From assembly GCA_001871765.1 (NCBI GenBank), contig MNVN01000015.1, forward strand, positions 116,543-162,547: a DNA stretch of 46,005 nucleotides, written 5' to 3'. The notes beneath the pieces are model-generated. The model did not search any database. It worked only from the letters and a program-made list of their open reading frames with translations, and had not been told where the DNA came from. The position numbers were made by a program, and so were the translations under genes. Position 1 is the stretch's first letter, and every line of letters starts with the position of its first letter. Source of the DNA: Candidatus Nomurabacteria bacterium CG1_02_43_90. Lineage in GTDB: Bacteria; Patescibacteriota; Minisyncoccia; Phycocordibacterales; UBA1550. This document shows, in pieces, positions 1 through 46,005 of the stretch.

Positions 1-414
1 AATATTACTTGGATCAAAGAGCTCACTAAATGGCAAAAAGATGTTGCAAAATCAGATGAGTTCCTCGAGCATCTCAAAATGGACTTCTTTAAAAATCGGG
101 TGTTTGTGTTTACCCCAAAAGGTGACGTTATCGATCTTCCTGAAGATTCAAGTACTATTGATTTTGCTTATGCTATTCACTCCCGGATCGGCGACCATCT
201 CTCAGGCGCAAAGATAAACGGCAAGCTCGCTTCACTTGAGACAAAACTCAAAAATGGCGACATTGTAGAAATTGAGACGAAAGATAGTTCATCCCCAAAA
301 CGTAAATGGCTCGACTACACAAAGACGACCATGGCAAAACGACACATTCGTGGTTATCTCGAAAAGACAAGCCCAATAGAGATCATTGCGCAGAAATTCT
401 TCCGAAGGAAGTAG
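1..414 (+). CDS. RelA/SpoT-family (p)ppGpp synthetase/hydrolase, C-terminal part with TGS domain (5' truncated by window)
   Basis: Frame is open from base 1: NITWIKELTKWQKDVAKSDEFLEHLKMDFFKNRVFVFTPKGDVIDLPEDSSTIDFAYAIHSRIGDHLSGAKING, a typical Rel linker plus TGS domain; stop at 412-414. Confidence 0.9.
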   Translation, partial: NITWIKELTKWQKDVAKSDEFLEHLKMDFFKNRVFVFTPKGDVIDLPEDSSTIDFAYAIHSRIGDHLSGAKINGKLASLETKLKNGDIVEIETKDSSSPKRKWLDYTKTTMAKRHIRGYLEKTSPIEIIAQKFFRRK

Positions 415-421
415 CAACAAT

Positions 422-458
422 AAAAAAAACCTGCAAGTACTACGCGCAGGTTTTTTTT
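422..458. terminator. Bidirectional rho-independent terminator between convergent rel and parB
   Basis: A8-CCTGC...GCAGG-T8 stem-loop between convergent genes. Confidence 0.8.
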
Positions 459-471
459 ATTTCTTAGATAG

Positions 472-1476
472 CTACAGAGAGAAATTCCTCACATTATATA
501 AATCCTCTGATTCCTCCATCGCCTTTTCCTCGTCGGGTTCTGCAAGCTCACCAATACCTGCTGGTGCACCCGCCTCCACAGCAGTCTCTCCAAGAGGTAC
601 TGACACTTCCCCTGTGGGAACCGTCTGCATTTCTTCTTGAAGTCGTTTCAAAAAATTACGCACATCGTCGTTCGAGAAGAAATCAATCACAATCTTCCCT
701 CCTATTTCGCGTTTTTCAATCTGTACACGTGTCCCTAGTCGCTCGGTGAGCGCAGCCTCAAACTCCATCATCTCAGGGTCAAAGTCTGTCCCCTTCTTAC
801 GTACACGATCAACGGCAATACGACGTGCAATACGCTCTGCTTCACGTACGTTAAGTTTCTTGAAAATAATCTCTTTAAAAAGCGTCATCTGCTCTTCTTT
901 GCGATCCGTGAGCATGAGAAGTGGTCGTGAGTGACCTTCATTAATGCGTCGTTCTGCGAGAGCCAGGAGCATTTCCTCAGGGAGCGCAAGGATGCGCAAC
1001 GTATTGGAAACATACTCACGACTCTTCCCTACTTTTGCGGCAATCTGCACATGCTTAAACCCGAAATCATCCGCAAGACGCTGAAATGCTTTTGCTCGAT
1101 CAACGGGGTTCAAATCTTCACGTTGCAAGTTTTCAATAATCGCAAGTTCGAGTTTCATACGGTCCTCTTCCTCTTTTGACTCCTCGCCAATACGAATAAG
1201 CACCGGCACCTGAGTAAGCCCTGCGAGTTTCGAAGCGCGGAGGCGACGCTCTCCTGCAATGAGCTCGTATTCTACAGCAAGTCCACCTTCTACTTTTTCT
1301 ATCTCACGACGCGTTACGACAAGTGGCTGCAAAATGCCGTATTGTTTTATCGAATCTGCAAGGTCACGAAGTTTGTACTCATCAAATTCTTTACGGGGCT
1401 GAAATGGATTTGGTTTTATTTTTTCAACTTCAATCCAAAAGATTGCGTTTTGATACATTTGATTTGCTTGTGACAT
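472..1476 (-). CDS. parB: ParB/RepB/Spo0J family chromosome partitioning protein
   Basis: IKPNPFQPRKEFDEYKLRDLADSIKQYGILQPLVV and ELIAGERRLRASKLAGL motifs, HTH region. Confidence 0.92.
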   Translation of the reverse strand: MSQANQMYQNAIFWIEVEKIKPNPFQPRKEFDEYKLRDLADSIKQYGILQPLVVTRREIEKVEGGLAVEYELIAGERRLRASKLAGLTQVPVLIRIGEESKEEEDRMKLELAIIENLQREDLNPVDRAKAFQRLADDFGFKHVQIAAKVGKSREYVSNTLRILALPEEMLLALAERRINEGHSRPLLMLTDRKEEQMTLFKEIIFKKLNVREAERIARRIAVDRVRKKGTDFDPEMMEFEAALTERLGTRVQIEKREIGGKIVIDFFSNDDVRNFLKRLQEEMQTVPTGEVSVPLGETAVEAGAPAGIGELAEPDEEKAMEESEDLYNVRNFSL

Positions 1477-1615
1477 ATTTTTTGTTGAGAATTAAATTCT
1501 ATGCGTTTATCTTAACATAAAATTTTATAAGGCAAAATTTTAAAATACATATTGACTATTTTTATAAAAAAATGGTAACCTAAAATACAGTTAACCTATT
1601 CAGGGAGTACAAATT

Positions 1616-1858
1616 ATGAACATGCAAAGTCTTGAACAAATGGGTATCGATTCAGATGCCCAACAAGAAGAAACCCTCAGGCGTTTAAAAGAAAAGGGTA
1701 GCCCTGTCGCTGAAGCCCTTGGCCGCCTTCTTGACAAAGTACGCGCAGAAAAAGAAAATGTTCCCAAGGCAGAACCTTTTGTTATCACCCCACAAATGCG
1801 TGCCGAAGCAGTTGGGCGACAACGTATGCTGGATGCACAACTTGGTGAAGACAAATAA
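1616..1858 (+). CDS. Small hypothetical protein (80 aa)
   Basis: Intact ORF with SD-like AGGGAG upstream and a hairpin terminator just after. Confidence 0.6.
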   Translation: MNMQSLEQMGIDSDAQQEETLRRLKEKGSPVAEALGRLLDKVRAEKENVPKAEPFVITPQMRAEAVGRQRMLDAQLGEDK

Positions 1859-1885
1859 AAACGCGAGCACACCTCGCGTTTTTAT
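1857..1885 (+). terminator. Rho-independent terminator
   Basis: AAAAACGCGAG-CACAC-CTCGCGTTTTT stem-loop. Confidence 0.75.
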
Positions 1886-1914
1886 TTGCACAACTCTATA
1901 CCAAGTGGTACACT
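1886..1914 (+). promoter_or_regulatory. Sigma70-like promoter of flavin redox operon
   Basis: TTGCAC (1886-1891), 17 nt spacer, TACACT (1909-1914), 7 nt before ATG at 1922. Confidence 0.5.
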
Positions 1915-1921
1915 AATCTAT

Positions 1922-2161
1922 ATGCAAATGACAATATTTTTAGGTCAGGGGCTTGTGTGGTGGACAGGGATGATTGGTGGTTTCTTTTTCTTGCTTCTTA
2001 TTATCACCGGGCTTGTTAAACAGTATAACTATAATATTTTTGTAAGGTGGCAAGTCCCCCTTACCCCGCTTCATCACTGGTTTGGATGGATTTCTCTCGG
2101 GTTCCTTTTTGTTCATTTCCTCCTCGCGCTCTTCAGTTCAATGTGGAGTGTATTCTTCTAA
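1922..2161 (+). CDS. Small two-helix membrane protein with His residues (possible heme/ferric-reductase-like TM subunit)
   Basis: Two hydrophobic segments; PLTPLHHWFGWISLGFLFVHFLLAL; first gene of redox operon. ATG at 1922 preferred over the track start 1886. Confidence 0.55.
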   Translation: MQMTIFLGQGLVWWTGMIGGFFFLLLIITGLVKQYNYNIFVRWQVPLTPLHHWFGWISLGFLFVHFLLALFSSMWSVFF

Positions 2162-2173
2162 CTCAACTTATCT

Positions 2174-2896
2174 ATGTCCCTCTTTAGTACTATCCGCCAC
2201 TGGTTCACCGAAGCCCCTCATTTTAATGGGACGATTATCGCAACGGAGCGTATTGGCTCACGTATTCAAAAAGTAACAGTCGGGCTTCCCAACACCGTTT
2301 CGGGTCCATTCAATCTCGGCTCGTATGTTGTACCCTATACATGGGGTTGTGTCCCTCGTGCATATTCAGTAGCAAAGACTGATGCGCGATCCTTCACTCT
2401 TTTAGTAAGTTTCTCGGGTGGTGGCACTGGAGCACGTTTTTTTCGCGACGCTCCTGTTGGCACGGCAACAAAGTTCTATGGTCCTTTTGACGATTTTCCT
2501 TACCGTTATGGTACGGGCCGACCAAAAGTATTTTTTGCTACGTCTACAGGTGTTGCACCATTCCGTATGATGGTTGATGAGGCAGTAAAAGAGGGGCTCC
2601 CCGCAACACTCTACCTCGGCTCCCCAAAAGAAGGAGACATTTCTCTTCGTGATGAATTCGAAAGAATTTCTCAAGATTATCCATTATTTACCTTTGTGCC
2701 CGTACTCTCAAAAGCTGATCCATCATGGTCGGGAGCAACTGGATACGTAACAGACTTTATTACCAAAAACCCAACGACGATGCGTAAGAGCGACATCTAT
2801 ATCTGTGGTGTCCCTCCTATGACCATGGGTGTTCTTGGTGCTCTCGAAAAAGTACAAGTTCCCAAAAAACAAATATTTGTACAAAAATTCGGATAA
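2174..2896 (+). CDS. FAD/NAD(P)-binding oxidoreductase (ferredoxin-NADP reductase-like)
   Basis: RAYSVAKT (FAD-binding RxYS), FFATSTGVAPFRMM (NAD-binding), YICGVPPM near C-terminus. Confidence 0.85.
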   Translation: MSLFSTIRHWFTEAPHFNGTIIATERIGSRIQKVTVGLPNTVSGPFNLGSYVVPYTWGCVPRAYSVAKTDARSFTLLVSFSGGGTGARFFRDAPVGTATKFYGPFDDFPYRYGTGRPKVFFATSTGVAPFRMMVDEAVKEGLPATLYLGSPKEGDISLRDEFERISQDYPLFTFVPVLSKADPSWSGATGYVTDFITKNPTTMRKSDIYICGVPPMTMGVLGALEKVQVPKKQIFVQKFG

Positions 2897-2906
2897 ATGG
2901 TATAAT
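2877..2906 (+). promoter_or_regulatory. Internal promoter upstream of 2914 ORF
   Basis: TTGTAC-18 nt-TATAAT, -10 ends 7 nt before ATG at 2914. Confidence 0.5.
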
Positions 2907-2913
2907 CAAAAAT

Positions 2914-3405
2914 ATGGATAATTCAAAAACTACTATGGAAAAAAATGAAATTTTAGTCGATCGAGGAATGGGACAAGTACGCAAATACGGAATCGCAGTA
3001 CTCCTTGCTCTTCTTGCGTTAAATGGCGTAGCTCTTGGTGCTCTACACCTAATAGAGTCCAATGACACCCGCAACGAGCTTATTAAATATGCCAAAACAA
3101 TCCCTGCTCCCGACGTAACCAAGGCAGAGCAGACCATACATCTTCCCGAGGATATTATTGCGTTACGCTCTGACAACATCGACCGCGCTGGTTTTTACGA
3201 GACATCCATTGGTGAACAAGACTATCTTGTTTATGGTGATGTTAATAAACACTACATGCTCATAAAGTCTGAGGCAACCATCCAAAAAGAGATTTTTAGT
3301 TTTGGAATGGCCCTAAGCGCACTCTATGTGGGCGAAGTCATTATCCTCCTTGGATGGTGGTTATTTGTCCGCACAAAAGTTCGTGAAGTATTCGAAATGA
3401 TTTAA
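2914..3405 (+). CDS. Hypothetical two-TM protein with extracytoplasmic domain
   Basis: N-terminal TM (YGIAVLLALLALNGVALGAL) and C-terminal TM (ALYVGEVIILLGWWLFV); in redox operon. Confidence 0.7.
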   Translation: MDNSKTTMEKNEILVDRGMGQVRKYGIAVLLALLALNGVALGALHLIESNDTRNELIKYAKTIPAPDVTKAEQTIHLPEDIIALRSDNIDRAGFYETSIGEQDYLVYGDVNKHYMLIKSEATIQKEIFSFGMALSALYVGEVIILLGWWLFVRTKVREVFEMI

Positions 3406-3416
3406 AAATTAGCACT

Positions 3417-3941
3417 ATGTCTTTATTTACAAAAAATCTAGAGAAATTCCTTATTTTCTTTTTCACTGGGGTTTCTGTCGTACTCATTGTCATGGGCGTT
3501 GCGCGTGCAAAAAAACCAACCTCTCTTGCTGCAGCCCCCGCACCTACTCCAACTCCCGCCCCACAGACAAGCACACTAGGAGCAACAACCATTACAGGGT
3601 CCGCCTACCAGACACCATGGGGAAGTGCTTCTGCTTCTATCACCGTAAAAGGTGGCCAAGTGGTTGCCGTAAGTATGCCTTCTGTACCCAACTCACCCCC
3701 TTCTATTTATGCAGAGCCATACCTTATTGATCAGGCACTGAAAGCTGGTTCTGCAAATATCCAAGGAGTCTCGGGGGCAACCTACACGAGCATCGCGTTC
3801 AAGTCTTCTCTTCAGAGCGCACTCGCACAAGCAACAACGCAAGGGCAGTCGGTCAGCCCAAGTACTAACACAGCCGTAGTCACCCCTACTGCAAAACCTA
3901 CTGTTCCCCAGCGTTATCGCGATGATGATGATGATGATTAG
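3417..3941 (+). CDS. Membrane-anchored FMN-binding domain protein (one flavinylation motif)
   Basis: N-terminal TM, Pro/Ala linker, FMN_bind-like domain with NIQGVSGATYTS; C-terminal poly-Asp. Confidence 0.8.
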   Translation: MSLFTKNLEKFLIFFFTGVSVVLIVMGVARAKKPTSLAAAPAPTPTPAPQTSTLGATTITGSAYQTPWGSASASITVKGGQVVAVSMPSVPNSPPSIYAEPYLIDQALKAGSANIQGVSGATYTSIAFKSSLQSALAQATTQGQSVSPSTNTAVVTPTAKPTVPQRYRDDDDDD

Positions 3942-4030
3942 TAGTTCTTTCTGTAAGATTTGTTGTCTTGTTCCGCCTCCACCTTTAATGAGCGCAGAAA
4001 GCTTATTATTAGCTTAACCCTTATATAATC

Positions 4031-5035
4031 ATGTCATCTTTTCAAAAAAACTTAGAGAAATTTTTTGTGTATTTTTTCGCCAGCGTTTCTATGCTTGTGG
4101 TTATTCTGGGTATTGGGCGAATAAAGCAACCGGGCACACTCGGGACTACTCCTGCACCAAGCGACAGTGGAGCAACGGGAGTAGCAACAACAGCAAAAGC
4201 TACCGCGACTATGGTTGCGGGTGCTCAAGTTGTCAATGCGAGCGGAAAAACGTTCCAAACTCCTTGGGGAAATCTCGCCACGACTATACAAGTTAAAGAT
4301 GGTAAAGTCGTTGCGGTTAATATCCCTACACTCCCCGATTCACCTCCTTCAGTATACGCAAAACAATATCTTATCGACCAAGCACTCCGAAGTGGGTCTT
4401 CAAATATTCAGGGTGTTTCGGGGGCAACAATCACCAGCAACGCGTTCAAGGCATCTCTTGAGAGTGCCCTCGCACAAGCAGCAACACAAGGTATTACCGT
4501 AACGGGTGGTCTTTCTTCAAATACGAGTACGGGTGCCAATACAACAACGCAAACGCCCCCACCAGCAGCACCAGCTCCTACGCCAAAAATTACTGCACCG
4601 ACGATAGCTAAAACAACATCAAATACAGCGAGCGCGCCAGCGAGTGTTTCGGGTACATTCACAGGATCTGCATATCAGACACCGTGGGGAAATGCCGTTG
4701 CTTCGGTAACCTTTACCAATGGCAAGATTACGAATGTAACTATGCCACAAGTTCCTAACTCTCCTCCTTCTCAACAAGCAGAGCCGTACCTTATACAACA
4801 AGCTATGGCAGCAGGGAGTGCAAATATTCAAGGAGTCTCAGGGGCAACCTACGCAAGTATCGCCTTCAAGTCATCCCTTGAAAGTGCTATTGCAAAAGCA
4901 AGCGCACAAGGCACAGTAGCCGCAAGTGTAACCAGTACTTCTGGGGCATCAGCAACAAAAACTACAACAGCACAGCCAACCGTTTCGCGAACATACAAGA
5001 CACATAGTGAAAAGAACGAGGATTTTGACGATTAA
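4031..5035 (+). CDS. Membrane-anchored protein with two tandem FMN-binding domains
   Basis: N-terminal TM homologous to the 3417 ORF (MSSFQKNLEKFFVYFFASVSMLVVILGIGRIKQP); two motifs SGATITS and SGATYAS. Confidence 0.82.
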   Translation: MSSFQKNLEKFFVYFFASVSMLVVILGIGRIKQPGTLGTTPAPSDSGATGVATTAKATATMVAGAQVVNASGKTFQTPWGNLATTIQVKDGKVVAVNIPTLPDSPPSVYAKQYLIDQALRSGSSNIQGVSGATITSNAFKASLESALAQAATQGITVTGGLSSNTSTGANTTTQTPPPAAPAPTPKITAPTIAKTTSNTASAPASVSGTFTGSAYQTPWGNAVASVTFTNGKITNVTMPQVPNSPPSQQAEPYLIQQAMAAGSANIQGVSGATYASIAFKSSLESAIAKASAQGTVAASVTSTSGASATKTTTAQPTVSRTYKTHSEKNEDFDD

Positions 5036-5038
5036 TTT

Positions 5039-5962
5039 ATGACTGAGCATCGCATATTTCATTCAATGGGGATTCCCGTCCATATCACTATGGTCGGGTT
5101 TTCTTCGTCGGAGGCTGACGCCGCTCTTGCACGCGCAGAAGATATTTTTACCGAATACGATCTTCGCTTTAGTCGTTTCAAGTCGGAGAGCGAACTCATG
5201 AGGCTAAATACAAGTAACGGTTCATGGCACAAAGTAAGTATCGAACTTTTTCAAGTTATCAAAAAATGCGTTGCACTTTCTGCAGAGACCGATGGCAGTT
5301 TCGATCCATCAGTAGGAGGTGTACTTGCTTCTTATGGATACGGATTGCCATTAAATTTTGAATTACCTGAGGTGCTCCCCACCTACCGAGACCTTGCCTT
5401 CAATGACCGCGAACTTTTGATACGCCTCGCACCAAAACAAATCCTTGAGCCTGCTTGTATTGTAAAAGGTATGGCTATTGATATGGCAGGAAAAGCTATT
5501 GTCGAAAAAATGGATACTTCTCGACAAGGGTTTATCATAAACGCAGGAGGTGATATTTTTACTCAGGGTTCATTTGAGGACGGAAAGCAGTGGAACGTTG
5601 CTATTCAAGACCCACGTAGCGCAGACGCGATTATAACGGCTGCGGGGATACAAAATGCAGGCATGGCGACCTCCGGGACCTATCAAACAGGAGGAGAACA
5701 CCATGGTAAAAAATGGCACCATTTAGTAAATATGCAGACAGCGGAATCAGCTCCTGGAATAGTCAGCGCGACCGTTATAGCCCGCACTTGTGAAGAAGCT
5801 GACACGGAAGCATCCCTCGTAATACTCCTCCCTCTTGAAAAAGCAGTCGCCAGACTTGAAGCGCGCCAGCTTCCCTATTTCATTATTTCTGAGAATGGCA
5901 CCGTCACAAAAAATAACACATTTGCGCAACTAGAAATACCTATCGCAACACTTGTTGCATAA
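5039..5962 (+). CDS. apbE: FAD:protein FMN transferase (ApbE family)
   Basis: KGMAIDMAGKAIVEKM...GFIINAGGDIFTQG, GMATSGTYQTGG, TVIARTCEEADTEASLVILL. Confidence 0.9.
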   Translation: MTEHRIFHSMGIPVHITMVGFSSSEADAALARAEDIFTEYDLRFSRFKSESELMRLNTSNGSWHKVSIELFQVIKKCVALSAETDGSFDPSVGGVLASYGYGLPLNFELPEVLPTYRDLAFNDRELLIRLAPKQILEPACIVKGMAIDMAGKAIVEKMDTSRQGFIINAGGDIFTQGSFEDGKQWNVAIQDPRSADAIITAAGIQNAGMATSGTYQTGGEHHGKKWHHLVNMQTAESAPGIVSATVIARTCEEADTEASLVILLPLEKAVARLEARQLPYFIISENGTVTKNNTFAQLEIPIATLVA

Positions 5963-5967
5963 AAAAG

Positions 5968-5995
5968 AGCCAGTCTGCATGCATGCAAACTGGCT
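5968..5995 (+). terminator. Stem-loop downstream of apbE
   Basis: AGCCAGT-TTGCATGCATGCAA-like loop-ACTGGCT; weak T tail. Confidence 0.45.
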
Positions 5996-6011
5996 TCTTG
6001 CTTCCTGAGAT

Positions 6012-6200
6012 TTAATTTCGCAAAATCTTTTTTGCATACTCAACATCAAAAATTCCGCGGAATCCAGAAGTAGTAGCTTCGATAACATCCCCGCCGTAAC
6101 CATAAACGAGGAAAATATATTCCCGCCAAATTTTTACCAATATACCTTTCATGATATACTCCTCAAAAAACTTACTGTCACAACTATAAGCATGGCACAC
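6012..6200 (-). CDS. Small hypothetical protein (start possibly internal, at MKGILVK)
   Basis: ORF track only. Confidence 0.3.
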   Translation of the reverse strand: MCHAYSCDSKFFEEYIMKGILVKIWREYIFLVYGYGGDVIEATTSGFRGIFDVEYAKKILRN

Positions 6201-6253
6201 AAAATAAAGGATTGCAAGTTTTGGTCCTTCCTCTTACGAACCTGTAGCATAAC

Positions 6254-6985
6254 CTAATTACCGTAGTCCCTCTTTATTTTTTTATTAAGTTCGTACACAA
6301 CATCCTTACGTTCAACAATAACCTCCCACCCTTTTTCTTTTGCATGTTCCCAGAGTTTTCTGTTGGGATTAAAACAAATAGGCCGACCAACAAGTTCAAG
6401 AAATGAGATATCTCCTTCAGTATCCCCTACCCCTACGGAGCCTTCAAGTGTGAGCCCTTCTTTTTCGACAGCGCGCTGAAGAACTGTAGCCTTATCTGCA
6501 ATAAAATGCTCGTCGATAACCTTCCCCGTAAAACATCCACCATCATCTGTTTCATAAAATGACCCGTATGTCTTATCAAATCCAATATCTTTACAGAAAA
6601 AATCGAGCGTGCCTTTTGGTGAGCGCGAGATAGCCAAAAGGAAATACCCCTCTTTTTTTAAATCAGCAATAAGCGTCTCGGTGAAATTGTAGGTACGATG
6701 GCGATAGCGCATGACTACAAGTTCTGAAGCTTCCAGGAATTTAGCATATGGTACCCCTTTTATATTTTTCATAAAAACGCCGACGACAGCCATGATATAG
6801 GCTTCGTAATCTCCTTTGCGGTCAAGCCACTGGACCTTTTCTTTTTCATAGTCGGTACGAACCGACACAGGAAACACCCCTTTTTCGATAAATACTTCTA
6901 CCAGTTCAATGAGAAGCGACGACCGAAAAATCGTTCCATCAATATCAAAAATTGCTACTTTGCGGAGGGGTTTTTCTTTGTTCAT
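6254..6985 (-). CDS. HAD-superfamily (HAD-IB, SerB-like) phosphatase
   Basis: VAIFDIDGTIFRSSLL, AISRSPKGTLDFF, VGVGDTEGDISFLELVGRPICFNPN; start set at MNKEKPL. Confidence 0.87.
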   Translation of the reverse strand: MNKEKPLRKVAIFDIDGTIFRSSLLIELVEVFIEKGVFPVSVRTDYEKEKVQWLDRKGDYEAYIMAVVGVFMKNIKGVPYAKFLEASELVVMRYRHRTYNFTETLIADLKKEGYFLLAISRSPKGTLDFFCKDIGFDKTYGSFYETDDGGCFTGKVIDEHFIADKATVLQRAVEKEGLTLEGSVGVGDTEGDISFLELVGRPICFNPNRKLWEHAKEKGWEVIVERKDVVYELNKKIKRDYGN

Positions 6986-6990
6986 ATAAC

Positions 6991-7623
6991 TTATAGTAAC
7001 GGAAAATCCGCAGTACAACAATACAGCCCCGTCTGTGTATCAAGCCATACTTTGTCTTTTTTAGTAAAAGCTACTCCAATAATAAATTTAACGTGGGGAT
7101 ACTTCGCAAATATTCGGGGGAGGGAGCATACAGACCAAATGATTTTGAATAGTGTTCTTTCTCTTTTTGTCGCCCAGCCAAAGAGAACAACGTCGGGGTG
7201 ATACGCTTCAATATATTTTTTAATATGATGCGGATATGGGGCGATAATCCCAAGTTTCACTTTGCCGCGATTTTCCCAGGGGAATTTTTCTGCAACAGAG
7301 TGAAACGCAAATAAGGTTGTTCTCTCTTCAAGATTATACTTTCGGAGTATTTCTCCTACCTTCACATAAAGATCAGGGGTATATTCTTTGAACTCAATGA
7401 GGAGCTCAAGATGAGTTACCGACAGAAACAGTAGTGCCTCCTCTAGTTCCAGCACATGCATACTCGTTGCGGGATCATGAGAGACTACAACACTCTGTCC
7501 GTCCGTACTATAGCGAATATCAAATTCTATACCTTCCAAATCAGCATTAGCTGAGTTTTTGAAGGCAAGAAGAGTGTTCTCATTTTCTCCTGCCGACCAT
7601 CCGCGATGTGCAAATATTTTCAT
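6991..7623 (-). CDS. Glycerophosphodiester phosphodiesterase-like protein
   Basis: FAHRGWSAGENENTLLAFKNSANADLEGIEFDIRYSTDGQSVVVSHD. Confidence 0.87.
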   Translation of the reverse strand: MKIFAHRGWSAGENENTLLAFKNSANADLEGIEFDIRYSTDGQSVVVSHDPATSMHVLELEEALLFLSVTHLELLIEFKEYTPDLYVKVGEILRKYNLEERTTLFAFHSVAEKFPWENRGKVKLGIIAPYPHHIKKYIEAYHPDVVLFGWATKRERTLFKIIWSVCSLPRIFAKYPHVKFIIGVAFTKKDKVWLDTQTGLYCCTADFPLL

Positions 7624-7721
7624 AGTATTAATGTTCTCACGCTAAGAATAGACTATTCCTCGACATCTCAAACTTTATCCAAACCCCTCTTACTTAAAGA
7701 CCATGACCCCACTATCAAATT

Positions 7722-8615
7722 TTAAGTCAAAAATGAGTTCTCCTCGTGAGGTGAAAGGTAGCTCGATACTTCGCAAAGCATCTTTGTAAAGTCAGATTCT
7801 TGTGAACCATCACAGTACATCATCGTTGTAATCATTTTCTCGAACGAAATTTTGCTACCGTTCATGACATATTCCCCTCCTCCCCTATTACAGTCAGTTC
7901 CTAAAGAAAAAGTGCTGTCCTTTTTAAAAAGGAGGGTGAACTTTTTTAAAGAGTGTGGTCGTATCTGCGTACCGTCCCCATAGGTTGTATTTATCCAGTC
8001 CCACGTCTTCATTTCCAACGTCATCTGTGCAGGGTCCGCCTCTCCCTCAAAGTTTTGTGCAACCTCACCAAATTGCATCGTTTTAGTGTCAAGAAGGAGC
8101 CATCGACTCTTCCCCACGGACGGTTGCACCGAAAAACTTTCTCCTTTGGCACGTTCTGCATAATTCACCACAACAATATTACCTTTCCCCATCTCGGTAG
8201 TTTGTGGGGAAATACGATCCCCTAAAAATACTCCTTCCGAGCCAATATATCCATGGACGGTGTTCAACCGAGCTACAATATAATAAAAGATACCACTTCC
8301 TCCTGTTTCTTGAGTAACAAGGAAAGCACTGTCTTCCCTGCCATCACCATCAAAGTCATGTTTTACTTCATTGCCAAAATATCGGGTAATAATCTTTGAA
8401 CCAGAGCCTGGTGCTACCTCTGTAACCGAGAGACCATTTTTCAAAAGAACGTTTTGTCCATTAATTTTATACGTTGCGTTATCAAGAGAGGCAGGTGTTC
8501 CAGCATTAAAAGACACGTCATCATTTGCAACATTAAACTTATAGACACCAAGATAGAGCACCCCTAAGAAAATGATGCCGAGGATTAGGGATACCCTTAT
8601 TATTATTTTTCTCAT
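7722..8615 (-). CDS. Exported protein with C-terminal META/HslJ-like domain
   Basis: N-terminal signal/TM; HDFDGDGREDSAFLV; LLFKKDSTFSLGTDCNRGGGEYVMNGSKISFEKMITTMMYC. Confidence 0.6.
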   Translation of the reverse strand: MRKIIIRVSLILGIIFLGVLYLGVYKFNVANDDVSFNAGTPASLDNATYKINGQNVLLKNGLSVTEVAPGSGSKIITRYFGNEVKHDFDGDGREDSAFLVTQETGGSGIFYYIVARLNTVHGYIGSEGVFLGDRISPQTTEMGKGNIVVVNYAERAKGESFSVQPSVGKSRWLLLDTKTMQFGEVAQNFEGEADPAQMTLEMKTWDWINTTYGDGTQIRPHSLKKFTLLFKKDSTFSLGTDCNRGGGEYVMNGSKISFEKMITTMMYCDGSQESDFTKMLCEVSSYLSPHEENSFLT

Positions 8616-8703
8616 ACGATTAAATATACCACCCTTTGGTTAAAATAAAAACTAGGAGAGGGATGTCTACATTCCTGCTCTTTCTCATAACCTGGTTAGG
8701 TAA

Positions 8704-8730
8704 CAAAAAAAATCCTTCGGGGGCTTTTTT
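8704..8730 (-). terminator. Terminator of the DUF2779-like gene
   Basis: AAAAAAGCCCCCGAAGGATTTTTTTT on minus strand. Confidence 0.6.
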
Positions 8731-10195
8731 ACGAGATGGCTTTAAAAATTTCTACCATCGCCATCGTATCAAGCGCACAATACTTGAGTAAATTTTCTTT
8801 TGTTTTTTGAATTTCAAAATCACTCATACCGCCTCGTATCATATTTTCCCACTCACTGAGTGCCATTGTACCGTTCTGAATATCGAGACTCTTGTATGAT
8901 AGCTCAGGAAGGAGCACGGGAAGGACTTTTTTAATAGATGCACTCCCATAAAAGTCAGGGTGTTGGTAGTCATCTTTAAAAATTTTCATAAGGTCAAAAA
9001 TTCTCTTATTGATATCTTCAAGAAATTCTCGATATTCGGGATGGAGTTCTGCGAGCTCCATGTTCCTCCCTTTTTCAAAGCTCTCATACCATACGAGAAT
9101 ACTTCCCACTGGCCCCACACAAGTTTTGAGCATCTCAAGCAATCCCTTGGTAGCACCTTGTAGCTCGCCCGCAAGATACTCGAAATGTTCTAACGTCCCA
9201 TCTTTTTGAAGTTTGTGTACCGATACTTGAAAAACAATCTGCTGGTTCGTTTTATAGCCATCAAGGAGTGGTATCGGTGTTCCGTAGGTTTCGTAGTCAA
9301 GGAAATAAATAGGGAAAACAAGACGGGAAAGTGTCTCACTGATTGCATCGGTGTTGATCATCGCGCGCCCTGTTTTTTGAAGATGCACCTTGTCTCGCTG
9401 AATATCTGTCAAATCGAAATCTTCGGGAATATCTGCTATCTCTAAAATATCTTGATCAAGAAGGAGACGAAGTTTGTTGCCTTGCACAATATGGTGCACC
9501 GAATATTCAGGTACCTGCGGGTTAAATTTAAAGAAACAGTCACATCGCTGACCATGACTCTTGTAGAGGCAACTACACTCACTAAGTGAAATATTTTCTT
9601 CCTTGAGAAGCGCCAGTGCGTTCACTATCTCATTTTTTACTTCTTCTTTTTCTTCCTGTAATCGCTCCGTAACGTCTTCAACGATAAAAAGCTCATCGAT
9701 ATCAACTTCTCCTGACCTGCGGTACTCTTTGTTGATATAAATAAGATAACTCTGGCCGACGTTTACCCCTGCACGCTCTGCAACAATAGTCTGGAACCCT
9801 ACGTCCTTTATGTGATTGTGTTTGAGGTCAGTTTTTATCTCGGAGCTCGCTTTTACTTCGTAGAGATCCCATTTCCCTGTTTCTATATTAAAATTTAAAA
9901 TATCTATTTTTGCGAAAAGACCTTCGGAGGTTTCAAAAGTTGCTTGAAAAATTGGTTTTGTATCCTGCAATAATTCTTTTGTGCGACTCATAAGGGTTTC
10001 TTTATTACCAGAAACAAAAACGCCTCCAGGGAAAAGTTTTTGTACATACTCTTCCACTTCATATCCATCTTTGATAAGTTTTTGCAAAAACAAAGAAAAC
10101 TCACCCGCGGTGTATTCCTCGGGGCGTTTCTTTTTGAGCCACAAGCATTTACTACACAAAAGGTATTCTTTAAAATCTGTTTTAGTAAGTGTCAT
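8729..10195 (-). CDS. DUF2779-like protein: Cas4/RecB-like PD-(D/E)XK nuclease plus C-terminal RNase H-like domain
   Basis: CSKCLW, LYEVKASSEIK, GFQTIVAERAG, CSCLYKSHGQRCDCF; FLDYETYGTPIPLLDGYKTNQQIVFQVSVH; C-terminal YCALDTMAMVEIF. Confidence 0.78.
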   Translation of the reverse strand: MTLTKTDFKEYLLCSKCLWLKKKRPEEYTAGEFSLFLQKLIKDGYEVEEYVQKLFPGGVFVSGNKETLMSRTKELLQDTKPIFQATFETSEGLFAKIDILNFNIETGKWDLYEVKASSEIKTDLKHNHIKDVGFQTIVAERAGVNVGQSYLIYINKEYRRSGEVDIDELFIVEDVTERLQEEKEEVKNEIVNALALLKEENISLSECSCLYKSHGQRCDCFFKFNPQVPEYSVHHIVQGNKLRLLLDQDILEIADIPEDFDLTDIQRDKVHLQKTGRAMINTDAISETLSRLVFPIYFLDYETYGTPIPLLDGYKTNQQIVFQVSVHKLQKDGTLEHFEYLAGELQGATKGLLEMLKTCVGPVGSILVWYESFEKGRNMELAELHPEYREFLEDINKRIFDLMKIFKDDYQHPDFYGSASIKKVLPVLLPELSYKSLDIQNGTMALSEWENMIRGGMSDFEIQKTKENLLKYCALDTMAMVEIFKAIS

Positions 10196-10224
10196 ATACG
10201 TAAATCCCTACTGCGAATAAAGTC

Positions 10225-10249
10225 AAAAACGCCCAAAGGGGCGCTTTTT
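10225..10249 (-). terminator. Terminator
   Basis: AAAAACGCCCAAAGGGGCGCTTTTT. Confidence 0.65.
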
Positions 10250-10256
10250 GTGAAAA

Positions 10257-10493
10257 TTATGAAGCAGGATCGCTGTTGTGAGGAAGCCAGTCGATAAGTT
10301 TCTTGCGATGCTGATCAAGGGACCAGAGATCACCGTGGGTAAAAAGTGGCATATGTACCTCTTTGAACTTTTCAAGAAGTGCGGAGGTGACGTGAGGAAA
10401 GCCCTTGGGCATATTCTTATTGTACGATTCCAAAAATTCAGCCTCAGAAATAAGAACTGGGGCATCTTTCATATTTTTCTTTTTGCCTATCAT
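10257..10493 (-). CDS. Small hypothetical protein (78 aa)
   Basis: ORF followed by terminator. Confidence 0.5.
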   Translation of the reverse strand: MIGKKKNMKDAPVLISEAEFLESYNKNMPKGFPHVTSALLEKFKEVHMPLFTHGDLWSLDQHRKKLIDWLPHNSDPAS

Positions 10494-10584
10494 CCTTTGA
10501 GAGTACCATAAAATAGACTGAAAATCAAGGCTTCCTGGATTCGCACCACCCTAAACTACTCATGTCAAAAACGATAAAATGTAT

Positions 10585-10613
10585 AAAAAAGACCGAGGTT
10601 ATCCCCCGGTCTT
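10585..10613 (-). terminator. Terminator downstream of the DapD-like gene
   Basis: AAGACCGGGGGATAACCTCGGTCTTTTTT on minus strand. Confidence 0.75.
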
Positions 10614-10628
10614 GTGTATCTACAAATG

Positions 10629-11688
10629 CTACGCTCCCTCGATTTCCTCCAGGAGGCTTCTGTTCCGTGGAAAAGAACTCATGTTGACATGGTTGGTTCC
10701 CTTGTCAAACCAAAAAGTAACTCCTTCGATTAGGCCAAGGTCTTTCACAGAGACAAGCTTCAAAATAGCACCTCCATCTGACCCCCGTATCAATACCGAC
10801 GTTGAGTTTTTAAGAGTACACCCCTCAACCACCACAACAGCATCGCCAAGAGAAACTCCCACCACCGAACCAGTCTCCAGGCGACAATTCCTCCCCATAG
10901 ACAAAGGGGTATCGTCAATACCTTGAAGTATCGTTCCATAGACTTCAGTCCCTCTACCAAGGAAGGTACCTAAAGGAACACCCCTCCCAACAACAACGCT
11001 CATTCCAAGTGAGTCGATACGGTCAATGTAGCACGGGCGACAGCCAACATAGCTTGGTGAAAAAGAAACCCCTTGACGAAAGGCCAAAAGATAAATGCTC
11101 TTTGTAACATCTTCTCTGCTGTGGGGAATGTCACCATCCCAGACAGCACGAGGAAGAACTTGCGAAAGCCCCGTTAGGTTGACCTCGCCGACTTTGAAGA
11201 TACCTAAGCTCAGCGCGTAGAGTTTTAGGCGTCACACTTCCTACATCAAGCGGTGCGTGGTCATCAAAAATAAAGGTAATGACAGGAAAATCTTTCGTCT
11301 TCACCTCAAAAGTCAACAAGTCCTTGAGTAAACTTTGCGCACCTTTCAATGCCTTGATATTTGCGTGGTTTTTTCCATCTCCTTCGAATGGCGCAAAATA
11401 CTTCAATGCTTCAAGTATCCTTCTTGCCGTGAGTTGGACATGCTGCACTCCGTGCATCGGAACATCCAGTGCATGCATCAGAACCGTCGCAGACCCCCTG
11501 TTCTCATTGATGCCAGACACTACAGGATAACGTACCGTTGCAAGATTGCCATCACCTGTATGCATCGCTCTACCGATACCCCAGAGTATCGGAGCCTGCC
11601 AGCCTTCTCTTTCCTGCAAGCGAGCGACAAAAGCATTGAAATCGGCAACCGTTTTTATGACATCAGTATCATCAAACATTTTTCCCAT
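10629..11688 (-). pseudogene. DapD-like (tetrahydrodipicolinate N-succinyltransferase family) gene split by an apparent frameshift near 11200-11225
   Basis: N-terminal frame (11131-11688) ends ..VGSVTPKT; the other frame continues YALSLGIFKVGEVNLTGLSQVLPRAVWDGD..LAFRQGV..SMGRNCRLETGSVVGVSLGDAVVVVEG with left-handed beta-helix character. Confidence 0.6.
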
Positions 11689-11856
11689 TGCTATCCCCTT
11701 CGTAGAAACGATTAAATAACAAAAAGCAACCCTCGCTATTTATAGCATAACGAAGACTACCTGTATAGAGGTGAGAACTAGGGGTGTTTTAATATGACCA
11801 TATTTTATAAAAAAAATTTGCATACCTATAAAAATGTGCTATATTCCTATGCGTAA

Positions 11857-11928
11857 GGCCCTATCGTCTATCGGCTAGGACATATCCTTCTCAAGGATAG
11901 AAGCGCGGTTCGACTCCGCGTAGGGTCA
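11857..11928 (+). tRNA. tRNA-Glu (anticodon CTC)
   Basis: GGCCCTA/TAGGGTC acceptor stem; TATCC-TTCTCAA-GGATA anticodon arm; GCGCGGTTCGACTCCGCG T-arm; CCA not encoded. Confidence 0.92.
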
Positions 11929-11939
11929 CAAAAACGGAA

Positions 11940-12233
11940 GCATATTTTTCTAGTAAGAAAAATACTGAGTCCGGGGCTGGAAAATTTGTTTTCGACGGAA
12001 AACAAATTATTCTGGCTCACATAGTTCTTGCACGCGGAGTGTTCGATATCTCCCTTGAGACAAAAATTGTGAGCCTGGTCGTCTACAGCTGTCCATCACT
12101 ACCGATGGACAGCGGCGAGCACTTACGTATTTTATGAGTGGAGCGAAGTAAGAGATGAAAATCGTGGTAAAAACTATGTAAAATATTTTTCTCCTTCTTC
12201 TCATCTGATGCCCTATATAAAAAAGTGAGCCCC
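11940..12233. other. Structured intergenic region with several perfect hairpins
   Basis: 11983-12008 AATTTGTTTTC-GACG-GAAAACAAATT; 12088-12113 GCTGTCCATC-ACTACC-GATGGACAGC; 11943-11964 TATTTTTC..GAAAAATA; 12014-12020 pairs with 12069-12075. Confidence 0.5.
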
Positions 12234-13523
12234 CTACTTTGCCTTCCACCCTTCCTCTTGTCGCACCAAAAGCTCTCTAGCATGTTCTGGTTCTGCCATA
12301 ATTTCCTCGACCGTACGCTCCATACGAATTCCCTGTGACCCTTTTATAAGGATGATATCACCTTGGTCGATAATACTCTCGAGGTACTTACCCGCCGAGT
12401 GCGCATCATCAAACTCAATAACATTTTTTTCGCTCATATCACCCTCAATTGCTCCTTCAACAATATATTTTGCGCGTGGACCAACCGCGATAAGAACATC
12501 TACAAATAAGCCTGCTTGTGCCCCAAGTTTTTTATGTTCATCAATAGTAAATTTACCAAGCTCAAGCATATCTCCAAGTACTGCAATCTTTTTCCCTTTT
12601 GTTTCAATACTTTTGAGGGTGTTGACGGCAGCTTCTGCTGCGATAGGAGACGAGTTGTAGGTATCATCAATAATAGTGGTCCCTTTGATCCCCAGGATAA
12701 CCCGCATGCGCCCTGCAGGACTTATATATTTTGAGAGTCTTTCTATCATGTCCACAATGTTAAATTTCAAATAAACTCCCAGAGTAAGCGCTGCAAGAGC
12801 ACTATATACAGACTGTGCCCCTAAAAATCCCCGCATTGTTACCGGAAAAACATTATCGTCATATTCAAACTTGAAAGTTGTACCAATGGGAACTCCCTGC
12901 TCGTAGGCTATCTGAACATTTGACCCGCGAAACATCACCTCAGTGCCCATGCCATAGGTTAGAGATTTCGCTTTTGTTTTTTCACGAAGAGTCAGCACGC
13001 GCTCATCGTCAGCATTAAGAATAAGCATTCCTCCTGGACGAAGCGCTTTTACTAAATTTGCCTTTTCTTCAAAAAGTTCTTCGGGTGATTTAAAAAATTC
13101 TACATGGACCGGTACTTCTCCAAAACGAGTAATCACCGCGATATCGGGAACAACCCATGAGGTAACTCGTTTTATGTCCCCTGGCTTATCGGCACCAATT
13201 TCAAGGACCAACCACTTTGGATAATGCACGCGTGTGAGAATAGCCAGCGCACCTTTGAGGATATTTTTTGTCCAAAGCGAAGCACTTGACCAGCCATTTT
13301 CACAATCAAGAATCGTGAGCGGGATTCCAATTTCACTATTAAAACTCTTCATGCTCTTACGCGCAACGAGTGTTTCTCCTACGACGGCAAAAATTGCATC
13401 CTTGGTAGAAGTCTTTCCTACGCTGCCCGTTACGGCAATAATTTTGGGGTGATACTTACGAAGTACGAGTTTTGCCTCGGCTTCAATAATCATCGTAATA
13501 ATAGTTCGTATAAGTGTTTTCAT
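12234..13523 (-). CDS. murF: UDP-N-acetylmuramoyl-tripeptide--D-alanyl-D-alanine ligase
   Basis: IIAVTGSVGKTSTKDAI, LILNADDERV, DDTYNSSPIAAEAAVNTL, GDMLELGKF; start set at MKTLIRT. Confidence 0.9.
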   Translation of the reverse strand: MKTLIRTIITMIIEAEAKLVLRKYHPKIIAVTGSVGKTSTKDAIFAVVGETLVARKSMKSFNSEIGIPLTILDCENGWSSASLWTKNILKGALAILTRVHYPKWLVLEIGADKPGDIKRVTSWVVPDIAVITRFGEVPVHVEFFKSPEELFEEKANLVKALRPGGMLILNADDERVLTLREKTKAKSLTYGMGTEVMFRGSNVQIAYEQGVPIGTTFKFEYDDNVFPVTMRGFLGAQSVYSALAALTLGVYLKFNIVDMIERLSKYISPAGRMRVILGIKGTTIIDDTYNSSPIAAEAAVNTLKSIETKGKKIAVLGDMLELGKFTIDEHKKLGAQAGLFVDVLIAVGPRAKYIVEGAIEGDMSEKNVIEFDDAHSAGKYLESIIDQGDIILIKGSQGIRMERTVEEIMAEPEHARELLVRQEEGWKAK

Positions 13524-13530
13524 AAAGGAA

Positions 13531-15231
13531 TTAGCGGTCAGGGGGAATTTCATAATAGTTTATCAAAAATTTAGCGATTTGCATAAAAGGCAAAGAAAGC
13601 GTGTGCGATGCATATTCTTCTCCCTGTGGGCTTTTCACCGAGAGGAATATAATGAAACGCGGATCGTGGGCGGGGAAATAACCAAAAAAGGTATGCAGAT
13701 AATCGGTCTTTGAATAGCCCCCGTCTTCAACAAGCTGAGCAGTTCCTGTTTTTGCGGCAATACTATAATGCTCCATTTTGAGAGTTCCCCCTATCAGTGC
13801 CTTATCCACCACCACCGTAAGCATACGGGTAATTTCTTCTGAAGTCTCTTTCTTTAATACACGTGGTTCGCTCCCTGGAACATAATCACGTGAGGGCCCA
13901 AGAGAATATTGCGTGCTCTTTACGATATGAGGGGTGACAAGAACTCCACCATTAGCAAGGACCGCGAGCGCGCGAACAGTCTCAATCGGTGTCATGGATA
14001 TTCCTTGTCCGAATGATGCCGTAGCATATTCAACATCGCGTGGACTTTCAAGATTGTGGATATCCCCCACTCCTTCATTCGGAAGGTCAATACCTGTTTC
14101 CTTCCCAAGCCCATATGCTTTAAAATAATCACGAAAACGATCCTTCCCGAGCCGACTCATGACAAAAGCAGCTCCCACATTGAGTGATTGATTCAAAATT
14201 TCTTGTACGGGAACGACTCCACGCGCTCGACCATCATAATTTGAAATACGGCTTTTGTTGAGGATGATGAATCCTGTATCGTCATAAGTAGTACTTGCGG
14301 TCACCACTCCCGCATCAATGCCTGCTGCAACCGTAAGAGGTTTTACGATAGACCCCACTTCATACACTCCTTCCACCATTGGATTTACAAAAACTGCTTG
14401 TTTTTTTTCTTTTGCAAAATTATTGGGGTCAAAAGTAGGAATACCAGCCATTGCATAGATTTCACCAGTTTTTGGATCCATAATTATTCCGCCCGCTCCT
14501 ACTGCGTGATATTTCTCGAGGACATCCTTCTCGAGGACTCGCTCAAGAAATCCTTCTACGGTAGGCTCTATCGTCGTAACAATATCCCCCTCTCGGGCAC
14601 GATCAGAAAGAATAACTGCTCCTGGTTTTAAGAAAAGATCAGCAAAAAAAGACGAATTACTACTGCTCGTACGCGCTAGGGTCTCTTGATAATAACGCTC
14701 AAGTCCATACCTCCCTGTAACTGTAGCACCATTTGAACCTACAAACCCAAGGACTTGTGCAGCAATCTCACCTCCTGGATAAAATCGTTTTTTATCTTTT
14801 TTAAGAATAATGGCTTTATCGTTAAGCATTTTTATTCCAGTAATTTCCTTTTCAGAAAGATGTTTTGCAACCTCTTCATATTGGTCCCCTGTTCGGCCAG
14901 CACGTGCAATAAAGTCTGCACGATCAAAGGAAATATAGGTGAGGAGTTTGTCAGCAAGAGCTTCCTTGTTCGTAATTTTTGTAGGGTCAACGGCAAGCGT
15001 ATAGTCAGGAACTACCGTCGCGGCAGAAATAGTCCGTCCTGTCTTCTCGGAGAAAAAAATAGTCCCTCGATCAAAGGTGTCGGGGGAAATGGTATATTGC
15101 GCTTCTGCTTTGTCGCGGTAATATTCCCCGCGCGTAATTTGTAGGTAACCAAGTTTTGTAGTTAAAAGTATTGCCACACAAAGCACCCCAATATTAATAA
15201 ACCAAATGTTGTAGAGGTGGCTATCTTTCAT
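13531..15231 (-). CDS. ftsI: Penicillin-binding transpeptidase, FtsI/PBP3-like
   Basis: GSIVKPLT (SxxK), SLN, AKTGTAQ; position in dcw cluster after rsmH. Confidence 0.88.
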   Translation of the reverse strand: MKDSHLYNIWFINIGVLCVAILLTTKLGYLQITRGEYYRDKAEAQYTISPDTFDRGTIFFSEKTGRTISAATVVPDYTLAVDPTKITNKEALADKLLTYISFDRADFIARAGRTGDQYEEVAKHLSEKEITGIKMLNDKAIILKKDKKRFYPGGEIAAQVLGFVGSNGATVTGRYGLERYYQETLARTSSSNSSFFADLFLKPGAVILSDRAREGDIVTTIEPTVEGFLERVLEKDVLEKYHAVGAGGIIMDPKTGEIYAMAGIPTFDPNNFAKEKKQAVFVNPMVEGVYEVGSIVKPLTVAAGIDAGVVTASTTYDDTGFIILNKSRISNYDGRARGVVPVQEILNQSLNVGAAFVMSRLGKDRFRDYFKAYGLGKETGIDLPNEGVGDIHNLESPRDVEYATASFGQGISMTPIETVRALAVLANGGVLVTPHIVKSTQYSLGPSRDYVPGSEPRVLKKETSEEITRMLTVVVDKALIGGTLKMEHYSIAAKTGTAQLVEDGGYSKTDYLHTFFGYFPAHDPRFIIFLSVKSPQGEEYASHTLSLPFMQIAKFLINYYEIPPDR

Positions 15232-15267
15232 CTTATCGAATTGGTAATAATATTTTTCTTTTTAGGT

Positions 15268-15594
15268 TTAACGTGCCATTGAAATCTTCATAGGTTCCGA
15301 AGCTGTCGCTGAAATGGGTGAGCTCGTAAACTTTGCGCTTACTTCATGAAAGCCAAGTGCCTCTGCGCGTGCAAGGGTCACTGAATTTGACTGAGTTAAA
15401 TATTCTGATTCAAGATCTCCTATCTTCATAGAAAGGTCATGCGCACTGCGTGAAAAATGATCACGATCAACCCCAGCAATCGTGAGTGATAATACTGAGT
15501 AGAGATAGAAACTTACTACAAGAGTGATCCCCGCAACCAGTCCCCAGAATATTTTTCGTTCTATGTCATTTAAATCGAGTGTTTTTGTGGTCAT
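15268..15594 (-). CDS. FtsL-like cell division protein
   Basis: Single TM plus coiled region, between rsmH and ftsI. Confidence 0.55.
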   Translation of the reverse strand: MTTKTLDLNDIERKIFWGLVAGITLVVSFYLYSVLSLTIAGVDRDHFSRSAHDLSMKIGDLESEYLTQSNSVTLARAEALGFHEVSAKFTSSPISATASEPMKISMAR

Positions 15595-15634
15595 GAAAGT
15601 TTTTGTTTTTAGTTAATAATTTATTGTATTAAAA

Positions 15635-16519
15635 TCAGTTTTTCTTCAGAATCCTTAGTTTTGCACTTCGGGAACGAGGATTTTCTTGTAGTTCTTCGGG
15701 AGAAGCCGTGAGGGGCTTTTTTGTCATTATCGTTGCAAGTCCTTCTTGCGCCTGTGCCCTAAAAAATTCTTTAACGATGCGGTCTTCAAGACTGTGGAAA
15801 GATATCACTGCTATTCGCCCCTTTGGCGCAAGATATTCAAAACCTTTTACAAGACCCTCACGAAGTGCACCAAGTTCATCATTGACTGTAATACGAAGTG
15901 CTTGAAATGTTTTTGTTGCAGGGTGGATTCTTCCAAAACGTGCGGGGAACGGCACACTTTCTTTTATAATCTCGGCTAATGCTCCTGATGTTTCTATTGG
16001 TTTTAATTTTCGATGCTCGATAATCCCCCGTGCGATGCGTCGCGCAAATCTTTCTTCCCCGTATCCATAGATAATGTCCGCGATACTTTCTTCTGCCCAA
16101 TCATTTACAATCTCATGGGCCGTAATACCCTCTCCTTCTGAGCAAAAAGTCATAAGGAGTGGTTCGTCGCGAAGAAAGGAAAACCCGCGGGGAACGACAT
16201 CGAGCTGTCTGCTTGAAAGCCCAACGTCGAGAAGAATTGCATTAACCTTTTCAACTCCTGCTTGTTTGAGGACGTGATCAATATTGCGAAAGTTATCGCA
16301 AGCAAAAAACTTTTTACACTGAGCACTTTTTAAACGCTCTTCAGCGAGGACCAACGAATCAGCATCAGCATCAGTTCCAATCAAAAATCCTGAGCCTCCT
16401 ATTTTTTCGCAAAGAACTTCGCTGTGCCCCCCTAGTCCCACCGTCCCCTCAAAAACAACATCACCAACCTGGAGCTCGAGTCCATCTATTGTTTGCGATA
16501 GGAGAACAGGTATATGCAT
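15635..16519 (-). CDS. rsmH: 16S rRNA (cytosine1402-N4)-methyltransferase
   Basis: HIPVLLSQTIDGL, FEGTVGLGGHSE, LLDVGLSSRQLD, FQALRITVNDEL, ISFHSLEDRIVKEFF. Confidence 0.95.
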   Translation of the reverse strand: MHIPVLLSQTIDGLELQVGDVVFEGTVGLGGHSEVLCEKIGGSGFLIGTDADADSLVLAEERLKSAQCKKFFACDNFRNIDHVLKQAGVEKVNAILLDVGLSSRQLDVVPRGFSFLRDEPLLMTFCSEGEGITAHEIVNDWAEESIADIIYGYGEERFARRIARGIIEHRKLKPIETSGALAEIIKESVPFPARFGRIHPATKTFQALRITVNDELGALREGLVKGFEYLAPKGRIAVISFHSLEDRIVKEFFRAQAQEGLATIMTKKPLTASPEELQENPRSRSAKLRILKKN

Positions 16520-16526
16520 ATATTTT

Positions 16527-16961
16527 CTAAATCACTCCAATTTCACCAAGTTTTTCGGCAAGAGCGTCTGCACCCTTCTGAATGCGCGCTTTGTATCCTT
16601 GCCATACTTTTTCGTCCCATAGTTCAACGCGCGTAGATACACCAACTACAGCTACTTGTGTCTTGAGGTCAGCAAACTCCTTTAAAAAATCAGGAACGAG
16701 AATACGGCCGATACTATCAACGTCTGTCTCAACTGCACCCGCAAGCATAAAGCGTCCAAAGCCACGGGTATCTGCTTGTCCCATAGGAAGCCCTGCAAGC
16801 TTTTCTGCAACCTTACTCCACTCTTTCATCGGATACACAAAAAGACAGTTATCAAGACCGTGCGTGATCACCACTTTTTTACCAAGCTCCTTCCGAAACT
16901 TTGCGGGCAGTGCGAGGCGTTTTTTTGGATCAAGGGTATGAATGTATTCGCCGATGAGCAT
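16527..16961 (-). CDS. mraZ: Transcriptional regulator MraZ
   Basis: EYIHTLDPKKRLALPAKFRKEL, FVYPMKEW, VDSIGRILVPDFLKEFA. Confidence 0.94.
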   Translation of the reverse strand: MLIGEYIHTLDPKKRLALPAKFRKELGKKVVITHGLDNCLFVYPMKEWSKVAEKLAGLPMGQADTRGFGRFMLAGAVETDVDSIGRILVPDFLKEFADLKTQVAVVGVSTRVELWDEKVWQGYKARIQKGADALAEKLGEIGVI

Positions 16962-16996
16962 GGATGTTTTTGTGAGATTTTTGTGATTTTATGATT

Positions 16997-17014
16997 CGCC
17001 ACTTCATCCCACTT
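16997..17014 (-). promoter_or_regulatory. Putative MraZ operator repeats upstream of mraZ
   Basis: Minus strand AAGTGGGATG AAGTGGCG: GTGG-core direct repeats at 10-nt spacing, just downstream of the promoter. Confidence 0.55.
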
Positions 17015-17020
17015 GATTAC

Positions 17021-17049
17021 ATTATATTACACTTTGCGCCACAGTACAA
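17021..17049 (-). promoter_or_regulatory. Promoter of mraZ/dcw cluster
   Basis: Minus strand TTGTAC (17049-17044), 17 nt, TATAAT (17026-17021). Confidence 0.65.
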
Positions 17050-17230
17050 CACTTTATTATACGAGTTATCCACAAGTAAGCGAGCGGAAGTAAAATTACA
17101 ATTTTACGTTCCGAGCGCACGAAGCTGATATTGTGCCCAGTTATATCCACAAGTAACGATTTTCCCTTTTGCCCGACAAAAGAGCAAAAATCGCGCCAAC
17201 GGTGAATACCGTTTTGACGTAGTCGTACAA

Positions 17231-17264
17231 ACAAAAAAGCCCAAATTTTTTGAGCTTTTTTGCG
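17231..17264 (-). terminator. Terminator of lysS
   Basis: Minus strand AAAAAAGCTCAAAAAATTTGGGCTTTTTT. Confidence 0.7.
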
Positions 17265-17278
17265 AAAACTAAAAAACT

Positions 17279-18751
17279 TTAGTTTTCCTTCGGGCGCATT
17301 GTTGGAAACAAAACAACTTCGCGAATATTGCGCGTATTGGTAAGGAGCATAACGACACGGTCGATGCCAATACCTACTCCGCCCGCAGGTGGCAGTCCAT
17401 ATTCTATTGCTTCAAGATAGTCTTCATCAGAAGGTGATATGTCCCCTTCCCCTCCTTTTTTCTTTTTGTCCTGCTCTTCATAACGTGCACGTTGATCGAG
17501 CGGATCATTCAACTCTGAAAAAGCATTCACCATTTCAATACCGCCTACAACAAGCTGGAAACGGTCAATAAGAGTTGGGTCTTTCTCTTGTTTTTTTGCA
17601 AAAGGTGAAAATCCTGCAGGATAGTCAATAATAAATGTTGGCTGAATCATTTTTGGACGTGCAACTTTTTTGTACACATTGTCCATAATCTTTTCGATAG
17701 AGTCGTGCTTTTCAATGCGAACACCAAGACGCTCTGCCGTAAGCACCCATTCATCGCGCGACATTCCTTTAGGGTTCTCAATGGATGCATAACGTTTAAA
17801 AAGATCAAGGAATGGAACAACTGCGAATTTCTTCCCCATATCGATTGCATCTTCTCCTAGATGAACGGTACTACTTTTGAGAACTTTCTTAACCAGTGTC
17901 TTTATGAGTTTCTCTACAAAAGCCATCTGCGAGGCCGCCGTCTCGTAGGTTGCATAGAATTCAAGCATCGTAAACTCAGGATTGTGTGTCATGTCGATAC
18001 CCTCATTCCTGAAGTTTCTTCCCAGTTCATAGACTCGGGGGAAACCACCCACCAGAAGCTTTTTGAGATACAGCTCAGGAGCTATACGCAAGTTGAGATC
18101 AATGTCGAGTGCATTGTGGTGTGTAAGAAAAGGTTCCGCAAGAGCTCCTCCCGCAAGCGACTGCAAAAGAGGTGTCTCAACTTCAAGATATCCCGCATCA
18201 TTCAAGAACGTACGAATCTCCGTAATAATGCGTGAGCGAAGAATAAAACGCGAGCGTACATCAGGTGACATAAGCATATCCAAATAACGTTTGCGAAAAC
18301 GTTCTTCTACATCTTGTAGTCCATGCCATTTATCAGGGAGTGGGCGCAGACTTTTAGAGAGTATTCTCCATCCTTTCACGAGAATTGTTTTTTCTTCGCG
18401 TTTCGTGACAAAAAGAGTGCCCGAAACTTCAACGAAATCACCAATATCAATTGTATCTTGGAAAAGAGTAAAGAGTTCGTCTTTTATTTCGTCACGTTTT
18501 AAAAATCCCTGTATGGTTACTTCGCCATCTCGCAGGTTAAAAAAAAGAAGTGCCCCTTGTCCGCGAATCGCAGTAACGCGTCCCGCAAGGGTCACTTTTT
18601 TCTTTGCCTCCTCAAATTTCGCAAAGGAAGCGAGCGCTTCACTCACTGAAATTGAACGGTTTGTATCAATCGGATACGCAAGCATACCCTTCTCCTTAAG
18701 AATTTCGAGTTTTTTTATTCTCTCGGTTCGGATTTCTTCGATGGAGGCCAT
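17279..18751 (-). CDS. lysS: Lysyl-tRNA synthetase, class II
   Basis: RFRKRYLDML, FLNDAGYLEVETPLL, RVYELGRNFRNEGIDMTHNPEFTMLEFY, GVGIGIDRVVMLLT. Confidence 0.96.
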   Translation of the reverse strand: MASIEEIRTERIKKLEILKEKGMLAYPIDTNRSISVSEALASFAKFEEAKKKVTLAGRVTAIRGQGALLFFNLRDGEVTIQGFLKRDEIKDELFTLFQDTIDIGDFVEVSGTLFVTKREEKTILVKGWRILSKSLRPLPDKWHGLQDVEERFRKRYLDMLMSPDVRSRFILRSRIITEIRTFLNDAGYLEVETPLLQSLAGGALAEPFLTHHNALDIDLNLRIAPELYLKKLLVGGFPRVYELGRNFRNEGIDMTHNPEFTMLEFYATYETAASQMAFVEKLIKTLVKKVLKSSTVHLGEDAIDMGKKFAVVPFLDLFKRYASIENPKGMSRDEWVLTAERLGVRIEKHDSIEKIMDNVYKKVARPKMIQPTFIIDYPAGFSPFAKKQEKDPTLIDRFQLVVGGIEMVNAFSELNDPLDQRARYEEQDKKKKGGEGDISPSDEDYLEAIEYGLPPAGGVGIGIDRVVMLLTNTRNIREVVLFPTMRPKEN

Positions 18752-18843
18752 GATGTAAATTGAAAGTTTGTAAACTCTCTAAAATCAAAAGTAAATATAT
18801 TTACTTTATAAACGTTAGGGAATTTTAACTTTATAAGTGGTTT

Positions 18844-19311
18844 TTATTCTACGTTAACAACCCCGCAAGAAACAATCCCAATAGGAGTCTCGTAAGATAC
18901 CTTTTCGTCTTTGCTCTTTCCCATAAGGGCTTCACCGAGGGGTGATTTGTTTGAGATTTTGCCTTCTTTGGTGTTTGCTTCTTCTGAACCAACAATCTGA
19001 TATCGTCGTGAGTCCTTATCTCCGTCGCGTAAAATCGTAACGGTTGAACCAATGCCAATAATACCACCTTTGTGTTTTTCCGTAATAACCACATTCTTGA
19101 TCATCTGCTCGAGCTTTGCAACACGCTCCTCTGTCTCCGCTTGGTTCTGACGCGCTTCGTGGTACTCAGCATTCTCTGAGAGATCCCCTAGCCCTTTTGC
19201 AAACTCAAGTTGCTCTGCAATCTCCTTGCGACGTACACTCTTTAAATGCTCCAACTCCTTTGATAATTCCTCAAATTTCTCCTTACTTAAATATTCTTTT
19301 TCTTCTGACAT
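18844..19311 (-). CDS. greA: Transcription elongation factor GreA
   Basis: LSKEKFEELSKELEHLKSVRRKEIAEQLEFAKGLGDLSENAEYHEAR; start set at MSEEKEY. Confidence 0.94.
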   Translation of the reverse strand: MSEEKEYLSKEKFEELSKELEHLKSVRRKEIAEQLEFAKGLGDLSENAEYHEARQNQAETEERVAKLEQMIKNVVITEKHKGGIIGIGSTVTILRDGDKDSRRYQIVGSEEANTKEGKISNKSPLGEALMGKSKDEKVSYETPIGIVSCGVVNVE

Positions 19312-19319
19312 ATGGGTGC

Positions 19320-19348
19320 ATTCTATCGGTTTCAGTGCCAAAAGTCAA
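19320..19348 (-). promoter_or_regulatory. greA promoter, leaderless-type
   Basis: Minus strand TTGACT (19348-19343), 17 nt, TAGAAT (19325-19320), 8 nt, ATG at 19311. Confidence 0.6.
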
Positions 19349-19409
19349 ACAAACAAAAACACACAAGATTTCTCCAGCGCATTATCTTAAGGAACAGAAC
19401 TCCACAAAA

Positions 19410-21161
19410 CTACTCCGCTCTCAAATACTCCGGCGTATTCTGATGCATCCAATCAAACATTTGACGCATGACAAATACCCCACCAATCGTGTTGGCGTGC
19501 GGCCCGCGTTCCATCACTACTGCAAAAGCGTAGCGTGGTTTTTCATAAGGGAAGAACCCCATAGCCCACGAGTTGATATACTTTTTCCCTGCATCAATTT
19601 CTGCGGTACCTGTTTTACCCGCAACACTTACATAGGGAACATTGAGTCCTGTCTCAGTACCATTATCTACTGCATCCCGCATCCCCTCACGCACAACCTG
19701 GAGGTATTCCTCAGGGATTTGTATTTGAGTTTTTGGAAAGTCTTTTGCAGGTTCTCTCAAAAAATGAGGGGTCACGAGTGCTCCCCCGTTTGCCAGACTT
19801 GCCGCACTTCGAAGTGCCTGAAGTAAGGTAACTTGAAAACCATATTGACCGATAACAGTGTGGTACGTATCCCCCAAACGCCAAGGTTCTCCTTTGAACA
19901 TTTTTGCTTTCCACTCAGGATTTGGTATGGTACCAATTTTTTCATCCGTAATATCTACACCGGTCAAAGAACCGAAACCAAACATGCGGGCATATTTCTC
20001 GATATTTGCAATACCAATACCTCTTTGTTCTTCAAAACCACCGCCGATTTCGTAAAAATACACGTCAGAAGAAATAGCAATAGCACGTCGCATATCAACC
20101 CACCCATGGGCTTTCCAGTCATTAAAAACTGATTTTATACTTGGGTAATAGGGGTTCTGAATTGAAATAGATCCTGTACTGAGAATTTTCTTTTCAGGAG
20201 TTATGACCCCTTCGTTCAACGCACCGATTGCCATAAATGGCTTTACAATAGAACCTGGTGTATAGAGACCCGAAACAGCGCGGTCAAGAAACACTGCTCG
20301 TTTATCGAGCTGGTATCCTTGAATAATTGTTTTATCTTTTGACTCAGAAAGTACTTCACTTTCGTACTCAGGATAGCTCGTTAATGCGAGAAGCTCGCCG
20401 GTCTGGACATCCATAATAGCCCCTGCCCCTGCCATATAGCCACGATCATGTGCAAGATCACGAATAGTTGCATAAAGTTTTTCCTGTACGCGCGCATCAA
20501 TCCCCAACGTGAGCGCAGGACCATTTTGTGGTGGATCGATAATATTTCCGGATTGAGTATTCCCTAAAGCGTCCGTTTCTACTATTTGTAACCCATTCTT
20601 CCCTGATAAAAGTTCATTGTAAGACTGCTCAATACCATCCTTCCCTACAAACACTTCTTGGTAATAAAAACCTTTCGTATCACGTTTTGGATAACTCACG
20701 TACCCAAGTGCGTGACCAAACCCTTCTGCTTTAATATACGAACGATGGGGGAAAGGCATCGCTACTGTCGTGGTTGACTCCGAAGCAATAAGCGCAGTTT
20801 TTGCAATATTGTCATCAAACGAATTCCATGCGAGGGGAACGTTCTTGCGGTCATAAATCACTCCGCGCATAGCAAAGAGTGGCGTATGGTTAAGACGATT
20901 ATTTTCACTTTTTTTAAAAAATTCTTCACCGTGATAAATTTGTAAGTCTGCGACCTTCCCCAGGAATACAATAATGATGAGCAAGAAGACTCCCAGAACA
21001 CCGAAGAGTGAACCTTTCCCAATAGGCTGTTCTATTCGCCCCTCAAATTGGTCTTTATCAAACGAGGGAAGGTTCTTTGAATCAAGAAAAATCTCATCGG
21101 GATCAATGTCTTGTGAAAGTTGTTTGAGGTAATGTTTTGAGATTCTCTTTGACATATGCAA
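19410..21161 (-). CDS. mrdA: Penicillin-binding protein 2 (elongasome transpeptidase)
   Basis: RGVIYDRKNVPLAWNS, TPGSIVKPFMAIGAL (SxxK), SSDVYFYEIGGG, AGKTGTAEI; adjacent to mreC/mreD-like genes. Confidence 0.9.
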   Translation of the reverse strand: MHMSKRISKHYLKQLSQDIDPDEIFLDSKNLPSFDKDQFEGRIEQPIGKGSLFGVLGVFLLIIIVFLGKVADLQIYHGEEFFKKSENNRLNHTPLFAMRGVIYDRKNVPLAWNSFDDNIAKTALIASESTTTVAMPFPHRSYIKAEGFGHALGYVSYPKRDTKGFYYQEVFVGKDGIEQSYNELLSGKNGLQIVETDALGNTQSGNIIDPPQNGPALTLGIDARVQEKLYATIRDLAHDRGYMAGAGAIMDVQTGELLALTSYPEYESEVLSESKDKTIIQGYQLDKRAVFLDRAVSGLYTPGSIVKPFMAIGALNEGVITPEKKILSTGSISIQNPYYPSIKSVFNDWKAHGWVDMRRAIAISSDVYFYEIGGGFEEQRGIGIANIEKYARMFGFGSLTGVDITDEKIGTIPNPEWKAKMFKGEPWRLGDTYHTVIGQYGFQVTLLQALRSAASLANGGALVTPHFLREPAKDFPKTQIQIPEEYLQVVREGMRDAVDNGTETGLNVPYVSVAGKTGTAEIDAGKKYINSWAMGFFPYEKPRYAFAVVMERGPHANTIGGVFVMRQMFDWMHQNTPEYLRAE

Positions 21162-21192
21162 GTATGGATGAACGCAGTAATTCCCTTCTTTC

Positions 21193-21447
21193 TTAGTTCC
21201 TAACTGCTTTTTTAATACGGAGGACGAGAAGGAAAATTCCCAGAGAGGAGACTAGTCCAATAATACCGAACCCATAAAGAATATTCGTTCCATAGAGAAG
21301 ATCAAGGAGAAGACCAAATACAACAGCCTCCCCATAAAAAGGAAAAAGGTAGACCCCCACTGCAATAAATAAAAGTAAGCACCACCAAGGAAGGTAGAAA
21401 AGTGTAGCAAGGAGGACTAAGTCAAATAAAACTCGTTTCATTATCAT
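21193..21447 (-). CDS. Small hydrophobic protein, MreD-like
   Basis: 84 aa, highly hydrophobic, between mreC and mrdA. Confidence 0.5.
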   Translation of the reverse strand: MIMKRVLFDLVLLATLFYLPWWCLLLFIAVGVYLFPFYGEAVVFGLLLDLLYGTNILYGFGIIGLVSSLGIFLLVLRIKKAVRN

Positions 21448-21451
21448 ATTT

Positions 21452-22246
21452 TTATTTTTTAATTATGACTTCGACTTCATGAATATCTGCAATGTTAAAA
21501 GGTGTCCTAAAAAAAACGTTGACAAAAGGAAGTGCGGGTTCCTCTTCGACAAGGCCCACTGTTCCCAAAATAAGATTTCCCTTAGGAAGTACTACGATAT
21601 CTCCTTTTTCTACTACAGAACCCTTAGGAAGCTTCGCTTCGAAGTTCCCCATGCCACGTCCATGCGCAGAGGAAGGGGTAGATTTCGGGCCAATAAAAAC
21701 AATATTTTCCTCCCCGGGAGAGGAGTAAAGTTTCACTTTTGCCGAAGTTGGATACACCTCAGCAACCACACCAATAACGCCCGCATTCGCATAAACAACA
21801 AGGTCCCCCAGAGCGATGCCGTGGTCGGACCCCGCATCAATACCTAGAATGTCATAGGGTGACCACCGAGGACTCGACAATACTTCTGCAGAAACCCGGT
21901 TATCACTCCCCGCACGCCCAAGAGCGTCCTCTAGTTTCAAAACTTTTTCAGAGAGGAGATTCCTATCGAGCACCTGTACTTGCATACGCGCAACTTCCTC
22001 CCGAAGAATAATATTCTCATAGACGAGTGATCTTTTAATTTTAAAATTTGTCAAAAAAGTGTCCCCACTCTCCAATGCGACTGCGCGTGTTTTCCAAATA
22101 CTTGGAGCAACGATATAGAGCACTTGAGACAATGCGGTTCGAACAGGATTGTAGGAAAGAGCAAAAATGCTTATCGCAACAAAAATAATAAGCGCGAGAT
22201 TCTTCCCTCTTAATAAAGAGTTATCGCGGAGGCGCATCATTTTCAT
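21452..22246 (-). CDS. mreC: Rod shape-determining protein MreC
   Basis: N-terminal TM, coiled-coil, RWSPYDILGIDAGSDHGIALGDLVVYANAGVIGVVAEV; downstream of mreB. Exact start uncertain (candidate Mets at 22246/22237). Confidence 0.87.
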   Translation of the reverse strand: MKMMRLRDNSLLRGKNLALIIFVAISIFALSYNPVRTALSQVLYIVAPSIWKTRAVALESGDTFLTNFKIKRSLVYENIILREEVARMQVQVLDRNLLSEKVLKLEDALGRAGSDNRVSAEVLSSPRWSPYDILGIDAGSDHGIALGDLVVYANAGVIGVVAEVYPTSAKVKLYSSPGEENIVFIGPKSTPSSAHGRGMGNFEAKLPKGSVVEKGDIVVLPKGNLILGTVGLVEEEPALPFVNVFFRTPFNIADIHEVEVIIKK

Positions 22247-23270
22247 GTTCAATAAGAACCTCCCGGAATCCATCCATTTCTTCCAAGATAATCCCCGTTC
22301 CCCGGGCAACTGCTGTTAGGGGGTCATTTGCAACATACACGGGAACATGCAAGGTTTGGGAGAGAAGGTCGTCCAGACCACGGAGAAGCGCCCCCCCACC
22401 AACGAGGATAATGCCACGACTCATTACATCAGAAAGTACCTCGGGTGGTGTTGTTTCAATTACTTCCTTAACCGCATCGACCAAGCCAACGATAGAAACA
22501 CTCATTGCTTCTCGAATATCTGTATCAGTTACGACAACTTCGCGAGGAAGCCCGGTGACGAGATCACGCCCACGAATAACTGCTTCCATGGGGCTTACTC
22601 CTTTTTTAACAGAACCGATCGCAATCTTAACACTTTCAGCAGTACGCTCACCAATCAAGACTCGGAATTCATCGCGAACATAGTTAATAATATCGTTATT
22701 CAAACGATCCCCCGCAATATGTAAATTTTTTGAGCGTACAATTCCCCCTAGTGAAATAACGGCAATATCGGTAGTACCACCCCCAATATCGATGATCATG
22801 TTTCCTACTGGGTCCTTTACGGGAAGCTTGATCCCAATTGCTGCCGCCATCGGTTCTTCAACAATGTGCACCTCACGTGCGCCAGCATTTTTTGCAGCAT
22901 CATACACCGCCCGAATCTCAACACTCGTGATACCCGAAGGTACTCCTACGACTACCCGCGGACGCACGGTCTTTTTACTAATTTTGTTTGCCTTATTGAT
23001 TAGATACGAAAGCATTTCTTCTGTTACTTCAAAGTTTGAAATAACTCCATCAACAAGGGGGCGAATAGCAACTACGTGGCCTGGTGTACGTCCGATCATT
23101 TGCTTTGCTTGTGACCCAAGTGCAACTACCGTACCAGTCTTTTGGTTTACAGCAACCACCGATGGTTCATTGATAACGATTCCATGATCCCGTAAGTAGA
23201 CAAGGGTATTCGCCGTACCGAGGTCGATACCGATGTCGTTAGAAAAGAGTTGGTAAAATTTATCAAACAT
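22221..23270 (-). CDS. mreB: Rod shape-determining protein MreB
   Basis: DIGIDLGTANTLVYLRDHGIVINEPSVVAVN, MIDIGGGTTDIAVISLGGIV, GIILVGGGALLRGL. Confidence 0.95.
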   Translation of the reverse strand: MFDKFYQLFSNDIGIDLGTANTLVYLRDHGIVINEPSVVAVNQKTGTVVALGSQAKQMIGRTPGHVVAIRPLVDGVISNFEVTEEMLSYLINKANKISKKTVRPRVVVGVPSGITSVEIRAVYDAAKNAGAREVHIVEEPMAAAIGIKLPVKDPVGNMIIDIGGGTTDIAVISLGGIVRSKNLHIAGDRLNNDIINYVRDEFRVLIGERTAESVKIAIGSVKKGVSPMEAVIRGRDLVTGLPREVVVTDTDIREAMSVSIVGLVDAVKEVIETTPPEVLSDVMSRGIILVGGGALLRGLDDLLSQTLHVPVYVANDPLTAVARGTGIILEEMDGFREVLIEHENDAPPR

Positions 23271-23274
23271 AGTA

Positions 23275-24534
23275 TTAATTTTTTAACATAGAAGAAAGCT
23301 CGGCGCGGGACACCATAGAAACTTCTCCTGTTGCGCGATCCTTCACTTCAAAAGTTCCGCTTGCTAATGTTTTTGAGGATACAACAATACGGGTAGGAAT
23401 ACCGATCAGGTCACTGTCGGCAAACTTCTCCCCTGCGCGAAGATCGCGGTCATCCCAGAGTACTTCGATGCCTTCTGTCAAAAGTTCGTCATACAACTTT
23501 TGTGCCTCAGCACGAACCGTCGTATCTTCTACACTCCCCAACTCTACAAGATGTACGGCAAACGGCGCAACCGCGCGAGACCACACAAGCCCTTTATCGT
23601 CAGAAAAAATTTCAGCGATAACCCCCATAAGTCGCGTAACACCGATACCATACGAGCCAAGGAACACAGGCTTTTTGTTCCCCTCTTTATCAGTAAAGAA
23701 AAAGTCCATCTGTTCACATTTCCCCGTACCAAACGTAAAAATATTTCCTACTTCTGCAGCTTTCTTTGCCTCAAAATCTTCCTTTTTCTTACCAAGATTT
23801 TGCAACGTTTCCTCATTAAAAATCTCTTCGTTGATTGCAACCGTACCATCTTTGTGTACATAAATGATGTCCTCCCCCGCTTCACAAATTGTTTGAAACT
23901 CGTGACTAAATTTATCCGTAAAAACACCGCCCGAAGCAGACGTGACATACGTAAGGTCACCTAACCCAACCTTTCGATATATATTCAAATATGCTTCGAT
24001 CGCCTTATTATAAAAATCCATATGCTCTGCCTCATCGATGCAATATGAATACATATCCTTCATAATAAATTCCCGACAACGCATGATGCCACTCTTTGCA
24101 CGGGTTTCATTTCTCAGCTTGTTCTGAAACTGATGTACATAGCGAGGAAGATCATGATAACTTGCAATGTGTGCACGCATCATGTTTGTAATAGGCTCTT
24201 CATGCGACCACCCGAACCCTACGTCCGTACCATTTTTTAATTTCGACTTAAACCAAATATCTGCTTTTTCATCATCCCATCGATCAGTCATTTCCCAGAC
24301 CTCTTTATTCTGAAGTGTGGACATAATAATTTCTTGAGAACCCAACCTCTCCATCTCTTCAGCAACAATATTTTTGATATTATTGAGGACACGTAAACCC
24401 AAAGGGAGCATCGAGTATACTCCCGCAAATTCTTTACTAATAAAACCAGCGCGTATAAGGAGCTGTGCATTCTTTGCAGATTCGTCTGCAGGCACTTCCT
24501 TGCGTGTTTTGGTGAAAAGTTGTGACTGCTTCAT
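23275..24534 (-). CDS. proS: Prolyl-tRNA synthetase (short form)
   Basis: LFTKTRKEVPADE, LLIRAGFISKEFAGVYSMLPLGLRVLNNI, GFGWSHEEPIT, FQNKLRNETRAKSGIMRCREFIMKDMYSY; start set at MKQSQLF. Confidence 0.94.
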   Translation of the reverse strand: MKQSQLFTKTRKEVPADESAKNAQLLIRAGFISKEFAGVYSMLPLGLRVLNNIKNIVAEEMERLGSQEIIMSTLQNKEVWEMTDRWDDEKADIWFKSKLKNGTDVGFGWSHEEPITNMMRAHIASYHDLPRYVHQFQNKLRNETRAKSGIMRCREFIMKDMYSYCIDEAEHMDFYNKAIEAYLNIYRKVGLGDLTYVTSASGGVFTDKFSHEFQTICEAGEDIIYVHKDGTVAINEEIFNEETLQNLGKKKEDFEAKKAAEVGNIFTFGTGKCEQMDFFFTDKEGNKKPVFLGSYGIGVTRLMGVIAEIFSDDKGLVWSRAVAPFAVHLVELGSVEDTTVRAEAQKLYDELLTEGIEVLWDDRDLRAGEKFADSDLIGIPTRIVVSSKTLASGTFEVKDRATGEVSMVSRAELSSMLKN

Positions 24535-24667
24535 ATCTATGTATATTACCTTAAAATTTACGGGAGACCAAATGAGTTGACTCAATCAAGAAAAAATGTT
24601 AAAGTTGTACAAGTCTTAAAAGGTGGGCACGTGCCCGAATTATTTGTTTTTTACAAAGGGGAATGAA

Positions 24668-25212
24668 ATGTATTACGCATATCTTTTTATCGCATTTTTT
24701 GTATTCGTGGCAATTGTTGGGATATCGGTCTTTTCTATGAACAAGGAAGTGGAGGAATCGGGAGAAGGAAAATTTTTGACCGATGAAGAAGTGGCCGACG
24801 CAAAAATGCTGAAGGATGCCGAGGAAGCTGAAAGCCTCGAGGACGCTGTCCGGGTGTACCACCACGCGAGACACGGGGAAGCAAGGCGGAGCAGGTTGCA
24901 GAGAGGAAATGCCACTGTGAGGAATTCTGGTGCGAATCACTGTTGGCCGTTTTGCGCGCAAAAACAATCTCTGAACTTCGTGGTGCAGAAAAGATGGCTC
25001 GACTTTGCGGGAATAATCTCGCCCTGAGCTTTGTTCCTCATGCGCATGAATATATTTCAAAGATGGCAGTTGAGTATGCCAAGGGAAACCCTGAAAAAAT
25101 GATCCTCGCAGCAGAAGAGGCTCCCTCAGGAGGCGAAGCGAACCTCATCGCGTTTCTCGACCTCAAAAGTCTGGATTCAGGAAGGGTTGCGTTTCATCGT
25201 CCAGTCAAATAA
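24668..25212 (+). pseudogene. Single-TM protein with Cys/His-rich segment, apparently frameshifted (about 24850-24905)
   Basis: Frame 24668-25027 encodes TM and acidic region; frame open 24832-25212 encodes AERKCHCEEFWCESLLAVLRAKTISELRGAEKMARLCGNN...; SD-like AAAGGGG before ATG. Confidence 0.5.
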
Positions 25213-25226
25213 AGAAGTTCCTTATT

Positions 25227-25257
25227 TAGCCATACGAAAGTGTGGCTATTTTTTTAG
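25227..25257 (+). terminator. Rho-independent terminator
   Basis: TAGCCATAC-GAAA-GTGTGGCTA-TTTTTTTT. Confidence 0.85.
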
Positions 25258-25260
25258 AAC

Positions 25261-26355
25261 TTACCCCTGCATCAACTTCACCACATCATGGAACGTTACA
25301 AAGACCATCAGTGTAATGAGGAATAAAAACCCAATACCGTTCACCGCGTTCGCAATCTCAGGTTTAATGCGTGAGCGCGTGATTGTTTCGATAATAATGA
25401 ACAAGAGTCTTCCTCCGTCGAGTGCGGGGAAAGGCAGAATATTAATAACCGCAAGATTGATTGAGATCAATGCCGTCAAAGAGATGAGGTGCATGAAACC
25501 AAGGGCCGAAGCACCTCCCACAATACTTACAATTCCTACCGGTCCTGAAATCTGAGACAAATTTGCTTGCCCGATAAATATATTTTTGAAGAAACTAACC
25601 ATACTCCGAGCGGTCTCTTCCGTAATGGAAATCGTAGTGGTAACTCCCGCGGCGAATGCGTGATAGGGCGAAAGTTTTAAGATACCGATCATATCGAGGG
25701 ATACCCCAATGGCATGCTTTTCGTTAACAATACCGTCTCGGGGACGGACGATCGTCGTTTCTGTCTTTCCGTCACGAAGATATGTCAACAAAAGTTCATC
25801 ATGCGTAGCAATAAATTTTTGAGCTGGTGCGACAAGCGGAGTAAAAAGATGTTCCTCTCCCGCAGAGAGGCCGATAATATTGTCCCCTGCTTTTAAACCA
25901 GCAGTCTGTGCGGGAGACTGCGGAAGCACCTGGGTAATCGTAAGGGCTACCCCTTGAACTTTTTTACCATATATTGAATCATCAAGAGAATAGGGCATTC
26001 CTACCATAAACCCAATACTGATAAGAACCCATGCAAAAAGAAGATTAAAGATAATTCCAGCACTGATAACCCACGCTTGTATAGCTTTTGATTTATTAAA
26101 TAAACTTCGTGATGAGTCTTTTCCTCCGATAGAGTCTGTATCGGGGGTTTCCCCGAATATTTTTACAAACCCGCCAACAGGTAACAGGTTCAGGGAGTAA
26201 ATAGTTTCTCCAATCTTTTTTGAAAAAAGGCGTGGAGGGAATCCAATACCAAATTCATCTACGCGTACCCCCGAACGCTTCGCGGCAATAAAATGTCCTA
26301 GCTCATGCGTCAAAACAAGGATTGCGAGAATAATAATAAAAATAATAACGCTCAT
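25261..26355 (-). CDS. rseP: M50 family site-2-type membrane metalloprotease (RseP/RasP-like)
   Basis: LTHELGHFIAAKRSGVRVDEFGIGFPPRLFSKKIGET (HExxH), PDZ region, NILPFPALDGGRLLF. Confidence 0.93.
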   Translation of the reverse strand: MSVIIFIIILAILVLTHELGHFIAAKRSGVRVDEFGIGFPPRLFSKKIGETIYSLNLLPVGGFVKIFGETPDTDSIGGKDSSRSLFNKSKAIQAWVISAGIIFNLLFAWVLISIGFMVGMPYSLDDSIYGKKVQGVALTITQVLPQSPAQTAGLKAGDNIIGLSAGEEHLFTPLVAPAQKFIATHDELLLTYLRDGKTETTIVRPRDGIVNEKHAIGVSLDMIGILKLSPYHAFAAGVTTTISITEETARSMVSFFKNIFIGQANLSQISGPVGIVSIVGGASALGFMHLISLTALISINLAVINILPFPALDGGRLLFIIIETITRSRIKPEIANAVNGIGFLFLITLMVFVTFHDVVKLMQG

Positions 26356-26382
26356 AGAAATTTAGAAACAAAAAAATTACGA

Positions 26383-26934
26383 TTACCCTAAAATTTCTTG
26401 CTCTTTCTTGTTCCCCAATGATTCAAAATTGGCATTTGTTTCGTCGACGATCTTTTGTAAATCTTCGAGGGCGCGCGTTTTCTCATCTTCGCTCATATCG
26501 CCATCACGCTCACTTGCAATAATCTCATTCTTTGCTTTTTCGCGCTCCCCCTTGAGTGCGACGCGCGCATCCTCTACTTTGTCGCGTGCGATTTTCGTGT
26601 AGGCAATACGACGCTCAGTCGTAAGCGGTGGGAAGAACATACGAAGTCCGTCACTGTCAGCAGAAATAGACACACCAAGGTTCGCTGCATTAATTGCCTT
26701 TTCGATTTCTTTACCATTTGATTTCTCCCACGGTACGATACGAATCGTGCGTGCATCCTCGTTCGCGATAGTTGCTACATGCTGTACGGCAAGCTGTGCT
26801 CCATACGACTCAATAAACACGCCATCCAGTATCGCACTCGATGCGCGACCCGTATGAATAGATGAAAGCTCCTTCCCCAAATACTCTGTTACCCCTGCTA
26901 CTTTACTTTTAAATTCTGAAAAATCGTATGTCAT
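26383..26934 (-). CDS. frr: Ribosome recycling factor
   Basis: IHTGRASSAILDGVFIESYGAQLAVQHVATIANEDARTIRIVPWE, FPPLTTERR. Confidence 0.95.
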   Translation of the reverse strand: MTYDFSEFKSKVAGVTEYLGKELSSIHTGRASSAILDGVFIESYGAQLAVQHVATIANEDARTIRIVPWEKSNGKEIEKAINAANLGVSISADSDGLRMFFPPLTTERRIAYTKIARDKVEDARVALKGEREKAKNEIIASERDGDMSEDEKTRALEDLQKIVDETNANFESLGNKKEQEILG

Positions 26935-27007
26935 ATGAGAGATATAGTAGCAGAAATTACAAGGATAACAAAGTAGTTAAGAATAAAATAATTAAGGATA
27001 TTATTCC

Positions 27008-28309
27008 CTATTCTGCCTTTTTATTCGGAGTGTACTTAAGGGAAAATCCGAGCTTCTTTGCTGTTGTTTCGTAGAATTCAATATCTTCTTTATTTTTTTG
27101 TTCGTTGGTTGCACCCGCCGTATGAAGGTAGTTCCCTTCTAAATACTGCCCAAAGACTTTATTTGAAGCTTGCTCGTCTTTGCTTGCCGTATCAAATACT
27201 CTTGAGAGTGTACCATTAAAGGCACCATAAAATTTATCCCATGCAGACTTAGCAACACCTCCACTACCTGCGCGCGCCTCCATCTCCCTCGCAAAAATCC
27301 GCTGATCAGGAAATTCTTTCTGTAAATTGACAATGTATTCTTTTTCTTCTGGTGATACCTCTTTTTTTAGATCCTCTGCTTTAAGTTGAGAGAGGGAAAG
27401 AATTTTACTCATTAATTTAATAAATGGTGAATCTTGATCAGCAATTTCAAATGACCATTCTCCTGTTGGCTCAACAACTTTATAATGAATCCGCGCGCCA
27501 TTTACTCGAGCTAAAATATTTTTTTGAATAACAGCAATAAAATCACCGTCCCCTGAAGGAGGCATCACACGTGCGATACCATTTCCTTCGCGCACTTTTA
27601 CGATTTCTTCAGGGCTCAATAAGCCCGAAAAAGTAGACACCTCTAGCGGGTGGGTATGCACTTCCTCGATTTCTTCCCCTTTTTCACGCGCGTCAGTCTC
27701 CTCTTCAGAAGAAGCTATCGAGGTCTTATTCCCCTCTATTAAAGCGACAGGTTTCCATACTCCATCTTCCTCCTTTACTGAAATTAACATTTTCTCATTT
27801 GTATCAGTCATCACCGATTCATGCAGTTTTTTCATCGCTTGGTCATACGTAGGGAGAGCTTCTTTTTTTTCTACCTGAGCCACATGCCCAAACTCATTCA
27901 CTGTTTGATCAGACGAGGATGGTTCAACAACTTGTTCTTCCGCAAAGGAGTACGCTGGCGACGTAGCACCAAGCACGAGCGCCGTTGTTGTCACGGCCCC
28001 AATCTTACGCGCACGTTCAAGAAAGTCCCCATAGACCTTACGCGCTTTTTCATTGAGTGCACTGAGACGTTCTGCAAAGCCACCATCTTCTAAAACACCT
28101 TTCACCTCTTCCTGTGTTAAATCAAGTTCTACTCCACGCTCTTCAAGAAGAGAGGGGTTTGCAGATTGTTCGCCATTTTTGAGGAGTGCCTCCCCCGCAT
28201 CAATACTTTCTTGCATCTCATCAAAAAATTGTTCAGGGCGACTACTCTTCTCTGGGGTTACGAGAGGGCTCAGTTCCTGCCTGATTTGTGGTTCAACGTT
28301 ATTTTCCAT
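27008..28309 (-). CDS. Hypothetical protein with hydrophobic segment and possible MPN/JAMM-like motif
   Basis: IGAVTTTALVLGATSPAYSFAEE; EEVHTHPLEVSTFSGLLSPEE. Confidence 0.6.
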   Translation of the reverse strand: MENNVEPQIRQELSPLVTPEKSSRPEQFFDEMQESIDAGEALLKNGEQSANPSLLEERGVELDLTQEEVKGVLEDGGFAERLSALNEKARKVYGDFLERARKIGAVTTTALVLGATSPAYSFAEEQVVEPSSSDQTVNEFGHVAQVEKKEALPTYDQAMKKLHESVMTDTNEKMLISVKEEDGVWKPVALIEGNKTSIASSEEETDAREKGEEIEEVHTHPLEVSTFSGLLSPEEIVKVREGNGIARVMPPSGDGDFIAVIQKNILARVNGARIHYKVVEPTGEWSFEIADQDSPFIKLMSKILSLSQLKAEDLKKEVSPEEKEYIVNLQKEFPDQRIFAREMEARAGSGGVAKSAWDKFYGAFNGTLSRVFDTASKDEQASNKVFGQYLEGNYLHTAGATNEQKNKEDIEFYETTAKKLGFSLKYTPNKKAE

Positions 28310-28499
28310 TATGTTGTATATCTTCGCGGAGCTTTGCTATTGCATACACTTCAAGCGCATGATGAGCTTCTCGCAAAACCACTTCACGCTCTTTTTCAAT
28401 CTCAGATAGTCCTTGCTTAAATTGCTTTTTATTCTCTGCGAGGTCGTCCGTCGCATCAGCAAAAATTTGTTGAACTTGTTTTTGATTAGTGATAGACAT
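28299..28499 (-). CDS. Small coiled-coil hypothetical protein
   Basis: ORF overlapping the start of the 27008-28309 gene; helical, charged. Confidence 0.55.
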   Translation of the reverse strand: MSITNQKQVQQIFADATDDLAENKKQFKQGLSEIEKEREVVLREAHHALEVYAIAKLREDIQHNGK

Positions 28500-28501
28500 G
28501 A

Positions 28502-29221
28502 TTATTTTTTATTATCCATGATAATAGCTAAATGCTCAAGTAACATTTTTGGAGACGATCCGCGATCAGCGAGATATGTTTTTGCTTGAAAAAGCTCACG
28601 AAAAATACGCGAGGTTGTCTCATCGGTCTTGCCGACCCTCTGTGTATATAAAGTACGTTCAAGAGTATCTAGTACGCGACGCACCAATTCTCGATCGATA
28701 GGCTCACCTGATTTCTTTTCGGTAAGTTTTTTGATCATGGCAAAGCGATCTTCGAGAGATGCCGTGATAAATTTTCCAGCAAAAATTTTTGATTCATCGG
28801 TTGAACTCGTACTCAACGAAGTAACGAGTACACGGGAACGAAGTGTCGGTAAAAGCATTTCAGCACGGGGAAGGATTATGAAAAAATGAGTATCTGGAGT
28901 TGGTTCCTCAAATGTTTTTAAAAGTGCATTCTGCGCCTCATGGGTAAAAGATTTTGCACCGATGATAAAGATTTTGCGTTTACCAGCAAAGGCGACCCGG
29001 GTTTGAGCATCCTTGAATCCCCGAGCTTCATCAACACCAAGCATCTCGTAGTATTCCACGACCACATCGGGGTTCCCTTTTACTTCAACACCAAGATTAC
29101 AAGCAATCGCAGAAGTAAGGATCGGGAAAATATCATCATACATACCCGCAAGTACGTGCGCGTGATGTAGGTATCCTGTTTTTTTGTAGTGTTCAAAAAG
29201 ATGATCCATGGTTTTCATCAT
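28502..29221 (-). CDS. DNA polymerase III delta'-like clamp-loader subunit
   Basis: HHAHVLAG, KIFIIGAKSFTHEAQNALLKTFEEPTPDTHFFIILPRAEMLLPTLRSRV. Confidence 0.82.
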   Translation of the reverse strand: MMKTMDHLFEHYKKTGYLHHAHVLAGMYDDIFPILTSAIACNLGVEVKGNPDVVVEYYEMLGVDEARGFKDAQTRVAFAGKRKIFIIGAKSFTHEAQNALLKTFEEPTPDTHFFIILPRAEMLLPTLRSRVLVTSLSTSSTDESKIFAGKFITASLEDRFAMIKKLTEKKSGEPIDRELVRRVLDTLERTLYTQRVGKTDETTSRIFRELFQAKTYLADRGSSPKMLLEHLAIIMDNKK

Positions 29222-29246
29222 ACACTATCTCGTATATTTGTAGTAC

Positions 29247-29277
29247 TTGACAATAAGTATACTAAGTATGCTATACT
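29247..29277 (+). promoter_or_regulatory. Promoter of the 29308 ORF
   Basis: TTGACA (29247-29252), 19 nt spacer, extended -10 TGCTATACT (TATACT at 29272-29277). Confidence 0.55.
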
Positions 29278-29307
29278 AGAGAGAGTCAACTAAGAAGGGA
29301 GTGCATC

Positions 29308-29574
29308 ATGAAAGCATTACTTCTGATTTTCACTGGGGCCCTCGCGTCGGGGACAGTATTGCAAATAGCGGTGCTATGGGAAATAGGCACCATTTTTAAA
29401 ACAGGGCATGATTGGATTCCTGGCTTCGTCCTTTCGTGGGAATTTGTCCGATTCGGAATCCCCTTCGGAGTAGTAGGAGGGGCAACTGTCGCCATAATTG
29501 TTCTCATCGAAATCCTGGTAGAAAAAATAACCCAGGATGAGCTCAAGAGGCGAAAAAATACAGCCCAACAATAA
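29308..29574 (+). CDS. Small two-TM membrane protein
   Basis: Two hydrophobic segments; SD AAGGGAG; own promoter and terminator. Confidence 0.65.
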   Translation: MKALLLIFTGALASGTVLQIAVLWEIGTIFKTGHDWIPGFVLSWEFVRFGIPFGVVGGATVAIIVLIEILVEKITQDELKRRKNTAQQ

Positions 29575-29575
29575 G

Positions 29576-29606
29576 GCGCTATCGAACCATCGATGGCGCT
29601 CTTTTT
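29576..29606 (+). terminator. Rho-independent terminator
   Basis: GCGCTATCGA-ACCA-TCGATGGCGC-TCTTTTT. Confidence 0.8.
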
Positions 29607-30618
29607 ATTTTTTCGCGAGAATACTTTTCTTGTAGGTTTCTAGGTGCTCAAGGGCAATCCCTGTGCCTTTTACGACACAGTACAATGCATCTTCGGCAAG
29701 CACTGCTTTTACCCCCGTGCGACGTTCAACGAGCTCAGGAAGGTTGCGTAACTGTGACGATCCACCTGTCATAATGATCCCCTGATCGATAATATCCGCA
29801 GCCAGCTCAGGGGGAGTATCTTGGAGAACTTCCTTAATGGCGCGCACAATTTCGCGCAATTCCTTTTCGATTGCTTTTACAATTTCGTTGGTCGTTACCT
29901 GTGCCGTACGAGGAAGTCCTGTAATATAATCACGTCCCTTAATCGTCAGGAGAAGCTCGTCTTCTATAGGTATCGCTGAGCCAATACGAATCTTTATTGC
30001 CTCAGCTGTATGATCACCAATAGCGAGGTTAAATGTTTTTTTAATATGATCCGCGATAGCGTGATCGATTTTGTTGCCTGCATATTTTACCGAAGTCGAA
30101 GCAACAATACCTCCCAGAGAAATTACTGCCACATCCGTTGTGCCTCCTCCAATATCCACGATCATGTGTCCACAGGCCTCATAGATGGGGATTCCTGCGC
30201 CAATTGCCGCGAGAATAGGCTCCTTCACTACATAGGCGCTCTTCGCGCCAGCTTTAATCGTGGCTTCAATAACCGCCCGGCGCTCCGTCGAAGAAACCCC
30301 TGCAGGAACAGAAACCATTACTTCTGGTTTCAAAATGTTCCACTTACCTAGTGCTTTATTAATATAATAGCGAATCATCGCCTCGGTAACACGGTAGTCA
30401 GCAATGACACCGTCTTTCATAGGGCGGTACGCGATGATGTTGTCGGGCGTACGACCAATCATTTGTTTCGCCTCGAGACCAACTGCCATAATGCGGTTGT
30501 CTTGCTGGTTCACCGCAACCACCGAAGGCTCGTTGAGAACAATCCCCTTACCAGGAATATATACAAGGGTATTTGCGGTGCCGAGATCAATACCGATTTT
30601 TCTTACAAAAAATGACAT
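29605..30618 (-). CDS. MreB-family actin-like protein, second paralog
   Basis: IGIDLGTANTLVYIPGKGIVLNEPSVVAVNQQ, MIVDIGGGTTDVAVISLGGIV, GIIMTGGSSQLRNL. Confidence 0.93.
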   Translation of the reverse strand: MSFFVRKIGIDLGTANTLVYIPGKGIVLNEPSVVAVNQQDNRIMAVGLEAKQMIGRTPDNIIAYRPMKDGVIADYRVTEAMIRYYINKALGKWNILKPEVMVSVPAGVSSTERRAVIEATIKAGAKSAYVVKEPILAAIGAGIPIYEACGHMIVDIGGGTTDVAVISLGGIVASTSVKYAGNKIDHAIADHIKKTFNLAIGDHTAEAIKIRIGSAIPIEDELLLTIKGRDYITGLPRTAQVTTNEIVKAIEKELREIVRAIKEVLQDTPPELAADIIDQGIIMTGGSSQLRNLPELVERRTGVKAVLAEDALYCVVKGTGIALEHLETYKKSILAKK

Positions 30619-30619
30619 G

Positions 30620-31924
30620 TTAGTTAATAGGGTTTTCTGAAATTATTTCAGCGCGTTTAATGTCTACTCCAATCGCGCGTAAACGACTATCGATATTTTC
30701 ATATCCCCGATCAATCGTAGTGTCTACATTATGGATGACCGACTCCCCTTTTGCAATGATTGCCGCGATAACGAAGGCGAGTCCCGCACGCAAGTCAGGG
30801 CTCATGAGTTTGCGCCCGCGAAGCGAAGATTTTCCCCGAACGAGTGCTCGGTGTGGATCCATCATTGTAATCTGTGCCCCCATAGAAGCAAGCGCTTCGG
30901 TGTAGTTGAGGCGTCCTTCAAAAATAGTTTCAAATACTTTACTTTCTCCTTCTGCCTGCGTAAGGAAGACCGTCATGGGTGCCTGGAGGTCAGTGGGAAA
31001 TCCTGGATATTCATGCGTCTTGATGTCAACCGCCATTAACCGTGACGGCGCACGGACAATTATTTCGGTTTTCTTTACTTCAATACCTACTCCTGCACTT
31101 CGTAAAATCTCAATAGGTGATTCCAAATGTGCGGGGTTACAATTGGTTATATGGAGTTCGCGAGCAGCGAGTGCACCAAGAACAAGGAAACTTCCCGCCT
31201 CAATACGATCAGGCATTGTTTTGTAGGTATGACCTTTCCCCGAAAGAAGCTTACCGCCCTTAATGGTGATCGTTGGGGTTCCTACTCCTACAATTTTGGC
31301 CCCGCAGGTATTCAGAAAAGCAGCAAGGTCTGCAATCTCCGGTTCCATTGCAGCATTCTTGATAACTGTTGTACCCTTTGCGAGCACGCCCGCCATCATA
31401 AATGTTTCCGTAACGGTAACGCTCTTATTTTTGAGAAAAAATTCAGCACCCTTGAGTCCGCCCTTTGCTTCGACAAAGTATCGATCTTCTTTCATTGTTA
31501 CGATTGCTCCCATCTTTTCAAAACCATCCACAAAAAGGTCGAGCGGGCGAGCACCGATAACACAGCCACCAGGATGAGGGAATGAAACTTTCCCAAACCG
31601 CGCAAGCACGGGGCCGGTTGCCACGACTGATGCACGCATACGTTTTGCAATCGAGGGAGTAAGGTCACTTGAAAATTTCTGGGGAATAAATACCGTGTAG
31701 GTGCCTTTCTTTGGGTTTGAGACTTCTGCACCCATATCTTTTAAAAGTTCGAACATGCGCTCTGTATCGTTGATGAGCGGAATGTTGGTCAAAGTAACCG
31801 TATCACGAAAAAGAACCGTGGCCGCGATTGCTTTCAAAGCAGCATTTTTTGCACCCGTAACTGCGACGCTTCCGTGCAAGGCACGCTCTCCCTCCAACCC
31901 TTTAATAACAAATGTGTTACTCAT
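30620..31924 (-). CDS. murA: UDP-N-acetylglucosamine 1-carboxyvinyltransferase
   Basis: LHGSVAVTGAKNAALKAIAATVL, HPGGCVIGARPLDLF, GFPTDLQAPMTVFL, DLRAGLAFVIAAI. Confidence 0.95.
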   Translation of the reverse strand: MSNTFVIKGLEGERALHGSVAVTGAKNAALKAIAATVLFRDTVTLTNIPLINDTERMFELLKDMGAEVSNPKKGTYTVFIPQKFSSDLTPSIAKRMRASVVATGPVLARFGKVSFPHPGGCVIGARPLDLFVDGFEKMGAIVTMKEDRYFVEAKGGLKGAEFFLKNKSVTVTETFMMAGVLAKGTTVIKNAAMEPEIADLAAFLNTCGAKIVGVGTPTITIKGGKLLSGKGHTYKTMPDRIEAGSFLVLGALAARELHITNCNPAHLESPIEILRSAGVGIEVKKTEIIVRAPSRLMAVDIKTHEYPGFPTDLQAPMTVFLTQAEGESKVFETIFEGRLNYTEALASMGAQITMMDPHRALVRGKSSLRGRKLMSPDLRAGLAFVIAAIIAKGESVIHNVDTTIDRGYENIDSRLRAIGVDIKRAEIISENPIN

Positions 31925-32042
31925 ATCGGTACATCTTACACCACGAGAAGCATTTTGACCAAACGAAAGTGCTGTGCGGTAATATACCAGCAGACACTAT
32001 TCCCTCTTTTTATTTTTATGGCTTTTCCGCTACTATAGAAGT

Positions 32043-33989
32043 ATGCAGATTATCACCGTTGCCCCTATTGTACGTGGCGTACCCAAGGAATACCTCACCT
32101 ATTTTTCGAAGGAACCTCTCTCGGTTGGCATGGTCATACTTGTTCCTATCCGTACGCGAGAAATTCCTGCGATTGTTATCGAAACAAAAATGGCCCAGAA
32201 CGAAAAAAGTACTCTCAAAAACTCTGAATATATCGTACGCAAAGTATCCAAAACAAAACCGCAACATATCTGGACCCCTGCATTCCTTAGTGCCATTGAG
32301 CACACTGCAAATTTCTCTGCACAAAAAATTGGGGAGACACTCCTTGCCCTTACGCCAAAGATAATTCTCGAAGCGTATATGTCAGGGAACCTTGTCGCAG
32401 AGGAAAAGGTACTCTCGGGTTCTTCCTCTGAGGTATCCGCAATCCAGGGAAACACGCACCAACGAATTGAATCCTACCGACAACTCATCCGTGAATCATT
32501 TGTACGCCATGAATCTGTTTTTATTTGCTTGCCTACAGAAGACGATGTGGAGCGGATTGCAAAAGAGCTTGGGCGTGGCATTGAAGACTACACGTTTTTA
32601 TTTCATGGCAGTGTCTCTTCAAAGAGGGTCCTCGAGAGGTGGCAGAAAGCGAGTAAGGAAAAGCATGCGGTCCTCGTTGTGGGGACAACGCAATACCTTG
32701 GTATTCCGCGTTTTTTTAATACGATTATTCTAGACGAAGAACACGCACGAACATGGAAGACGATGGTGTGCCCCCTTGTTGACCTTCGCATTTTCGCCGA
32801 AGCCTATGCACGTGCAAACAAAAGCACCATCATCTTGGGTGCGCCAATCCTCCGACCAGAAACAATCGAACGCGTCAGAACTAAAGAAATCACTGAGTTT
32901 GGGCGCATATCAGCACACACCGAAGCACCTACTGAATCAGCAAACATCATTGATCCACGAAAAGAAGAAAAAGAAATCCGCGAAAATACCGGGCGTCGGG
33001 AATTTATACTATTCAGTACTCCCGTACGAGAACTTCTCGAAAAAGGAGACCATACGCACGGACATATTTTCCTTCTTGCCTCTCGCAAAGGACTAGCACC
33101 AGTAACTTCCTGCGGGGATTGTGGCACCCTCGTACGTTGCCCAGAGTGTGCAGCTCCCCTTGTTATTCACAAAAAAACGCTCGATAAAAAAGAATCCCAA
33201 ATTTTCATCTGTCATGCGTGTGGATTGATGCGTACCCCCGAAGACAACGTACACGAAACCTGTCCTCAATGTGGCGGATGGAAACTCCAAGGAGTAGGTA
33301 TTGGTATTGACCGTATCGAGGCCGAGGTTGCCACACTCTTTCCCCGCCTCCCCTGTTTTGTACTCGACGGTGACCGTGCAAAAACACGAACCCAGGCAAA
33401 AAAAATAATCGCAGAATTTGAAAAATCACCACGAGGTATCCTCATTGCAACACCCATGGCGATACCGCTCCTTGATGAAGTCGAGAACACCGTGGTTGTC
33501 TCTCTTGATTCCCTTTTTGCTATTCCCGATATTCGTATGTCAGAACGTATCTTTGCACTCATCCTTGCCCTCCGTGAAAAAACAAAAAGTTCTCTCCTTG
33601 TACAAACGCGCGCTGACGACACTAGCCTTTTTGAACAAGCACTTCGGGGTGACCTTACCGCTTTTACCGAAAATGAGCTTGCACTCAGAAAAGCATTCTT
33701 TTACCCACCCTACGGCACGATTATAAAAATCACTCTTCGTGCACCACAGGAAGGAATCGCTTCAGAAATGGAACACCTGAAAACATTCCTCGCTCCGTAT
33801 GCACCTATCGTAACAGGTACGATTGGATGTGAACCATTGCGCAGTGGCAACAATTCAAAAAAACTTTTTCGCATGCATTTGATTTTAAAACTCGCTGAAG
33901 GAATGTGGGTCGATGCGACCCTTCTCGCAAAACTCCGGGCCCTCCCTGCACAGTTCACCACTGAAGTGAATCCTGACCATTTACTGTGA
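32043..33989 (+). CDS. priA: PriA-like primosomal protein N', degenerate helicase core
   Basis: GTTQYLGIPRFFNTIILDEEHARTWK (motif II region), Cys-rich zinc motifs CGDCGTLVRCPECAAPLVIHKK and CHACG...CPQCGG; no GSGKT Walker A found. Confidence 0.8.
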   Translation: MQIITVAPIVRGVPKEYLTYFSKEPLSVGMVILVPIRTREIPAIVIETKMAQNEKSTLKNSEYIVRKVSKTKPQHIWTPAFLSAIEHTANFSAQKIGETLLALTPKIILEAYMSGNLVAEEKVLSGSSSEVSAIQGNTHQRIESYRQLIRESFVRHESVFICLPTEDDVERIAKELGRGIEDYTFLFHGSVSSKRVLERWQKASKEKHAVLVVGTTQYLGIPRFFNTIILDEEHARTWKTMVCPLVDLRIFAEAYARANKSTIILGAPILRPETIERVRTKEITEFGRISAHTEAPTESANIIDPRKEEKEIRENTGRREFILFSTPVRELLEKGDHTHGHIFLLASRKGLAPVTSCGDCGTLVRCPECAAPLVIHKKTLDKKESQIFICHACGLMRTPEDNVHETCPQCGGWKLQGVGIGIDRIEAEVATLFPRLPCFVLDGDRAKTRTQAKKIIAEFEKSPRGILIATPMAIPLLDEVENTVVVSLDSLFAIPDIRMSERIFALILALREKTKSSLLVQTRADDTSLFEQALRGDLTAFTENELALRKAFFYPPYGTIIKITLRAPQEGIASEMEHLKTFLAPYAPIVTGTIGCEPLRSGNNSKKLFRMHLILKLAEGMWVDATLLAKLRALPAQFTTEVNPDHLL

Positions 33990-34045
33990 GATTGTGCTAG
34001 TTTCAACACAATCATCAACTCCTTTAAAAAAACAGCCGAGTACGC

Positions 34046-34051
34046 TATACT
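34046..34051 (+). promoter_or_regulatory. -10 element of def, leaderless-type
   Basis: TATACT ending 9 nt before ATG at 34061. Confidence 0.45.
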
Positions 34052-34060
34052 AAAAAAATT

Positions 34061-34660
34061 ATGGTAACGATTGTTCAAAAGGATGCGCCAGTGTTGCGTG
34101 GTAAGGCAGAACCGGTAAATCCAAAAGACTTTGATTCCCCCGGACTCAAAAAAATTCTCAATGATATGGCGGTCGCCATGGAAAAGGAAGAAGACGGTGT
34201 CGCTATTGCAGCGCCACAAATCGGTGTACCACTCCGTATTTTTCTCGTGTCACATCGTGCATTTGAGATTGATGAGGAGCACAACGGCCAAGAAGAGGAC
34301 GGGGAAGAACTTCCTAAAGAAAAAGAACCGCATACTAAATCCAAATACTCAAACATGATATTCATCAATCCCGTTATCACCAAGCTCTCGCGCAAAAAAA
34401 TATGGACCCCTGAGGGATGTCTCTCTGTTCGTTGGCTCTACGGAGAAGTAGCACGTGCCGACAAAGCAACTATTCGCGCGTATAACGAACACGGCAAGGC
34501 ATTCACGCGAGGAGGCAGTGGTCTTATTGCACAAATTTTCCAACATGAAACTGACCACCTGGACGGCACTCTCTTTATCGACAAAGCCCGCAACGTAGAA
34601 GTCATCACCAAAGAAGAACAAGATCGGCAACGACAAGAATATGAACAAGGAAACCAATAA
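34061..34660 (+). CDS. def: Peptide deformylase
   Basis: GVAIAAPQIGVPLRIF, TPEGCLSV, FQHETDHLDGTLFID. Confidence 0.94.
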   Translation: MVTIVQKDAPVLRGKAEPVNPKDFDSPGLKKILNDMAVAMEKEEDGVAIAAPQIGVPLRIFLVSHRAFEIDEEHNGQEEDGEELPKEKEPHTKSKYSNMIFINPVITKLSRKKIWTPEGCLSVRWLYGEVARADKATIRAYNEHGKAFTRGGSGLIAQIFQHETDHLDGTLFIDKARNVEVITKEEQDRQRQEYEQGNQ

Positions 34661-35576
34661 TATTCGCATTGCTTTTTGGGGAACGTCGCGTATTTCAGTT
34701 ATTGTACTTGAGGAAATGGCGCATGCGGGAATTTTGCCAACCCTTATCATTACTGCTCCTGCAAAACCAAAAGGGCGCAAGCTCGTCTTAACCTCCAGCG
34801 AGGTAAAAGTATGGGCGGACGCACACCATATTCCTACCCTTGAACCAATAGAACTTAAATCAGAAGAATTTGTAAAGACACTCGGGGCGGATTGGGATCT
34901 TTTCATTATCACCTCCTACGGGAAAATAGTTCCACGCACCATTCTCGATTTACCAAAACAGGGCACGCTCAATGTACACCCCTCACTCCTCCCACAGCTC
35001 CGCGGAGCATCCCCTATCCAAAGCGGTATTCTTGCTGACGTTGAGCCGGGCACTACGCATGAAACAGGAGTTACCATCATACAGATTGACGAAGAAGTGG
35101 ACCATGGCCCTATTGTAGTGCAAGAAAAAATTTCAATACCTCATTGGCCACCGAAAGCAAGCAAGCTAGAAGAAACGCTCGGAGTCCTTGGGGGTAAGCT
35201 CCTTGCACAAACAATCCCCTTTTGGGTTTCAGGGTCCATTACACCAAAAGAGCAGTGTCACGACCAAGCAACATATACAAAAAAAATGACCAAGGGGAGC
35301 GGGCAAATATACCTCGATGATGACCCTGTGCGTATGTACCGCAAAATCCGCGCATTCGACGTGTGGCCCCGCGCATTTTTTATTACGCTACAAAAACGAA
35401 GTCTACGTCCAGGACGCGAATCTGTTGATTCGGAGATACGAATCATTGTCACCGAAGCACATCTCGAAAAAGATTTAGTGGGTATTCAAAAACTCGTTCT
35501 CGATCGCGTAATCCCCGAAGGAAAAAAAGAAATGGCGTACAAGGACTTTTTGAGGGGGCAGAGAAATAGCGAATAA
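34641..35576 (+). CDS. fmt: Methionyl-tRNA formyltransferase
   Basis: IAFWGTSRISVIVLEEM, TLNVHPSLLPQLRGASPIQSGIL, TGVTIIQIDEEVDHGPIV; overlaps def end. Confidence 0.95.
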   Translation: MNKETNNIRIAFWGTSRISVIVLEEMAHAGILPTLIITAPAKPKGRKLVLTSSEVKVWADAHHIPTLEPIELKSEEFVKTLGADWDLFIITSYGKIVPRTILDLPKQGTLNVHPSLLPQLRGASPIQSGILADVEPGTTHETGVTIIQIDEEVDHGPIVVQEKISIPHWPPKASKLEETLGVLGGKLLAQTIPFWVSGSITPKEQCHDQATYTKKMTKGSGQIYLDDDPVRMYRKIRAFDVWPRAFFITLQKRSLRPGRESVDSEIRIIVTEAHLEKDLVGIQKLVLDRVIPEGKKEMAYKDFLRGQRNSE

Positions 35577-35590
35577 TCAAGAGTGAATAG

Positions 35591-35626
35591 AAAAAACGGC
35601 GTGAGAGTATCACGCCGTTTAGTTTT
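35591..35626. terminator. Bidirectional terminator
   Basis: AAACGGCGTGA-GAGTA-TCACGCCGTTT with flanking A/T tracts. Confidence 0.8.
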
Positions 35627-35643
35627 ACTAAAAATCTTATTCT

Positions 35644-35895
35644 TTACTTTTTCTTATCACGATCAAGCTTATCAAAAAGATCAATGAACTCTCTAAACAA
35701 GGCTGTGCTCACGAACTCATTCGCTTCTGAATAAGGTATGTCCAGCTCTTTTGCAATATCTTCTATGTCCCTTTGTATATCCTCAAAGCTCAAAGGAAAT
35801 ACTCTTTCTTTTATTTCTCTCATTCTCTTATCCAGAAGATGGAGCGCTATCTCCTCCATGCGTTCTCTAGTAATACCCTCCTTACGATGATTCAC
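35644..35895 (-). CDS. Small charged hypothetical protein
   Basis: Intact 83 aa ORF after terminator. Confidence 0.55.
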   Translation of the reverse strand: MNHRKEGITRERMEEIALHLLDKRMREIKERVFPLSFEDIQRDIEDIAKELDIPYSEANEFVSTALFREFIDLFDKLDRDKKK

Positions 35896-35945
35896 AATGA
35901 AACCTCTCTTAAAGTTTGACGTTAGTCATTAAGTTTTAGAAAAAA

Positions 35946-36469
35946 CTAAAGCGTCGGTTCGATTTTTTCATCCTCAAAACAAATACTGCCATCAGTAGTT
36001 TTTCTACTAAAATAGACACGCCAGGTAAGTTTTTCTCCTCCAAAAATTTTTGGGAGAAAAAGTCTGTCTGCGGGCATCATTTCGTCATACGGAATTTCGG
36101 TAGGAGAAAAGAATACCGGCTTCCCCATCTCACTTCCCTCTTTTGGTACACCGTCAAAAGTAGCAAGCATGAAGAAATAAACAATCATATCGGGTTCACG
36201 ACCTTCGTTTCCTGGCCAAAAAAACTTATCCGAGCCACAAGGTCAAGGTCTTCTTGTTTACCGACAACACCCGACTCATCTTTAAGTTCACGGATAGCGG
36301 TCTCAAGAATTGTTTCTCCTTGATTTTGCTTCCCGCCATATCCATTCCATTTTTTTGTGTCCTTAAGTTCAGCGCCTTCTTTGTGAACGTTCTGTTTCTT
36401 GGGCGCAAGACAAAATCGCCCTTTCTTATCTTGCAAAAAAACTACCGTTGCTAATACTGTTTTGTTCAT
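35946..36469 (-). pseudogene. MTH1/MutT-like NUDIX hydrolase split into two ORFs by an apparent frameshift (about 36190-36205)
   Basis: 36185-36469 carries NUDIX box GGKQNQGETILETAIRELKDESGVVG; 35946-36188 continues (R)EPDMIVYFFMLATFDGVPKEGSEMGKPVFF; ATGA overlap. Confidence 0.7.
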
Positions 36470-36543
36470 GATAATACTCCTTTCCTTACCTCTTTCAGAG
36501 TATACTCACTTTCGCTATTTAGTAAACTAGGGGCAAATGAAAA

Positions 36544-36567
36544 CCACCCGACATTTCTGTCGGGTGG
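36544..36567 (-). terminator. Terminator
   Basis: CCACCCGACA-TTTC-TGTCGGGTGG perfect 10-bp stem; T-rich on minus strand. Confidence 0.75.
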
Positions 36568-36572
36568 CGTAC

Positions 36573-37019
36573 CTACTCAGCAGGAATTTGCTGGGGAGGA
36601 CTTGTGCGAGGGAGCGAAACAAACTCGTTCTCCTTGTTTAACACCAGTTGAGCCTCCCGTACCTTGCACCAATCAAGTGCTTCACGCGCTTCTTCTTTTT
36701 TATTTTGCAAAAGCAAAGTGTGAGCATCTTGGAAAAAAATCTTGAAGAAGTCCTTCACATTCATAGAAAATTGGTGGTGTGTCTTTGGTGACCGAGCAAA
36801 AATCCCAAGCTCAGCAAACTTTTCCACAAGTACTGCTGTGGAATGCTTGTCTTGTTTAGAAAAAAAAGATACTCCCGACTCCTCCAAAAAGTTCATCCCA
36901 ACTGAGTACACACTAGGATTTCGCGCCCATGCATTAACCAATGTACGGTCCCATTTTTTCAACATCGATAATTGCACATCTTCCATACATACCCCCCAAT
37001 ATTTCAAATTTAAAAACAA
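36573..37019 (-). CDS. Hypothetical protein (148 aa)
   Basis: Intact ORF followed by terminator. Confidence 0.6.
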   Translation of the reverse strand: MFLNLKYWGVCMEDVQLSMLKKWDRTLVNAWARNPSVYSVGMNFLEESGVSFFSKQDKHSTAVLVEKFAELGIFARSPKTHHQFSMNVKDFFKIFFQDAHTLLLQNKKEEAREALDWCKVREAQLVLNKENEFVSLPRTSPPQQIPAE

Positions 37020-37062
37020 AACTCCTAACTAGACTTATCACAAAATAACTACTCTTGTCAAG

Positions 37063-37105
37063 GTAATGAAAAACAAGCCTTAGAATAAGGCTTGTTTTTC
37101 ATTAC
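37063..37105. terminator. Bidirectional terminator, perfect 20-bp stem
   Basis: GTAATGAAAAACAAGCCTTA-GAA-TAAGGCTTGTTTTTCATTAC. Confidence 0.8.
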
Positions 37106-37121
37106 GGTATTTTATGATTGA

Positions 37122-37781
37122 TTACTTTACCTCTATTTTCTCAATAATCATGTCCTCTACGGGGCGGTCGTTCTGCGCCGTCTTTGTGCTCTCTATTACA
37201 GTCACCACATCCATCCCCACAGTAACGCGACCAAACACTACATGCTTGGTATCGAGGAAGTTGTTATTTGCGGTATTAATAAAAAACTGACTGCCATTTG
37301 TATTAGGTCCAGAGTTTGCCATTGCAATCGTACCAATCACATTACTGTTGGCACTATTAGTGCCTCCGAGCTCGTCCGCAAAGCTGTATCCAGGACCGCC
37401 TGTTCCCCACATACTTTGTTTTGCAGTATCTTTTGAAAGGGGATCGCCTCCCTGAATCATAAATCCTTTGATTACGCGATGGAAGCGGGTGCCATTGTAA
37501 AACCCTTCGCTTGCGAGCTTCACGAAATTCTCTACGGTCTTTGGTGTCTTGTCTCCAAAAAGTTCAAGGGTGATTGCTCCCTTATTTGTTGTCATTATTA
37601 CAGTGGTCATAGATTTTGTTGCATTAGTTTCCAAAGGCACTTGATTATTTGTTTCTGAAATGATTTTTTCTGCATCATTTGTGGGCAGAGTTTGTGGAGC
37701 TTTACTTATTGCTCCAATCCACACAATGCCTATCACAAAGATGGCAGCAATAGTTGTTAAAATAATATTCTGTGTACTCAT
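37122..37781 (-). CDS. Membrane-anchored cyclophilin-type peptidyl-prolyl isomerase
   Basis: N-terminal TM; FHRVIKGFMIQGGDPLSKDT, GTIAMANSGPNTNGSQFFINTANN, HVVFGRV. Confidence 0.93.
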   Translation of the reverse strand: MSTQNIILTTIAAIFVIGIVWIGAISKAPQTLPTNDAEKIISETNNQVPLETNATKSMTTVIMTTNKGAITLELFGDKTPKTVENFVKLASEGFYNGTRFHRVIKGFMIQGGDPLSKDTAKQSMWGTGGPGYSFADELGGTNSANSNVIGTIAMANSGPNTNGSQFFINTANNNFLDTKHVVFGRVTVGMDVVTVIESTKTAQNDRPVEDMIIEKIEVK

Positions 37782-37789
37782 ATTTGTTT

Positions 37790-38158
37790 CTATTTACTTC
37801 CAAAACGAAGCATCTTTTTAAGAATTCCTCCTCCGCGACGTACGATGGTTCGCGCTTTATCCTTATGTGAAGTTATTTCACGCACCAGTTCATTGCGCAT
37901 ATCATCGATTGCCGCATAAAGATCACTCTTCTCTGAGGTTGCGCGAAAACTTTTCCCGCGTACACGCAAATTTACTTCAGCACGAAACACGTCACCTGAC
38001 TGATGATGGTTATTTATTTTTCCAATTTCTACCTCTGCTACCACGTCCTCACTTTCATGCGGTAAGGTAAACTTTTCAACACTCTGAAGCTTCTCTTCAA
38101 CATAACTCGAAAGAGCAGCAGTCCCCTCCATATTTGTTGTTTTTATATTGATTTTCAT
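37790..38158 (-). CDS. Ribosome hibernation-promoting factor (HPF/RaiA family, short form)
   Basis: Small domain with FRAEVNLRVRGKSFRATSEKSDLYAAIDDMRNELVREITSHKDK. Confidence 0.87.
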   Translation of the reverse strand: MKINIKTTNMEGTAALSSYVEEKLQSVEKFTLPHESEDVVAEVEIGKINNHHQSGDVFRAEVNLRVRGKSFRATSEKSDLYAAIDDMRNELVREITSHKDKARTIVRRGGGILKKMLRFGSK

Positions 38159-38216
38159 ACTTCTAGTATACCACTTGGTGGATTGTTATGCCAAGCAAAT
38201 AGAATAAAAACGAGGG

Positions 38217-38447
38217 TTATGCCGACACGTCAGGAATAGTAAGGATTTTACTGGGAGAATGGTGGCCAGAAATAATCCTTATTTGTTTAGGATTTATTCC
38301 AAAATGAAGAGCTACGAGCTCAAGAACGCGTGTGTTCGCACGGTTCTGTTCTGCTGGTTCTTTGACCGATACTAAGAAAGTATCCTCCGCACTTTGTACG
38401 AATGATTCTTTTTTAACCTCAGCAGCAACACGAACACGAATATACAT
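38217..38447 (-). CDS. DUF167/YggU family protein
   Basis: MYIRVRVAAEVKKESF...FLVSVKEPAEQNRANTRVLELVALHFGINPKQIRIISGHHSPSKIL. Confidence 0.82.
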   Translation of the reverse strand: MYIRVRVAAEVKKESFVQSAEDTFLVSVKEPAEQNRANTRVLELVALHFGINPKQIRIISGHHSPSKILTIPDVSA

Positions 38448-38482
38448 ACTATTCATACTATTCGTTTTTTGTCTGAATAGCC

Positions 38483-38529
38483 AGAGAAGGGGGTGGTTGC
38501 CTACGGCAACCACCCCCTTCTCTTTTTTC
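38483..38529 (+). terminator. Strong stem-loop with T-tract on plus strand
   Basis: AGAGAAGGGGGTGGTTGCC-TAC-GGCAACCACCCCCTTCTCT-TTTTTCT. Confidence 0.7.
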
Positions 38530-38547
38530 TCTAATATTTCTACGTTC

Positions 38548-39981
38548 CTAGATAATCTCTACTAAAACCATATTTGTTCCGCCGACATGACCGAAAGGAA
38601 TACCTGCACCCACCACTACCTTGTCTCCCTTTTTTGCAATTTTATTCTTCAAAACATACTCACGTACATTTTTCATAACCTCATCGATGGTCGTGAACTT
38701 TTCAATACGCACAGGGAAGCAACCAAAGATAAGTCCGAGTTGGCGAATGATGTAACCATTAGGACTCATCGCGATCACTGGTTGTTCAGGGCGATAGCGT
38801 GAGATCATACGCGCCGTAAGTCCCGATTCTGAAAGTGCAATAATCACCTTAGCTCCCACCGTTGAAGCCGTACTCACGACAGAAAACGTAACGGCATCAA
38901 CAACCTCGCGAGAATGCGCGCTCGTATGACTTTCTGAAGTAAGAACATCGCCATAAAGTGCTTCATGGTGAGGGTAATTTTTTTCTGCAATTTCTGCAAT
39001 ATTACTCATCATGGTTACCGTTTCAACAGGGTACTCACCAAGTGCGCTTTCCTCAGAAAGCATGACGGCATCTGCACCGTCAAGGATAGAGTTTGCAACA
39101 TCCGACACCTCTGCACGAGTTGGTACCGGGCTCTTGATCATTGATTCCATCATTTGCGTTGCAACAATAACTGGCTTTCCTGCAACATTACATTTTCGAA
39201 TAATCATCTTTTGGAGAATCGGCACTTCTTGAGCAAGAACCTCCACGGCAAGGTCTCCACGGGCGATCATGATACCATCCGTCTCGGCGAGGATTGCATC
39301 GAAGTTCTGAATTGCTTCTTCTGTTTCAATCTTTGCAATAATCTTTGCGTTTGATTTTGCTTTGGTGAGGACAGCGCGAAGCTCACGAATATCTGAAGGA
39401 CGACGCACAAACGAAAGTGCGACATAGTCAACCTTATTTTCGATACCAAAGATAACATCTTTCTTGTCCTTAGGGGTAAGACAGCTAATTTTCAAAGACA
39501 CACCGGGAAGGTTCACTCCGCGACGACCTTTAGTCTCTCCTCCCACAATAATGCGACATTTAATTTCTGTTCCCTCAATAGAAATAACCTGAAGACGCTT
39601 CTTCCCATCATCCAAAAGGACAAATTCTCCTTTTTTGATTTCCTTGGGGAGCGCTGCATAGTTCACGAAAGCTTTCGTTTCATCACCAACACATGCTTTT
39701 GTGGTGAGTGTAAAGAGACCACCTTTTTTGAGCATGACACGTTCTTGGTAAAAATCTCCAATACGAATCTTTGGCCCAGACAAATCTTGCAAGATTGCCG
39801 TAGGAGTGCCAAGGCGCTCGGCAACCGCACGAATATTTTTCACCTGCGCCAATGCGCCCTCATGTGTACCGTGTGAAAAGTTCAAACGACACATATTCAT
39901 TCCTGCTTTTATTAAACTCGTGAGCATTGCTTCGCTCTCTGATGCTGGCCCAATGGTTGCTACAATTTTTGTCTTCTTCAT
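38548..39981 (-). CDS. pyk: Pyruvate kinase
   Basis: KIVATIGPASES, MCRLNFSHGTHEGA, MIARGDLAVEV, KPVIVATQMMESMIKSPVPTRAEVSDVANSILDGADAVMLSEESALGEYP. Confidence 0.97.
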   Translation of the reverse strand: MKKTKIVATIGPASESEAMLTSLIKAGMNMCRLNFSHGTHEGALAQVKNIRAVAERLGTPTAILQDLSGPKIRIGDFYQERVMLKKGGLFTLTTKACVGDETKAFVNYAALPKEIKKGEFVLLDDGKKRLQVISIEGTEIKCRIIVGGETKGRRGVNLPGVSLKISCLTPKDKKDVIFGIENKVDYVALSFVRRPSDIRELRAVLTKAKSNAKIIAKIETEEAIQNFDAILAETDGIMIARGDLAVEVLAQEVPILQKMIIRKCNVAGKPVIVATQMMESMIKSPVPTRAEVSDVANSILDGADAVMLSEESALGEYPVETVTMMSNIAEIAEKNYPHHEALYGDVLTSESHTSAHSREVVDAVTFSVVSTASTVGAKVIIALSESGLTARMISRYRPEQPVIAMSPNGYIIRQLGLIFGCFPVRIEKFTTIDEVMKNVREYVLKNKIAKKGDKVVVGAGIPFGHVGGTNMVLVEII

Positions 39982-40096
39982 ATAAAATTCTTTTTCACAA
40001 TTTTCTTACATAATAATTCAACCATCATACCAGAAAAGGTCTTCTCTACAAAAATTTTACAAATCCTCACGGTTTTGTTATTATACTTTTTGTAAT

Positions 40097-40171
40097 TCCG
40101 CGGTAGCTCAGTGGTAGAGCAAGCGACTGTTAATCGCTTGGTCGTAGGTTCGATCCCTACCCGCGGAGCCA
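40097..40171 (+). tRNA. tRNA-Asn (anticodon GTT), CCA encoded
   Basis: TCCGCGG/CCGCGGA acceptor stem, GCGACTGTTAATCGC anticodon arm, GTAGGTTCGATCCCTAC T-arm, GCCA end. Confidence 0.95.
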
Positions 40172-41671
40172 GTTAGGACTATCAGCTAGTTCTAGTACTA
40201 AATTAAACGGAGAAGCTATTGCAAAATATAGCTCTTTTCCGTTTACAGTCGGGTTCTGAAGTATGTAATTCAAAAATGCTCTTTTCTCAGCAGGTTCAGA
40301 ACTGTTTTCAAAAATGGTCTTTGCCCTGCGTGCCACTGAAATGACCGTAGCAACGGTTGTTTGGTAATCATAGTCCGCTTTTCTATGTTCAGAAAGTTCA
40401 ATTTCTAGCTCTTGCATCTTGTCCTGATACTCTTGATGCTTTTTGTCATAGATGTCCTTAGTAATACTCTGGTCTAGGTAAGCTTCAAGAAGACGATTAT
40501 CTTTTGATTTGTAATTTTCATAATCAGTCCTTATTCGGTTCATCTGTGCCTTATGGAATACAACTTCGGCTTCAGTGTTCTTTCGTAGCTCATCAACAAG
40601 ACCATTCTGTGTTTCCTCAGTGATGCTTTCAAATCGCTCCAAGACCTCATAAATGGGCTTCAGAAGCTCTAGTTCGTTCACATAGACCCTTTCACATATC
40701 TTCTTGGAATTAGTGCAAGAACCGATTACATATTCCTTACCGCTTGGCTTAATTTTATGCTCAAATGAGATGGCACAACCGCAGTTATGGCACTTCAAAA
40801 GCCCTTTGAATATAAAGTCCTTAGAATGTGCCTTAGAGGGCATTTTAGTGCGTTTTGAGCGTACTTCTTGGCACTTATCAAAGAGTTCTCTTGAAATAAG
40901 TCTTGGATATTTGTGAGCATAAGCACCGTACTTTTTTGATATAGCAATACCACAATAAAAACTATCCTTTAACATATTTTCTACACAGCTTTTGGATAGC
41001 TTAAAACCCTTGAGACTACGAAGTCCAAGTTTTGTCATTTCTATTCGTATGGTTTCAAGAGAGTGATTTCCAGTTGCATAAAGCTCAAACATCTTTGCAA
41101 CAAGATGACCTCGTTCGGGGTCAATGATTATATCCTTACGCAGTCTCTTTTCTACATCCAAAGCAACATTCAAATAACCTAACCGAACAGCTCCTGTCCA
41201 TTCGCCATTTCTTCGCTTCTGCTCAAATGCTCTTTTTACATTGTCGCCAATCGCATCAGAATAGTATTTAGCTAGACCCAAGCTCATACCAAACTGGAAC
41301 TTTTCTACGGCTGACATCTGGCTGTTTATTACCTGACCCTCTGACACAAAATGAAGCTCAATTTTGTCAGCTACAGCAAGTTCATATAGTCGTGCAACTC
41401 GTTTATCAAATACACTTCTTGAAAGACGGTCTACTTTATCAAAGCAGACAGCAATTTTTTCTTTCTTAATTATGTTCTCAACAAACTCAAGTAACTTATC
41501 AAACTCGTCTCGTTTTTCTTTGTAAGCACTCTCGTCAAAGCTATACGACTTTACGACATCAAAAGATTTCTTGTTGCAGTAACTTCTAATACGCTCAATT
41601 TGAGCAGGTAAAGAGTTACCAGCTTCTTTTTGTTCTTCAGTTGATACTCTTGAGACATTTATTGCTTTCAT
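40157..41671 (-). CDS. Large serine recombinase/integrase
   Basis: INVSRVSTEEQKEAGNSLPAQIERI, FDKVDRLSRS, GYLNV.., zinc ribbon CHNCGCAISFEH...CTNSKKIC, coiled-coil. Confidence 0.93.
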   Translation of the reverse strand: MKAINVSRVSTEEQKEAGNSLPAQIERIRSYCNKKSFDVVKSYSFDESAYKEKRDEFDKLLEFVENIIKKEKIAVCFDKVDRLSRSVFDKRVARLYELAVADKIELHFVSEGQVINSQMSAVEKFQFGMSLGLAKYYSDAIGDNVKRAFEQKRRNGEWTGAVRLGYLNVALDVEKRLRKDIIIDPERGHLVAKMFELYATGNHSLETIRIEMTKLGLRSLKGFKLSKSCVENMLKDSFYCGIAISKKYGAYAHKYPRLISRELFDKCQEVRSKRTKMPSKAHSKDFIFKGLLKCHNCGCAISFEHKIKPSGKEYVIGSCTNSKKICERVYVNELELLKPIYEVLERFESITEETQNGLVDELRKNTEAEVVFHKAQMNRIRTDYENYKSKDNRLLEAYLDQSITKDIYDKKHQEYQDKMQELEIELSEHRKADYDYQTTVATVISVARRAKTIFENSSEPAEKRAFLNYILQNPTVNGKELYFAIASPFNLVLELADSPNWLRG

Positions 41672-41675
41672 AAAA

Positions 41676-42758
41676 TTATTCTTCGTCGGTTACATACTTA
41701 ACAACATCTACTTTATCAAGTGCCTTTCTAAGAAATTGTGCCATTTCCGCATCTTTCATTTTAAGAATTGGATGTTCATAGCCAACATCCTTTTTTAATA
41801 ATTCAGCAATAGTTCTTGGCCAGTAAGCTAAACTCATTTGAATAATTGACCCTCCAACTGCTTTAGCTAATTCTTCAATAGAACTTTTTTCTCCTATTCT
41901 ATCTACAACAATATAGGTACCCATATAATGTGTCTGTCTTCCAAAAGTCATTTCTCGTTCAAATCTTGTAACTTTATCTAATGATATTTCTGGATTGCCT
42001 CTACCAATAAAACCAATATCAAACCTAATCCCTTGTCCTGGTTTTATGATTATTGTAGCGTCACTCTCTCTTTTTTCAGTTGAACTAAGCCAGAAAACTT
42101 TTTCCAGCTTGTCAGGTGGGTTATTATGGTCAATAAGTGTAAAACCAAGAATTTCTAATAGCGAACCGAGCACTAATCTTTCAAACATTTTCCCATAAGT
42201 TGATTTTTCTGAACCTCTAATAGTTAGCGTTTGTGCACCAATAGCCAAAAAAACTTTCATAATTAATGTCCAGCTAACTTGCGTATCTTTACCTTCAAAC
42301 TTAAAGTTTCCCTCTAGTGCTCCACAATTCTTTTCAAAATCAGTAACAGCATCTATTAGTGTCTCATCAAGTTTTTTCCTGTAATTATCAAGCTCATCAG
42401 GGTTGTCTCGTAGTATATTTTGAACGGCCTTATCTGTTAGACCCAGCAACCATTCAAGTATCCATTTCTCGTCCTTCTTTTTAGTAACCTTAAGTTCTTC
42501 AACTGCTTTTTCAGAAAGGTTTTGCAAGAAATCCTTATCTTGGTTACAACCTCTAAGAAACATAGCAAGTAATGCACCGTTAGATATTGCTAATCTTCTT
42601 CGTGTAATAAACTCAGTAGAATTTCTAACATTTTCACCGCTCAAAACAGAAAACACAGCTTCTCTTACGGCTTCGTTACCAATTTTTTTTATTACTTCTG
42701 GTCCTTTACTTACGAGAAGTTCTTTTTCTTTTTTAGGATAATTACTTACTATTTTCAT
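41676..42758 (-). CDS. Putative type II restriction endonuclease (possibly CfrBI-like)
   Basis: Overlaps MTase gene by ATGA; YGKMFERLVLGSLLEILGF, GQGIRFDIGFIGRGNPEISLDKVTRFER. Confidence 0.65.
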   Translation of the reverse strand: MKIVSNYPKKEKELLVSKGPEVIKKIGNEAVREAVFSVLSGENVRNSTEFITRRRLAISNGALLAMFLRGCNQDKDFLQNLSEKAVEELKVTKKKDEKWILEWLLGLTDKAVQNILRDNPDELDNYRKKLDETLIDAVTDFEKNCGALEGNFKFEGKDTQVSWTLIMKVFLAIGAQTLTIRGSEKSTYGKMFERLVLGSLLEILGFTLIDHNNPPDKLEKVFWLSSTEKRESDATIIIKPGQGIRFDIGFIGRGNPEISLDKVTRFEREMTFGRQTHYMGTYIVVDRIGEKSSIEELAKAVGGSIIQMSLAYWPRTIAELLKKDVGYEHPILKMKDAEMAQFLRKALDKVDVVKYVTDEE

Positions 42759-43954
42759 AAAAGTTTTTTATTAACTGATTTAATTGGTGGACAGTTAATG
42801 CAAACTATATTTTCTGCTTCATTTGCTAATAACTTTTCCATTCTTTGTCTAATAATATTCACATAGCCCTTATCATTATCCAATAAGACAAAGCGTCTAC
42901 CTGTATTGATAGATGCCTCTCCAACTGTTCCAAGTCCTGCGAAAGGGTCCATTACAACATCACCTTTGAACGAATAGTAATTTATAACCTTCTCAGCTAA
43001 TTTTAATGGAAAAATTGCTGGGTGGTCCTTAGAATGACTAGGTGATATCTTCCAAATATTTGTTACATCGTACCCATCAGGAATTTTTGACTCCCTTACT
43101 AGTTTTTGTGAGGGATGGTTTCTAATAAACCAATCAATCAACTTATCACTTTTTTTTCTATAGACTAATACATATTCAGTAACTGGTACTGGCTTATACT
43201 GAAGAGGGTTTCTATCTGCCGAGAACCTTCTTCCTCTGCCTGTTGCCCAACCAGCCCCTTCAGGTTTCTGCCATATAATATCATCAACAAACTCAAATCC
43301 TTCCTCAATAAATAGACGATGAAAATCAAAAGGGACAGCCAGTCTCTTGGATGCTTTACTTCTATTTTCTCGTCTTATCAAAATAGGTGATATATTAAGT
43401 ACGAAAAATCTTCCTTCTACCAATACTCTTTCACAAGCACGGATAATTTTTCTCATTTTATTAAGATAATCTTCATAGTCCACATATTCTGAATACTCAG
43501 GCCTTGCGTTATAGTATGGCGGAGAGGTAAATATTAACTCTACAGAGTTTTTGGATAATTCAGAGAGTAATTTTTCACTATCTCCTTGTGCTATTGTGTT
43601 ACGCATTTGAGATTGAATGTAAGTATCTCTTTTAGTCTTTATTTTTTGCTCAGAAGTATCTCTTTTAAGTAATCTCTGTTCAAGAAATTCTTTTTTTGTA
43701 CTTCTTTTTTCATCAACTAACGATGTCTTGGCATCTATAACAATTTCTCCAATTCTGGATTTATCAGATTTATTTATTAGAGCTATTCTCCATATATGAC
43801 TTCTGTCATCTACCTCGGGTAGCCCGAAAGTAATTGCCTTATCTAGTTCATATTCTTTCATTAAACTTAAGGCGATTTCACGAGCAGAAATAGCATCTTT
43901 AATTAAATATTTCCGTCTGTCTGCAACTGTAATTTTTGTTTTCTCTTTTTTCAT
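42755..43954 (-). CDS. Type II DNA methyltransferase (probable N4-cytosine type)
   Basis: Catalytic TSPPYYNARPEYSEYVDYEDYL, IIWQKP, AdoMet motif VVMDPFAGLGTVGEASINTGRRFVLLD. Confidence 0.88.
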   Translation of the reverse strand: MKKEKTKITVADRRKYLIKDAISAREIALSLMKEYELDKAITFGLPEVDDRSHIWRIALINKSDKSRIGEIVIDAKTSLVDEKRSTKKEFLEQRLLKRDTSEQKIKTKRDTYIQSQMRNTIAQGDSEKLLSELSKNSVELIFTSPPYYNARPEYSEYVDYEDYLNKMRKIIRACERVLVEGRFFVLNISPILIRRENRSKASKRLAVPFDFHRLFIEEGFEFVDDIIWQKPEGAGWATGRGRRFSADRNPLQYKPVPVTEYVLVYRKKSDKLIDWFIRNHPSQKLVRESKIPDGYDVTNIWKISPSHSKDHPAIFPLKLAEKVINYYSFKGDVVMDPFAGLGTVGEASINTGRRFVLLDNDKGYVNIIRQRMEKLLANEAENIVCINCPPIKSVNKKLL

Positions 43955-43958
43955 ATAT

Positions 43959-44144
43959 TTATTTCGTACTCACTTTTTTGAGAAAAGCTTGAAACTCATC
44001 CTTATCAATCCGATACTCACGCCCGATTTTGTATGCTTTAATTTTCTTAGCATTTATATAACGGTAAATTGTCATTATATTTACCTGCAACGCCCCTGCT
44101 AATTCTTCGGCTCTGTAAAACTCTTTTTCTTTAGTCATAGTCAT
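43959..44144 (-). CDS. Excisionase-like helix-turn-helix DNA-binding protein
   Basis: FYRAEELAGALQVNIMTIYRYINAKKIKAYKIGREYRIDKDEFQAFL. Confidence 0.85.
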   Translation of the reverse strand: MTMTKEKEFYRAEELAGALQVNIMTIYRYINAKKIKAYKIGREYRIDKDEFQAFLKKVSTK

Positions 44145-44193
44145 AGTTTTTTACCTTATAATTATACTTTACTCCACTTTACATAGCAAACTG

Positions 44194-44493
44194 CTAGCAC
44201 ATCGTTCCAGATAGTAGTTCGGCAAAAGCTCGTTTCTTTTCGGGTAGTGTCCACCTGGGATTGTTTTCACAGCTCAATTTGTAGCAACAAGCAATACTTT
44301 CCCAAATAGCAAGCTCCCTCTCAGGGTTCAAATCCCTTTGAAAATTACTAATTGTTTCTTCAATGGAGCTAGTTTCAACTTCCCTGAGTATCACTTTGAA
44401 CTTAATCACTCGGTCAATAAAGCCCTCTGGCAGAACTTCGTATCTAATTCCGCTTGGCTTTATCTCGGATATATCAATGAGTTTCTTTTTCAT
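44194..44493 (-). CDS. Hypothetical protein (99 aa) overlapping the rep 3' end
   Basis: ORF start overlaps rep stop by 20 nt, suggesting coupling. Confidence 0.5.
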   Translation of the reverse strand: MKKKLIDISEIKPSGIRYEVLPEGFIDRVIKFKVILREVETSSIEETISNFQRDLNPERELAIWESIACCYKLSCENNPRWTLPEKKRAFAELLSGTMC

Positions 44494-45613
44494 ATTTTTT
44501 AGTTTTATAAGGTTTGTAATCTGCTAATTTTTTGTCTAATTGAGTAACCCAATCCCTAAGCTTGTTCTTGGTAATCAGCTCACTTGCTTGTTGCATATCC
44601 TTTGCTATGCGATACCAAGTTCTATCGTGGGAACGCTTTGAGATAATTGTTCTGAGTTGTCGCATTCCGTTTTCATCTCTTGCGAGTTGGAACAAACCAA
44701 GAAGATAAATTGCTTGTTTTGGCTTAAGCTTTTTATCAGCCATAAACAATATTCGGAGTATGTCTTTTACGCTTATAGCGATTGAAAACAGTCCAAGATT
44801 TCGCTCCTTGATAAGCTTCTGCCAATAGCTATTAACAACTTTCTTACTTAGCTCAGTGCTGAACACTTCTTTGAAAGTTGGGTTTTTCGCATATCCCAAT
44901 TCTTCAATTACCTTGTTCATTTTCTGCTTGTGGTTCAGTCGTATCTCAAACCGTATAACCTCATTAAGTTCTGGGTCTTTATTCAACTCTGCAAACAAGC
45001 TTCTCTGATAAGGATTTTGGTCTTTGTCTATTGCTCGCTTTTTGTCCTTACCCAAGTCAGCAATTTTGTCGTAAATAACTAGCTGATGAGCTGTGGTATG
45101 AGCATATAAACTCTGACCGTCATTCATAAAGCGTGTTTTTGCGAAATCAAAACTCTTTCGTAGGTTCACTTTGTTCATCTCAGAAATCAGATGAGTAACC
45201 GTATATCCGTCTTCTACCTGAATGTTTTTTGAGAAGTGAACAGAGCTTACTGATGCCTTTTCAAGGATTGATTTTTTTGCAACTATTCCCATTGTTTTTA
45301 ATCGGTCTTGAAGCATTTCAATGACCTGAGAGAAATCTTTATCTTCAAGTTCATCTAGGTTGTTGAGGTAAAGCAATTTAGGTACGGAAAACTCAATGCG
45401 AACATTGGCATCCTGACCATAGTTTTTACGCCTATAACCTGTCAGACGAGGAAAATACAGACCACTATCCAAATCTCTCTTTGAGGGATTTTTTACAAAC
45501 TTGTCATACTGGTCTGTCTTGGAATGCAAGTTCCAAGTGGGCACACCGTAAGATGATAAATCTAGGACTGTGAGCTTGTCTTTCGGTATCAATAGGCACA
45601 CAGTATCAATCAT
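44474..45613 (-). CDS. Replication protein resembling phage/plasmid gene II/X family
   Basis: MIDTVCLLIPK..., NVRIEFSVPKLLYLNNLDELEDKDFSQVIEMLQDRLKTMGI, LYAHTTAHQLVIYDKIADL, VIRFEIRLNHKQKMNKVI; start set at internal MIDTV. Confidence 0.65.
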   Translation of the reverse strand: MIDTVCLLIPKDKLTVLDLSSYGVPTWNLHSKTDQYDKFVKNPSKRDLDSGLYFPRLTGYRRKNYGQDANVRIEFSVPKLLYLNNLDELEDKDFSQVIEMLQDRLKTMGIVAKKSILEKASVSSVHFSKNIQVEDGYTVTHLISEMNKVNLRKSFDFAKTRFMNDGQSLYAHTTAHQLVIYDKIADLGKDKKRAIDKDQNPYQRSLFAELNKDPELNEVIRFEIRLNHKQKMNKVIEELGYAKNPTFKEVFSTELSKKVVNSYWQKLIKERNLGLFSIAISVKDILRILFMADKKLKPKQAIYLLGLFQLARDENGMRQLRTIISKRSHDRTWYRIAKDMQQASELITKNKLRDWVTQLDKKLADYKPYKTKKYEKETH

Positions 45614-45770
45614 TTTTTTCTTTCTTAATCTGATAAAGAGCAGGATTTTGTTTCTTATCTTCTTTGATAAGCCACGCAAAAGCACCGACCAATTTGTTCT
45701 TGTCTTCAAGCGATAAATCGTTTATGTTGAAGCCAACTTTCGGCTCTTGTGGTTTAGTAGTACCCTGCAT
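45606..45770 (-). CDS. Small ORF (54 aa) coupled to rep
   Basis: MQGTTKPQEPKVGFNINDLSLEDKNKLVGAFAWLIKEDKKQNPALYQIKKEKND; stop overlaps rep start (ATGATTGA). Confidence 0.5.
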   Translation of the reverse strand: MQGTTKPQEPKVGFNINDLSLEDKNKLVGAFAWLIKEDKKQNPALYQIKKEKND

Positions 45771-45798
45771 AAAAACACAATCTTACGATTGTGTTTTT
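45771..45798. repeat. Perfect inverted repeat (12-bp arms, 4-nt loop)
   Basis: AAAAACACAATC-TTAC-GATTGTGTTTTT directly abutting the ATG at 45770. Confidence 0.85.
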
Positions 45799-45827
45799 AG
45801 AATATAATATCGTTCACTTAAGTTTGC

Positions 45828-46005
45828 TTAACTTACACTGATATATTTAGGGTCCAACCGAGCAGAATGTTTGGTTAGTTCAAATAGATTTTCAACTTGC
45901 GGAATAGTAAGTTTAACTTTTTTGTTGAACTGGTAAATTGCATTTTTTACCGCAATTTCATTTACATCATTACCGCCAAGAGTTTCGCTTATATCGTATA
46001 AACTC
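45828..46005 (-). CDS. Hypothetical protein, C-terminal part (5' end outside window)
   Basis: Open frame SLYDISETLGGNDVNEIAVKNAIYQFNKKVKLTIPQVENLFELTKHSARLDPKYISVS*. Confidence 0.5.
   Translation of the reverse strand, partial: SLYDISETLGGNDVNEIAVKNAIYQFNKKVKLTIPQVENLFELTKHSARLDPKYISVS

Follow-up and report, generated by a model that had tools for sequence, protein, structure and literature searches.

We identified a six-gene operon in a patescibacterial genome that is a real functional unit and that we read, with a probability of about two in three, as a minimal transmembrane electron-export chain leading from NAD(P)H to flavins on the outer side of the membrane. The operon (Table 1) lies in a stretch of 46,005 nucleotides, referred to below as the window. 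Flavin-based electron export itself is already known; what is probably new here is the participation of a half-size, 79-aa cytochrome candidate.

Table 1. Features of the operon and its borders (positions in the window)
Feature	Position	Strand	Description
Operon as a whole	1922-5962	+	Six same-strand ORFs, intergenic gaps 3-89 nt
1922 gene	1922-2161	+	79 aa, two-TM DUF4405-like cytochrome b candidate
2174 gene	2174-2896	+	240 aa, FNR-type FAD/NAD(P)H oxidoreductase, presumed cytosolic
2914 gene	2914-3405	+	163 aa, two-TM protein, small outer alpha/beta domain
3417 gene	3417-3941	+	174 aa, membrane-anchored FMN_bind protein, one SGAT site
4031 gene	4031-5035	+	334 aa, membrane-anchored, two FMN_bind domains, two SGAT sites
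5039 gene	5039-5962	+	307 aa, ApbE (FAD:protein FMN transferase), no signal peptide
Upstream operon border	1859-1885	.	GC-rich hairpin and T run closing the upstream gene; by-eye reading, not returned by the scanner
Downstream operon border	5968-5995	.	12-pair terminator-like hairpin 3' of apbE; T run on the - strand

Organization and conservation of the operon

A preliminary description of this DNA proposed six consecutive plus-strand genes in a reduced genome. All six ORFs were found in place, and the genome (Ca. Yonathbacteria, Patescibacteria) has 681,623 bp at 98.8% completeness. The expected linkage is also kept in relatives, including one of another Patescibacteria lineage: gene order is conserved across the genus, in Magasanikbacteria SZUA-124 and in BP6.bin83. 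This recurring order, together with substitutions that pile up at third codon positions (12, 4 and 41 at positions 1, 2 and 3 of the 1922 gene compared with homologue L025), argues that the arrangement did not arise by chance. The 79-aa gene and the ApbE gene go together: of 16 genus genomes, 10 have both and the other six have neither. Scans of the window for sigma-70 promoters (14 against 8.8 expected) and terminators (5 against 4.5 expected) returned numbers near the level of shuffled sequence, and only the 12-pair hairpin after apbE was used from them.

One genome, G197, has the order FMN_bind, ApbE, 85-aa hairpin, FNR. Many other Patescibacteria have FMN_bind and ApbE followed by an NqrB/FNR fusion, at the spot of G197's hairpin and FNR. 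The 79-aa protein occupies the place held by the NqrB/RnfD-FNR fusion in many flavinylation clusters of this phylum.

Proposed electron path

In our model, the 2174 oxidoreductase would accept hydride from cytosolic NAD(P)H and hand electrons to the membrane by way of FAD. There, a homodimer of the 1922 protein, with four helices and two H-x13-H motifs, would bind a transmembrane stack of two b-type hemes, the inner one at H51 and the outer one at H65. ApbE would link FMN covalently to the SGAT threonines of the outer, anchored 3417 (one) and 4031 (two) proteins, and electrons would flow from the hemes through these FMNs to an acceptor outside. Ferric iron, O2 or a compound resembling a quinone might play this part, as electron sink for a fermenter. 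The 2914 protein would probably dock the outer flavoproteins onto the cytochrome.

The model is built on the observed domains and motifs, the conserved linkage, the paired presence and absence of genes, and a fused double form of the cytochrome; from these we infer heme binding, dimerisation, topology and direction, as well as NAD(P)H as donor, the acceptor and what 2914 does. The NAD(P)H-to-surface flavin path of the preliminary description is supported by the domain matches and the kept linkage; its outward direction, its donor and its heme content are assigned by homology. Several observations count against the model: the signal-less ApbE in a genome with no TatC found, which bears on the flavinylation of an exported protein; the missing ferrochelatase; the sub-cut-off DUF4405 match of the 1922 protein; flanking charges that do not fix the topology of the window's two FMN proteins; and the lack of an acceptor gene linked to the operon.

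The same wiring could serve an assimilatory or protective reductase, for ferric iron uptake or the removal of O2 or peroxide, rather than an energy sink. Iron transporters often lie beside flavinylation clusters, and the DUF4405-like FezC occurs in ferrosomes (PMC8238504, PMC11334425). We consider this unlikely, given that no iron transporter or substrate-specific gene was seen by eye beside the operon in the window and five related loci with differing flanks.

The FNR-type oxidoreductase

The 2174 protein, described earlier as an FNR-like FAD/NAD oxidoreductase, matches NAD_binding_1 (PF00175; 8.6e-18, 65.4 bits) and, weakly, FAD_binding_6 (13.5 bits, cut-off 21.1). It contains an RxYS motif (PRAYS at residues 61-65, with R, Y and S invariant) and the sequence STGVAPF, so that the NAD-binding domain, FAD domain and RxYS motif of an FNR-type enzyme are all present; it has no Fe-S domain. 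The MmoC (3.1e-25) and BenC (9.2e-24) models also match, each below its own equivalog cut-off, and profile searches of the PDB returned BenC (1krh, 4e-19) and NqrF (7e-19). The closest profiles, NqrF and BenC, are of the NADH type, and NAD(P)H is the presumed donor.

FMN_bind proteins and ApbE

The two anchored FMN-binding proteins with SGAT motifs and the ApbE of the preliminary description were confirmed with Pfam models. FMN_bind (PF04205) matches the 3417 protein (6.3e-6) and two stretches of the 4031 protein (1.7e-13), above the cut-off in both, and there are three SGAT sites in total; ApbE (PF02424) matches the 5039 protein at 1.4e-48 (166 bits, cut-off 25.6). Each flavoprotein has a hydrophobic N-terminal anchor, and the 3417 protein has an A/P/T linker and a poly-Asp C-terminus. 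Of the features used to recognise extracytosolic flavinylation (PMC8238504), FMN_bind with S/TGAT, ApbE and a substrate anchor are present.

A signal peptide on ApbE, which also belongs to those features, is absent. The Pfam match begins at residue 10, and an upstream extension is excluded by the stop codon of fmnB, in frame and 3 nt upstream. We scanned 81 ApbEs from Patescibacteria, with FMN_bind proteins run through the same script as an internal positive control, and found no evident signal peptide in any of the ApbEs, though their substrates carry anchors. This absence, which the preliminary description overlooked, fits poorly with textbook extracytosolic flavinylation.

The FMN_bind domains might instead be cytosolic together with the signal-less ApbE, so that nothing is exported and, for example, electrons of an outside donor reach NAD+. 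Besides the ApbE and the failure to find TatC in the window genome, the charges flanking the anchors favor this arrangement, since both window proteins are more positive after the TM segment than before it, and the Klebsiella cytosolic ApbE acts on a cytosolic substrate (review, PMC12052999). These flanks do not fix the direction of the two proteins in the membrane. FMN proteins across the phylum argue against a cytosolic location, mostly looking N-in: 34 of 44 unlinked ones, and 11 of 17 of those linked to a cytochrome, have the more positive flank on the N-terminal side. The A/P/T-rich linkers, the most P/T/S/A-rich stretches among the window's listed ORFs, look extracellular, and characterised FMN_bind partners are extracytosolic (PMC8238504). 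We regard a cytosolic location as quite unlikely.

We tentatively suggest, as a possibility that we hold less probable than export itself, that the signal-less ApbEs of Patescibacteria act in the cytosol, attaching FMN to anchored flavoproteins before or during Sec export and without Tat, and that in some lineages the wire is a homodimer of the 79-aa hairpin with scavenged heme. Signal-less ApbEs raise the question of where flavinylation happens relative to export. If they do attach FMN in this way, the published "strikingly rare" flavinylation of the CPR may partly reflect signal-peptide filtering.

The 79-aa membrane protein

The start codon of the 1922 gene is likely ATG 1922; the upstream part of a longer ORF (from TTG-1886) is not conserved. 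The two-helix protein with His in a TM segment that had been described was reproduced by AlphaFold2 as a hairpin (pLDDT 87). Helix 2 contains H51 and H65 (H-x13-H) and an additional H52, all invariant in 12 homologues; in homologue L050, H52 is replaced by Lys, which makes H51 and H65 the likely ligands. These two are 14 residues apart on roughly the same helix face. H52 and H65, considered as an alternative pair, are 13 residues apart on different faces and were rejected, also in view of the Lys in L050.

Pfam matches of the protein itself to DUF4405 (PF14358; 2.6e-4, 21.9 bits, gathering threshold 26.7), b561 (4.4e-3) and Ferric_reduct (0.033) are all below cut-off. Three other Patescibacteria genomes have fused double hairpins of 151 aa, with H-x13-H in both halves, adjoining FNR, and one of these fused homologues (L054) passes the DUF4405 cut-off (33.4 against 26.7). 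By these family relationships the 1922 protein is a single module of the DUF4405/cytochrome-b561/ferric-reductase type and a predicted cytochrome. The duplication of the hairpin within one chain beside FNR suggests that the 79-aa protein forms a homodimer conducting electrons over two hemes, at half the size of the flavinylation-associated cytochromes already known. The six TM helices and four central His that mark DUF4405 cytochromes are not found in this chain, which has two helices; an assembly has four ligand His only if it is dimeric.

The preliminary description had seen a very small putative heme subunit that matched no textbook arrangement it recognised. The predicted single module, which elsewhere occurs duplicated and fused, gives such a subunit a precedent. 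Heme b binding has been shown for purified FezC and a purified DUF4405 protein, and DUF4405 genes are linked to apbE (PMC11334425). A fold search with the hairpin was uninformative, its top matches, including mycobacterial cytochrome b (QcrB), having E values of 3 or worse, and a profile of the cytochrome run against PDB sequences returned nothing meaningful. A match in Niabella (L035), a 31-residue partial alignment at 35% identity, was treated as chance.

Ferrochelatase was not found in 16 genus genomes, and heme would therefore have to be scavenged from outside. This is plausible, since 8 of the 16 encode a heme-copper oxidase subunit, yet no ferrochelatase. That the 79-aa protein is a small membrane adaptor, with electrons crossing through a membrane quinone or 2914, would fit its mere two TMs, its DUF4405 score and the lack of ferrochelatase, but is improbable given the invariance of H51 and H65, the H-x13-H spacing kept in very divergent and fused homologues, the matches of such homologues to the DUF4405, b561 and Ferric_reduct models, and the plausible outside source of heme.

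The 2914 protein

AlphaFold2 modeled the 2914 protein as TM, helix, four strands and TM (pLDDT 76), in agreement with the two-TM protein with an outer domain described earlier. It belongs to no Pfam family and has no convincing sequence or fold match in the PDB (best Foldseek E 0.29, matches scattered). A resemblance to an orphan histidine-kinase sensor was an impression only and is not claimed. Bar one marginal match, the family was seen only alongside this operon, and the protein is perhaps a docking subunit of the outer flavoproteins to the cytochrome.

Significance and comparison with known systems

The usual picture of Patescibacteria is one of fermenters that possess few components for electron transport. 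The operon as we read it would offer such cells a concrete route for disposal of reducing power, with perhaps one of the smallest transmembrane cytochromes. Single and fused double hairpins suggest that the larger cytochromes of the DUF4405/ferric-reductase type could arise via duplication.

In NOX and ferric reductases (FRE) and in Fre-MsrQ, electrons pass from NAD(P)H through FAD and two stacked hemes, bound by H-x13-H, to the outer side. Unlike these, the operon divides the path between proteins of 79 and 240 aa, and on the outer side electrons are proposed to reach a protein with covalently bound FMN. The DUF4405/FezC cytochromes (PMC11334425) share the DUF4405-type module, paired His and apbE linkage, and heme sites formed by homodimerisation have been proposed for FezC; they have six TM helices and four His, in contrast to the one hairpin here with two TM helices and two likely ligand His, and the present system occurs in Patescibacteria with a separate FNR gene and the novel 2914 subunit.

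The Nqr/Rnf-like flavinylation system known from Patescibacteria and Actinobacteria (PMC8238504) likewise clusters an FNR NAD-binding domain, FMN_bind and ApbE for single-pathway electron export, and the operon has both the PF00175 and the FMN_bind domains expected of it. That system is common in sampled Patescibacteria and is found in a member of the same genus (G013, locus L023). Here, however, a small hairpin of the cytochrome type makes up the membrane part and FNR is a separate protein: NqrB/RnfD (PF03116) matched none of the six operon proteins, whereas L023 has a match. Multi-flavinylated proteins (PMC8238504) also carry several FMN_bind domains per protein, as do the operon's two-domain protein and a three-domain one in L020, but those of the operon are small, have poly-Asp tails and are encoded in a 0.68 Mb genome.

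The six-gene operon and its conservation

The six consecutive plus-strand genes of the preliminary description are present as claimed, with gaps of 3-89 nt, in a genome of 681,623 bp that is 98.8% complete (window at G000:C8:116543-162547); most named members of the genus are called Candidatus Yonathbacteria in the genome collection. ApbE and FMN_bind (one domain in the first FMN protein, two in the second), as predicted, and also NAD_binding_1 matched over the Pfam cut-offs. The 79-aa protein encoded at 1922 matched DUF4405 below threshold, and the two-TM 2914 protein had no Pfam match. Codon-position patterns show the 1922, 2174 (FNR) and 2914 genes to be under selection as proteins. Immediately before the operon lies an 80-aa ORF that belongs to no known family, and a hairpin with a T run comes after this ORF.

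The expected linkage in relatives was found. The order 79-aa gene, FNR, 2914, one or two FMN_bind genes and ApbE recurred, in tblastn and profile searches, in genus members, Magasanikbacteria SZUA-124 (L032) and BP6.bin83 (L031); the flanking genes vary among several inspected loci. The operon is divided between two contigs in one genus member (G002), and ApbE is absent from the stretch covered at locus L024. ApbE occurs in 10 of the 16 genus genomes; the 79-aa gene is in the same 10 and in none of the other 6. Within the order this gene was seen in only 6 of 297 genomes, all of this genus, and its relatives occur in 7 of the 380 genomes of the phylum sample, one being a weak match with in-frame stops. 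The conserved operon is a real functional unit, and we retain as its best reading the minimal NAD(P)H-to-outer-flavin electron path proposed earlier.

Coordinates of features in the window and at related loci
Feature	Location	Coordinates	Strand	Remark
80-aa ORF	window	1616-1858
FMN_bind protein	window	3417-3941	plus	acidic C-terminal tail
FMN_bind protein	window	4031-5035	plus	acidic C-terminal tail
MreB-like gene (IGIDLGTANTLVY)	window	22221-23270	minus	judged by eye
MreB-like gene (IGIDLGTANTLVY)	window	29605-30618	minus	judged by eye
Serine-recombinase-like ORF	window, near end	40157-41671		judged by eye; possibly a mobile element
Nqr/Rnf-like FMN_bind, ApbE, NqrB/FNR cluster (typical)	L023 (G013:C58)	10450-13271		six-gene operon in same genome
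Fused 151-aa DUF4405-like cytochrome candidate	L051	6763-7218		directly before FNR
Same	L052	471-926		directly before FNR
Same	L053	7248-7703		directly before FNR
Same	L054	7224-7679		directly before FNR

A candidate cytochrome

AF2 gave a confident hairpin for the 79-aa protein, and His 51, His 52 and His 65 of its second helix are invariant across 12 homologues. The likely axial heme ligands are His 51 and His 65, because H-x13-H is kept in distant homologues, in which Lys may replace His 52 (L050); helix geometry, computed by hand, places the two on one face of the helix at a distance of about 21 Å. In G156, G277 and G197, two such hairpins are joined in a single 151-aa protein, encoded directly 5' of an FNR gene. 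H-x13-H was confirmed in both halves in the two genomes checked (G156 and G197), and the fused protein of G197 exceeds the DUF4405 gathering threshold. Mainly because this fused form exists, we propose that the 79-aa protein acts as a homodimer holding two hemes. Heme b is known to be bound by a DUF4405 protein and by FezC (PMC11334425). FMN_bind and ApbE are absent from the stretches covered around the fused candidate at L051-L054.

The search for a ferrochelatase gave no match in the window genome or in its 15 genus relatives. Heme-copper-oxidase subunit I is missing from the window genome and encoded in 8 of the 16 genus genomes, mostly with two matches; since these eight have no ferrochelatase match, it is plausible that heme is scavenged from outside in this genus.

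FMN_bind proteins and ApbE

Three SGAT sites lie in the window, and relatives have one to four. An N-terminal hydrophobic segment is present in 66 of 67 FMN_bind proteins of the phylum set. The N flank is the more positive, the pattern predicted when the C-terminus lies outside, in 34 of 44 proteins from cytochrome-free loci and in 11 of 17 cytochrome-linked ones; both window proteins have the opposite bias, so that an outside topology is probable, though not established. Many FMN proteins of the genus have acidic C-terminal tails (DDDDDD, DDDEWDD), which those of L031 and L032 lack.

In contrast to these anchored partners, none of 81 Patescibacteria ApbEs (window and L014-L126) had an evident signal peptide in a hydrophobicity scan, which is not a trained predictor. 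The ApbE domain begins within 18 residues of the N-terminus in 68 of the 81, and the longer N-termini seem to reflect starts set too far upstream, because the longest ORF was used in each case. No start further upstream is available to the window ApbE, as the stop of fmnB, the gene directly before it, lies in frame. TatC was not found in the window genome. Signal-less ApbE may be a phylum-wide feature. A cytosolic ApbE is known from Klebsiella, where the substrate is also cytosolic (PMC12052999). In the CPR, flavinylation was reported to be strikingly underrepresented once a signal peptide or lipidation site was required (PMC8238504). This filter may lower the count for genomes such as these, with uncertain effect because either partner, FMN_bind or ApbE, could supply the signal.

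Comparison with known flavinylation systems

ApbE was present in 83 of the 380 sampled Patescibacteria genomes. The commonest layout among inspected loci was FMN_bind and ApbE with an NqrB/RnfD-FNR fusion, the Nqr/Rnf-like system of PMC8238504; the genus member G013 has both types (L018 and L023). The layout in G197, FMN_bind - ApbE - 85-aa hairpin - FNR, reads as a clean exchange of the membrane module, and no 2914 homologue occurs in that stretch. Set beside the commonest layout, this swap would make the window operon a cytochrome-type alternative to NqrB/RnfD-FNR systems. By its distribution the 2914 protein appears to be an addition to the cytochrome-type operon: its family is confined to this operon, apart from one marginal match (E 1e-3, 40 residues, with a stop).

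In the main texts of the open-access journal articles searched, we found no prior description of this operon. What is new here is probably the DUF4405-like candidate cytochrome, which takes the place of NqrB/RnfD in the Nqr/Rnf-like system and differs from known DUF4405 proteins in being a single hairpin, probably dimeric, instead of having six TM helices.
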